The position numbers were made by a program, and so were the translations under genes. A DNA stretch of 64,000 nucleotides from Zanthoxylum bungeanum (lineage: Eukaryota > Streptophyta > Magnoliopsida > Sapindales > Rutaceae), in assembly GCA_019454045.1 (NCBI GenBank), contig SKCR01033665.1:186001-250000 (forward strand). The letters are read 5' to 3'. The notes under the pieces were generated by a model. It had not been told where the DNA came from. It searched no databases and worked only from the letters and a program-made list of their open reading frames with translations. This document shows, piece after piece, positions 1-64,000 of the stretch (positions are counted from its first letter, which is position 1; each line of letters opens with the position of its first letter).

Positions 1-275
1 TTTTCTGTATTTGTGGTATCTGTTGTGTGTATGATGTATGTTGTGGGTATTGGATGAATGAGAGATGTGTCAACTCTCGCGGTATATCGGATGGAAACCC
101 GGACATAAATTTCATAGCCGATTCCGAATGGACGGTAATATGATCTGTACTCGGGCCACAACTCCACGTACCGCTTGAGTAAACGGCACCATCTCTCTTT
201 CGTTGTGTTGCTTTCATTTATTTATTCCTCGTCATTTAAATTATGTATGTCGTTAGTTATGCATGATTCAACCAA

Positions 276-760
276 GCGCATGGGCTTAGTGAGTTAGTCC
301 AAAGGTCCTCCATTTAGGAGATAAAGAGCCGAAAAGGCCACCTTCGTGACACTACTTCGCCGCGCCGGTTGATGTATGTTCGGTTGGACGCGAGATACGT
401 TCAATCGGGCATACTTAGTTTGATATTGTTATCTTTATTTTCATATGTATAAGTCAATCGAGCGCATGGGCTTAGTAAGTGTGTTGTGAGATCCCCTATG
501 GGGAGGGGCTAAAAGCCCTTTACCACGATGCTTTGCCGCGCCGGTTGATGTGTGTTCGGATTGGATGTAAGATGTGTTCAATCGGGCATACTTGGTTGAT
601 ATGATTGGTTCTATTCGTATATGTGTGATGTGACGCGCATGGGCTTAGTATGTTGGTCTAAAGGTCCTCTCTTTGAGAGATCAAGAGCCCCAAAAGGTCA
701 CCTTTACGGCAGTGCTTCGCCGCGCCCTTTTATTTTCTGTATTGCATCCTATTTCATGCA
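276..760 (+). repeat. Three diverged tandem units of about 175-185 bp
   Basis: The motif GCGCATGGGCTTAGT recurs at about 276, 462 and 635. Each copy is followed by a block containing AAAGGTC or an equivalent, then a CTTCGCCGCGCC block. Spacings are 186 and 173 bases. The array sits in the Copia A leader. Confidence 0.8.
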
Positions 761-772
761 TCAAGTCCGTGT

Positions 773-1105
773 CCGTTCGAACGCGTTTGCAAACGCAACT
801 CGAACGCGCATACATTTTGCCTTATCATGCATCAGGTCTCCTTTCCGTTCGAACGCGTTTACGAACGCTACTCGAACATGAGCATTCTGTTTTATTTCCG
901 TTCGAACGCGTTAACAAACGCCATACGAACGTGAGCATTCTGTTTCATTTCCGTTCGAACGCGTTTACGAACGCTACTCGAACGTGAGCCTTCTGTTTCA
1001 TTTCCGTTCGAACGCGTTTACGAACGCTACTCGAACGTGAGCATTCTGTTTCATTTCCGTTCGAACGCGTTCACGAACGCTACACGAACGTGCACACACT
1101 GAACT
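773..1105 (+). repeat. 53-bp tandem repeat array, six units
   Basis: CCGTTCGAACGCG begins at 773, 845, 898, 951, 1004 and 1057, so the last four steps are exactly 53 bases. Each unit contains the palindromes TTCGAA and ACGCGT and an inverted partner CGAACG, so units could fold. The array is in the noncoding leader of Copia A. Confidence 0.9.
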
Positions 1106-1944
1106 GAGTCTGTCTTATTATATTCATGCATAATTGCCTCTTGGTTGATCTTTCTTGTGTTATATAGCCAACTGTATTATTTGTATTCAAGCATGATTAG
1201 GTTGTTAGCATGTTATTTGGTTAATAGGTTCATGAGATAGTACTCAAGCATGATTATGTCGTTCTTAGTTTTCCATAACATAGGATTGAAATATGTTCAT
1301 GAGATTGCCATGTGACGTTGCATGTTGTGATGAACTTGTTGATGTATGCATACGAATTTAGAAGCATGATACTCTTGGAAATAAGTGTTACTTAAGCTTA
1401 GTAAAATTATTACATGAATCCTTTCATTACAAGTGACATAAGTAAGGGACCATTCCGAACCCAACGGTTTGAGGTCTTCCCTTGCGAGGGGTGAGTGCGG
1501 CCTTAAATCTTTGTCCCGGTTCACACCGGGTGGCGACTCCATGTTATGTAATCCTTCCCAACTAGGCGGCGAGCCTAGGAACGGCGTCGCCCAGGTCCTG
1601 TTGTCTACAGCAATCAAGATAACTGAAAGATTAGTGTTTAAAACATAAACCTGGGTGAAAATATTTTTAAACGGCTTTAATTTTCAAATTGGGAATAAAA
1701 CCTCAGGATAGTCCTGAGAACTGAGAAGTTATTCTATTTGATAGAATTACATCTCGGGCCTAATCCCGGAGTTGAGCAAATAGTAGAACATGATCTTTGG
1801 AAGATTCATGTGATGATAACTTTAGTGCCAATCCATTATGCTTACCGCAATAACCTTTTAATTCCGTCGTCAAAATTAAGGATTAGATACTTGTACCATG
1901 ATGATGAAATTAAAGATCTTCATAGATTTATTCTTAAATCTTAG

Positions 1945-4900
1945 AAGTACAAATTGCATAAGAAGCTCTTTCGCTCGCGTATGTCAGAGGGTACATCTGT
2001 CGAGCACAAGGTGTTGCAGATGATTGCTGACATCGATCAGCTAGGTTAGCTGGGCATTACCTACGTGGCCGAGACTACCAAAGATTTGATCTTATAGTCT
2101 CTACCCGAAAGCTGGGGCAGGTTCATTATGAACCAAGAGTAAAATCTTGGAGAGTTGATGGCTATGTTCTAGGAGGCAGAGCCAAAGCTTCTAAAAGGGG
2201 CAAAGGCAAAATCATCATTGTCTTTTGGGAAGACAAATGACATGTCCCAAGATGTTTGCCTAAACAGTGGCAAACGGGTCCACTGGAAGTGTGACTGCCG
2301 TATGGACAAGGCAGACATGAAGGAATAGAAGGCGGGGCAAGGCTCCGGCTTCAAGTATGTTTGTCATAAACATGTTCACTATTAGTTTCAAAATTGGATT
2401 TTTGATACTAGATGTGGTACATAAATATGTACTGATGTGTAGAATCTGCTGATAAGCAGGAGACTGGCTTCAGTTGAGATTGATTTACGAATCAGAAACA
2501 GGACGATAGTCGCTGTTTTAACCGTAGAAACCTAAGTTTAGGAACTACCCTTTGGGTGTGTACTTAAATTAGGAAACTGTTATAATGTAACTAGTTTGAC
2601 TAGAAATATTATCTCTATATCAGAGTATAACTCGTTGCGGGTATACCTTTATATTCTAGAACACTAAAGTGTTTCATTTTATAAAGATGATATTGAGATA
2701 AACACATTAGATGTGAATAACAGTATTTATATTTTGAATATAAATGAATCTCAAACGTATAACATGACAGAAAAATAGCTCAAACTGAATTAATCAGATG
2801 AGACTTATTTGTGGCATTATTGTCTGGCACACACTAACAAGACTCGTATATCCACACTTTCGAAGAGTGGGTACTAAGACATATTTGATTCTATTCAAAT
2901 GATGTCTACGAATCTAGTTTATTAGGCAAAGTGCCTAAAACACCTTTTACTTGGTAAAAGTGCAAATGCCACCGATCTGTTAGCCCTCGTTCACAGTGAC
3001 ATAAGTGGGCCCATGTCTAGCTAGACTAGAGGTGGATATGAACATTTTGTAACCATTACGGATGTGGCATCGCGTTATGGTTATGTGTTTCTTTTGAAAC
3101 ACGAATCAGAAACTTTTGATAAATTCAAAGAGTTTCGACACGAAGTAGACAGACAGATTGGCTAAAGTATTAAGCCGTCACGGTTAGACCATGGTGGAAA
3201 ATACATAAGTAATAAGTTTCTCAAATACTTGAAAGAGTATAGTATTCTTTCAATATGGACTCCTCCCGGAACACCTCAATTGAGTGGTGTGTTCGAAATG
3301 AGAAACCGAACCTTGGTTGACATAGTAAAGTTAATCATGAGTCGCTCTGAGCTACCATTTTCCTTCTAGGGATACGCATTAAACAGTGCAATACTTATTT
3401 TGAATAAGGTTCCATGAAAATCTATTTGACAAACTTCATATTAGATATGAACAGGAAAGAAACCAGGTTTTCTCATTCCTGAAGATTTGGGAATGTTAGG
3501 CAAATGTTTGGATGATACCAAACTAAAACCCAAATCCGATAAGTGCCTAATTATAGGTTATCCTAGGGAAACCAAAGTATAGTACTTATACAACTCACAA
3601 GAGAACAATGTAATTGTTGCTCGCCATGCGGTTTTCCTAAGAGGAATACCTATATGCAGTGGTAAGTGGGAGGAAAGTAAAACTCGATGAAAATTGGAAT
3701 AATACTATTCAAGGCACCGATTCCTTAATGGAACACAAACAGTTTATCAGGGATGAAACAGTACCAATAATCTTCGAATACACAAGAACTGCGCAAGTCG
3801 GAGAGAATCAGAAAACAACCTGGGAGGTATGGGTTTCTGATCTCACCTCGCAAAGATGTCAATCTTATTGAGGAAGACAAACCGACTACGTATGAGGAAG
3901 TGATACAAGGTATCGACTCCCTATTATGGCAAAGTGCCATGAAGTCCGAAATGGATTCCATGTATACCAACCAAGTTTGGACACTGGTTGTTGTACCGGA
4001 AGGCATTATGCCTATTGGTACTATATTAGTCTTCAAGGAAGACATACATGGATGGCAACATACAACGTACTAACCTAGGCTTGTAGCGAAAAAGGTATCG
4101 TTATCAACATTGTTTCGATTACGACGAAACCTTTTACCTGTTGCCATGGTTAAATCCATTTGGATAATGCTTGGTAATGCTACATGTTTCATTTATGAAA
4201 TGTGGCAGCTGAACGTCAAAACCGCTTTCCTTAAACGGAAACCTTTTGGAGGATGTTTACAACATCCTGACGGTTTTGTCGTATCAAAATGAGCAAACAA
4301 GGTTTGCAAGTTAAATCGATCCATTTATTGATTGAAGAAAGCATTGCGTTCTTGGAACTATCGTTTTGATGTAATCATAATGGTATATGATTTAATTCAA
4401 AACGAAAATAATTCTTGTGTATATAAGGAGGTTAGTGGGAGCGCACTGACAGTGATTGTCCTAAATAATGATGATATATCGTTTCTTGGAAATGATATTC
4501 CCATAATACAATCGGTGAAAGCTTGGCTTTCATAAAAATTCTTCGTAGACTACTTGGGAGAAACAACCTTTATTCTAGGAATAAGGATCTACTAGGATAG
4601 ATCTAAAAGTTGTTGGCACTCTCCGAGAACTCGTACATTGAAAGAAATGTAAGCGACCTGGTGTCTCATATGCTTTGAGCATATGGAGTCACAATCAGGC
4701 CAATCCAAGTGATAGTCACTGGATTGATGTTAAAAACATCCTTACGTATCTTAGATGATCTAAGGATGCTTTCTAATACTATGGATAATGAGAACTTGAA
4801 GTGACTGGGTTCACTGCTGCAAGTTTCCTAACCGACAAAAAAGACTATAAGTCGTAATAAAGGTATTAAATAGTTTAAATAACGGAACATGAGCTGGAAA

Positions 4901-5254
4901 TCTTCCAAGCAAGATACTGTTCCGAATAAACAACAAAAGCGAATATTGCTGCAACTGAGGAACAATAGAAGCACTTTTGGATCTAAATAATCCTAATTGG
5001 ATTAGGTATAGTTCTGTTAGCAGCTGAGCTAGGCTACAACACAGGCTAAAGAATTAATGGTCTCATCAACGATCCAAGTATATACTTCAACTATTCATCT
5101 GATTCGTTCGGATCATACATCGTGGTGATGTGATGATCAATAAATCGCATAAGATGATAACTTTGCAAATCCGCTGAAGAAAGCTATTTCTCATCAGAAG
5201 TTTGAGCGACCAGTACATAGTTCAAGTGTAGGACACTTGAGTGATTGGCTATAG
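1945..5254 (+). pseudogene. Copia A gag-pol polyprotein, heavily disrupted
   Basis: Translating across frames gives the Copia order. Gag text similar to YKLHKKLF and MSEGTSV lies at about 1945-2050. A damaged zinc knuckle follows at about 2256-2295, where one cysteine is replaced by serine. A protease remnant near 2390 has the active-site triplet DTG changed to DTR. The pre-integrase motif LWH is near 2810, the integrase core with HSD and DVASRYGYV at about 2990-3300, reverse transcriptase at about 3930-4600, and RNase H down to the final DWL stop at 5252-5254. Many stops and frameshifts make it non-functional. Longer open stretches such as 3659-3871 and 4110-4292 are only fragments. The true gag start upstream of 1945 could not be placed. 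Confidence 0.85.
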
Positions 5255-5268
5255 GCCAAGTGGGAGAT

Positions 5269-7234
5269 TGTTGGACAATTATGACCCATAGCATCACTAT
5301 TTATACAGAACATTGTGTTGTTGTACAAATTAACTATGTGACAAAGGAAATTGCTCTTTTATCAATTGTAATTGGATTACCGGGATATATAAAGGATAAA
5401 AGTCCATATGATTAGTTCAGATTAATAATATATGAGATAGTATTAATCCACTAGTTTTAATCATTAAAACATCCATATTCTTAGTATTATCGAGATTAGA
5501 CATCGATAATTCGGAATATCTAGTATTACACTTGTGCGTGTTATGGGAGCATAACGTCATAGTTCTCATATATTTGGGTATTGGATACTCATGAAAGTGT
5601 AATAGGAGGTTGTGTTTACCGATGGTACGGAAACAGCTTCGCTCTGGATAGACCCATCAGAATTCCATTGGTAGTATGACTATGTACTATGGAAGTCTGA
5701 ATCAGGGTAGATGTATTTGGTCTTAACCTGAGACTTGCATCGCTAATACTTGCGACAATCAAATACTTTGGTTTTGGTCGTCCAGGGCTTTAACAGGTTT
5801 ATGTATGCCTCTTCTGGGTATATTGAGAATCGTATGTAGTGGGTGTGATGTCAAGATGGAAGTATCACTTCAGTCATATGGAGATGATGATCACACAGGA
5901 TACGGAACTAGTACTCTTTAGTACTGCAATCATCGGGATAATATGACTAGGTCATGATTATCCTATTATAGAGACTAGTTACCAGAGATCCGATATGTGC
6001 TTCGTACGAGGCAGACACAATTCCAGCCCCAGGCCTAGCACGTGACATCTGATACTGGATCACAATACGCAATACTACGTATACTACGCCTGATACAGAT
6101 CATATATTCATTTAAGAATATTTCTGGAGAATTGGGTAGGCACGGTGCTTTGCTAGAAGCCAACCATGTCTTGTAAATCAGTAAAAACGTAGTACTAGGT
6201 ACGTACGTGTTCCGATAGTCCGACGACCGGATTTACTGCCAACATATCCAAGGATCTCATGGGTCGCTTCCCGAAGATTCACCGATGACGTTTGACTCGA
6301 ACATAATTAATCTAGGATTAATTATAAGAGAGAGAAAATTAATCTGGGATTAATTACAGAGAATTTTATCTGGGATAAAATTCAATTATAAGAGAGAGAA
6401 CGATTAATTTGGAATTAATCGATAAAATAATATATTCGATATATTAAACGAAATTAGATTTCGACTCGGAATTAAAATTGGATTTTAATTCGGGCAAACG
6501 AGTTAATTTAGAATTAATTCGTTAGCGACGTGAATAGTAATTTTGCTAGGCATAATTATTTAATTAAATTTGATTTAATTACGTCGTAACGGAAATTCGT
6601 TAATTCGGAATTAACGAACCCGAGCCCGGAATGTGTTTATGAGGCCACTCCGATTTTGAATCAAGTGTGGCCACAAATCACATCGTAAGTCACTCACATG
6701 TCACATCCACTTTTTGTGATGTGTGTCATGTCACTTTTTTGGTGATGGAGGTGGTTGAGAGCAATTAATGCTCTTTTCCCTCCAAATTGCTTTTGGAAAG
6801 CATATACCAAAAAGGGTTTTGACTTTGGAAAATTACTTGGTAATTGTTTTAGAAAACAAATACACCACTCTCTCCATCTTTCTCCATCATTCACGCCTCC
6901 CTCCCTCTTTTGCAAAGGCTTGGCAGAATCAAGCAAAGGAAGAAGAAGAAAATTGTGGCAATTTTCTAAGGTGCTAGCACACTTCAAATGAGTCATTACA
7001 AAGGTGATAGGGAAACCCATCTATGAGCATGGAATCCAACCACAAAGCTTGGAGCTTGGAGATCAAACATGGAGCACAAAAAGGAGGCATGGCCGAGAGC
7101 TTCAAGGAGTAGAAATTTTTTTGTTTCTTCGCATCGCAAAGCCGATCAAAGTGAGTATTTCCGCAACTTTACTTTGATGTATTCACACGTTTATATGCTT
7201 AATATGATCTTGGTTTGACCTAGAAAACCCAACA
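5269..7234 (+). repeat. 3' LTR of Copia A
   Basis: It starts TGTTGGACAATTATGACC directly after the polypurine tract AAGTGGGAGAT (5258-5268). It ends CCCAACA at 7234, giving 1966 bp. It is homologous to the LTRs at 35642-37647, 40721-42696, 43320-45323 and 51248-53236. Inside, near 6300-6420, are copies of the near-palindrome ATTAATCTGGGATTAAT. Confidence 0.9.
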
Positions 7235-7559
7235 TATTGCAGCATTTGAGGCTGCTAAAGAAGCAGTCTGGATAAAGAAGTTCATCACAGAGCTGGAAGT
7301 GCTTCCCGCGATAAAGAATGGCGTCACGATGTACTATGACAATACGGGCGCCATTGCTCAATCAAAGGAACTAAGGTCCCACCAGAAATCCAAGCATGTA
7401 CTCAGAGAAGATAATCTTGTTGAGAGAAAAGAAGTTATTATAGAGAAAATACCCAGAGAAGATAATCTTGCAGATTCTCTGACTAAAGGGCTGACTCAAC
7501 AAAAGCATGGTAGGCACACCCGAGAGTATGGTGTCCAGATTCATACTAGTTGGCTATAG
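7235..7559 (+). pseudogene. Copia C RNase H, C-terminal fragment
   Basis: The reading frame continues from the break made by insertion of Copia A. It contains AAKEAVWIKKF, the RNase H aspartate motif YYDNTGAI, the SHQKSKHV block and the C-terminal ADSLTKGL before a stop at 7557-7559. These are standard 3' end motifs of plant Copia pol. Between SHQKSKHV and ERKEV the usual HLIREIV segment is replaced by REDNL, a copy of text that recurs about 48 bases downstream. The rest of pol should lie left of the window, beyond Copia A. Confidence 0.85.
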
Positions 7560-7573
7560 TGCAAGTGGGAGAT

Positions 7574-9549
7574 TGTTAGAGATATGCCCTATACCCAACT
7601 TATGGATGGGCTATATGTACATGTATTTGTAATATTTTCATTAATTAATAAAATGGCAATCTTTATTATATATGTATTACATAACTTATATGAATCATCA
7701 ACACTGTAATAAAGCCCTTGGAGTAATAAGACGATGGCTTCCATGCCTTATGAGAATCATAACTCTTAAATTTTCCTAGTAATAGTTTTGTGAATAATCT
7801 GGGCGTTCACAAAGCGGGGAGACTAGCATGATGATATGATCCACCCTTAAGTGGGGTAGCCGATCTCATAGGCTACTAGCGGAGATCCGTCCGCTTGGTG
7901 TATCACATGGATGCATGAGTTGCTCGTGTCCATCGAACTGACCGCCGAAAGTTTTCATATGGAGTGTTTATCCCATGTGTCTGTGAGAACTTTCATGTAT
8001 CGATTATATGACTAGTCCTTAGACTTGAGGTCTTTACAATCGTATGTGTAAATCAAATAACTTTGACATTCTCCTTCCCCGATTCAAAAAATCCGGTCAT
8101 AAGGGTATGATTGGGTCATTTGTTGAAACACATGAAGTTTGTAAAGATACAATAGAGAATCGTCACTCTCTCGGATAATATTTTCTTATAAGAGTAGTAT
8201 TCCAGTTCGCGGGTTGATATATGTGATCAGTGCTTGAGACTGTGGCCACAGCGGAAGAATCATGTGAGATTCTTGGGTTAGTACGATTCATGACACTATC
8301 AACATCATACCTTTGACCATATGGGTAGACACTTTCCGTACCCTAGGTCAATAGGTGGGGATACAGTGAAGCGATGGACCGTATCATATGTAAATCGCAT
8401 ACAGAATGGGTATATATATCTTTCCTTCTCAATTGAGGGCATTGGCATATTGCTAGATGTCAACATTGGTCATTGAAATCGAATGACCATCTGATCGGAG
8501 GATAATTTATATTCGATTAAATTATCACGATTCATTTCATGTCCAACTTGAGGGGAACCCAAAAGGTCACACACAACAAAGTCGAAATCAATGGTTAACA
8601 GTGCACAGTACAAATATAACAACATATATGATTGCTGTATGAATTGTTCATAAATGGTTCAATGTGTTTAATTATTGAACAAATCATTTATGAGGTTCCA
8701 TATTGGCTTAGGGATTGGTGAATGAAGACAGGGGCACTTTGGGAATTGGAAAAATAAATAAATTACTATTCACGTGAATAGTAATATGAATAGTAATTTT
8801 TTTTGTTATTTGTTTTGAATTCCAATTTGGCCCAAACTCTTATTAGGGTTTTATAATCTCATTAAACCACTAAATTAAGATCAAATGGCTAAGATTAAAT
8901 TAGCTTTTATCCCACATCAGATTCTTAATTAATTTTGTTATCTTTGGAGCACTATATAAACCCAAAGAATTCTTCACAATTTTTTACACCAAAACCTTTC
9001 ATATCTTGGGTTTATATAGGTGAGCAACTCTAAAGTTTAAAAGTAAGCCACTAATTTTGAGGATCATTAAGTCTAATTGACTAGAGGAACCTCGAGTTAA
9101 AAGTTTTCAGGTATTTGTCTAGGCTAACACCAAGGGCAAAATACCCGTGCACTCGAGGCGTAGTCTTGCCATTGAGTTTTGGCTTTGGTGTGTGCATCTT
9201 TGGAGGCCATACACTTGGATGACTCTTTGGAATGTGGAAGAGCTTGCTGAGTTCGAGAAAAGCTTGTAGATTGGAGGGAGGACTGGAGGAGTCTTCGGTT
9301 CAAGTAAGTCTTTTTCTTTATTTGTTTTAATTAGAGTTCTTTTGATATATAGCATGTTTAGGTTTATGTTCTTTGCATGTTTTATGAGTTTTTATGCTTA
9401 GAATATATAGTAACATGCCTAGGCTTGTAGAATAATTAAAACAAATGGGTCTTGGGCAAAGAGAAAACGACATAATAATTTTAATTTTCCGTTGCGCACT
9501 CACGGCCGCTTCCGAACACATACCATCTACCGATTCAGAATCCCACACA
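7574..9549 (+). repeat. 3' LTR of Copia C
   Basis: It starts TGTTAGAGATATGCCC directly after a polypurine tract GTGGGAGAT, 14 bases beyond the pol stop. The right end is set by the return of Gypsy integrase coding sequence at about 9551. The last bases (CACACA) are a poor match to the expected CTAACA, so this end may be off by some bases. An alternative end at CTAACA (9129) would leave about 420 bases unexplained, and those bases look like LTR U5 with a CCGTTGCGCAC block. Confidence 0.6.
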
Positions 9550-9552
9550 CAA

Positions 9553-10265
9553 TAATGGAGGATAATGGTATTTCGTTAAATGGCGAAAAGGTTAAATGCT
9601 TCATGGCCGAATGTGGGGTCCAATTAGTAAACACTACTCCATATTACCCTTAGTCAAATGGTCAGGCATAATCGTCCAATAAAACCCTCAAAGGGTTGAT
9701 TCAGAAAATGATAATGGACAATGCCAGACGATGGGACGAATGTTTGAGTCAGGCTCTATGGGCATATAGGACGTCACCTCGAACGAGTACCTCGGTCACA
9801 CCATTTCAATTAGTATACGGTCAAGAGGCCGTATTACCAGTTGAAGTTAATGTTAAATCCACTAGAGTGGTATTACAAAAAGAATTGACAATGGAAGATT
9901 ACAGCGAAGCGATGATCCAAAAATTGTTAGAATTGGACGATCTCAAATGCGATGTCATAAACCATTTGGAAGCCCAAAATACAAAAATAGCCCAAGGTTA
10001 TAATCAGAAAGTCGTGGCTAAATCGTTCAGAAAAGGCGAATTAGTGTGGAAAACTATATTGCCACTCGGTGCCAAAGATTCAGCATATGGCAAATGGTCG
10101 CCTAATTGGGAAGGCCCGTTTGAGGTAGAAAGTGTATTGCCAAACGGGGCCTACCATTTAAAAAATTTGAATGGGAAAATACATGTCAGGGCGATAAACG
10201 GTAAATACTTGAAAAAATATATGCCCTCATTATGGGAGCACAAGAACGTAATGTCTTCGCAATAA
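9553..10265 (+). pseudogene. Gypsy I integrase, C-terminal part
   Basis: The frame begins inside the catalytic core at EDNG (about 9558), followed by TTPYYP and a damaged SNGQ motif with in-frame stops near 9653 and 9669. From 9696 it is open for 189 codons. It carries the Gypsy signature LWAYRTSPRTST, then TPFQLVYGQEAVLPVE, and a C-terminal GPFEVESVLPNGAYHL block with the stop at 10263-10265. The N-terminal zinc finger and the first catalytic aspartate are missing because of the Copia C insertion. The enzyme would have integrated the element's cDNA; this copy cannot. Confidence 0.9.
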
Positions 10266-11096
10266 GGACAAAACGAGATAAATGAATACAAATGTATTGA
10301 TTTCATTAATGTATCAAAATCCAAATAAAAGGACGAGTATAACGTCCTAACAGTATACATAATTATTGGCTGACCGAAGATCGCTGAAGCTCGTCAGGCG
10401 AATCCTTCAGAAGTGAGAACTTCTCCCCCAGGTTCTACCATTCTCTCTGCATCTCAACGTCGGTCCTCATTAGATCAGCCAGGCCCCTCTCAAAATCAAC
10501 TCGGGCCAAGTCCCTGAACTCGACTATGGTAGTAATGGCCTTAGCTACCAGAGAGGCAACCCCTCTCTTCTTGGCATCCCTCCTCATGCGATTTCCTCTA
10601 TCTGGTGCTGGATCTCCTGTAATTGTCACTATAAATCCAGCAGCAGAGACTCATCAATAACCATTTCGTCCATAGACTCTCGTATGGTTTGCCGAAGGTT
10701 ATCAATGGTGTCTCGAAGCCTGTCCTTCTTAGTTATAGAGGCACGCACCCCGGCCTTCTGGCTGTGTATGGTCCGATAGCGGAGAATGAGGGCCGGGACC
10801 TTGCTTTGCAAGTCTTGAAGAGAAACACGGCCTTCCACTGAAATGAGAAAAATAGGAAGACCCAGCAATCGGTCTAGCTCAGAAGAAGCCATTTCCATTT
10901 TAGGCATATTCTTTGGCTGGGCAGCTTGGCCGATGTCAGTTGTCATTAGCGATATATATTGGCCGAGGACCTCCCGAAGGACCTCCAAGTCCATTGTATC
11001 CTGGGCTGGAGATAGGAGAGGCAAGGACGAGGCAGAGGCTAATTGGTCCAGATCGCTCAAAATATCCTGGATTGATTGCAAGAATTGATCTGACGC

Positions 11097-11162
11097 CTGA
11101 TTACAAAAAGGCCAAAGTTAGTAAATCAGAATTAAAAAAATGGATAAAGGGAAATCACTTAC
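11097..11162 (-). other. Spliceosomal intron in antisense gene, 66 bp
   Basis: On the minus strand the donor is ATT|GTAAGT at 11162, there is a branch-like TTTACTAAC near 11118, and the acceptor is TTTGTAATCAG ending at 11097. Removing it joins the exon ending NRPEI to the exon starting ASDQFLQSI at phase 0, which stays open for about 150 codons. The length is at the lower limit for plant introns. Confidence 0.75.
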
Positions 11163-12161
11163 AATTTCGGGCCGATTAGTAGAACTGGACGGCTCAACAA
11201 CAGTTGTTATAGGAAGTTCTAGTGGCAATGCGTGTTCTCCCCCAGGAGATTGGACTAAGAGAGCTGAAGATGGCGCCCGAAGAGGAGAGGAGAGAGGGCC
11301 CGAAGACGACGGCCGTTCAGGAGTAGCCATTTAGTGAATCGAAGGATCAGGAGAAGCAGGCCGAAGAGGCATAGACGGAGGAGCCGACGAAAATGGCCGA
11401 TCAAAAACAGGATATGCCTGCACCAAAAATCTAGAGAGGTCGCCCGAATATGAGAAGGTGAGGGGGCCGAAGACGATGGCCATTCAAGAAACGAAGCCCA
11501 CATTACAGGATCCTGAGATGCTACCCGTGGAGATGATTGTTGCGGCACGGCTGCTGACTGAGCATCTGCATGAGAATTTGAATCGGACGAATAAGAAATA
11601 TGAATAACCTCCATCTCTTCATAAATGCGACGAAGTATATCATCTTTGTACATAGACCGAGCCTTTTCTAATAACTCCAATTCGACCAAACTAAAAAGGC
11701 CATCTACATCCCTATAACTCCCCCTAAGCCCCGTGGCAGCCATCCTGCGCACCAATGGGTAAAGCCATTTGAGATAACGCCAAGGAGGCCCATCATTCGG
11801 CCAAATAGGCTCTGGCAGAATAGGCTCGTCATCCGGGTCTTGCACAGTTGGGACAAGATCGTCCAAGGGGGGATTCAGATAGAGGATGGTCATTTGAAAT
11901 TTCCTTAACAAATGGGTGAGAACAGTCAAATCCTATACTTGCCTTCGTACCTTGGGGGTCGGCTTCGGGCGAAGGATCAGTAGCAGTTGTTTCACCCTCT
12001 TTTGGCAGAGCCTCGGCCGCTTCGTTGTCGTCTGATGGGAGTTGAATTACCGGGACTACAGTGGGTTCGGCTTCCCCATGTGTACTTTCAACCATGGGAG
12101 TTTTGGGCTCTGGAGCTTGAGTCGCTTCGGGCATGACAGAAGGTGGCCCCGTCCTAAGCAT

Positions 12162-12242
12162 CTGCACAAGATACAAAACTTATAAAATTCCAGGTTGTAT
12201 CTTAACCTGATGTACAAAATGGAAAAAAGTTTCAGATCATAC
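12162..12242 (-). other. Spliceosomal intron in antisense gene, 81 bp
   Basis: On the minus strand the donor is AAA|GTATGA at 12242 and the acceptor is TTGTGCAG ending at 12162, preceded by a T-rich tract. Both flanking exons are in frame at phase 0: the upstream exon ends MHHAK and the downstream one starts MLRTGPP. Confidence 0.7.
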
Positions 12243-14324
12243 TTTAGCATGATGCATGAGCGGCACGTCTGAATTAGAACTATGAATGGGGGAAGGCTTT
12301 TTCCGTTTAGCCTGTTTAATCTTTTTCAGTTTGGTTGCCTCAATTGGTTTCTTTGCCCCCGCCGACTCTGAGGACTTGGAAGAAAAAAAAATGGTGGAAA
12401 AGACCATTGCAGAAGGCAAAAAAAATAATCTCTCACGACCAGATGGCCAAAAACGGTCGAAGAGTTGATGGACTGATGTACAAGGTGAAAAAGAGACTGC
12501 AGTAAAAGAGGATAGCAAAGAACGGGTCTTTGACAAACATTGGTCTATGTCCGAGAGCAAAAGAACTTTAAAACGGTCCGATGAAACGGAGCGTGTATGG
12601 AAGAATGGAAGAGACCATCCTTGTACGAGACCAAATTGGCGGGCAGTGAAGTTAGGTGAATAGACTTCTACTCCGGCCTTGCCATTGGCCCCGGTCAGGA
12701 TGTCATGAATCAAATCGCGGCTGCATAAAAACTTGCTCCATATGTGATGAATTGACTCATCCTCTTCCGACTCGGGAATTTCATGGACGAAGGAGAGGTT
12801 GTCGCCCAGAGAGAAAGGGAAGAAAGAAGGGACCCGAGAAAGGGTATAAAAATACTAAAAAATGGTGCGAGGCATAAGAGAGGTTGGCCGACGTTGGGCA
12901 AACAAAAGACCAGCACAAGGATAAGAATGACTTGACTCAATTGAGCCGAAGACTGGGAAATAGGCTCTAAGCCAAAGATGGACAAGCCAAAGAGGGCCAA
13001 AGGCGATCGGTGAAGCCCCTGACCGAAGATGTTTTTGAAGAACGGCCAACCCACGATAAGTGGAAGCCAACAAAAAGGATGTCATGTCCAAACGACGACC
13101 GTTGGCAAGGTCTGAAGAGATGGGGAGGTAACCCGCCACGGGTTTCTAACTTGGCGCCCAAATGATGTATTTGCAAAGCCAATAATGAAGGAAAACCGTA
13201 GGCTCCAGCACTGAGACCGGACCAGCCGATTTAGAAAACGCACGGAAGAAAGCAGAATAAGACGAGAAGGACGAAGAGTCCATTGAAGGAGGGGGAAATG
13301 AAAGGTTGTACAGGCAGAGATGGTCGCACCCAGAGGGGCCAACCTGATCAGAACGCTGATGTCGCGAAGGGTGATGGTGAAAGGACCAGCAGGGAATATG
13401 GAAACATTATAATTGGAGGACTAGAAAAGCAGTGAGGTAGGGAACATGTTTCGGTCAAAATGGGGCAAAGCCAATGAGAGCTCGATAAGCGAAAGGAAGC
13501 CATGTTCCTCTAGAAAAGTGCGGGTATCCGCATGCAGTAGCATGCGTTGGAACCAGGTCTCAAATGAGGAATCATGTTTAGGCCATGTCTGGATAGGGTT
13601 AGACTGAGCCAAAGGAGAAATATTCAATGGCTCGGAAAAATGAAGGCTAGAAGTGGAAGGAAACAACTGGGCCAAAGGAGCCATAGCGATGGCGTTTTCA
13701 TCGAAAAAAAGGGGCCTAGAGTGCACTGAGCATAGTTCTCGTTAAGGACATGAACGCCGAAGGCACTCACAAAGGAGTCACCCAAGGCCATCTGGTAATC
13801 GCCGAAAGTAGAAGAGCTATTTTTGGGTGCAGAAGAAGAAGACGCCATTAATGCCGAAGGTTGAGAGTGAGAAAGAATGGAGTTTTGTAAAGAGAATGGA
13901 AAGTAAAGTGAAAACAAGAGCAGGCTAAACCCTTATATATAAAGACGAAAAGCTCATCTAGGGACAAGTGCTGCAACCCAAATCGTCGAAGGAAGGAAAT
14001 GGCGAGAGAATGAAAAGAATGAAGAGTCGCCCTAGACAAGTGTTGGGACACGATTCGATGTAAAGGAATAATGGTGACGTGTGACATGGGGGAAACTTAA
14101 ATGACGAGAAAAATGGCTCATTAATGAGCGTCATGATGAAATGTGTTGGGAAATGTCGCACATTTATTGAAGAAGTGATGGGCTTATGGGGAACATAAAG
14201 GACGGCCCGAGGAAAACAATAAGGTAAAGACTTGTAGGCCGACGTCTATCGCCCTGACTACCCAAATTGAGAAATTCACCTTGATTTCACTTCCAACTCT
14301 ATCAAGATGAATTTGGGGGACAAT

Positions 14325-14876
14325 TGTTGACAAAAGAAAGTCGCCCTAGAACGAATGAGTCAGTAAAAGACGAAAGCAAGCAGAATGAATAGGCATCACG
14401 CCACAGAACGATTTACAAATAGGGCGACAATGGGAAGGGAAATCAGGACGATCGCTAGATGACACAACAACTAGGGCGACAAAAGTGTTGGGATGATTGA
14501 TACATGCTGCGGTTGATCCCACGATTTGAACGGCTAGACTGTCACTTACAACCTGGCAGTTCATCGCGCACAATCTAACAGTTCCCCCCACGATCAGGCG
14601 GTTATAGCACACAATTCAACTGTTGGAGGCATGATCTAGCAGTTGCAGTTACGGATTGAAACCGTCCAAGCAGTTAACAAGGTCCACTATAAAAGGGTAT
14701 TTCATGCAAATAAGAAAAAAAAGGAAAAAATGAAGACTCAAAACGAGCATTTTATTTTTATTTTGTAACTTATTAATTTTAGGACTGTAATTTGTGTGCT
14801 TGTGCACTTTGGAGGCTTATTCACTTAATCAAACACCCCTTGCTGGGACTGTGTCTCAGGAGGTTTGGACTTTACA
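14325..14876 (+). repeat. 3' LTR of Gypsy I
   Basis: It starts TGTTGACAAAAG just after the polypurine tract GAATTTGGGGGACAAT (about 14309-14324). A TATA box, TATAAAAG, is at 14688-14695. The right end at TTTACA (14876) is a guess, because the 5' LTR is not available for comparison. Copies of a CGATCG/GGCGAC-rich short motif occur in the U3 part. Confidence 0.6.
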
Positions 14877-15366
14877 TGTTTTTTTGACGGAAAATTGTAC
14901 AAACACATATCATCAAAATTATTGAATCATGACAAAAAATAATTCAAAAATATTAAGAGAGAGCAATTCAAAATTGTAAGTTAGTGAGTCATTTTATATG
15001 AGAGTTTTTTTGCCCTAAAGATATAAAACAAAAAAAGAATTAAACTTGTGGGTAGCGGATACCCGCAATGGGTATCCGTTGGTTTTGCTTAATTACCAAA
15101 CCCACAGCGGGTATTGTTTTAAATTACCAAACCCGCATCAAACCTGCTTAAATATTTACTAAATCTTACCCATTGCAGATGGATTTTTACGGGTTTGTGG
15201 GCGAAATTGCCATCCCTAGTCGCCCTAGCTTTATGAAATAATTCTGAGGATATTTTTTTGTGAAATTTTAATGATATTCATGTTTTAAACAATTGTATAT
15301 TTTAACCTCTCTTCAAAATAAACAACTGTTTAAAGTATGAATATTATTAAAATATTATTAAAAAAT
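14877..15366 (+). other. Spacer with foldback sequence between Gypsy I and Copia B
   Basis: AT-rich, with no gene seen. 15050-15210 repeats a GGGTA / TACCC theme (CGGATACCCGC, GGGTATCCGT, GCGGGTATTG). 15265-15295 and 15323-15353 form an imperfect inverted repeat (27 of 31 positions by eye) around a 27-base loop, like the ends of a small foldback or MITE relic. The last five bases, AAAAT, are the target duplication of Copia B. Confidence 0.6.
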
Positions 15367-17562
15367 TGTTGGAATGTATGCCCTAGAGCTACATGAGATG
15401 TAAACGGTTTCTTTTGCATAGAAATAAAATGATGCATTATTCATTTATCTAATTGTTTGTTCAATATCGCATATTATATATCTTCATAAATACCGTAGAT
15501 TACTTATGTACCTTCAGACTTGGTGTATGAACGTCATGCACCAGAGGATTTAAGACTGAAGTTAGTAATCTTAAATAGTCCATAGAGAGTAAACAAACCG
15601 GGTACTTTGTTTGTGGTTTATCTATAGCTACGGTCCATTCTATATTTGGATGACGATCTTAATCCGGATCGTCCATGTAGAGACATGAGAATGGAGGCAC
15701 CTTATATGATGTGATCATATAGGACTGGGCCTAGATAGAAATGACATTCTTATAATATCCGTTAAACAAAGAAAGTCATTTCGATCTACTTGATGGTCAT
15801 ATATGGATTGATCTTAATCCTGAGTATACTACAAACTCCTGCATAACGGGTTGTGTCCTTTGATTTACAAAGCTGAGGTTGGTGTAGCAATCCCAACCAA
15901 TAACTACGTACTTTGGGGGCATAGTCTGTTATGTAGCTGGGAACGTTTTACATAGACATGGAATTCACTCCTTCTTGCGAGAAGTAGATGAATATCTCTC
16001 TTAAGGGTTGATTCGATACTTGAACGATTAGAGCGCTCAAGTTTTTCTATTACGAATAGAAAGATTAATATTCATAACAGTTGTGAATAAATCGTTCATT
16101 AGAGAATCAATGGTACTTAGGTAAATAAAAATAATTAGAAGGGTATAACGGACATTATGACCCGGCTCTAATTACGAGATATTCGTGAAGGATCAATTCG
16201 TATGCAATGACTATATCGGTGGACACCGACTTGGTTCGGCTTAATATTTCATCTACGGCAACGAGAGTGCAACCTCCGGTTTTTAGTGGAATAACCCGGA
16301 GTTAATAATTCAGAAAATTTTATTAAGAGCTTAATTAATATTTCGAGATTATTGGAGCTCAGAACCGTAGGTCCACTTAGTCCCCGTGCTAGCTCGATTT
16401 ACTTTAGCGGAGCTAATATAATTGGATGGTCCAATTATATACTCATAAGGAATAAATATTATTAATATGATTAATAATAATTATATCACACATGAGACTT
16501 TATATTAAAAGTTAATATAAAGTATTAATAATTATATGATAATTATTAAATTAGAATATTAAATTATATATGATATAATTTAATAAGGCTAAGAATTATT
16601 ACCAAGGTAGGATTCCTTATTGGATAAGGAATAGGATTTGTTTGTTTGGGAAACAAAATCAAATCCTAATTAAAACCCCTCCTTGGCCGAAATTCCTAGT
16701 CTTTTATTAGGATAGGATTTGTTTGTTTAAGAAACAAAATCAAATCCTTATTACCCTACCATGGCCGAAAATTAAGAGTCCAAATTGGAGTAGGATTTGT
16801 TTATTTTTGGAAGCAAAAATCAAACAAGGAATCCTATACCCCTTGGCCGAATTCCATAGAGATGGGAGACTAGTTGTTGATTTGTTTTATGAAACAAATT
16901 AACCATAAGTATAAAAGATAAATTATGATTTATTTTTAATACACAAGTCATTAGAAACCCTAGCCTCCATCACCTTCAACAAGCTCTCAAAAGTTGAGAA
17001 TTCTCTTCGGTGTGTGTGATATTTCTCTAAACTGTTTAGAGATTATTTGTGAGTTATCCCACACTACCCTCCGTTAGTTTCGAGACATAGTTCGGAAGAC
17101 CTCATGACATCAAAAAGACTCCTCTACCCTCACTAGAAGCTCACGGTAGTGGGACAAAATTCCCACTGCTGTGCGCACGCATATTGCATCCCAGGGAGCT
17201 CGGTTTTGTTTGGTTTTCATTCGGGTTTTGGGAAACACTTTTAGGGAATTTTAGGGCTGTTTTAGGGTTGATTTTTGGAGTAAAATCAGATCTGAAAACT
17301 CACTACAGTTCACGCAAATCAGACCTGAAATTCAAGTGCAGTTCGCGCGTGTAACGGGTCCAAAACAGTCCGCTAATTCACTGCAGTTTAGAGGGCTGTT
17401 CGGGGACTATTTCGGGGCTATTCCGGGGCTGAAAGTTTGTCCAAAACATCAGTGAAATCACTGGTAAGGTTCGGCCATAGCAAGGGAAGAGCAGAAAAAT
17501 TTTTCAAGTTCGATCCGTGAGCCTAATCCGCTTCCGCTGCGCGAGGGAAAGCGTTTCCTACA
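15367..17562 (+). repeat. 5' LTR of Copia B
   Basis: 2196 bp, from TGTTGGAATG to CCTACA. A TATA-like TATAAAAG lies at 16910-16917. Near-repeats of GGATAGGATTTGTTTGTTT with CTTGGCCGAA occur at about 16620-16860. It is homologous along its full length to 23222-25399. Confidence 0.95.
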
Positions 17563-17563
17563 A

Positions 17564-17577
17564 TTGGCATCAAGAGC
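17564..17577 (+). other. Primer binding site of Copia B
   Basis: TTGGCATCAAGAGC starts two bases after the 5' LTR. It resembles the common plant Copia site TTGGTATCAGAGC, which pairs with the 3' end of initiator methionine tRNA. One substitution and one extra base are visible. Confidence 0.7.
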
Positions 17578-19251
17578 GAGGTTGAAAAGTGCTCTTAACC
17601 CTTCACTTTTTCATTTAAATTTCTGTTTTAATATGTTTATATGATTTATAAATATGATATGCATGTTTAGATGAGTGGGCACATTGTGATATTCATGTGA
17701 TGAATGGTTTTGTTATTTCATGTGATGAATGGATTTTGCATTGGTCGTAAATTTTTCTGGCTCTTATTTTTGTAGTTGGTTTTGGTTTTGGGATGTAAGG
17801 CCATAAGGCCATTGTTTATATTTGTTGTAATTTTAATTTTCAATGTAATGTTTCAATTCTTTGTAATTTGGAGCACCGAAGTCGCAAAGAGAGCCAACAC
17901 CACTTTGGAGCGGGATTTGAAGGCCAAGGAATGCCTTGGTGAATCTTTTGTACTAATTAGATTAGTATAGGAAAAATAAGAGCCCGGTTAATGCAAAATA
18001 ATTTTTATTATGTTATATGTATGTTTATTTCGAATTGTATGAATAACATGTCATATAGCCTAGGGTACCCACTCGTGCATTTTACTTGCCATAACATGTC
18101 ATAGATGCATTATCATTATAGACATAAAATTATGATTTTATGTAATTTAAAATGTTTAAGTTAGAAAATGATATGCATTGAAATCATTAATTAGATTAAT
18201 GGGAATAAGTGTCTAAAATTTGAATTCTAATATATTGGACTTAATTGGTGCATAATAAATTCCATTGGTATATAGGATGGAAACCCGGATATAAATTCCA
18301 TAGGCTATTCCGTATGGACGGAAATATGGTCTGCACTCGGGATACAATTCCACGTACCATTGAATTTTATAACGCACTAAGATTTATTAAAATGTTTAAT
18401 TAAAATTTTGACCATTTAGAATTCCATGTTTTTTAGACTTTTAAGTGCCTAGTATTTAAGGGTTAAAATATTGTAGCTCACTTATACCACTCTAATTAAA
18501 TTAGTTTAATAGAGTAAAACTGTTAGTATAGACTAATAGAATATTAGTGCCACAATTTTAATAGTTAAAATTGATTAGCTCACTTATGACAAACTAGTGT
18601 AAATAACAATTATAATTTAGCCGCCATAAGTTTATTCACACTAGTTAAAATAAAATATAGATATTTTAGATAGAAAACTTTATATTTAAAATAGTGAGTG
18701 GGAGAGGGATATACGACAGTACATCCCACGATCTCCGTTGTTAGTCCAAAAACGTGAGATTCAAAAGGCGCCTCGAGACGGCTTTATTTTCGTCCCCCTA
18801 CGGATGGTGTCCATTTGGGTCAATATCAAGTTGGGTTCCGAAAGGATAGAGATTCTAGATGTATCTTGTGAACTGACCTACCCTACGGCGGCACTTCACT
18901 CGTTAAGTCAAAAAATCCCGAAACGGCGGGTTACACTCACAAAGGAATAATTAACTGTTAATGAAATTCCTTGATCAAATAAAACGTAGTAGTTGTTTAA
19001 TATAGGAATAAGAGTTATTCCCGCATATATTAAAACAGCTGAGATTGTCTCAATCTATCATGCGAGTACTTGACCTACCCTATGGCGGCACTTACTTGTG
19101 GGATGATAGATCTCCGTGGCATAGTAATTTTTTAGGTTTCTTATTCATTATTCATGGTTCATGCATCATGTTTAATTTTATGCCAAAATTCTTTGATGAT
19201 TTTAATATGCGATGAATGAATGTTAAATGCATGTTTATTTTATTTTCAGCC
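17578..19251 (+). other. Untranslated leader of Copia B
   Basis: About 1.7 kb without a credible gene. Two segments (about 18240-18370 and 18690-19110) share phrases such as GGATGGAAACCCGG and ACCTACCCTACGGCGGCACTT with each other or with the Copia A leader. Two small open frames here (17776-17970 and 18738-18950) have no recognisable domain, and I treat them as chance. Confidence 0.6.
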
Positions 19252-19942
19252 ATGGTTTCTCCAATTATTTCCATTCTCTCAAATGATAAGTTGACCGAGA
19301 GAAAATTATGTAAAATGGAAAAGTAACATGAACGCTATCATGGTCTGTGAAGACCTAAAGTTTGTCCTGACGGAGGAACGTCCTCCTGAGCCGGCCAGAA
19401 ATGCCGGCCAAGCTATGCTCGATACCTATCAGAAATGGGTCGCAGCAAATGAGAAAGCCCGCTACTACTTGCTAGCAGGGATGTCTGAGGTTCTTGCTGC
19501 AAAGCATGAACCTATGGCTCTAGCATCACAGATGATGGAGTCATTGCAGGGCATGTTTGGGCAACCTTCGGAGCGTCAACGCCATGAGGCCATGGTCTCA
19601 GCGATGACTGCTAGGATGAAGGATGGGACATCAGTCCGAGAGCATGTCTTAAGGATGATGACTTATCTCAATACTGCTGAAACCCATGGAGCTCTTATTG
19701 ACGAGCGTAGCCAGGTGACCATAATCATGGAAACTCTTCCGAAAAGTTTCTTGCAGTTTAAGAGCAACTATGTTATGAACAAGTTGACTTTTACTTTGAC
19801 CCAACTGCTAAATGAGCTCACCCATTACGAGTCCATGCTGGTGGATCCTCGTAAATCCAGTGCAGAGGCAAATGTTGCCGAATCTTCTAAATCTGCAAAG
19901 AAGAAGAAGAAAGGCACTGGAAAGTCTAAGGTAAAGCCATGA
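19252..19942 (+). pseudogene. Copia B Gag, frameshifted near the N-terminus
   Basis: The natural start is probably ATG at 19252, giving MVSPIISILSNDKLT. A frameshift at about 19305 is followed, in the new frame, by VKWKSNMNAIMVCEDLKF, which is normal Copia Gag text. The helical core (LDTYQKWVAANEKARYYLL, then QSLQGMFG-like text and MKDGTSVREHVLRMM) runs to a lysine-rich tail and stop at 19940-19942. The following frame overlaps this end by four bases (ATGA). Gag would form the virus-like particle that packages element RNA. This copy lacks a contiguous N-terminus. Confidence 0.85.
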
Positions 19943-22900
19943 AAAAGAAGAACAATAAAGGCTCCAAGGATTCCAAGCCCAAAGGAAATTGTTTCCATTG
20001 CGACAAAAATGGGCATTGGAAAAGGAACTGTCCTAAATACCTTGCTGAGCTAAAGAAGAAAAAGGAAACAGGTAAATATGATTTACTCGTTATTGAATCT
20101 TTATTGGGGGATGACAAATCCGCTTGGATTATTGATTCCGGGGCCACTAACCATGTTTGTTCTTCTTTACAGCTACTGATTCATGGAGGGACCTTGCTGA
20201 AGGTGACTACACCAATGAGAGTCGGGACAGGGGATTCCGTTTCAGCAAGAGCAGTGGGAGTTTCTAGTTTAATTTTATTAATAATAGTTATTTAAATTTG
20301 AACGATGTGTTATTCATTCCTGGTTTCCGCAGGAATCTGATTTCTGTTTCTAGACTTATGGATGATGGTTATTTTATTTCTTTTAATAGCAATTTGGTTA
20401 TTATTGGTAGAAATGGATTGACTATATGCACATGAAACTCAGAAAATAACTTGTATGTGTTAAGACCGTTACGCATAAGTCACTGCTCAACACTGAAATG
20501 TTTAAGATTGAAAAACCAAAAACAAAACGGCAAAAGATTTCTCACGATGACACATATCTATGGCATCTTAGACTTGGTCACATCAACTTGACCGGATAAA
20601 TAGATTGATAAAGGACGGAGCCTTAAACCAGTTAAAGCTCGGGACTTTACCAGTTTGTGAGTCCTGTCTAGAAGGAAAAATGACCAAGAGACCTTTTTCT
20701 GGAAAAGGTATAAGAGCCAATCAACCACTAAGCTAATACATTCGGACGTTTGCGGACCGATGAATGTAAAAGCCCGAGGTGGTTATGAATACTTCGTCAC
20801 ATTCATTGACGACTATTCAAGATATGGTTATGTCTACCTAATGCATCACAAATCAGATACCTTTGAAAAGTTCAAAGAGTATCGTGCTGAGGTTGAGAAC
20901 CAATTAGGTAAGACAATCAAAACTCTATGATCGGATCGTGGAGGAGAATACCTCGACAGAGAATTCAAGGAATTCTTAGTTGAGCACGGGATAGTATCCC
21001 AGCTCACAGCACCTGGAACACCACAACAAAATGGTATTGCAGAAAGGAGAAATCGAACCCTACTAGACATGATGAGATCTATGTTTAGTTATAGCTCATA
21101 CCTAGTTCATTCTGGGGATATGCACTGCAAACCGCAATGTATATCCTTAATGTAGTTCCATCTAAGTCTGTTCCTAAGACTCCCTTAGAGTTGTGGAATG
21201 GTCATAAAACTAGTTTATGACATTCCGCATATGGGGGTGTCCAGCACATGTGCTGAAGAATAAGACTACAAAGCTGGAACCACGTTCTCAGGTGTGCCTA
21301 TTTGTAGGCTACCGAAGGAAACTATGGGAGGATCTTCTACAGTCCCGATGATAACAAAGTATTTGTATCGACAAATGCTAGGTTTCTAGAGGAGGACTAC
21401 ATGAGGGAGTTCAACCTCGTAGTAAAATGTTACTCGAGGAGTTACTTACTGGTTCGACCAGCGCGCCATCGTCAACAAAAGTTGACAAATACATAGCACC
21501 TTTGACATCTGATAGTCAGATACTTCCAAGTCAGAATGATCTACCACCCAGACGTAGTGGGAGGGTTGTACGACAACCTGATCGCTACTTAGGGGTTGGA
21601 GAGGCACAAGTTGTCGCCTCCAGCGGGTGTGTAGATGATCCATTGAGCTACAGTAGTGCAATGGATGATCCTGACAAAGAAGAATGGCTCAAAGCCATGA
21701 ACCTGGAGATGGAGTCGATGTACTCCAACTCAGTCTGGGAACTTGTAGACCAACCTGATGGAGTGAAGCCCATAGGTTGCAAGTGGATCTACAAGAGGAA
21801 GAGGGGATCAGATGGGAAGGTACAGACCTTCAAAGCTAGACCAGTGGCCAAGGGTTATACCAAGAAAGAGGGAGTTGACTATGAGGAAACTTTCTCGCCG
21901 GTAGCTATGCTAAAATCCATCTGCACTCTTCTATCCATAGCCGCATATTATGACTATGAAATCTGGCAAATGGACGTCAAGACTGCATTCTTGAATGGCA
22001 ATCTTGATGAAAGTATCTATATGATACAACCAGAAGGGTTCACGCCCAAGGTCAAGAGCAAAAAGTTTGCAAACTGCAAAGGTCCATTTATGGACTCAAG
22101 CAGGCATCTCGATCTTGGAATATAAGATTTGATACAACGATCAAGTCTTATAATTTTGAGCAAAATATTGATGAGCCTTGTGTATACAAGCGTCATTGAC
22201 GGGAATGGTGGTTTTTCTTGTATACGTTGATGACATCTTACTTATTGGAATGATGTAAGAATATTATCAGACGTAAAAACCTGGCTAGCTGAGCAATTCC
22301 AAATGAAAGATTTGGGAAATGCAAGTTATGTTCTTGGGATCCAGATACTTCGAGATCGCAAGAAACGACTGTTAGCTATGTCTCAGGCATCATACATCGA
22401 CAAGATTCTTGTGCGATTCGGGATGCAGAATTCCAAGAAAGGCAATCTGCCTTATCGGCATGGAATTCATTTGTCGAAGGAACAGTCTCCTAAGACACCT
22501 CAAGTCGTTGAGGAAATGAGACATATCACATACGCCTCAGCAGTTGGTAGTCTCATGTATGCCATGTTATGCACGAGACCGGACATCTGTTTTGCAGTGG
22601 GAGTAGTCAGTAGGTTTCAGTCAAATCCGGGATTGGATCACTGGTGGCTGTGAAACACATTCTCAAATATCTAAAGAGAACGAGAGATTATATGCTAGTA
22701 TATTCTGGAGAGGATATGATCCTAAGAGGATATACAGATTCTGATTTTCAGACAGATGTCGATTCCAGAAAATCAACATCTGGATCAGTGTTCACCCTAA
22801 GTGGTAGGGCTATTGTTTGGCGGAGTATAAAGAAATCTTGCATTGCCGACTCCACCATGGAGGCTGAATATATAGTGGCTTGTGAAGCAGCTAAAGAAGC

Positions 22901-23207
22901 AGTCTGGCTCCGTAAATTCTTGGGAGATCTGGAAGTTGTTCCAGATATGGATAAACCACTCACCCTCTATTGCGATAATAGTGGAGCAGTGGCAAACTCC
23001 AAAGAACCAAGAAGCCATAAGAGGGGAAAGAATATAGAGAGGAAATATCATCTCATCAGGGAGATAGTGTAGAGAGGCGACGTTACCGTCACAAAGATTG
23101 CATCCGTAGAGAACCTTACTGATCCGTTTACAAAGACCTTGCCGGCTAAAGTGTTTGATGGTCACCTAGATGGTCTAGGTTTACGAGACATGTCCCATTT
23201 GCTCTAG
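19939..23207 (+). pseudogene. Copia B Pol: zinc knuckle, protease, integrase, RT, RNase H
   Basis: Domains in order: CX2CX4HX4C zinc knuckle CFHCDKNGHWKRNC (about 19990-20031); protease DSGA (20134); pre-integrase LGHINL (about 20575); integrase core with SDVCGP (about 20745), SDRGGEYL (about 20931) and GIAERRNRTLLDM (about 21035). Reverse transcriptase follows with WKWIYK-like text (about 21780), QMDVKTAFLNG (about 21967) and YVDD (22223-22234). RNase H has YTDSDF (about 22733), EAEY (about 22861) and YCDNSGA (about 22968). The frame breaks near 20280, 20690, 21095, 22070 and 22190-22255. CAG has become TAG at 23070-23072. The last stop is 23205-23207. All catalytic motifs are still readable, so decay is recent, but no full polyprotein can be made. 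Confidence 0.9.
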
Positions 23208-23221
23208 TGCAAGTGGGAGAT

Positions 23222-25399
23222 TGTTGGAATGTATGCCCTAGAGCAACATGAGATGTAAACGGTTTCTTTTGCATAGAAATAAAATGATGCATTATTCATT
23301 TATCTAATTGTTTGTTCAATATCGCATATTATATATCTTCATAAATACCATAGATTACTTATGTACCTTCAGACTTGGTGTATGAATGTCATGCACCAGA
23401 GGATTTAAGACTGAAGTTAGTAATCTTAAATAGTCCATAGAGAGCAAACAAACCGGGTACTTTGTTTGTGGTTTATCTATAGCTGCGGTCCATTCTATAT
23501 TTGGATGACGATCTTAATCCGGATCGTCCATGTAGAGACATGAGAATGGAGGCACCTTATATGATGTGATCATATAGGACTGGGCCTAGATAGAAATGAC
23601 ATTCTTATAATATCTGTTAAACAAAGAAAGTCATTTCGATCTACTTGATGGTCATATATGGATTGATCTTAATCCTGAGTATACTACGAACTCCTACATA
23701 ACGGGTTGTGTCCTTTGATTTACAAAGGTGAGGTTGGTGTAGCAATCCCAACCAATAACTAAGTACTTTGGGGGCATAGTCTGTTATGTAGCTGGGAACG
23801 TTTTACATAGACATGGAATTCACTCCTTCTTGCGAGAAGTAGATGAATATCTCTCTTAAGGGTTGATTCGGTACTTGAACGATTAGAGCGCTCAAGTTTT
23901 TCTATTACGAATAGAAAGATTAATATTCATAACAGTTGTGAATAAATCGTTCATTAGAGAATCAATGGTACTTAAGGTAAAAATAATTAGAAGGGTATAA
24001 CGGACATTATGACCCGGCTCTAATTACGAGATATTCGTGAAGGATCAATTCGTATGCAATGACTATATCGGTGGACATCGACTTGGTTCGGCTTAATATT
24101 TCATCTACGGCAACGAGAGTGCAACCTCGGGTTTTTAGTGGAATAACCCGGAGTTAATAATTCGGAATATTTAATTAAGAGCTTAATTAATATTTCGAGA
24201 TTATTGGAGCTCAGAACCGTAGCTCCACTTGGTCCCCGTGCTAGCTCGATTTACTTTAGCGGAGCTAATATAATTGGATGGTCCAATTATATATTCACAA
24301 GGAATAAATATTATAATATGATTAATAGTAATTATATCACACATGAGACTTTATGTTAAAAGTTAATATAAAGTATTAATAATTATATGATAATTATTAA
24401 ATTAGAATATTAAATTATATATGATATAATTAATAAGGCTAAGAATTATTACCAAGGTAGGATTCCTTATTGGATAAGGAATAGGATTTGTTTATTGGGA
24501 AACAAAATCAAATCCTAATTAAAACCCCTCCTTGGCCGAAATTCCTAGTCTTTTATTAGGAATAGGATTTGTTTGTTTAAGAAACAAAATCAAATCCTTA
24601 TTACCCTACCATGGCCGAAAATTAAGAGTCCAAATGGGAGTAGGATTTGTTTATTTTTGGAAGAAAAATCAAACAAGGAATCCTATACCCTTGGCCGAAT
24701 TCCATAGAGATTGGGAGACTAGTTGTTGATTTGTTTTATGAAACAAATTAACCATAAGTATAAAAGATAAATTATGATTTATTTTTAATACACAAGTCAT
24801 TAGAAACCCTAGCCTCCATCACTTTCAACAAGCTCTCAAAAGTTGAGAATTCTCTTCGGTGTGTGTGATATTTCTCTAAACCGTTTAGAGATTATTTGTG
24901 AGTGTAGCCCACACTACCCTCCGTTAGTTTCGAGACATAGTTCGGAAGACCTCGTGACATCAAAAAGACTCTTCTACCCTCACTAGAAGCTCATGGCAGT
25001 GGGACAAAATTCCCACTGCTGTGCGCACGCATATGCATCCCAGGGAGCTCGGTTTTGTTTGGTTTTCATTCGGGTTTTGGGAAACACTTTTAGGAAATTT
25101 TAGGGCTGTGTTAGGATTGATTTTTGGAGAAAACTCAGATCTGAAAACTCACTGCAGTTCACGCAAATCAGACCTGAAATTCAAGTGCAGTTCGCTCGTG
25201 TACCGGGTCCAAAACAGTCCGCTAATTCACTGCAGTTTAGAGGGCTGTTCGGGGACTGTTTCGGGGCTGAAAGTTTGTCCAAAACATCAGTGAAATCACT
25301 GGTAAGGTTCGGCCATAGCAAGGGAAGAGCAGAAAAATTTTTCAAGTTCGATCTGTGAGCCTAATCGCTTCCGCTGCGCGAGGGAAAGCGTTTCCTACA
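23222..25399 (+). repeat. 3' LTR of Copia B
   Basis: 2178 bp, TGTTGGAATG to CCTACA, starting right after the polypurine tract. It differs from the 5' LTR by scattered substitutions and small indels, for example one 4-5 base gap near 23975 and loss of a GGGGCTATTCC unit near 25265. Confidence 0.95.
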
Positions 25400-25552
25400 A
25401 AAATATCCTTTAGAAATGTCCAGCTTTCTAACTTTGCGAGAGAAGGTAAAGCAACATGGTGTCATGACTTAAGATTAATGTAATTTTCTTATTTAATTAA
25501 TCTTTTGCTTTTCTATTTATAAATTGTAACGACTGAGAGATTTACATGCAGG

Positions 25553-26661
25553 TTGAATAAATCATTATATGGTCTCAAACTGGCGCCAAGATATTGGTAT
25601 AAGAGATTTCATTCCTTTATTATTTGTCTCAGGTACAACAAACTTAGTTCAGACCATTATACATATTACAAGAGGTTTGGAAATAATGACTTCATTATCT
25701 TGTTGTTGTATATGGATGACATGTTAGTAGCTGGCCCTAACAAAGATCGACCACAATAATTAAGGGCACATTTAGCTAGGGACTTTGACATGAAGGATCT
25801 GTGACCAAAAAATAAGATTCTAAGGATGCAAATATACCGAGACAGAAATGACAAGAATATTTGACTTTCTCAGAAAAATTACTTGAAGAAAATCTTACGG
25901 CGGTTCGACATGGAAGATTGTAAGCCAATTTCTACCTCACTTCCTATTAATTTCAAGTTATCCTCTTTTATGTGTCCTAGCAATGAAGCTGAGAGGATGA
26001 GATGTCTCGAGTATCGTATGTATCAGCAGTGGGAAGCTTGATGTACGCCACGATTTGTACAAGACCAGACATTGTACAAGCAGTGGGAGCAGTCACTCGT
26101 TTTATGGCAAATCCTGGTAGAGAGCATTGGAATGTTGTTAAGAGGATCCTTAGATATATTAAATGAACCTCAGATGCTGCATTATGTTATGGAGGATTTG
26201 AATTAGTTGTCAGGGGCTACGTGAATTCAGATTTTATATGAGATGTTGATAAAAGAAAATCCACTGTGGGTTATGTGTTTGTACTTGCAGGAGCAACAAT
26301 GAGCTGGGTATCAAAGTTACAGAGTGTTGTGGCTTTGTCTACAACAGAAGCTTAGTACATGACAACTACACAAGCTTGCAAGGAAGTTATTTGATTTCAA
26401 AGGTTATTGGAGGAGCTCGAGCACAAACAAGAGAATATTCCTTTATTTTGTGACTGTCAGAGTGCTTTTTATATTGCATAGAATCCAACCTTTCATTCAA
26501 GAACGAAGCATATAGGGGTACAATACCACTTTGTTCGTGAAGTAGTGGAAGAATGCAGTGTGGACTTGTTAAAGGTACACACCAATGAGAACCTTGCGAC
26601 AAAATGACCAAGCCTATCAATACAGACAAGTTTTTATGGTGTAGATCCTCTTATGATTTAA
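25553..26661 (+). pseudogene. Copia D (Tnt1/Tork-like) RT and RNase H fragment
   Basis: It opens at LNKSLYGLK, the middle of reverse transcriptase, and continues with APRYWYKRF, then YMDDMLVAG (the YxDD catalytic motif, about 25707-25735) and ARDFDMKDL. After frame breaks come TRPDIVQAVGAVTRFMANP (about 26055) and RNase H text with [16 protein letters not shown] and FCDCQSAF, ending GVDPLMI with stop 26659-26661. This motif set is typical of the Tnt1/Tork group. The part upstream of LNKSLYG is absent. The junction is preceded by TTTACATGCAG, which looks like a splice acceptor but may be chance. 25405-25552 is AT-rich and unassigned. Confidence 0.85.
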
Positions 26662-26749
26662 CAAAAACATAAGCAGCTTGAAGACGATAAAGTAGAACTG
26701 ATGGTGTGGAAACTTATTGGTTCTCAATCAAGTTTCCAAGTGGGAGAAT

Positions 26750-27212
26750 TGTTAAAATCAACCCACCGAAAGCAAGCGATAATTGAAAAATTATTGTGGG
26801 TAGGTTTCACATGCTTAAAAGAAAATAATAAAAATAGAATTCATTATTTACATAGTGAATCTCATGCCTATAAATAAAGGTTTCATTTCATTATTTTTTT
26901 CATTCTATTCTCAACCAAATCATCTGTATTCTAAGAGAGAAAATATAGTTTCTTTTTAAGAGTTTGTGACAGAGTTGTAGTTCTCTTATTTTAAGAGAGT
27001 GTGACATTGTTCACTCATTGTGCTTAGAGAGAGGTTGTAACACTATAATGAAATCATTCTACTTTTCTCGTGGATGTTTCTCTCACATTGAGGGTTTTAC
27101 CATGTTAAATTTGTGTCTCATTGTTTTATTTTATTGTTAAGATTTATGGTAGGCTAAGTCTCCTAATTATTTTTGTACTGTTATATGGTAGACAAAACCT
27201 TCTGAACTAACA
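26750..27212 (+). repeat. 3' LTR of Copia D
   Basis: It begins TGTTAAAATC after the polypurine tract AAGTGGGAGAAT and ends GAACTAACA. The length of 463 bp fits short Tnt1-type LTRs. The end is provisional, since CCTAACA at 27267 is an alternative and no partner LTR is present. Confidence 0.65.
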
Positions 27213-28214
27213 ATTATTCTCAATTTCACTTTACTTTTGTGCCAGCTTCAGCCCACGATCCCCTAACACTAAGCACAAATTTTATCATTTTCTTTCAAGT
27301 TTCCAAAACTTGTTTTAAAATAAAAATGGGCACCCTCTTTCCAGAAAGATAAATTAAGGGGCAATCCTTTGTGAGGGTAGAAAAATCCAAATAGATAAAT
27401 TAAGGGGCAATCTACTTAGTGAGGGTAGAAAAATCCAAATTTAACTCTCTTTTTTTTTAAATAATAATAATTTAAGAGTCGAGTTGGATTTAAGTAAAAA
27501 AATCGAGTCCGGTTTAGGCCTGATTTCATTATAAAATATTTTTCATTATATAAATTAATTCTTAATTCTAAATACATATACTTATAATTAAATTTTTAAA
27601 TGTTAATAAAAAACACTAAAACAAATTAAAATTTTTAATTTTTAATTTTCTTAATTTTTCAATATTAAAAGAATTAAAAAAATAATTAATTTTCAAAAAA
27701 AATAAAAAATTTATTTCTAAAACGGCTGGTCCTTGCCACTCCTACATCCAGTAAAGGGATATGAGTATTTATAGGAGGAACATGTTTAAAATTTAAAATT
27801 AATATTTTATTTGTTTTAAAATTTTAATAAATGATTTTAAATTTAATGGTCATGTTTCAATCTTTTACTTTTCTAATTAATAGTAATTTTAGAATACATA
27901 ATAATTGTACCTGGGTTGAATTATTTTTTATGATTATGTCCCTGATCGGTTTACCACAACGGGCCATCATGCGAGAATCTTTTCCCCTTCATACAGTAAT
28001 CTTAGCCATTCTCAAGTGGTAATTTCAGGTCGCCTCATGCCACGTATTTTATGTTTACAAAACAAATTATTTTATAACTATGTATAACATTATATGTCGT
28101 ATAGCAAACATTACAAGTATAATATTCTTTTGTTTAAAAATGCCTATTCATAATTAAGAAATCTTTTTTTATTCAGCATTCGCACAGATCGCACTTACAT
28201 ATTGCATTCATATC
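27213..28214. other. AT-rich spacer with a 46-bp tandem duplication
   Basis: No gene seen. AGATAAATTAAGGGGCAATC begins at 27347 and again at 27393, a direct tandem copy that also contains GTGAGGGTAGAAAAATCC. 27530-27720 is almost only A and T. The last five bases, ATATC (28210-28214), are the target duplication of element E. Confidence 0.6.
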
Positions 28215-29009
28215 TGTTGATGGTGTTTTTTAAGCACTATGATATTTAAGCAGTACGATAGGGGTAAAAAGGTAACTCTCTTCTTGATCGAGATCACTAA
28301 TGCCGACCCGACCATTCGATGTTGCATACGCCAACGGTAAGGGGCCGAGCACTTGGTGATCAGTGACCGACCACTTAAGATCGGATGACCGGACATTATC
28401 AGATCGATATCAGCATTCTCAGTTCAGAGGACCATTGTGACAGACCTCATAAAGACCGACCAGATAGCGAGATATGCTCCAGATGATAAGTTATCATATT
28501 CTTATGGGATAAAGAGATAAGTTATCATATTCTTATGGGATAAGGAGATAAGTTATCTTATTCTTATGGGATAAGGAGATAAGTTATCCTACTTTCATGG
28601 GGAAAGGTTGATGAGTCAGTATCCTAATAGGATATGAGAAGTGAAGATAGTTTTCAACTAGGAATCCTTATGGGAAAAATAATATGATTTCTTCACTATT
28701 ATAAATAGGAGGGGAAAGTGTAAGTAAAGGAACATCAAGATCAGAATCATGACGATCAGACTTATAAACACAAAACAGAGCAGAGAAGCTTATTTCAGTA
28801 ATAAAGTATCACATGTTCTGTGCCCGTGGACGTAGGTTGGATCTGATCAGCCGAACCACGTTAAATCTCTTTGTCGATTGGCGTATTTGTCTGTCATTTG
28901 CTAAGTTTGCTTTTGGTTCCCCCATAACCGAACAAATTCACTATTGAGGGAAGATTGTCTCGGGAGTAATATTCTGATATTGCGCTAAGACCAAAATCAG
29001 CCGTCAACA
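28215..29009 (+). repeat. 5' LTR of element E
   Basis: 795 bp. The U3 contains four 31-bp tandem units and a TATA box TATAAATA at 28700-28707. It is nearly identical to the 3' LTR at 30498-31291. Confidence 0.92.
28485..28598 (+). promoter_or_regulatory. 31-bp repeats with palindrome GATAAGTTATC upstream of LTR TATA box
   Basis: GATAAGTTATC starts at 28485, 28516, 28547 and 28578, exactly 31 bases apart, about 100-200 bases upstream of TATAAATA. GATAAG is the plant I-box type GATA motif; a role as enhancer is inference. The 3' LTR has the same array with one copy mutated. Confidence 0.6.
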
Positions 29010-29027
29010 GTTAGCGCCGTCTGTGGG
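29010..29027 (+). other. Primer binding site of element E
   Basis: GTTAGCGCCGTCTGTGGG directly follows the 5' LTR. The GGCGCCGTCTGTGGGGA type is common in plant Gypsy and related non-autonomous elements. I could not assign the primer tRNA with certainty. Confidence 0.65.
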
Positions 29028-29112
29028 GAATGTTACAAAAAGCAGCTCGCGTGGTAAGACGATGGCATAAGATGGAAATCACCGGTCGTCAGGGAGTTCA
29101 ACAGTAGATTGG

Positions 29113-29289
29113 ATGGAGAAGATGGAGAAAAATATGAGGAAAGATAGGGAGGAAAATCAAATCCTTCTAAAATCCATGATGGACAAACTGGAGAGGATAG
29201 AAGAGACGAATAATGAGGGGCTTGAAGCCGGAGCCAGTCGGAGAAGAGGCGAAAAAGTGGAAGGCAACGGATCCAAAAAATGTGAGTAA
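29113..29289 (+). CDS. 58-aa coiled-coil Gag-like remnant of element E
   Basis: ATG at 29113, stop TAA at 29287-29289. The predicted product is highly charged, with a heptad-like stretch (MEKNMRKDREENQILLKSM) followed by LERIEE and a basic RRRGEK segment. It lies where gag would start after the primer binding site, so I read it as the truncated N-terminus of a Gypsy Gag. No zinc knuckle follows, and the tandem array begins within 100 bases. The protein may not be made. Confidence 0.45.
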   Translation: MEKMEKNMRKDREENQILLKSMMDKLERIEETNNEGLEAGASRRRGEKVEGNGSKKCE

Positions 29290-29369
29290 GACCTCTTCTG
29301 TCTTAGGCTGACATTTGATTATGCTTGTTTGTTATGGCCCACACAATGGTTTTGATATTTGTTTTACGG

Positions 29370-29635
29370 CTCGGGTCTGCTCTTATACCGCCGAGACCGA
29401 TGTTTCTTTCCGGCTCAGGTCTGCTCTTGTACCACCGAGATCGATGTTTGTTTCGGCTCGGGGCTGGATTTTGTTCCGCCAAGGCCACTTGTTTATTCAG
29501 CTCTGGGCTGGATTTCGTTCCGCCAAGGCCGCTTGGTTATTCAGCTCGGGGCAGGATTTCGTTCCGCCGAGGCCACTTGTTTATTCACATCGAGGCTGGA
29601 TTTCGTTCCGCCGAGGCCACTTGTTTATTCAGCTC
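29370..29635 (+). repeat. 44-bp tandem array in element E
   Basis: The phrase TTCCGCC with GAGGCCACTTGTTTATTC recurs at about 29474, 29518, 29562 and 29605 (period 43-44). Two more diverged units lie upstream from 29370. All three plus-strand frames are partly open because the repeat lacks stops, which gives misleading ORFs. Confidence 0.85.
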
Positions 29636-30285
29636 GGGGCGGGTTACGTCCCACCGAGTCGGCTTCTTTGGACTAGGGATGTAACATTCCCCCAGAGCCA
29701 AGTCTTTCTTTCAGCTCGGGGTCGGGTTACGTCCCACCGAGTCGGCTTCTTTGGACTGGGGATGTAACATTCCCCCAGAGCCAAGTCTTTCTTTCGGGGT
29801 CGGGTTATGTCCCACCGAGTCGGCTTCTTTGGGCTGGGGATGTAACATTCCCCCAGAGCCAAATATTTCTTTCAGCTCGGGGTCGGGTTACGTCCCACCG
29901 AGTCGGCTTCTTTGGACTGGGGATGTAACATTCCCCCAGAGCCAAGTCTTTCTTTCAGCTCAGGGTTAGGTTACCTCCCACCGAGTCAGCTTCTTTGGAT
30001 TAGGGATGTAACATTCCCCAGAGCCAAGTCTTTCTTTCAGCTCGGGGTCGGGTTACGTCCCACCGAGTCGGCTTCTTTGGACTGGGGATGTAACATTCCC
30101 TCCAGAGCCAAGTCTTTCTTCAGCTCGGGGTCGGGATACGTCCCACCGAGAGACTTATCATCGGCATGGGATCGGAGCATCTCCCCTATGGTCGGCCCTC
30201 TATTGGTCTGGGGAGGGGAGATTTCCCAAAGCCAAATGTTCTCAGCTCGGGGTCGGGTTACATCCCACCGAGTCGATCGTCATCA
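29636..30285 (+). repeat. 83-bp tandem array in element E
   Basis: CCCACCGAGTCGG starts near 29650, 29733, 29811, 29894, 29977, 30059, 30142 and 30264, mostly 82-83 apart. Each unit includes CAGCTCGGGGTCGGGTTA, TTCTTTGGACTGGGGATG and AACATTCCCCCAGAGCC. CTCGG and CCGAG halves could pair within a unit. Confidence 0.9.
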
Positions 30286-30497
30286 GCCTAAGGGCAAAGC
30301 ATTTTTTCCACGGGTAGATATCGGGATCCTCGTTGACTGAGCACATGAAGGTGGCAGGAGGGACCAGATTTGCAGCCAATGCATTTTTCTCTGCGGTTCC
30401 TGGAGTGACCACCGACGGATTCATCGGCACACCATCTTTTTTTATAGTTCCCGGCATCAACTCGCAAACTCGTTGTTACCGAGAACTAGAGGATAGA

Positions 30498-31291
30498 TGT
30501 TGATGGTGTTTTTTAAGCAGTATGATAATAAGCAGTACGACAGGGGTAAAAGGGTAACTCCCTTCTTGATCGAGACCACTAATGCCGACCCGACCATTCG
30601 ATGTTGCATACGCCAACGGTAAGGGGCCGAGCACTTGGTGATCAATGACCGACCACTTAAGATCGGATGACCGGGCAATATCAGATCGATATCAGCATTC
30701 TCAGTTCAGAGGACCATTGTGACCGACCTCATAAAGACCGACCAGATAGCGAGATATGCTCCAGATGATAAGTTAATCTATTCTTATGGGATAAAGAGAT
30801 AAGTTATCATATTCTTATGAGGTTAGGAGATAAGTTATCTTATTCTTATGGGATAAGGAGATAAATTATCCTACTTTCATGGGGAAAGGTTGATGAGTCA
30901 GTATTCTAATAGGATATGGGAAGTGAAGGTAGTTTTCAACTAGGAATCCTTATGGGAAAATGAATATGATTTCTTCACTATTATAAATAGGAGGGGAAAA
31001 TGTAAGTAAATGAACATCAAGATCAGAATCATGACGATCAGACTTGTAAACACAAAACAGAGCAGAAAATCTTATTTCAGTAATAAAGTATCACCCGTTC
31101 TGTGCCCGTGGACGTAGGTTGGATCTGATCCGCCGAACCACGTTAAATCTCTTTGTCGATTGGCGTATTTGTCTGTCTTTTGCTAAGTTTGCTTTTGGTT
31201 CCCCCATAACCGAACAAATTCACTATTGAGGGAGGATTGTCTCGTGAGTAATATTCCGATATTGCCATAAGACCAAAATCAGCTGTCAACA
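30498..31291 (+). repeat. 3' LTR of element E
   Basis: 794 bp, TGTTGATGG to GTCAACA, followed by the target duplication ATATC. It differs from the 5' LTR by few substitutions by eye. Confidence 0.92.
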
Positions 31292-31296
31292 ATATC

Positions 31297-31687
31297 TATT
31301 TAATAATTACAACAACAACAAAAATTAAAAAATATACATGGTATAGTTGATTGATTAAAGAATTTTTTTTTTTTTTTTTTTTTGACCTTTATATAAATTT
31401 TATTCTCAATTTAAATGAAAAAAATATACATGGTATAGTTTTATTGGGTTGGCCATCAAGCTCAGCTCGAGGCCACAACAGCTAAAGTGAGGGTAGATAG
31501 CTGCAGAACTCAAGCCGTGAGCCCGCCACTGCATTTTGATAGGCTTCACGATCCAAAAATAACACCATTGGACGAATATGTCCCTTATTAATGATTTTGT
31601 TGTCTTCTTGTGTTTTTTATTAAATTTTAAACCCTCAATGGTCAAAACCAAACTTTACATGTGTAGGTATAAAAAGTGTGAGGATTC
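31297..31687. other. Unassigned spacer with a long poly-T run
   Basis: A run of about 22 T at 31361-31384 followed by GACC could be the poly-A tail of a minus-strand retrosequence. The phrase AAATATACATGGTATAGTT occurs on both sides of it (about 31330 and 31422), which would fit a target duplication. No protein domain is seen. Confidence 0.4.
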
Positions 31688-32955
31688 TTTTTTTTTTGTT
31701 TTTTTGAAACAAACTTATCATTGATTAAGCAAGAAACAGAACTTGTGAGCTTCAACATTACAAATTCCTACCACATGACTGATTTTGAAAGAATCTCTCT
31801 CACGAGTCAACTCATCAATTTCAGAAATTCTCCTTAAAACTTGAATCCATTCCTTCTATCAGTCTCACCACATTTATGGAGTCGGATTCCATCATGATTG
31901 GCCCTAGGCCAACATCGGCTTCCACCAGCTTCACGTCCCCATTGAATATAATATTTTGAACTTGCCACAGCTCTGATATCACCATTATGGTTTCACATAA
32001 TAGCCCCCAGCCCTGCTCTTCTAGATGTTGAATCTGTTGCGGCGTCGACATTTAACTTCAACCAGTTCACTGGGGGAGGGTTCCATGCTTGGGTTGTGTC
32101 CTCCTTTTCTTGAGCTTCTTGGTTCTTGATTTCGTGTCTACAACTTCTGGATGAGTCACATAAAGTTGCTGCTATGATGAGAATTTTTAGGGCATCTATT
32201 TTCTTTTTCTCAAAAAAGAAATCATTTTGTGCGTTCCAGATTGCCCAAACCAGGATAGCAAGATGCTCCACCTCTGTTTTTGTCAACGACTCTATGGCAT
32301 TATGAATAACAATATCCCAGAGTCCATGTCCTTTATTCTTCAAAATCAGCTCAAGAAAGGGGGATTGCTTCCAGACATGGCGCACTGCTGACATATTGGT
32401 GAGTCCACCACTTTCATTATATGCAGCTTATGAGCAGTTGGCAGCATATTGGAGAGTGCTCTCCAGATAAATATTTTGATTTTTGGTGGGATAGCCAATG
32501 ACCAAATAGTTTTCCATTCCTTGTGCCTGTAAGCAGCAGCTTGTATCTTCCTTGATCTGTCATTGCTGTTCTTGGCTGCCTAATGCTTAGAATTTGGGCT
32601 ACATCCTCAGGCAAAAAAATAAAAAAAAAAAGCTGATTTAGCAATTCCACGTTCCACTGATTATTTTTCTTGATCAGCATACTAACATTTGCATCTGCAG
32701 GTAGCGTCTGAGGAATGAACGGACGAAAAGTATACGGTCGTGGGAGCCAATTACTTCGATAAATCAAGACTTTTCTCCATTGCCTATCTTCCACCTCAAG
32801 CCTTTGTGCAGGACTTCTCTACCCCATAGCATGCTTCTCCACACGAAAGGAGGGATTGCTGCCAATCTTTGCTTTAAAAAAAATCCCCATTCTTGAAATA
32901 CCGAGCTTTTAGAATCCTTGCTATCAGGGAATTCGGGTCTTGCAAAACACACTTT
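31688..32955 (-). pseudogene. L1-type LINE fragment: RT end, zf-RVT, RNase H
   Basis: Reading leftward, PPFVWRSMLWGREVL and GLRWKIGNGE (about 32855-32765) are the conserved block after plant LINE reverse transcriptase. WLPRPYTFRP follows after a frame break. IPPKIKIFIWRALSNMLPT (about 32500-32440) is the zinc-binding zf-RVT domain. PPVNWLKLNVDAA (about 32070) begins the plant RNase H-like RVT_3 domain. The copy is 5'-truncated, has several stops and frameshifts, and ends in an A-rich tail (plus-strand T runs at 31688-31706). Such 5' truncation is usual for LINEs. I did not find a convincing target duplication. Confidence 0.8.
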
Positions 32956-32975
32956 TTTTTTTTTGTTTGCAGGAC

Positions 32976-33756
32976 TCAGGTCGAATTTAATATATAAGGA
33001 AAATCAATTTTATAAACTGAAAATATTGGGTTTCATTACAATCTCAGATTAAAGGTTTAGTTACTACACATGCTCAAAAACTCTAAATAAATAATCAATG
33101 GTAAACGAAACATCAAAAAAGTAAAGGGAAGAAGAAACTTTGTCGAGATCGTCAGTCCTTCGTTTCCTACTGTTGAGTTATGTGCTTATGCTTGCCTGAT
33201 ATGCTTTGTTTTCTCTCAAGAATCACTTTGGATGCTGCAAAATTAGGTTATGAGAGTCTCCCCTGGTTTTGGAATGAGTTTTAGCTTATATAAGAAGTCT
33301 TATGGATGTTTCCTTGTTGAAGACGATTCTAATTTACGCAAATAACGTTGCGACGCAGATGGATTGGCTTCACAACACTCGATTTCTTCATCGGTGCGTC
33401 GCGACGCGTCATAGCCGTCGCAAAGCACATTTGGCCTTCATCGGCGTGTCGTGACACGCCCATCGCTGAACTCTATGTCTGTTTTTTCTTAATGTGCGTG
33501 TCTCGACGCACAATCCAGCATCGGGCCACGCGTTTTCACTCAGAATTTAACCCAATTTGCGTCGGGACGCACGATTTGACTCTGAATTTACTTCATATTT
33601 TGTCGTTATCATCCCTCGTTGATTTCATTGAGTCTCGATATCATTTTAACCTGCAAAATAAACCCAAAACACATCAAAACCTCATAAAAATCGAGATAAC
33701 TCTCAAAACATCAAGCTAGAGGGGCGTGCAAATATATGCATATTGTTTGCTCATCA
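32976..33756 (-). repeat. Athila-like LTR J, truncated
   Basis: On the minus strand it starts TGATGAGCAAACAATATGC at 33756, just after a purine-rich GTTAAGTTTTGGGTG tract. Its first 150 bases resemble the start of the F1 and F2 LTRs (TGATGAG, then a GTTTTG..GTGTTTTG..TTATTTTGCAG block). A TATA box is at 33292-33285. Four variants of the palindrome GCGTCGCGACGC lie at about 33396, 33450, 33499 and 33558. The downstream end is lost near the LINE. Confidence 0.65.
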
Positions 33757-34620
33757 CACCCAAAACTTAACATTTTGCTAGTCCTCAAACAAAACAAAAA
33801 AAGTAAAATAAATTAAAATAAAGCAATTAACTTAAGCCACTTTTGTAGGGATCACGATTGCATTTAGCGTATGCAACAAGCCTTTAAACCTCTAGGTGGC
33901 CCTAGTGGACGAGTTGTAGTCTCGTGAGGGCTTACAGCGACGACACCCATAAACTTCATTTAACATGCACATGTATTCACACAAAAATAAAATAGTCATA
34001 ATAGTTATACATAACATTATCCTCAAAGAGTGCTCAGTAATGAAACCAAAGAACCTTCAAAGTATAATTTATCTAAGTTAGACTCACAATATGTGTGTAA
34101 AGGTTTGGTCACAACTTGAATCCTTAGAAAGCCAACTTAGTGATTTTGTCTCAAAAATTGGGATCTGATGAGTCAAACCAACCTAAATATCTCAAAAGTG
34201 TTTTGTATTTGCATATTAAGCTCAAGATGATATGAATTTTTTTAAGTCACCTACCCTTTAAGACATCATTTCTCCTTATGGTGGTCCTAACACTCGCCCA
34301 TGGGTAACTTCACGCTTATCGATTATATTTATAGGTGGTGTATTTCTTTATTTTCAAAATATTTTTCTTTTCAACTAATTTCATTCTTCCATTTTGTTTT
34401 GTTTTTTGTTTTTTGTTTTTAAATTTAGCCATACCCTAAATCATAAATAATTGCAAACAAAGACAGATATCTAAGCAAACGGTCATTCATCGTCAAACAA
34501 TTTTCTTAACTAATTACTTTGCCAATTTCCTTGGTTCTTACTGCTAGAAACCTACTTTTAAGTGCATACGAGTCTAACCTAGATCATCTGCTCAAGGCAT
34601 CATATAAAAGTAAATTACGT
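33757..34620 (-). other. Athila-like 3' UTR of element J
   Basis: Noncoding. The minus-strand text GAGGACTAGCAAAATG just before the LTR is a conserved phrase upstream of the 3' LTR in Athila and related plant Gypsy elements. No ORF with a domain is present. Confidence 0.5.
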
Positions 34621-35641
34621 AAATATTTGTAATGACCGGCAATCTCGACTACTGTTATGTTATGAGACGAGTGATTAATAATATAAAATTATGGTCGGAC
34701 ACATATACACTCCTGAAATGATTTTGGGAACAATAAGTAAACTCCTCGAAATTCCGATACGAGATTGTATGATGTACCACTCTGGACATCTCATGGTATT
34801 TGGGCCATAACTTTCTCATACGAACTCTGATTCTTATGAATTTTATATCGCCGGAAATCTGAGATGGAGACCTACAACTTCTGCATTGAATATTTTTCCA
34901 AATTAGAATCATAAATAAGTCAAAAACAAAAGTCATAAATCTGGGTGAATAGCGCCGCAGACCCATCTAGAAAAATCTCAATAATTCTCCACATTTCTAA
35001 AATCTTCTCCAATTTCATTAATTTCATATAACCCCGAGTATAAAAAAGGGGGGGTACTATTCAATATTTTAAAAATAAGAAAAAAAAAAGAAAGAAAGAA
35101 GAGAAAACGTGAAACAAAAAAAGAAGGAAGAAATAATGAGAAAAAAGAAGAAAGAAAGAAGGAGGAAGAAGAAGGAAAAAAAGGGGAGACTAATACTATT
35201 CCCCACAAGCTAGAAGGAAGTTGAAAACCATTGAAAGCTTGGAGAGTGGTGGAAATCAAAGGAAAAGAGGTAAGGTCATCTTGACCCAAATTTTAGATTG
35301 AGAAATTTTATTAATTTGATGATATATGAATGCTAGTAGCACCTTAGGGATTGTGTTTAGTGGCATAATAAACATGGAATTTATTGTGTTAAGTAAAGAC
35401 CAAATAGGTGAAACCCTAAGTATTGAGCTAGATGGACTATAAGATTGAAGGGTTAAGTTGGATTGAAGAGCGTTGGTTTAACAAGAATTTACATTGAAGT
35501 TTAAGGAATTGATGAGTAAAAATTGTAGTGTGGAAGTATGGGAAGAGTGTTGAGCAAACTAGGCATGGAAAATAGAAGTCAAGACCTGAAATTGGCCTTG
35601 CGTCACGACGTATAACGCTCTACGTCGCGACGCAAACTTGG
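34621..35641. other. Unassigned LTR-like sequence with purine tract
   Basis: Text such as CCATAACTTTCTCATACG and ATCTGAGATGGAGACC is of the kind seen in plant Gypsy LTRs, but I cannot bound an element. 35070-35196 is almost pure purine on the plus strand (AAG/GAA-rich). The palindrome appears as TACGTCGCGACGCA near 35620. The last five bases, CTTGG, should be one half of the Copia G target duplication. Confidence 0.4.
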
Positions 35642-37647
35642 TGTTAGTGTTCCTAGAACATGCCAAGGATCTCTAAGAGTGATTCGTGTGTGAATATTCA
35701 AAGAAGTTGCGGAAAAATACTTACAATGAGTGGATGTAGGATTTCAAAAATCTTTTCATTTCGGAAGCTCCAAGCTTTATGTTTGCATTCCAAACTCATG
35801 GGTGAGTTTCCCTATCACTATCTTTTGACTCCTTAATGTGCTAGCAAGAACAAAAAATGAAAGAAAATTTCCTCCTCCAAGGAAGGAAACTTTCGGCCAT
35901 AATAGAGAAAAGAGAGAGAAGAGTTTTGTGTTTTGTTTTTCCAAAAACAATTACCAAAACCTTTTTCCAAAAGAATGTATATACTTATCCAAAAGTAAAA
36001 GTCAAAGTGTGTAATACAAGTTTCCAACAAAAATCCACCACCAACTTCTATCACCAAAAATGTGACTTATGATGTAAGTTGGTGGGCCCAACTTTAAATT
36101 AAAAATTCAAGTGGGCTTGCTCAACACATTTCGGGCTCGGGTTCGTTTAATCTGATTAAACGAATTTTACGTCGCGACGTAATTAAATATAATTTAATTA
36201 AATAATAATGCCTAGCAAAATTATTGCGGAAGTCGCTTACGAATTAATTCCAAATTAATTCGTTCGCTTGAATTAAAATTCAATTTTAATTCCGTATTGA
36301 AATCTGATTTCAATTAATATATCTAATATATTATTTTAGCCCATATTAATATATTAAATAGAAAAATCCAATTTAACTATTAAATTTATTTTACCGATTA
36401 ATTCCAAATTAACCGCATTCTCTCTTCTCGACGAATTTAATCCCAGATAAATTCTCGACACAATTAATCCCAGATTAATTCTTTCTCTTATAATTAATCC
36501 CAGATTAATTTTCTCTTTCATACTTAATCCCAGATTAATTTTCTCTTTCATAATTAATCCCAGATTAATTTTCTCTTTCATAATTAATCCCAGATTAATT
36601 CTGTTCGAGTAAAATCTGATCAGTGAATCTTTGGGAAGCGACCCAAGAGATCCCTGGATATGTTGGCAGTAAATACGGTCATCGGACTATTCGAACACGC
36701 GCGTACCCGGTACCACGTTTTTACTGATTTACAAGACATGATTGGCTTCTAGCAAAGCACCGTGCCTACCCAATTATCCAGAAATATTCTTTAAAGGAAT
36801 ATATAATATTTATCAGGCGTAGTATACTAGATATTGCGTATTACGATCCAGTATCGGATGTCACATGCTAGGCCTGGGGCTGGAATTGTGTCTGCCCCGT
36901 ACGAAGCATATATCAGATCACTGGAAACTAGTCTTTATAATCGGATAATCATGACCTAGTCATATTATCCCGATGACTACAGTACTTAAGAGTACCAGTT
37001 TCGTATCCTACGTGATCATCATCTCCATATGACTGAAGTGGTACTTCCATCTTGACATCACACCCAATACACTACGATTCTCAGTATACCCAGAAGAGTC
37101 GTACATAGAACCTGTTAAAACCTCGGACGACCAAAACCAAAGCGTACTGATTGTCGCAAGTATTAGCGATGCAAGTCTCAGGTTAAGACCAAATACACAT
37201 ACCCTGATTCGGATTCCCATAAACACATAGTCATACTACCAATGGGATTTCGATGGGTCTATCCAGAGCAAAGCTGTTCCCGTACCATCGGCAAACAGAA
37301 CCTCCTATTACACTTGCATGAGTATCCAATACCCAAATATATGAGAACTATGTCGTTAAGCTTCCATAATGTGCACAAGTGTAATACTAGCCTATTCCGC
37401 ATTATCGATGTCCAGTCTCGATAATACTACGACTATGGATATTTAATGATTAAACCTTTCATGGATTAATACTGTCTCATATCTTATTAATCCGGTACTA
37501 CTCATATGGACTTTTATCATTTATATATCTAAGTAATAAAATTACAAAATAATAAAAGAGCAATTTCCTTTGTCACATAGTTAATTTTGTACAAGAACAC
37601 CATGTCCTTTACAAAATAGTGATGCTATGGGTCATAATTGTCCAACA
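35642..37647 (-). repeat. 3' LTR of Copia G
   Basis: 2006 bp of the same family as the A and H LTRs. The outer end reads TGTTAGTGTTCCTAG on the plus strand, a diverged form of TGTTGGGTTTTCTAG. The inner end CCAACA abuts the polypurine tract. It is more diverged from the other copies at its outer end. Confidence 0.85.
36461..36600 (-). repeat. 30-bp tandem units with palindrome ATTAATCCCAGATTAAT
   Basis: Five units step exactly 30 bases within the Copia G LTR, with TTCTCTTTCATA spacers. Other family LTRs carry only two or three looser copies (about 6300-6380, 41580-41650, 44200-44280). The minus-strand frame over this array encodes a meaningless EKINLGL repeat. Confidence 0.85.
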
Positions 37648-37661
37648 ATCTCCCACTTGGC

Positions 37662-40561
37662 CTATAGCCAATCACTCGAGTGTTTAACACCTGAACTATG
37701 TACGGGTCGTTCATGCTTATGCTGAGATATCGCTTTCGTCAGCGGATTTACAAGGTTATCATCTGATGCGATTTATTCGATCATCATATCGCCACGATGT
37801 ATGATCTCACGAATCAGATAAAACTGTTCAAAGTACATACTTGGATCGTTAATGAGACCGTAATTCTTTAGCCAGTGCTGTAGCCTAGCTCAGCTGCTAA
37901 CAGAACTACTTCCTAATCTAATTAGGAATTTTATAGATCCAAAATGCTTCTTTTGCTGCCCCAGCTGCAGCAATGTATTCCACTTTTATTGTTGAATCGA
38001 CAACAACATCTTGCTAGGAAGATTTCCAGCTCACTGTTCCGTTCTTCAAACAAAATTATGTACCCTGATTGTGACTTAAAGTCGTATTTATCGGTTTGGA
38101 AACTTGCAAATGTGGACCTAGTCACTTCAAGTTCTCATTCTCCATGTATTAAAAATGCATCCTTAGTTCGTCTAAGATACTCAAGGATGTTCTTAATATC
38201 AATCCAGTGACCATCACCTGGATCGGTCTGATTGTGACTCCACATGCTCAAAGCATATGAGACACCAGGTCATGTACATATCTTTCAATGTAAGGGTTCT
38301 CGGAGAGTGCCAAAATTTTTAGATCTATTCCAGTAGATCCTTATTCCTATAATAAAGGTTGTCTCTCCCAAGTATTTCATGGAAAGTTTTAACGAAAGCC
38401 AAACTTTCACCGATTTTAATATGAGAATGTCATTGCTAAGAAGCAATACAACATCAATGAATATGACAATCATTTTCAGTGCGCTCCCACCAACCTTCTT
38501 ATATACACAAGAATCATCATCATTTTGAATGAAACTATATAGCATTATGATCTCATCAAAACATTTGTTCCAAGAATATAATGCTTGCTTCAATCCAAGA
38601 ATGGATCGAATTAACTTGCAAACCTTGTTTCCATGTTTTGGTATGACAAAACCGTCAGACTGTTGTATAAAACATCCTCAAAAAGGTTTCCGTTAAGGAA
38701 AGCGGTTTTGACGACCATCTGTCATATTTTATTATGAAATATGCAGTAATAGCAAGTATTATCCGAATGGATTTAATCATGGCAACATGTAAAAGGTTTC
38801 GTCGTAATCAACACAATGTTGATGACAATACCCTTTCGCTACAACCCTAGCTTTGTACATTTGTATGTTGCCATCCATGTTTGTTTTCCTTGAAGACCTA
38901 TTTGGTACCAATAGGCACGATGCCTTTTGGTACATCAATCCAGTATCCAAACTTGGTTGATATACATGGAATCCATTTCGGACTTCATGGCACTTTCCCA
39001 TAAATGGAGTCGATACCTTGTATCACTTCCTCATACGTAGTCGGCTCATTATCCTCAATAAGATTAATATCTTTATGAGGTGAGATCAGAAACCCATACG
39101 ATGTTCTTGTGTATTAGAAGATTGTGGTACAGATTCATCCCTGATGAATTGTTCGTGTTCCGTTAGGGGTCGGTGCTAGGAACATTATTACTCCAATTTT
39201 CATCGAGTTCTACTTTCCTTCCACTTACCACTACATTTAGGAATTCCTCTTAGGAAAACCGCATGGAGAGCAACAAATACCTTGTTCTCTTGTGGGTTGT
39301 GGAAATTGGTTTCCCTAGGATAAACAATTACAAATAGGCACTTATCCGATTTGGGTTTTAGTTTGGTATCATCCAAACATTCAATTATATACCCAACATA
39401 CCAAAATCTTCAGGAATGAGAAACTTGATTTCTTTCCTGTCAATATTTTATATGGAGTCTGTCCAACAAAATTTGGCGGAACCTTATTCAAAATAAGTAT
39501 TGCACTGTTCAATGCATATCCTGTTAAGGAAATTGATAGCTCAGTGCGACTCATCATTAACCTAACCATGTCCAACAAAGTCTGGTTTTTCCGTACGGAC
39601 ACACCATTCAATTGAGGTGTTCCGGGAGGAGTCCACTATTAAAGAATATCATACTCTTTCAAGTAATCTTGAAACTCATTGCTTAAGTATTCTACACTAC
39701 GGTCCAACCACAATATTTTTAATACTTTTGCCGGTATTTTTTCTACTTCGTGTCGAAACTCTTTGAATTTATCAAAAGTTTCCAATTTGTGTTTCATAAG
39801 ATACACATAACCATAACGCGATGCAACATCCGTAAAGGTTATGAAGTATTCATATCCACCTACGTCACTATAAACGAGGGCTAACAGCTCGGTGGCACGT
39901 ACACTTTTACCGTTAAAAGGCGTTTTAAGCACTTTGCCTAATAAATTAGATTCATAGACGTTATATGATTTAGGATCAAATCTGTCCATAATATCCATTC
40001 TTCAAAAGAGTGGATATACGAGTCTTGTTAATGCGTCCCAGACGACAATGCCACAAATAAGTCTCATCTGATTTACTCAGTTTGAGCTTTTTGTTTGTCA
40101 TGTTATATGTTTGAGATTCATTTATATTCGAAATATAAATATTATTATTCACATCTAATGTGTATATCTCAATATCACATTTATAAACAAAACACCCAAT
40201 TTTCTGGAACATAAAGGTACACCCGCAACAGGTTAAACTAGATATAGAGATAATGTTTCTAGACAAACTAGGTACATTATAACAGTTTCCTAATTTAAGT
40301 GCATGCCCAAAAGGGCAATTCCAAAACTTAGGTTCCCACAGCCAAAACAGCGACTCTCGTCCCTAATCCGACTAATAGGTCGATTCTATCTGAAGCCAGT
40401 CTCCTGCTAATTAGCAGATCCCGCACATCAGTACATATGTATGTACCACATCTAATATCAAAATCCAATTTTAAAACTAGTAATGGACATGTTTATAACA
40501 AACACATATGAATTCAGAGCCTTGCCCGCCTTCACTTCTTACATGTCTACCTTGTCCATAC
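37662..40561 (-). pseudogene. Copia G pol, decayed
   Basis: Minus-strand order: pre-integrase YLWHCRLGRINKTR (about 40060); integrase core with VYSDVGGYEYF, DVASRYGYVYLMKH and a damaged second aspartate motif (about 39900-39640); then SLTGYALNSAIL and NKVPPNFVGQTPYKI (about 39540-39450). Reverse transcriptase fragments include QMYKARVVAKGY (about 38870) and MKQALYSWNKCFDEI (38593). The YVDD motif is degenerate (FIDVV, about 38455). RNase H remnants run to the DWL-type stop at 37662-37664. Several frames are open for about 100 codons each, but stops and shifts separate them. Confidence 0.85.
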
Positions 40562-40720
40562 TGATGAGTGGTAATTATATCACTATTTCCCACTCATTTA
40601 ACCTAATATCTTATAAAGTTTCTCGGGTTTTATGAACGTTTTGATATGTTTTAGTTTATTTTGCAGATAAAATAAAATTGGGACTTAATGGAATCATTTA
40701 GGATGAAATATGGGTCAAAT

Positions 40721-42696
40721 TATTGGATTTTCTAGGTCAAACCAAGATCAATTTAAGCATTTGAAAGTGTGAATACGACAAAGTAAAGTTGCGGAATACT
40801 CACTTTGATCGGCTTTTGCGATGCGAGGAACAACAAAAATTTACTGCTCCACCATTGAAGCTCACGACAATGGTCCTCTGTGTGCTCCATTTGTGTTCGT
40901 CAAGCTCTAAGTTTTAATTTTAGATTCCATGCTCAATGGTTTGTTTCCCTATCACCTTTGGATGACTCTTTAGTGTGCTAGCACTTGGAAATTTTGTCAC
41001 AAAATTTCCCCTAAAGCTTCTCATTGCTCACGGCATTGAAGGAATTTTTGAGAGAAAAATGGCCCAAGGCCGAATGGAGAGGGAGAGGAAGAAGAGAAGT
41101 TGTGTTGGTGTGTTATGTTATCTAATACAAAAAATTTGAAAGTCAAATACCAAAAATAATTAAATGGTAAATGTCTTTCAACCATCACATTTGAGTGTTT
41201 CACACTCAAGCATCATCCAACAACTTCCATCACAATAAATTGATAAAGTTGACTAGTGATGTGACGCTTGATGTGACTTGTGGGCCCCACTTGATTCGAA
41301 ATGCGAGTGGGCCCGCAAACACTCCCGGGCTCGGGTTCGCTAATTCTGAATTAACGAATTTTCCGTTGCGACGTAATTAAATCAAATTTAATTAAATAAT
41401 TATGCCTAGCAAAATTACTATTCACATTGCTAGTGAATTAATTCAAAATTAACTCGTTCGCCCGAATTAAAATTTAATTTTAATTCCGCGTCGAAATCTA
41501 ATTTCGTTTAATATATCGAATATATTAATTTTTTCGATAAATTCGAAATTAATCGTTCTCTCTCTTTAAATAATATTTTATCCCAGATAAATATCTCCGT
41601 AATTAATCCCAGATTAATTTTCTCTCTCTATTAATTAATCCCAGATTAATAATGTGCGAGTCATACGTCATCGGTGAATCTTCGAGAAGCGACCCATGAG
41701 ATCCCCGGATATGTTGGCAGTAAATCTGGTCATCGGACTATCCGAACACGTACGTACCTAGTACTACGTTTTTACCGATTTACAAGACATGGTTGGCTTC
41801 TAGCAAAGCATCGTGCCTACCCAATTCTCTAGAAATATTCTTAAAGGAATATGTAATCTGTATCAGGTGTTGTATACGTAGTATTGCCTATTGCGATCCA
41901 GTATCTGACGTCACGTGCTAGGCCTGAGGCGGGAATTGTGTTTGCCCCGTACGAAGCACATGTCGGATCTCTAGTAACTAATCTCTATAATCAGATAATC
42001 ATGACCTTGTCATATTATCTCGATGACTGCTGTACATAAGAGTACTAGTTCCGTATCCTACGTGACCATCATCTCCTCTCTGACTGGAGTGATACTTCCA
42101 TCTTGACATCACACCCAATACACTACGATTCTCAATATACCCAGAAGAGGCGTACACAGAACCGGTTAAAGCCCTGGACGACCAAAACCAAAGTATATTG
42201 ATTGTCGCAAGTATTAGCGGTGCAAGTCTTAGGTTAAGACCAAATACACCTACCCTGATTCAGACTTCCATAGACATATAGTCATACTACCAATGGAATT
42301 CTGAGGGGTCTATCCAGAGCGAAGCTGTTTCTGTACCATCTGTAAACACAACCTCCTATTACACTTGCATGAGTATCCAATACCCAAATATATGAGAACT
42401 ATGCCGTTATGCTCCCACAACGCGCACAAGTGTAATACTAGTCTATTCCGCATTATCGATGTCCAATCTCGATAATACTACGACTAGGGATTATTTAATG
42501 ATTAAACCTTCATGGATTGATACTGTCTCATATCATCTCAATCAGGAACTAATCATAAGGACCTTTTATCATTTATATATCTTGGTAATCCAATTACAAA
42601 TGATAAAAGAGTAATTTCCTTTGTCACATAGTTAATTTGTACAACAACACCATTATCTGTACAAATAGTGATGCTATGGGTCATAATTGTCCAACA
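40721..42696 (-). repeat. Solo LTR of the A/G/H Copia family
   Basis: A 1976-bp LTR with plus-strand ends TATTGGATTTTC (mutated TGTTGG) and GTCCAACA. It is flanked by the 5-bp duplication CAAAT at 40716-40720 and 42697-42701. No internal sequence remains, which is the product expected from recombination between the two LTRs of one element. It interrupts the U3 of the F1 LTR. Confidence 0.9.
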
Positions 42697-43319
42697 CAAA
42701 TAAGGGAAAAAGCTGGACTTGACATTTTGATTTTGGAGATTGGAAACTTGAAAGGGAGTTCTAACGAAGTATAGTTTCAGAAATTCCAGCTTTGCGCAAC
42801 TGTCATATTTTGGTAATAACTTTTCACTCCGATATCGAATTGAGGTGATTCAAGTTCCAGATAAAAGAAGACTTAAAGATCTACAACTTTGAAGAATAAA
42901 ATAAATTTTAAATCTGAAGATTTCATAATCGAAATTGATGAAACATCTGAAAGTGTGTTATGTGTAATTATTAAAATCATTTTCAAACCAAAAAACATAA
43001 ATAAATAAATAAAAATAAAAATTGTCAAACTTCCATTAAACATGCTTGCATGTTTAGAGGAGGATTTGGTGCCATGTTTGGTGGAGCAATTGGTGGAGAA
43101 ATTGGTGGAAGCCTTTAAATTATCCTATAAATACCAAGTCATTTCATTTGTAATTCTCATGCTTTCCTTAGGTTTTTGTAAGGAATTTAAGGATGGCATC
43201 TTGTTTGTTTATTTTTTGAAATTTAAATTATGTAATTTTATTTCAGATATAGTAGTAGTTTTTTTTTTCTTTTCTTTTCTTTTATGTTTTGTAGTTAGAT
43301 TTCCGCTGGGGGAAGGGTG

Positions 43320-45323
43320 TTTTGGAATTCTCTAAGGTCCCAATGATCATTATCAAGCAAGAAAACACATGTGAATACACAAAGAAATATGGCGGAATCA
43401 TACTCACATCGAACGGATTGGATGCTACGAAGAACAAAAATTTTATGCTCCCTCCAAGTGCATTCGGCAGTGAGGAATTTTTTATCTTCATTTTCGGCCA
43501 TGGATGGGTGAATCAAGCTCCAAGCTTTCTTCTTAAATCATTCCATGGACACATGTGGGTTTCCCTATCACCTACGGACGACTCCGGAGTGTGCTAGCAC
43601 CTTGATTTTGCAACAAAATCACTCATTTTCTTCTCTTACTTCTCACGGCAGTGAGCTAAACCAGAAGGAAGAAAACAGCCCTCATGGGCGTGAGAATGAG
43701 AGAGAAAAGAGAGATGAGAGAAAAGTTAGGTTGTGTTAAAAAAATGGTAATTGATTTTCAAAAAATCATATACACATTTTGCTTTCAAAAGTCAAAGCTT
43801 TCAAAGCCATCGAACAACTTCAACAACTCACATCACTTAATCAATCAAATTGTCACATCACTCAAAGTGACATGTGATTTGACGCTAGATGTGACTAATG
43901 ATTTGACGCTTGATGTGACTTTCGTGCCGCACTCGAATTTGAAATGCGAATGTGCTCGCAAACACTTATGGGCTCGGCTTCGCTAATTCCAAATTAACGA
44001 ATTTTCCGTTGCGACGTAATTAAATGATTATGCCTATCGAAATCACTATTCACGTCGCTAACTAATAATTCTAAATTAACTCGTTCGCCCGAATTAAAAT
44101 CTAATTTTAATTCCGCGTCGAAATCCAATTTCCTATAATATATCAAATATATTATTTATCGATTAATTCCAAATTAATCGTTATCTCTCTTTAAATGATA
44201 TTTTATCCCAAATAAAATATCTCCGCAATTAATCCCATATTAATTTTCTCTCTCATCGAATTAATCCCAGATTAATTAAGTGCGAGTCATACGTCATCGG
44301 TGAATCTTCGGGAAGCGACCCATGAGATCCCCAGATATGTTTGCAGTAAATTCGGTCGTCGGACTATCCGAACTCGTAAGTACCTAGTACTACGTTTATA
44401 CCGATTTACAAGACAAGGTTGGCTTCTAACAAAGCGCCATGCCTACCCAATTCTCCAGAAATATCCTTACAGGAATAAGCGATCTATATCAGGCGTAATA
44501 TACGTAGTATTGTGTATGTCGATCCAGTATCGGATGATCAGGCCTGGGGCTGGAATTGTGTCTGCCCCATACGAAGTACATGTTGGATGTCTGGTAACTA
44601 GTCTCTATAATCGGATATACATGACCTTGTCATAATATCTCGATAGCTGCAGCATTTAAGAGAACCAGTCCCGTATCCTACGTGACCATCATCTCCACTA
44701 TGACTGGAGTGATACTTCCGTCTTGACATCACACCCAACACACTACGATTCTCGATATATCCAGAAGAGGCATACATAGAAACCGGTTAAAGCCCTGGAT
44801 GACCTAAACCAAAGTATATTGATTGTCGCAAGTATTAGCGGTGCAAGTCTCAGGTTAAGACCAAATACACCTACCCTAATTTCGGACTTCCATAGACACA
44901 TAGTCATACTACCAATGGAATTCCGAGGGGGTCTATCCAGAGCGAATCTGTTTCCCGTACCATCGGTAAAACACAACCTCCTATTACACTTGCATGAGTA
45001 TCCTATACCCAAATAAATGAGAACTATGCCGTTGTGCCCTCACAACGCGCACAAGTGTAATACTAGTCTTTTACGTATTTATCGATGTCCAATCTCGATA
45101 ATACTCTGACTAAGGATATTTAATGATTTATCCTTCGTGGACTGATACTGTCTCATATCATTCTCAATCCAGGAATAAATCATAGAGACCTTCTATCATT
45201 TATACATCTAGGTGATCTAATCACAAATGATAAGAGTGCAATCTCCTTTGTCACATAGTTAATTTGTACAACAACACCATTATCTGTACAAATAGTGACG
45301 ATATGGGTCATAATTGTCCAACA
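43320..45323 (-). repeat. 3' LTR of Copia H
   Basis: 2004 bp, full-length homologue of 51248-53236. It abuts the polypurine tract at 45324 and the target duplication at 43319. Confidence 0.92.
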
Positions 45324-45337
45324 ATCTCCCACTTGGC

Positions 45338-48300
45338 CTATAGCCAGTCACTCGAGTGTCTTACACCCGAACTATGTACGGTTGGCTCAAACTGCTGAGA
45401 AAAGGCTTTCGTCAGCAGATTTGTATGATTATCGTCTGATGCGATTTATTCGATCAGCACATCGCCACGATGTATGATTAGAACAAATCAGATGAATATC
45501 GAAGTATATATCTGGATCGTTGATGAGACCATTAATTCTTTAACCTGTGCTGAAGCCTAGCTCAGCTGCTGACAGAATTATATCTAATCTAATTAGATTT
45601 ATTATCGACCCAGAAGGCTTCTATTGCTACCTCAGCTGCAGCAATAACCTGCATTTGTTGTTTATTCAGTAACAATATCTTGCTTGGAAGATTTCCAGCT
45701 CAATGTTCCGTTATTCAAACTTTGTAGTACCGTTTGCGACTTATAGTCGTTTTATTGGTTAGGAAACTTGCTATAGTGATCCCAGTCACTTCAAGTTCTC
45801 CTTCTCCATAGATTAAGACAGCATCATTAGTTCTCTAAGATACTAAGTATGTTCTTAACATCAATCCAGTGACTATCACTTGGATTGGCCTGTTTGTGAA
45901 TCTATATGCTCAAAGCGTATGAGACACTAGGTCACGTACATTTTTCAATGTATGAGTTCTCAGAGAGTTTTCACGAAAGCCAAGCTTTCACCGATTGTTT
46001 ATTATGGGAATTTCATTTCCAAGAAATGAAATATTATCATTATTTTTTAGGACAACGATTGTCAGTGCGCTCCCACTAACCTTCTTATATACACAAGAAT
46101 TATTTCGTTTTGAATTAAATCATATACCATTATGATTACATCAAGACGGTAATTCTAAGAACCTAATGCTTGCTTCAATCCAAACATGGATCGAATAACC
46201 TGCAAACCTTGTTTGCTAGTTTAGGTACGACAAAACCGACATAATATTTTAAACATCCTCCAAAATGTTTCCTTTTCAGGAAAGCGATTTTCCCGTTAAG
46301 CTGACATATTTCATAATGAAACATGCAGCATTAGCAAGCATTATCCAAATGGATTTACCATGGCAACAAGTAAAAGATTGAATCGTAATCAACACAATGT
46401 TGATAACGATACCTTTCCGCTAAAAGCCTAGCTTTATACGTTGGTATGTTGCCATCCATGTATGTCTTCCTTGAAGACTTATAAGTACCAATAGGCACAA
46501 TGCCTTGCGGTACATAAGCTAGTATCCAAACTTGTTGATATACATGGAAACCATTTAGGACTCATGGCACTTTGCCATAATAGGGAGTCGATACCTTGTA
46601 TCACTTCCTCATACGTAGTTAGTTGGTATACCTCAATAAGATTGACATCTTTATGAGGTGAGATCAGAAACCCATACCCTAGGTTGTTTTCTGACTCTCT
46701 CCGACTTACGCGGTTCTTGTGTATTCGAAGATTATTGGTAATAGTTTCATCCTTGATGAACTATTTATGTTCCATTAAGATTCGGTGCCATGGAATAGTA
46801 TTACTCCGATTTTCATCGAGTTTTACTATCCTCCCACTTACAACTGCATATCGGTATTCCTCTTAGGCAAACCGCATGGCGAGCAACAATTACATTGTTC
46901 TCTTGTGAGTTGTATAAGTACTATACTTTGGTATCCCTAGGATAACCTACAATTGGCACTTATCCAATTTGGGTTTTAGTTTGGTATCATCCAAACATAT
47001 GCCTAGCATACCCAAATATTCAGGAATGAGAAACCCGGTTTCTTTCCCGTTCATATCTAATATGAAATCTGTCAAATAGATTATTATGGAACCTTATTCT
47101 AAATAAGTTTAGCACTGTTAATGTGTATCCGTTGAAGGAAATGGTAGCTCAAAGTGACTCATGATTAACCTTATCATGTCCAACAAAATTCGGTTACTCG
47201 GTTCGGACACACCGTCAGAATGACGTGTTCCAGGAGGAGTCCTCTTTGAAAGAATACTATACTCTTTCAAGTATATTAGAAACTTATTGCTTAAGTATTT
47301 TACATTACGGTCTTACCGTGACGGTTTAATACTATAGCCGATCTGTTTGTCTATTTTCGTGTCGAAAATTGTAAAAGTTTCCGATTTGTGTTTCAAAAGA
47401 AACACATAACCATAACGCGATGCAACATCCGTAAAGGTCACGAAATATTCATACCCACCTCTAGCCTAGCTAGACATGGGCCCACTTGCTTCAATATGAA
47501 CTAGGGCTAACAGATCAGTGGCATTTACACTTTTACCAAGTAAAAAGTGTTATAGGCACTTTGCCCAATAAACTAGATTCGTTGACTTTATTTGAATGGA
47601 ATCAAAACAGTCATAGTATCCACTCTTCAAAAGTGTGGATATACGATTCATGTTTGATTGTGTCCCAGACAACAATGCCACAATTAGTTTCTTTTGATCA
47701 AATCAGTTTGAGCTATTTGTTTGTCATGTTATATATTTGAGATTTATTTATATTCAAAATATAAATTATGTTATTCACATCTAATTTGTTTATCTCAATA
47801 TCATCTTTATATAATAAAACACTTTAGTGTTCTAGAATATAAAGGTATATCCGCAACGGATAATACACTGATATAGAAATAATGCTTCTAGTCAAACTAG
47901 TTACATTATAACAGTTTCCAAATTTAGGTACACACGCGAGGGTAGTTCCTAAAATTAGGTATCTACGGTTAAAACATCGAATTTCGTCCCGTTTCCGATT
48001 CGTAGATCAATCTCAATTGAAGTCAGTATCCTGTTCATAACCGATTCTGAACATCAATACATATATATATCATACTAAGTATCTAAAATCCAATTTTAAT
48101 ACTAGTAGTGAATATATTTATGACAAACATATTTGAAGTCAGAGCCTTGCTCGTCTTCAATTCCTTCATGTCTGCTTTTTCCAAACGGCAGTCACGCTTC
48201 CGTGATCCCGTTTGCCACATTTAGGTAGATATTTTGGGATATGTCATTTATCTTCCCAGAAGATTATAATGATTTTACCTTTGCCCTTTTCATATTCCAG

Positions 48301-48450
48301 AAGCCTTTGGCCAAGCCTCGGGTTTCTAGAATATCAAAGTAAGGTGCGCCTTGTGCTACTTGCCTAATTGCAAACTTTGACTTTGTCTCCTTGAGAATAG
48401 TCATTAATTCTCCAAGAATTATTTATTGCAATTTATTACTTCTAAAATCT
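45338..48450 (-). pseudogene. Copia H gag-pol, extensively degraded
   Basis: The same segments as in Copia A can be followed on the minus strand. There is a gag remnant near 48450-48250, a zinc-knuckle relic near 48210, pre-integrase text near 47700, integrase near 47480-47220, reverse transcriptase near 46550-46000, and RNase H to the stop at 45338-45340. Part of gag and of the RT region is deleted, and no frame stays open beyond about 60-80 codons. The decay is much worse than the difference between the two LTRs would predict. Confidence 0.8.
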
Positions 48451-51233
48451 AATTATAGATCTATGAAGATCCTTCAATTTCAATATTATACTTTAAGGAT
48501 CTAATCCTTAGTTCTGATTAAGAAATTAAGGAGTCTACTGCGACAAGCTTAATGGATGAAGCACTAAAGTTATCATCACATGAATCTTCCAAAGATCATG
48601 CTCTACTAATTGCTCAACTCCGGGCTTAGGCCTAATATGTTATTTTATCAAATAAAGTAACTTATTAGTTTCCAGGACTATCCTGAAATTATTCCCAATT
48701 TGAAAATTAAACCATTTAAATACATTTTCCCTAGGATTATGTTTTAAATGTCAATCTTTCAATTTTATCTTGATTTTAATAGTCCAACTATTTAATCAAT
48801 GATTTAGGTACTATTTATTATAATGATTATTATAATCCAACTATTTTAATCAACTATAATTAATTGAATCAAATATATTGATTATTATAATCCAATTATA
48901 TAATCAAATATAAATGAATTATTTGAATACAGTCCAACTGTTTGTTAAAACAACAATTTAAATATTAGTCCAACTAACATTTAATTTATTTGACGAATGA
49001 TATTTGTTTGAGCGCGTATGGCAAGTAATTAAACGAATATTGCAAATTCAATTCTTGCCTCCCACTATTTTTCGGCGAGCCTCTAACCCTCTGTCAAGTA
49101 CTCGGGAAACCGTGTTTCCTAGTGGGCTAGGATCCCGTTAAATATCACACAATCTTGACTTTGGCCAACAAATTGTATGATAATTAACTAGGTAGATCTC
49201 TAAGATCAATTGGATCCAATCCAATTCCTAGATCCAGTAGGGGGACATCCAAGTCCGAAACATATATCGTATATATGCCAATACATCCATGCCTACCTAA
49301 TTCTCTGGAAATATCCTTACAGGAATAAATTATCTATATTAGGCGTAGTATACGTAGTATTACATATTTCTGTCCAGTATCGGATGATCACATGCAAGGC
49401 CTGGGGTTGGTACAGTGTCTGCCCTGTACGAAGCATATATCAGATTACGAGCAACTAGTCTCTTTAATATCGGATAATCATGACCAAGTCATATTATCCC
49501 GACGGTTGCAACCTTTTTAGAGAACCAGTTCTGTATCCCTGCGCGATCATCAACTCCATATGACTAGAGTGACACTTCCGTTTTGACATCACACCCAACA
49601 CACTACGATTCTCAATATACCCATCATTGGCGTACACAAAGCCTGTTAAAGTCCTGGACGACCGCAACCAAAGTTTATTGATTGTCGCAAGTATTAGCGG
49701 TGCAAGTCTCAAGTTAAGACCAAATACACCTACCCTGATTTCGGATTTCCATAGACACATAGTCATACTACCAATGGAATTCCGATTGGGTCTATCCAGA
49801 GCGAAGCTGTTTCCCGTACCATCGGTGAAACACAACCTCATATTACACTTGCATGAGTATCATATACCCAAATATATGAGAACTATGCCGTTGTGACCTC
49901 ACAACACGCACAAGTGTAATACTAGTCTTTTACGCATTCATCGATGTCCAATCTCGATAATGCTCTGACTAGGGATATTTAATGATTTATCCTTCGTGGA
50001 TTGATACTGTCTCATATCATTCTCAATCCAGGAAAAAATCACAGGGACCTCTTATCATTTATATATCTTGGTGATCTAATGATAAATGATAAAAGTGCAA
50101 TCTCCTTTGTCACATAGTTAATTTGTACAACAACATCGTGATCTGTACAAATACTGACGCTATGGGTCATAATTGTCCAACATAGTGACCATCCAATGTT
50201 CAAACAACGATTTGATTTTTTTCGCGAGTCAAACTCGTTTTGCGAATTAGTACTCAAAGTACAAATTCTCCAATTAAATTAAACTACATAATTAAATCCA
50301 ATTCAATTTGTATTCAATTCTAATTCGCTATTTAATTCCAAATTAAATATCACACTTTATTAATAAACCTTTACGACTTAAATTCCAAATTTAATCGTTA
50401 CGGGTCTTAAAGCCCGATTAACGTCCAACGTCAATTTAATTAAAGTCCAATGGGCTTTTAATTAATTTCTTAAGGTGTGGACCTTTGGTCAACTCGGGTC
50501 AAACCTAATAACCAAAATCCAATCCGGCAGTTACCCCATAAGCCCAGAAATCAATTTAGGCCCATTAGGCCCAATTAAACTAATTAAGGTCCATTAGTCG
50601 CATTTGGGCTTTATGGATGCGGTTTTGGGCCCAATTGGATCCAATCCATTTGGCCTAGACCTAACTTGGTACAACCAAGCCCAATAAACCCAATAACAAC
50701 TTAACAAGCCCAAATCCAATTTTAAGCCCAATTTTATTAAACCATAAAAAATCCAATTTCATAATTTAATTAAACAAAGTGCATAGCATAACTAATTACC
50801 CAAATCAATATTTCCAAAACACCAAATTAGCCTAATTAATCATGCTTATCATCATTAAATCATGTCCAACACAATTTAACAAAAATCAAACCCAATACAC
50901 ATGCTATATTAGTCTCGGCCAAGGGGGAATTTTATGCCCAAATCAAATTCAATCCAATTAAATTCAATTCAACATTAAATCAATATCCCCAAATGATTTC
51001 CAACACATCCAATGATCAAAATCAAAAAATCCAAGACAATTTAGGTCATCCATATTTTCGGCTAAGCCTCAAAAATTGGGAAAATTTGTTCCAAACACAA
51101 TTTCTTCAAATTGATCTAATCAATCCTCAATTAAACATCAATTAAGCAAATTAAATCATCCAATTTCATTATAAATGCTCAAAATCAATTTTACCAAAAT
51201 TTTAACCCTAAATCATTTTCATGCTCAATATTG
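48451..51233 (-). other. Leader of Copia H with an inserted LTR piece
   Basis: Noncoding. 48700-48960 is AT-rich with repeated TATAATCCAACTAT-like phrases. 50400-50720 is rich in GGGCCCAATT/AAGCCCAAT motifs. The LTR piece at 49287-50182 interrupts it. Confidence 0.6.
49287..50182 (-). repeat. Partial LTR of the same Copia family inside the H leader
   Basis: On the minus strand it begins with the proper LTR start TGTTGGACAATTATGACC at 50182 and aligns with the first 900 bases of the H LTRs. It ends abruptly at about 49287. The other 1.1 kb is missing. It may be a truncated nested insertion or the result of template switching during reverse transcription. Confidence 0.8.
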
Positions 51234-51246
51234 GCTCAAGATACCA
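51234..51246 (-). other. Primer binding site of Copia H
   Basis: The minus strand reads TGGTATCTTGAGC directly after the 5' LTR, a slightly changed TGGTATCAGAGC, the usual initiator methionine tRNA site of plant Copia elements. Confidence 0.75.
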
Positions 51247-51247
51247 T

Positions 51248-53236
51248 TGTTGGAATTCTCTAAGGTCCCAAGGATCATTATCAAGCAAGAAAACACATGT
51301 GCATACACAAAGAAATATGGCGGAATCATACTCACATCCAACGGATTGGATGCTACAAAGAACAAAAATTTTCTGCTCCCTCCAAGTGCATTCGGTAGTG
51401 AGGAATTTTTTATCTTCATTTTCGGCCATGGATGGGTGAATCAAGCTCCAAGCTTTCTTGTTAAATCATTCCATGCACACGGGTGGGTTTCCCTATCACC
51501 TACGGATGACTCCGGAGTGTGCTAGCACCTTGATTTTGCAACAAAATCACTCATTTTCTTCTCTTACTGCTCACGGCAGTGAGTTAAAACAGAAGGAAGA
51601 AAACAACCCTCATGGGCGTGAGAATGGGAGAGAAGAGAGAGATGAGAGAAGTGTTAGGTTGTGTTAGAAAAATGGTAATTGATTTTAAAAAAATCATATA
51701 CACATTTTTCTTTCAAAAGTCAAAGCTTTCAAAGCCATCCAACAACTCCAACAACTCACATCACTCAATCAATCAAATTGTCACATCACTGAAAGTGACA
51801 TGTGATTTGACGCTTGATGTGACTTGCGTGCCGCACTCGAATTCGAAATGTGAATGCGCTCGCAAACACTCATGGGCTCGGGTTCGCTAATTCCAAATTA
51901 ACGAATTTTCCGTTGTGACGTAATTAAATGATTATGCCTAGCGAAATCACTATTCACGTCGCTAACGAGTTAATTCTAAATTAACTCGTTCGCCCGAATT
52001 AAAATCTAATTTTAATTCCGCGTCGAAATCCAATTTCGTATAATATATCAAATATATTATTTATCGATTAATACCAAATTAATCGTTATCTCTCTTTAAA
52101 TGATATTTTATCCCAGATAAAATATCTCCGTAATTAATCCCATATTAATTTTCTCTCTCATCGAATGAATCTCAGATTAATTAAGTGCGAGTCATACGTC
52201 ATCGGTGAATCTTCAGGAAGCGACCCATGAGATCCCCAGATATGTTGGCAGTAAATTCGGTCATCGGACTATCCGAACACGTAAGTACCTAGTACTACAT
52301 TTATACCGATTTACAAGACAATGTTGGCTTCTAGCAAAGCGCCATGCCTACCCAATTCTCCAGAAATATCCTTACAGGAATAAGCGATCTATATCAGGCG
52401 TAATATACGTTGTATTGCGTATGTCGATCCAGTATCGGATGATCACGTGCTAGGCCTGAGGATGGAAATGTGTCTGCCCCGTACGAAGCACATGTCGGAT
52501 GTCTGGTAACTAGTCTCTATAATCGGATATACATGACCTTGTCATAATATCCCGATAGCTGCAGTATTTAAGAGAACCAGTCCCGTATCCTACGTGACCA
52601 TCATCTCCACTATGACTGGAGTGATACTTCCGTCTTGACATTATACCCAACACACTACGATTCTCGATATACCCAGAAGAGGTGTACACAGAAACCGGTT
52701 AAAGCCCTAGATGACCAAAACCAAAGTATATTGATTGTCGCAAGTATTAGCGGTGCAAGTCTCAGGTTAAGACCAAATACACCTACCCTGATTTCGGACT
52801 TCCATAGACACATAGTCATACTAGCAATGGAATTCTCGAGGGGGTCTATCCAGAGCGAAGCTGTTTCCCGTACCATCGGTAAAACATAACCTCCTATTAC
52901 ACTTGCATGAGTATCATATACCCAAATATATGAGAACTATGCTGTTGTGCCCTCACAACGAGCACACGTGTAATACTAGTCTTTTACGTATTTATCGATG
53001 TCCAATCTCGATAATACTCTGACTAGGGATATTTAAAAATTCATCCTTCATTGACTGATACTGTCTCATATCATTCTCAATCCAGGAACAAATCATAGGG
53101 ACCTCTTATCATTTATACATCTAGGTGATCTAATCACAAATGATAAGAGTGCAATCTCCTTTGTCACATAGTTAATTTGTACAACAACACCATGATCTGT
53201 ACAAATAGTGACGCTATGGGTCATAATTGTCCAACA
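51248..53236 (-). repeat. 5' LTR of Copia H
   Basis: 1989 bp. On the plus strand it starts TGTTGGAATTC and ends GTCCAACA, followed by target duplication GGGTG. Confidence 0.93.
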
Positions 53237-53314
53237 GGGTGAAGCTTTTATTATTTTAGTTTAGATCAATCTCCCTTAATTATAATATTAAAATTATAAT
53301 TTAAATTAAATGAT

Positions 53315-53502
53315 TACTGCCTTAATGGCTGGTTTTATTTATTTGACATAATGTGACACCGCCTATATGGTCGGTTTTTAGGTGACAGATGATTACCACC
53401 TATATGGTTGGTTTATGCACAAATAATAACACCGCCTTTTTGGTCGGTTGGACTTAATTGAAAATCTGACTTAATGAGGATACCGCATGTATGGTCGGTT
53501 GG
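53315..53502 (+). repeat. Five ACCGCC...GGTCGGT hairpin units in F1 LTR
   Basis: Variants of ACCGCCTATATGGTCGGT occur at about 53316, 53358, 53395, 53431 and 53482. ACCG and CGGT halves are complementary. The same motif occurs five times in the F2 LTR (58148-58347). Confidence 0.75.
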
Positions 53503-54324
53503 TAATATCACTGATAATTTCTATATTATAATACGAGAGATTTCTAAATTAGAAATAGTAAAGGTGGATCCCTTAACCCCAGTATCTTATTTTTATTCTA
53601 GGGAAGTGATGAAACACAATATTAACAAGCTTAATAATTGATTTAATTATATTATGGGCAATTCCTTAGTTTGTTTATTGAATCTTAACCCTAATATTTC
53701 TTGTTGCCTGATCACCAATAAGATTGATGTGGTAAACTTAAAATGAACTTGGAAAAGGGATTTTAGGTTTCAGCCTTAGATTCAATAGCTCACGATCTTC
53801 CTTGAGGATATATAACCCTTTAATAGATTTCCTTACAGATTAGGAATATACTTGTCTGGCGTGGGTAGCCATAACTGGTACTTGAACTTAATGAATTCAG
53901 ATAACTTGGTTAACATAGGAATATGATTAATTGGGTTATACTGGGTATTTGTGTCTGACTATTGGAAGAGGCTTTTGCATATATTCGTGTTCCAGGTTAG
54001 CAAACTGATTTATTACACATATATAAGAGAATCAATTCATCATTAGAATAATATTGTGTGGAATCACAACCTTAGATATTTATGTCTTTTTTTTCCTTAG
54101 TATTTTCTTTTGTATATTTATTTATTTATTTATTCAGCAAATCCACAGTCAACCAACCAAAAGCAATCATTCCCTTCTCCATTTAATTAGATACCTGTAA
54201 ATAAATAGAATCAATAATTAATAACAACAGTAGAAATTAAGTCCTTGTGGGATCAATATTTTTATACTACTTGAACAATAAGTGCACTTGCGTTATACGT
54301 GTGTGATCACGCCGGTCAAGTTTT

Positions 54325-54342
54325 TGGCGCCGTTGCCGGGGA
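54325..54342 (+). other. Primer binding site of F1
   Basis: TGGCGCCGTTGCCGGGGA, six bases after the LTR end. It is complementary to the 3' end of plant aspartate tRNA and is the usual primer site of Athila-like elements. Confidence 0.88.
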
Positions 54343-54444
54343 CTTATTTTTCTTGAGTTATTAATTTTGAAGCTATCTATTTTACTTGTATATAATTTTC
54401 TTTATTTTTATGTGTAATTTTTATTCCCTTCTTTTATTTTTCAG

Positions 54445-55344
54445 ATGGTTGACAAGGATCTTAGTTTGGTGATAAAGGAATTACGAGTTTTACGAGGTGA
54501 AGATACATCCCAAATCAGCGAGCAACAGTCCAGTTTTCTGAGGCCTGTTATCCATCCTAACAACTATCCTTGGATGTCAGAGTCATTCAACACAACATTT
54601 GCTCAACAGAACGCAATGGGGAGATGTGAGATATGTGATGGTAACCACCCAAGCATAAACCACTATTACAATCCAGGGTGGCAGAATTATCAGAATCCTT
54701 CAAGGGACGAAGAACCAGCATATTTCACTGAACCTTATTATCCATCTTATCCACCATCAACCTACGATCTTCATCAAAAACCAAAACCATCAAAGGAAGA
54801 TCAGGTGATTGACATGCTCAAAGATTGGTTCAAGAAACAAGACGAAAAGTTGGATACAATACTTGAAACATTCTATAATCAATTCGAAAGTATTCAGAGA
54901 CAATCAACATCCATTCAGAGACTGACAGATCAAACGAGACAATTAACAGAAAACCAGAGCTACATACCTCACGAAATATTTTCAGATGAAACTGGTGAAG
55001 CCTTCGAGTACCCAGAGTTTCACAATGACACCTTAACAGAGGAAGAGGTTGAGCAATATCAACAACTAGAGGTATCAATTCAGGAGCCCAAATCATTAAA
55101 GTCTCAATTTGATTTTTATTATTCGGACTCTGACGAGGATGAATGAGCAGAGCTGTTTGTGCCAACAAAAATTGAGGATGAAATTATGTATCCTAAAAAT
55201 GAAGATCTTGGAGCATGCATTGCACTAATGTTTGAAGAAGATCTATCTGAGCCAGTTACATCAACCTCAGAGGATGAAGACCTAAAATCTGACATCTCTT
55301 TACATCCTCAGGGTGTATTTATGGAGCATGCATTTCACAGATGA
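54445..55344 (+). pseudogene. F1 ORF1, Gag-like acidic protein
   Basis: ATG at 54445 follows a pyrimidine-rich stretch ending in CAG. A first frame of 233 codons ends at TGA (55144-55146); the same frame continues to 55344, and F2 has a sense codon there. Near residue 56 is CEICDGNHPSINHY, reminiscent of the Athila Gag zinc-knuckle region. NPGWQNYQNPS follows, close to the NPGW block of Athila Gag. A Pro/Tyr-rich stretch and a helical segment (IDMLKDWFKKQDEKLDTIL) lead to a strongly acidic tail (SDSDEDE). The Gag capsid core upstream of this region is missing. The role in packaging is inferred from position and these fragments. Confidence 0.55.
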
Positions 55345-55844
55345 CAGATGAAGAATTGAATGCGGAAATACTAAAATACATCCGTGAAGAAAATGTGGAG
55401 AAAGAAGTAGAGCAAATGGAGGAGCAATTTTAAGAACTTGAGCATTCAAGAGAAACATCACTGTTTTGGAGAGTACAAATTACATATATCGCCCAAAAGC
55501 TTGACAGAATGGAACTCTCATTCCAAGTCAAGCACCATACGAGACCTCCTGATTTTCTTTCTTTCTTTTCAGGAACCACTGGAGGGATAAATATAAAAAA
55601 GGTGGCACAAGCACTGAATGAGACAAAATTCTTTTTGCCACTTTACCGTTGGAAGAGACCTTTCAAAAGCAATGTCCATGTAATTTGTTGTAATTTTTGT
55701 TTTCATATTTTATGTATACATGTTGTAGAGTTTTTAATTTTGTGTGTTAGTTTTTCAGAGAAAAGCACAAACGGAGCATTTAAGAAGAAATTATGTTTGG
55801 CAATCACAGAGACGAGAGCTAATTCATTAGTAATGGCTGAGTAA
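55341..55844 (+). pseudogene. F1 ORF2, unknown protein shared with F2, broken
   Basis: It begins MTDEELNAEILKYI at 55341 and breaks near 55430. After a frame change it resumes with ETSLFWRVQI, FQVKHHTRPPDF, FFSGTTGGINIKKV and PLYRWKRPFKSN (to about 55680). I recognise no family. The basic C-terminal part occupies the place of the end of Pol in Athila elements and may be a pol remnant. Compared with F2, about 90 bases are deleted after KRPFKSN, so the remainder to 55844 is out of context. Confidence 0.5.
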
Positions 55845-56138
55845 AGAATCGATTCTTAAGACTCATCCTAATGAATTTATACTAAGCGAGTGGCGTATTG
55901 ATTACACAATTCTGTTGCCTTAATAATTGTTTTGGTTTGCTTTTATGTTGTAATTATCTTTATTTTCTCCGACAGGATCTAGATTTTTTTACCTTTCACG
56001 ATTTATTTTATTTAGCTAACAATCGTCTTTTGGAAGATACTAGTGCTATTATTACTCATCCTTTTCAGTTACTATAAATTCAGCTCATCATTGCACTTTT
56101 GAAGGCATCCAGGTTTGAGAAAGAAGTACAAAAAAAAA
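55845..56138 (+). other. Spacer between F1 ORF2 and LOG
   Basis: Noncoding in F1, and closely similar to F2 at 62210-62527. This shows that the junction between retroelement sequence and LOG was already present in the common ancestor. It contains TTCTCCGACAGGATC, and F2 has CGTAGACAGGATC, a possible conserved splice acceptor. Confidence 0.55.
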
Positions 56139-56792
56139 TTGGAAGCCACTTTAAGAGGATGAGTTGAGAACATTTGTGCGTTTTACGGTACTAGTGTTGG
56201 TACTAAGCCACAATACGTAGAGGCAACACATGAATTGGGCCGAGTTATTGCTGCAAGGAATATGCACCTAGTATATGGCGGTGGCAATCTTAGACTTATG
56301 GGGATCGTTTCAAAGGCCGTACAGGAAAGAGGCAATCAAGTTTTGGGAATAATCCCAAAACCCTTGGCGGAGGCGAACCTTATTGGATCATCAAATAGAG
56401 AGGAACTGATCGTGCGGGGTATGTCTAAACGACTAGTAGAAATGATTAACTGTGCTGATGCTTTTATTGCTTTTCCAGGTGGCTTGGGCACAATGGAGGA
56501 AATTTTTACAGTATTATCATGGGCGAACTTGAACATACACCAAAAACCGCTTGGACTGTACAACGTTGATGGATTTTATTATTTTCTTTGTGTGTTTCTT
56601 GATGATGTCCGAAGAAATGGGTTCGTGTCAAAACCTGTAAAAGAACTCCTCTTCACTGCCAGAACTGCCCCATATTTAATTGACCAAATCTTAGCTTTTG
56701 AACCATAAATTGACCCTATCATTTCAAAGATAAATTGGTCTGAGAATGATCATGGTAAGAGGCGTCGGATTAATCTGGATCTTAACCTTTAA
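56139..56792 (+). pseudogene. LOG cytokinin phosphoribohydrolase captured in F1
   Basis: LOG enzymes release active cytokinin bases from their nucleoside 5'-monophosphates in the cytosol and nucleus. A single frame of 217 codons runs without introns. Visible family motifs are NICAFYGTS near the N-terminus, LVYGGGN (Tyr at codon 46), VLGIIPKPLAE, MSKR (Arg at codon 98) and FPGGLGTMEE (codons 112-121, the PGGxGTxxE signature with catalytic Glu). GLYNVDGFY and a C-terminal RRRINLDLNL follow. The length matches normal LOG proteins. The start ATG has become TTG (56139), codon 8 is TGA (56160-56162), and codon 190 is TAA (56706-56708, CAA in F2). Codon 52 is Arg where Gly is usual. From 56235 to 56708 it is open. 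A short N-terminally truncated product is possible; activity is doubtful. Confidence 0.85.
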
Positions 56793-57006
56793 CTTTTCAT
56801 TTTGATGTAGAATTTCAGCTAACCAAGCACTATCTTCTAAACTCTTCTTCTATTGTTTAAGACATTGGGGACAATGTCTCATTTAGGTTTAGGGGAGGGG
56901 ATTAGTTGACTAGTATTTTGTTTTTATTTTGTATGATGTTTATATTTTTATTCCAAAATTTTTCGATGAATACAAAAAAAAATTGAAAGCTTTTACAAAA
57001 AATCAA
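56793..57006 (+). other. F1 3' UTR with Athila-type ACATTGGGGACAATGT motif
   Basis: Contains ACATTGGGGACAATGT (56862-56877) and a purine-rich TTTAGGGGAGGGGA, as in Athila-like elements downstream of pol. The same text in F2 is at about 63245-63285. It is cut at 57006 by the start of the F2 LTR. The last five bases, ATCAA, are a candidate target duplication. Confidence 0.65.
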
Positions 57007-57309
57007 TGATGAGTGGTATTTATATCACTATTTCCCACTCATTTAATCTAATATTTTGTATAGTTTCTTGAGTTTTGTGAATGTTTTGAAGTGTTTTGTG
57101 TTATTTTGTAGATAAATAAAGTTTGGAAAGCACTGGAGGCAATTTGAGGCAAAACCGGACAAAAATGCGTCAACAGGGATATTTTCGTCTCTTCAACGTC
57201 GCGACGCTGGAACACTGCGCGCCGCGACGCCCAGCGTGCGCCGAATCTGCTAACATGCGCCGGGTCCACAAATTCAGAATCTGAGAAAAGTTGACTTTGC
57301 TAAAATGCG

Positions 57310-57760
57310 CCGTGCCACGTGTCACCATCACAACGAATCTGCTAACGTGCGCCGTGCCATGTGTCAACATCATATGCTGCCGACACTTTGACTTGACACG
57401 TGTCGCCTTGTCATCAGCCATGTCAGCGGTCAACGAGTCAACTCGCCATGTGTCACGCCACGTCATCAGCCACGTCACAAGGTCAACCAAGTCAACTTGA
57501 CACCTCATCATCAGCCAATCACCCACCGCGTGACACGTGTCGCCACGTGTCGCAATCCTATTGTGCCGACAATTGCAACACACGCCAACACACGCCAGCG
57601 CCACGTCATCGCCACATCAGCGCCACGTCATCGCCACATCAGCATGACGTCATCAATGACGTCATCACAATAATTGAGTCTTAGCCGCCTTGCCACGTGT
57701 CCGCTTCAACAGTCAGCCGCCATGCCACGTGTCGCCTTCTCATCGTGCCACGTCAACCAA
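57310..57760 (+). promoter_or_regulatory. ACGT-element cluster (G-box and CRE-like) in F2 U3
   Basis: CACGTG occurs at 57316, 57397, 57534, 57544, 57694 and 57726. The palindrome TGACGTCA occurs at 57645 and 57657, and several CCACGTCA elements lie between, all within 520 bases upstream of the TATA box at 57831. These are classic plant bZIP/bHLH binding cores. The cluster grew from short GCCACGTGTC / GCCACGTCATC repeats. A regulatory role, for example stress or ABA response, is inference. Confidence 0.6.
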
Positions 57761-57830
57761 ATAGTGAAAAATCCAGCGTCGCGACGCTGAGGGCTTGGCG
57801 TCGCGACGCTGAAACAGTGAAAAATATTTC

Positions 57831-57838
57831 TATAAATA
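57831..57838 (+). promoter_or_regulatory. TATA box of F2 LTR
   Basis: TATAAATA, about 45 bases downstream of two GCGTCGCGACGC palindromes (57776-57787 and 57798-57809) and upstream of a CTCTCT-rich tract typical of plant transcription start regions. Confidence 0.65.
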
Positions 57839-58147
57839 CTGCGCGAATTTTCAGAATTTAGACACACCTCTCTCTCTTGATTTCTCTCTCTAGAGAGAGT
57901 TTATCTCTCTAGAATTTTTATTTTTATTTTTATTTTTAGTTTTTTTATTTATTTATTTGTAATTTATTTTTATTACCATTTGTAATAATAGTAATTAATT
58001 TTTACTTTTTACTTTTTACAGTTTTTACTATTCATGAGAAAGTAATTTCCCAGCTAGGGTGAAAGGTAATTCTTTTACTGTTACTATTTAGATTAATCTC
58101 CCTAAAAATAATATATTAACTATTTAAAATTCTGATTAATAAAGGAA

Positions 58148-58347
58148 TACCGCTATATTGGTCGGTTGGTATATTTATTTTCTGTTAGTTTGAACCTGAT
58201 TAATCAAGGATACCGCCAGATTGGTCGGTTTATAAATTTATTTGGTACCGCCGCCTTTATGGCTGGATTATGGACAAATATTACCGCCTATATGGCTGGT
58301 TGGACTTAATTGGACTTAATCAGGATACCGCCAGATTGGTCGGTTGG
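58148..58347 (+). repeat. Five ACCGCC...GGTCGGT hairpin units in F2 LTR
   Basis: Variants of ACCGCCAGATTGGTCGGT at about 58148, 58212, 58256, 58282 and 58326, separated by AT-rich sequence. F1 has the same number. Confidence 0.75.
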
Positions 58348-59243
58348 TTAAATATTTCATAAGTTTATATATTATTTTATGGGAGATATCTAAATTAGTA
58401 GTAGTAAAAGTAATTCCTTTTACCTTAGCATTTTATTTTATTGTAATTTACTTTTTAGCATTTTATTTTATGTCTTTTAATTTTATGTTTTTACTAGTTA
58501 TAATTATGTGTTAGTTTTTCTAAGGTTGTGATGAATTTCAATATCACCGGTTTATAAGGGTTAGATTATAGTTTGGGTAATATAATGATTTTTTATTGAG
58601 TCTTAATCTTAATGCTTTTTATTAACCGATCACTATAAAATTGATTAGGTAAACTTAAAATGAACTAGACATAGAGATTTTAAGTTTAAAACCTTAGACT
58701 CAATAGCCAACGATCTTCCTTGAGGATAGATAACCCTTTAATAGATTTCCTTACAGGATAGGAATATACCTGTCGGGCGAGGGTAGCCATAAATTGGAAC
58801 TTAATCTTAATGAATCCAGATAATGTGGTTGACATAGGAATATGGTTCAATTGGTTATATACTGGGTATTTGTGTCTGACCATCGACAGATGCTTTCGCA
58901 TAATTTCGTGTCCAGGTTAATAAATCATTGTATTTCCTAACTATAAAATAATCACTTCATCTTTTATGATATTGGAATAAATCACAACCCTAGATCTTTG
59001 TGTCTTTTGTTATTTTCCTTAGTATTTTCTTTTGTCCTTTTATTTATTTATTTTGCAAAGCCACACTCAACCAAACAAACAAACAATCTCTCTCTTATCC
59101 ATTTAATTAGATATTTGTATTAAATAGATTCAACAATTAATAACAACAGTAGGAAATAAGTCCTCGTGGGATCGATTTTTTATACTACTTGAACGATACG
59201 TGCGCTTGCGTTATACGTGTGTGTTTACGCCGGTCAAGTTTTT

Positions 59244-59261
59244 TGGCGCCGTTGCCGGGGA
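59244..59261 (+). other. Primer binding site of F2
   Basis: TGGCGCCGTTGCCGGGGA, identical to that of F1 and complementary to the 3' end of plant aspartate tRNA. Confidence 0.88.
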
Positions 59262-59376
59262 CTTAAATTTCTTGAGTTGTTAATTTTGAAACTATCCAAT
59301 TTACTTATATCTAATTTTCTTTCTTTTATTTTGTAATTTTTATTTCTTTTGTTTTCAGGTGAAAAAAAAAAAAAAA

Positions 59377-60176
59377 ATGGAACACTACTGGGAGATTGAG
59401 AAATCACGAGCGTTACAAGAAGATACACCCCAAATCTGGGAGCAACAGTCCGGTTTTCTGTGGCCTGTTGTCGAGCCCAATGATTATCACTGGATAACAG
59501 AACCAAGTAATACTACTTTTGCTCAACAAACTCAATGTGGGGAGATGTGGTAACATATGTAATGGTACCCACCCGCGATTTGACAACTACAATTCAGGGT
59601 GGCAGGAACTATCAGAATCCTTCATGGTATGATGAGCCATCACATTTCACAGAACCATCACATTTTCCATCTTATCCACCATCTTCCCTCGATCCTTATC
59701 AAGAACCAGAACCATCCGAGGAAGATCAATTAATTCACATGTTCAAAGAACAAGAAGCTCGATTTGATGCACAAATTCATAGTAACGCAGAATCCATACA
59801 GAGAATGACAGATCAAATCAGACAATTAATAGAAAACCAGAACAAAATACCTCAAGAACCAGTTTCTGATGGCACTGATGAAGCCTTCGAGTACCAGAAA
59901 TCCACAATGACACCTTAACAGAGGAGGAGGTTGAGCAGTATCAACAACCAGAGGTATCAGTTCAGGAACCCGAACCGGCAAAGTCTCGATTTGATTTCTA
60001 TTATTTAGATTCTGACGAGGATGATGAAACTGAGCTGTTTGTGCCAAATACATCAAAAATTGAGGATGGAATTCTGTATCCTCAAAGTGAAGATCTTGGA
60101 GATTCCATTGCACAAATGTTTGATGAAGAAATACCTGAGCAATCATTTCAACCAGATCAGAGGATGAAGACCTAAA
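59377..60176 (+). pseudogene. F2 ORF1, Gag-like acidic protein, frameshifted
   Basis: ATG at 59377 lies after a run of 15 A. It is homologous to F1 ORF1: QEDTPQIWEQQSGFL, then a break near 59545, NYQNPSWYDEPSHFTEP in a second frame, QRMTDQIRQLIENQ, a second break near 59895, and DFYYLDSDEDDETELFVP in a third frame, ending near 60176. The zinc-knuckle-like region seen in F1 is destroyed by the first frameshift. The two copies together suggest an ancestral protein of roughly 270-300 residues. Confidence 0.55.
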
Positions 60177-60212
60177 ATCTAACATTTCTTTTCAGGTTGA
60201 AAATTTTGAAAC

Positions 60213-60623
60213 ATGTATTCACAGATGACAGATGAAGAGCTGAATGCAGAAATTTTCAAATACATCTGTGAAGAAAAGGTGGAGCAAGAAGCAGAGCAAA
60301 TAGAAGAGCAAATATCTGACCTTATTAAAGACCCAGAGCATTCAGGAGAAACATCGCTGTTTTGGGGAGTACAAATCAAAGAAACCACTCAGAAGCTTGA
60401 CAAAATGGAATTTCCATTTCAAGTCAAGCACCATACGAGACCTCCTAATTTTATTACTTTCTTTTCAGGAACCAATGGAGCAACAAGGATCAAAAAGGTG
60501 ACACGAGCATTGAATAAGACAAAATTCTTTTTAACACTTTACCGTTGGAAGAGACCCTTCAAAAGCAACGCTCACGGGATTGTCTTTAATCGGACATCCA
60601 AAACGACATTGAAACCTCCTTGA
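60213..60623 (+). CDS. F2 ORF2, unknown 136-residue protein
   Basis: Open from ATG 60213; a second ATG at 60225 (MTDEELNAEIF) is the one shared with F1. The N-terminal half is acidic and helical (EEKVEQEAEQIEEQ). The C-terminal half is basic, with FQVKHHTRPPNF, FFSGTNGATRIKKV and LYRWKRPFKSNAHG. I know no family with these motifs. The frame is intact here and broken in F1. The downstream GCAGGGAGGCAACCCATG (about 60674-60691) resembles the sequence after Pol in Athila-like elements. The second half may therefore derive from Pol, but a new fusion protein is possible. Confidence 0.5.
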   Translation: MYSQMTDEELNAEIFKYICEEKVEQEAEQIEEQISDLIKDPEHSGETSLFWGVQIKETTQKLDKMEFPFQVKHHTRPPNFITFFSGTNGATRIKKVTRALNKTKFFLTLYRWKRPFKSNAHGIVFNRTSKTTLKPP

Positions 60624-60744
60624 TAAATAAATTTCAGTCACGTCTGGCTGAAGACGAAAAATTTAGCGCTAGCAGGGAGGCAACCCATGCAATTTGTTGT
60701 AATTTATTTAATTATTTATTTTTGTGTGTGAACTTTTTAATTGT

Positions 60745-60924
60745 GTGTAGTTTTGCAGGAAAAATTAAAATGGAATTTATCAGGACAAAGCAAGCCAGTA
60801 CAAGCGGGATTTTCACAAAATAAAAATTTGACAAAATCACGAAGATACAAAGTTGATCCAGAAAAGACGGCCGAGTAAGAGTAAGAAGTCTTATGGATTT
60901 ATCTGTCGCAAGACATGGTTTTGC

Positions 60925-60968
<44 letters not shown>

Positions 60969-62095
60969 GAGTCAAAACCCTAACCCTAAAGAACCGAGTG
61001 TCGCGACGCTAGGCAATTTTTGGCGTCGCGACGCTGACTCGAAATCAGAGACATAAGCAGAGTGCTGGCAGCATCTCCTTTCACTCTTCATCTTCTTCAT
61101 CCTCAACCAATCACCTACCAAAAACCAGAAACCCATCTTCACCACCAGCCGCACCTACAACCGAACCACCATCAAACCAAGATCCACCCCTTGTCGTGAC
61201 CGAAACCCACCAGCCACCGAACCGAAATCGAGTCCCATCGTGACCGAGTCTTCGCCAGCCGAGATCCACACCGTGAGCAGCCACCAAGAACCAAGCTTCG
61301 CCGAATCCACCGAAACTCAGCAGCTACCGACGCCGTGACCGAGCCCTTTCCTCGCCGAGTCAAAACCGATCTTCATCAACCACTCACGACCGAACAAAAC
61401 CGAAACAGAGCCATGTCCAGCCACCATCACCGAGAGATCCACCAGCTGAGACACCAAAGCCGCGAAACCACCACTGCCAAGTCCACCACCGAGAGTCACC
61501 AGAAGCCAACCCACTGCCGATACACCTACCTTTACCGAAACCTTACTAAAACCGAGCCTCACCGGAGCTACCACTGCCAACCACAGCAACCGAAACCGAG
61601 CCTCAACAAATCAAACCCAAGTTCAAATCGATCCGATCCTTCACTGCCAAAATCAAAATTAAGGTAATGATTTGATAAAAAAATGATTTGGTAATTGGGT
61701 AATTGAAAAATTGAATTGTGAATTGGTTGAGTGTGGATTGGATTACGAAAGTGTTGGATGGTTGAATTTGATCGTCGTAGTATTGGGGGCGAAGAAATTG
61801 AGTTTGATATTGGAGTGTTTGTGGCATTTGATAGATTTAGGTTGTGTTGGATAATCAAAAATTCAGGGGAGACTCTGTCGGATTTTTCTAAAAAATGCCA
61901 AAGTTGGGATTTGATGGTGATAATTTTTTAGAATGAATTTGGGGAGATTTTAAATTTTTAAGGAGACTCTGTCGAAATTTTCACTAAAAAAATCGTCAAG
62001 TATCAATTGGACATAAATTTTCCTATCGGTAATTTTTCCTGTAAAATTTCAGCTGACTAGGTAATATCTTCTAATCTCTTTTGTGTATACATAGT
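60745..62095 (+). other. Extra block in F2 absent from F1
   Basis: Flanked by related copies of ACTTTTTAATT...GCAGG (about 60730-60765) and ACTTTTTAATT...GTAGGG (about 62099-62132). It contains 39 consecutive A (60926-60964), CCCTAACCCTAAA, two GTCGCGAC palindromes (about 61001 and 61027), a CCACC/CCGAA-rich stretch (61060-61660) and an AT-rich segment that follows AAG|GTAATG at about 61664. This looks like the R/U5 or first exon-intron of another element or gene. The open frames inside are low-complexity, and I call no gene. Confidence 0.5.
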
Positions 62096-62527
62096 GTGAA
62101 CTTTTTAATTTTGTATGTTATTTTTGTAGGGAAAAGCACAAGCAAAGCATTTTAAGACAGAAAGAATTATGTTTGGCAATCAAAGATGAGAAACAATTCA
62201 TTAGCGATGGCTGAATAAGGAATGAAATCTTAAGACAAATCCTAATGAATTTATACTACGCGAGTGGCGTATTGCATACACAATTCCGTTGCCTTAATTA
62301 TTGCTTTGATTCGCTTTTCTTTTGGAATTATCTTTATTTTCGTAGACAGGATCCAGACTTTTTGACCTTTCACGATTCATTTTGTTATTTAGCTAACAAG
62401 CTTCCTCTGGAAGATACTTGTGCTATTATTTTATTCACCCTTTTCAGGTACTATAAATTCAGCCCGTCATTGCACTTTTGAAGGCATCCTGATTTGAAAA
62501 AAAAAAAAAAAAAGAAATACATAAAAA

Positions 62528-63184
62528 ATGGAAGCCACTTCAAGAAGACGAGTTGAAAACATCTGTGTGTTTTGCGGTAGTAGTAGTATGTTGGTACTAA
62601 ACCACAATACATAGAAGCAGCACAGGAATTGGGTCGAGTCTTAGCCGCAAGGAATATACACTTAATATATGGCGGAGGCAATCTTGGACTTATGGGGATT
62701 GTATCAAAGGCGTACAGGAAGGAGGCAGTCATGTTTTGGGAATCGTACCAAAACCCTTGGCAGAGGCTAACCTTATTGGATCATCAAACGGAGAGGAACT
62801 GATCGTAAGGTATGTCTGAACGACTGGTAGAAATGATTAACCGTTCTGATGCTTTTATTGCTTTGCCAGGTGGCTTGGGCACATTGGAGGAAATTTTTAT
62901 TGTACTATCTTGGGCGAACCTAAACATACACCAGAAACCAATTGGGCTGTACAACGTTGATGGGTTTTATGATTTTCTTTGTGTGTTTCTTGATGATGCT
63001 CGGAGAGAAATGGGTTCGTGTCGAAACCTATGAAAGAACTCTCTTCACTGCCAGAACTGCTCCGGATCTAATTGACCAACTCGTAGCTTATGAACCACAA
63101 GTTGACCCTCTCCTTTCCAAGATAAAATGGTCCGAGGACGATCGTGGGTAGAGACGTCGAATTAATCTGGATCTTAACCTGTAA
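62528..63184 (+). pseudogene. LOG cytokinin phosphoribohydrolase captured in F2, frameshifted
   Basis: It retains the start ATG (62528) and NICVFCGSS, lost or altered in F1. After that come an insertion of 5 bases near 62582 and small deletions or insertions near 62710, 62808, 63005 and 63035. Family motifs remain readable across frames: [44 protein letters not shown] (about 62865-62895, the PGGxGTxxE signature) and [11 protein letters not shown]. The end INLDLNL stops at 63182-63184. No introns. F1 and F2 have different lesions, so the ancestral copy was probably intact when these elements moved. Confidence 0.85.
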
Positions 63185-63703
63185 TTTCCTGTAGAATTTC
63201 AACTAACCAGGTATTATTTTCTAAACTCTTCTTCTACTGTTTAAGACATTGGGGACAATGTCTCATTTAGGTTTGGGGGTGAGGTATAGTTAATAGTACT
63301 TGTTTGTATTGTGTTTTTATTTTTAGTCCAAAATTTTTCGAAAAATACAAAAAAAAAAATTGAAAAATTTTCAAAAATTACAAAAATATTTTGCTTTTTT
63401 TTTGTGTTTTTATTTTAACTAAAAAGGTGAATTGGTAAGAAATAGCCGAGTAAGGAGTTTCCACTCTTGAGACGTATTTCAAACCATTTATTTCGAAATA
63501 AGTTAATTTTTGTTTATTTCCTTTTGAATTATTTAATTTGTGAATTCTCCATAATACTGACTAAAATGAATCTTCATATGCTCATTTGACAGGTATTATC
63601 AACATACATAGTAACATACAGACATGAGCTGTAATGTAATTGAAAAATTGTAATATTCCGTGCTATCTAGTTAATTGGAGGAAGCATCTCTAAATAGTGA
63701 TGG

Positions 63704-63736
<33 letters not shown>

Positions 63737-64000
63737 ATGATATATAAAAAAATAAAGTATCTAAGATCCGGGTTATTAAGTCTGTAAGGGTGTTTTAACA
63801 CCAGTGCCCTAAAACCAACTGGTTTGGGAGTCATTGGCCCAAAGCTCGTTACATGGATCGAAGATACTGCAAAAAAATATATTCATATCTGAAGTCTGAG
63901 TAATTAAGTTCGTAGGGGTGTCTTAACACCTGGTGCCTAAAGCCAACTGGTTTGGGAGTCACCAACCCAAAGCTCGCTACATAGATGGAAGATATTGTAT
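63185..64000 (+). other. F2 3' UTR with 128-bp tandem repeat
   Basis: ACATTGGGGACAATGT at about 63246 is followed by GGTTTGGGGGTGAGG. Further on there is a run of 26 A near 63709-63734. From about 63760 two units of 128 bases follow (GGTTTGGGAGTCA at 63821 and 63949). Such AACTGGTTTGGGAGT repeats are of a type seen in Athila-like 3' regions. No gene seen. Confidence 0.6.

Follow-up and report, generated by a model that had tools for sequence, protein, structure and literature searches.

Organization of the locus

The window, i.e. the whole stretch of 64,000 nucleotides analysed here from Zanthoxylum bungeanum, carries two copies of a LOG gene (F1 and F2), each lying within an LTR retroelement unit. 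When the contig was read 10 kb beyond the window, unit 2 appeared as a complete LTR element nested in the older unit 1. The two copies of one unit described by an initial sequence-only reading are thus real, but they do not stand side by side, since unit 2 is inserted whole inside unit 1. The features are listed below, where L009 denotes the contig stretch 3' of the window (L009 557-2778 corresponds to window-equivalent positions 64557-66778).

53238..54318, + strand: unit 1 5' LTR, short LTR variant (start uncertain by a few bases)
54325..54343, + strand: unit 1 primer-binding site, presumably of tRNA-Asp type, read from the sequence
54445..55694, + strand: unit 1 gag-like ORF, broken (stop-to-stop open 54418-55146; tblastn with the L010 ORF, 67-72%)
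55955..56079, + strand: unit 1 LOG leader, two acceptor-like CAG sites and TATAAAT (56073-56079), from alignment, with a putative function
56139..56792, + strand: LOG copy F1, start lost, two in-frame stops, no indels, end ...RRRINLDLNL
56860..56905, + strand: unit 1 3' UTR, GGGGACAATGT / purine-rich stretch, within a block matching unit 2
57002..57006, + strand: target-site duplication ATCAA flanking unit 2 on its left, repeated at L009 2779-2783
57007..59236, + strand: unit 2 5' LTR, 2.2 kb, TGATGA...GGTCA (3' LTR at L009 557-2778)
59244..59262, + strand: unit 2 primer-binding site, presumably of tRNA-Asp type, read from the sequence
59598..60620, + strand: unit 2 gag-like ORF, broken pieces (tblastn, 57-78% to the L010 ORF)
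62340..62458, + strand: unit 2 LOG leader, TATAAAT at 62452-62458, read and aligned
62528..63184, + strand: LOG copy F2, with its start codon, several short indels and a single stop, end ...RRRINLDLNL
63185..64000, + strand: unit 2 3' UTR, read from the sequence, continuing beyond the window to L009 556

The unit 2 LTRs are 98.0% identical (17 substitutions over 2202 aligned bp and a further 36 gap positions; K2P 0.0078), whereas the unit 1 pair (53236-54318 against L009 4773-5858) matches at 94.5% (K2P 0.051). The partner LTR of unit 1 lies outside the window on its 3' side, at about L009 4775-5858, and no target duplication was seen at the unit 1 ends. The 3' UTR of unit 1 is broken off by unit 2 soon after the purine-rich stretch.

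F1 and F2 share 85.7% identity across 644 bp, and the larger matching blocks of the two units 77.9% (2132 bp) and 83.2% (1323 bp). Their layout is the same overall, with primer sites of the type initially proposed in both, except that about 1.5 kb between the gag-like ORF and LOG in unit 2 is absent from unit 1. The separate 'Gag-like' and 'unknown' ORFs of the sequence-only reading are probably fragments of a single ORF, which spans 374 codons in the part of the relative L010 that was read and there weakly resembles the C-terminal part of gag (26%, E 1.5e-5).

The LOG gene and its recurrence in the genome

F1 belongs to the PF03641 family (E 5.8e-34, 117.5 bits for a cut-off of 27), the best solved-structure match of LOG being Arabidopsis At2g37210 (E 3.4e-47), and it aligns with all 217 residues of a database relative at 79.7%. 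As initially described, F1 is a single 217-codon frame without ATG and with stops at codons 8 and 190, free of indels, and the lesions of F2 lie elsewhere: its ATG is present, several short indels occur, and codon 207 is a stop.

A PF03641 profile search of the source genome (3.96 Gb) gave 47331 first-look candidates, of which 150 were scored. All 150 were above the cut-off, at 126-130 bits (126.5 bits for the LOG of element L025), and 147 had no stop in the matched stretch. A second search used 281 bp of the unit 2 3' UTR, not LOG, as query; 40 of 40 scored matches, including the window's own, were retained, which leaves 39 further copies. Twenty of these were fetched, on other contigs, and every one has LOG directly upstream of the 3' UTR; in 18, one alignment covers 648 or more of the 651 bp. 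In 19 of the 20, LOG is preceded by the same kind of leader, comprising a CAG site and, 46-72 bp ahead of the start, TATAAAT. Given the E-values and this recurrence, chance can be dismissed, and the presence of LOG in LTR elements is a confirmed observation. The LOG frame is unbroken in only six of the 20 copies and lesioned in 14; after masking of indel codons, 19 show no in-frame stop, suggesting that the damage is recent or that the indels arose in assembly.

The sequence-only reading had placed the capture of an intronless LOG before the copies split and were amplified, a view supported by the recurrence, the shared leader and the LTR pairs. It would have fallen had the junction been confined to this locus; further junctions were found, as were uninterrupted frames. 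A genome search with an ordinary plant LOG, aimed at the host donor, was swamped by element copies.

In the leader alignment, an acceptor-like site is present in 27 of 27 rows (26 distinct) and TATAAAT in 25, which makes the conserved leader a candidate spliced leader or internal promoter. In P0010, from another lineage and 64% identical in LOG, the same leader encodes an N-terminal peptide.

Carrier elements and their viral-type ORF

The carriers of LOG comprise gag-pol elements (observed at five loci), gag-PR-only derivatives and gag-like-ORF-only derivatives. The two window elements, with both LOGs broken, belong to the last class. The carrier had been called non-autonomous, which fits the window copies, but other LOG-bearing elements encode gag, protease, RT, RNase H and integrase. 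A Pfam scan identified RT, RNase H and integrase in the LOG-bearing L025. In L016, L020, L022 and L023, pol is combined with LOG and, just ahead of LOG, an ORF resembling viral nucleic-acid-binding proteins (NABP-like ORF); L025 has pol, a 59-residue piece of the NABP-like ORF and LOG. The LTR, primer site and gag were found upstream of L025 and L022, and L029 and L030 contain the 17-base primer site without mismatch. Paired LTRs, the primer site, the RT-RNase H-integrase order and the unit 2 target duplication identify these elements as Ty3/gypsy. From the primer site and 3' UTR we take the family to be of Athila/Tat type; a Pfam scan of six ORFs returned no Athila domain. LOG is a sense, intronless frame of about 217 codons, preceded by pol, the gag-like ORF or the NABP-like ORF and followed by the 3' UTR.

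All seven NABP-like sequences pass the cut-off of the viral NABP family PF05515, and six are at or over that of PF01623, L013 being below. A basic KKRRAK run followed by four Cys is invariant in the six aligned sequences. The structure model of this ORF has a pLDDT of 44.9. By Pfam, the ORF is related to viral cysteine-rich proteins (CRPs).

Selection on LOG

The F1-F2 pair, which was not chosen for LOG, gives a dN/dS of 0.250 (p 1.0e-7 against neutrality), and F2-L025 gives 0.098 (p 4.9e-13), L025 having been picked by LOG score. The estimate among element-borne copies that had been called for is about 0.2 within the 3'-UTR set, i.e. purifying: the median is 0.225 over 187 pairs of the 20 copies, and 0.188 (pooled 0.223) for the 18 copies left without the truncated L117 and L122; these 18 against L025 give 0.105. 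Pooled counts are 1098 nonsynonymous and 1508 synonymous without L117 and L122, and 3895 and 2725 with them, a clearly weaker signal. The value of 0.194 for 15 own copies (14 distinct) is biased because picking by LOG score lowers dN/dS. For the gag-like ORF of five elements, the median of 10 pairs is 0.631. LOG is thus very likely an accessory gene under selection in the element family. Since F2 is broken within near-identical LTRs, either a copy moves without a working LOG or its frameshifts are assembly errors.

Origin and known parallels

In a LOG tree that included five ordinary plant LOGs, 35 element-type rows form one clade (96/97), and element-type and plant LOGs are set apart from bacteria (99/92). 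On sequence grounds, the element LOG is derived from plant LOG stock, its clade lying beside the ordinary plant LOGs, and a single old capture is probable. Relatives in the clade come from Populus, Citrus, Xanthoceras, Malvaceae and metagenomes, the members in other species entering the analysis as database proteins. The ordinary plant LOGs AtLOG3, AtLOG8, P0069 and P0087 (Ziziphus) share the family, the motif and the catalytic Arg/Glu with the element LOG. P0069 and P0087 are 41-42% identical to F1; P0069, P0077 and P0087, seen to their ends, lack the basic plus LxLxL end; and AtLOG3, unlike nearly all element LOGs, has a canonical base/prenyl pocket.

An element that spreads LOG had been thought unusual, but Alvarado-Marchena et al. 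(2022, PMC9289625), citing Steinbauerova et al. (2011), already noted a YgdH (LOG) domain in Gypsy elements of Populus trichocarpa and of two Citrus species, C. sinensis and C. clementina. In the LOG tree, three Populus proteins and one from Citrus group in the same clade as the element LOGs described here. The passages of PMC9289625 on these elements give domain presence only, selection, tail, pocket, NABP-like partner, copy classes and nesting being absent from them. No earlier account of LOG selection, the tail, the changed pocket or the viral-like partner was found in the literature searched. In Phalaenopsis, too, Gypsy elements have an additional enzyme gene that is fixed in the lineage, an AlkB m6A-demethylase ORF (PMC9289625); the enzyme family and the plant are different. 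In maize Grande and other elements with additional ORFs, the extra gene likewise follows pol and precedes the 3' LTR (PMC7264820). The Grande accessory gene gives a nuclear protein from its own promoter, according to a title in the reference list of that article; its ORF is antisense, with no known role stated in the relevant passages, whereas LOG is sense and of plant LOG origin. The parallel initially drawn with maize Bs1, which also holds host gene sequence in an LTR element, is a poor one: transduced ORFs of that kind are described as having one or few copies (PMC7264820), whereas LOG is an old resident accessory gene of a large family, kept by purifying selection.

Tail and catalytic pocket

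Tails were scored in the 95 proteins new in one database search, of which 83 end in LxLx[LMIV] with at least three K/R in the preceding 12 residues; none of 79 bacterial LOGs does. In the LOG model of P0002 (pLDDT 86.7), residues 202-217 are below 50, so that the EAR-type LxLxL would lie in a predicted exposed end. The EAR motif is linked to TOPLESS. The Cannabis P0069, an ordinary plant LOG, carries an LNLNL stretch near its end, which suggests that the LxLxL of the tail may predate the capture.

LOG retains the PGGxGTxxE signature and the Arg noted initially: all 15 own open frames, representing 14 distinct sequences, keep the catalytic R99 and E122, as do 105 of 122 database proteins. In the same CgLOG numbering, a Lys and a Glu of the pocket are common to AtLOG3, CpLOG and CgLOG, as given in PMC4979012. 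K100 is present in none of the 15 own frames and in five of the 122 database proteins; E125 is lost in all 15 and in 117 of 122. The full canonical set is found in only five of 122 (P0032, P0033, P0035, P0038 and P0206). The Citrus type (P0048, P0061 and P0063; P0048 represents 79 member sequences) lacks the catalytic Glu as well as two glycines of the motif. Because most members have lost this conserved Lys and Glu pair from the base/prenyl pocket, the term 'cytokinin-activating' is unproven, as is the hormone activation initially assumed.

Possible explanations

The overall best explanation, which we consider fairly probable, is that a large Ty3/gypsy family carries LOG as a resident accessory gene. 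Two LOG copies within 7 kb could recall a local duplication of a host LOG with retroelements inserted later. This is refuted by the LOG found before the same 3' UTR in 20 of 20 copies on other contigs, by the absence of introns and by unit 2 being an entire element flanked by a target duplication of its own; the likelihood of a local duplication is negligible. That LOG would be a useless hitch-hiking passenger is very improbable: both window LOGs are indeed broken, as are 14 of the 20 copies picked by 3' UTR, but 19 of these are stop-free after masking, and the dN/dS of 0.250 for the window pair and 0.19-0.23 for the 3'-UTR set, neither sample being LOG-chosen, contrast with 0.63 for the gag-like ORF.

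The remaining alternatives concern what is selected. LOG could be a true hormone gene, raising active cytokinin and thereby favouring division, meristem identity and heritable transposition. Its plant LOG origin, the kept catalytic pair and the conserved leader are in line with this, and of the viral CRPs, to which Pfam relates the neighbouring ORF, one causes hyperplasia (PMC12172455). We hold it rather unlikely, as the pocket Lys and Glu of AtLOG3, CpLOG and CgLOG (sites from PMC4979012) are replaced in nearly all members, with the canonical set complete in so few; cytokinin as the real substrate is likewise doubtful. The same losses, which affect K100 and E125 each in 117 of the 122 database proteins and jointly in all 15 own frames, together with the degenerate Citrus type and a well-conserved tail, could instead indicate a domain kept for a non-catalytic role (nuclear adaptor, nucleotide-signal sink or dominant-negative partner of the host's LOG), enzyme activity being vestigial. 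The retained active-site motif, with R99 and E122 both in 105 of 122 and 15 of 15, speaks against a mere scaffold, as do the 126-130 bits of the 150 scored own matches, and such a role appears unlikely. In our view, the enzyme is somewhat more probably still active than inactive in this species.

As a resident accessory gene, LOG could be expressed through its CAG/TATAAAT leader, by splicing or from an internal start of the message, and the protein would dimerise as other LOGs do. Its basic tail may direct nuclear entry, a nuclear action that we rate at a little under even, and it would there be a nucleotide phosphoribohydrolase with a changed base pocket. The LxLxL end might recruit a TOPLESS-type co-repressor, so that the cell divides, or silencing or defence is damped, and transposition is favoured. 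More speculatively, and in our view improbable as a whole, LOG and its neighbour could form a two-gene, virus-like host-manipulation module. It would combine a viral-type cysteine-rich NABP, whose relatives are silencing suppressors or transcription factors, with a nuclear LOG that was captured once long ago, lost its pocket residues, gained or kept the LxLxL tail, acts on a non-cytokinin nucleotide (possibly a defence or silencing signal) and recruits a co-repressor.

Implications

If the module reading is true, LOG would rank among the oldest enzyme genes that plant LTR elements have retained (Populus, Citrus, Xanthoceras, Malvaceae, Zanthoxylum), and LOG elements may manipulate the host cell beyond merely copying themselves. 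Captured host genes in LTR elements are mostly described as occurring in one or few copies (PMC7264820); here, a whole enzyme gene with its own tail and a changed pocket is kept by selection across much element divergence, and in many elements a viral-type gene adjoins it. Clade proteins in Populus are named as the host LOG LOGL10 (P0130, P0192); with element LOGs annotated in this way, LOG counts and conclusions about cytokinin may be inflated. The role of accessory genes in plant retroelements becomes directly testable.

A young element nested in an older one

The window consists of plant DNA, and its two LOG copies, F1 and F2, lie in two LTR elements, units 1 and 2, respectively. The main features are as follows, L009 being the 10 kb that follow the window on the contig.

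56139-56792, + strand: LOG copy F1, scoring 117.5 bits with PF03641 (LOG family)
62528-63184, + strand: LOG copy F2, aligned to a 217-aa database relative
53238-54318 and about L009 4775-5858: unit 1 LTRs, K2P 0.051
57007-59236 (2.2 kb): unit 2 5' LTR, its partner ending at L009 2778

The best solved-structure match of F1 is the Arabidopsis LOG At2g37210. All 217 residues of the database relative are aligned with F1, which has a lost start and two stops, and F2 aligns piecewise because of short indels. Two large blocks, including the surroundings of both copies, are matched when the window is compared with itself. The sequence-only reading, which had described two LOG copies with these lesions in retroelement units, was thus correct in substance. 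It had also placed the units side by side, which does not hold. The unit 2 LTR pair is 98.0% identical (17 substitutions over 2202 bp, 36 gap positions, K2P 0.0078) and is flanked on both sides by the five bases ATCAA, and unit 1 sequence continues past unit 2 in the next 10 kb. Unit 2 is thus a complete young element within the older unit 1, and not its neighbour. A tandem pair with one common LTR was dropped, since the next 10 kb gave unit 2's own 3' LTR and the remainder of unit 1.

Further pieces that resemble two parts of the LOG-carrying family, its 3' end and the beginning of its LTR, are seen at 33651-33992 (- strand) and 40562-40683. A stretch of about 240 bp at 53000-53236 is repeated at 45087, 49946, 42461 and 37410, and inverted at 5269-5501 (82-95%). 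A stretch of about 127 bp is duplicated (78%) within the 3' UTR at 63746-63997.

LOG copies across the genome

The plant's own genome (3.96 Gb, 51,709 contigs) was searched with PF03641, giving 47,331 candidates; this figure, like the two other candidate numbers below, is a first-look number and not a verified copy count. All 150 scored matches were above the cut-off, 147 of them without a stop in the matched stretch. A 281-bp piece of the 3' UTR was then used as query, so that copies were not picked by LOG quality. It gave 2,453 first-look candidates, and all 40 that were scored match, the window's own among them. Twenty of the 39 non-window matches were fetched (the 3'-UTR set, L111-L130), and LOG lies directly upstream of the 3' UTR in every one. 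A single LOG alignment covers at least 648 of 651 bp in 18 copies, and six have an unbroken frame with a start. Further retroelement–LOG copies, and one with an uninterrupted frame, had been named beforehand as what the genome should be searched for; both were found. With indel codons masked, 19 of the 20 are free of in-frame stops. Most lesions are indels of one or two bases and in-frame stops are very rare, a pattern that suggests assembly indel errors, so that some of them may not be genuine.

A search for the host's own LOG genes gave 56,159 first-look candidates and was swamped by element copies: each of the 150 matches listed is one unspliced span, and all eight loci that were read belong to elements. 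A local duplication of a host gene, which the adjacency of F1 and F2 had left as another reading, is ruled out by the position of LOG upstream of the 3' UTR in 20/20 copies and by the nesting of unit 2 as an element.

Three kinds of carrier

Among loci with long flanks, LOG is found in gag-pol elements, in gag-PR elements and, as in the window, beside a gag-like ORF only. In the gag-pol carrier L025, RT, RNase H and integrase domains share one frame of 909 codons; L016, L020, L022 and L023 combine pol matches, LOG and an ORF resembling viral nucleic-acid-binding proteins (NABP-like ORF), which in L025 is present only as a 59-residue piece. Adjoining pieces upstream of L025 and L022 hold the 5' LTR, primer site and gag. 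L026 was left out of these five elements because its pol and LOG are on opposite strands. The carrier had been taken as non-autonomous, a description too narrow for a gene also found in five gag-pol elements. In gag-PR carriers such as L027 and L011, RT was not found in the stretches examined, and a search of window units 1 and 2 gave no pol or NABP-like match. The gag-like ORF has 374 codons in L010 and 319-326 in L131, L135 and L136, where it is cut by the stretch end. It weakly matches the C-terminal part of gag (26%, E 1.5e-5), and its 11 database relatives are all from metagenome sources.

Selection on LOG

Of the changes between F1 and F2, 39 are nonsynonymous and 40 synonymous, a dN/dS of 0.250 that departs from neutrality (p 1.0e-7). 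Comparison with L025, a copy picked by LOG score, gives 0.098 for F2 (p 4.9e-13) and 0.263 for F1 (p 1.3e-7). The F1–F2 dS of 0.34 is far above the LTR divergences, which implies that most of these changes arose while the lineages were still multiplying. All 20 copies of the 3'-UTR set, including L122 and L117, which is truncated and lacks the LOG front, give a median of 0.225 (187 pairs), with pooled counts of 3895 nonsynonymous versus 2725 synonymous changes. Excluding L117 and L122, these become 1098 versus 1508, with a pooled ratio of 0.223 and a median of 0.188. The median of the set against L025 is 0.105. Fifteen open LOG frames (14 distinct) give 0.194, a value biased by their being picked by LOG score. 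The gag-like ORF reaches 0.631 (five elements), and LOG is thus the more constrained of the two. A neutral passenger, which the broken frames of F1 and F2 could have suggested, is rejected by the F1–F2 ratio and by the 0.19-0.23 of the 3'-UTR set.

Relatives and origin

Protein searches revealed 217-aa LOG relatives in metagenome data (58-83% identity), as well as named proteins of Populus, Citrus, Xanthoceras, Diplodiscus and Reevesia, the last two being confirmed Malvaceae; relatives of other species are known here from proteins alone. The presence of LOG domains within Gypsy elements of Citrus and Populus is already published (PMC9289625). Five Xanthoceras proteins (P0121, P0122, P0123, P0124, P0127) of 290-406 aa have repeated LOG domains.

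A bacterial origin had a sole hint in its favour, the similar identity of F1 to bacterial and to ordinary plant LOGs. It is rejected by a tree of 52 proteins, the remainder including bacterial ones, in which 35 element-type LOGs form one clade (96/97), five ordinary plant LOGs another (98/95), and both together are set apart from bacteria (99/92). The database relatives P0010 and P0012 (LOG identity 64% and 62%) have extra N-terminal residues. The leader that precedes F1 and F2 codes for those of P0010, and P0012 has their later part in common, so that the leader–LOG junction predates the split from these lineages.

A pyrimidine-rich stretch ending in CAG is present in all 27 aligned leader rows (26 distinct, L008 and L013 being one locus), and TATAAAT in 25. 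In the 3'-UTR set, the CAG site and TATAAAT lie 46-72 bp upstream of LOG in 19 of 20 copies, the exception being the front-truncated L117. From these motifs, we infer that LOG would be expressed through splicing or internal initiation. An accessory gene of Grande is reported to have its own promoter, according to a title cited in PMC7264820.

A changed pocket and an LxLxL tail

Pocket sites were taken from the CgLOG paper (PMC4979012). The 15 own open frames all keep Arg99 and Glu122, but in every one positions 97, 100 and 125 are occupied by Ser, Leu and Ile. Among 122 database LOG proteins (length 195-259, near-duplicates included), both catalytic residues are kept in 105, Lys100 is absent from 117, and the whole canonical pocket set is found in five. 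Three of these five branch off first in the tree, so that the pocket change came after capture. Citrus-type LOGs (P0048, P0061, P0063; P0048 represents 79 member sequences) have lost Glu122 and two motif glycines. Cytokinin activation by the element LOG, as first proposed, is possible, but this reading is weakened by the replaced pocket positions.

A C-terminal tail, basic and then LxLxL, is found in 83 of 95 proteins from one of the database searches for relatives versus none of 79 bacterial controls (the readable ones of the best 80 of 575 loci in a genome contig scan, all bacterial by title). It is predicted to be disordered in the P0002 structure model.

A viral-like ORF beside LOG

The NABP-like ORF (182-192 codons) lies between PR/pol and LOG, just upstream of LOG in larger elements:

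L011 5513-6088
L027 5496-6041, - strand
L013 3975-4520

The Viral_NABP Pfam cut-off is passed by 7/7 sequences and that of Carla_C4 is reached in six; among the six that were aligned, a basic run and four cysteines never vary. The median dN/dS is 0.327 (seven open frames, six distinct; L006 and L011 have identical LOG and NABP-like frames). The predicted protein structure was of poor quality. Viral contig scans with this ORF and with LOG gave no relative. By its sequence, the product would resemble carlavirus-type nucleic-acid-binding proteins. PMC12172455 describes viral proteins of this kind as silencing suppressors, and p12 of Chrysanthemum virus B as a transcription factor causing hyperplasia.

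Meaning of the element LOG

The open-licence literature searched did not mention selection, the tail, the changed pocket or the viral-like partner of the element LOG. LOG is an accessory gene under selection in a large retroelement family, rather than a gene picked up by chance in a single non-autonomous element. The NABP-like ORF next to it in larger elements is a finding in its own right. Three Populus proteins (P0130, P0146, P0192) are named LOGL10; P0130 and P0192 fall inside the element-type clade, and P0146 was found in the same search only. The LOG annotation of host genomes may thus include element copies.
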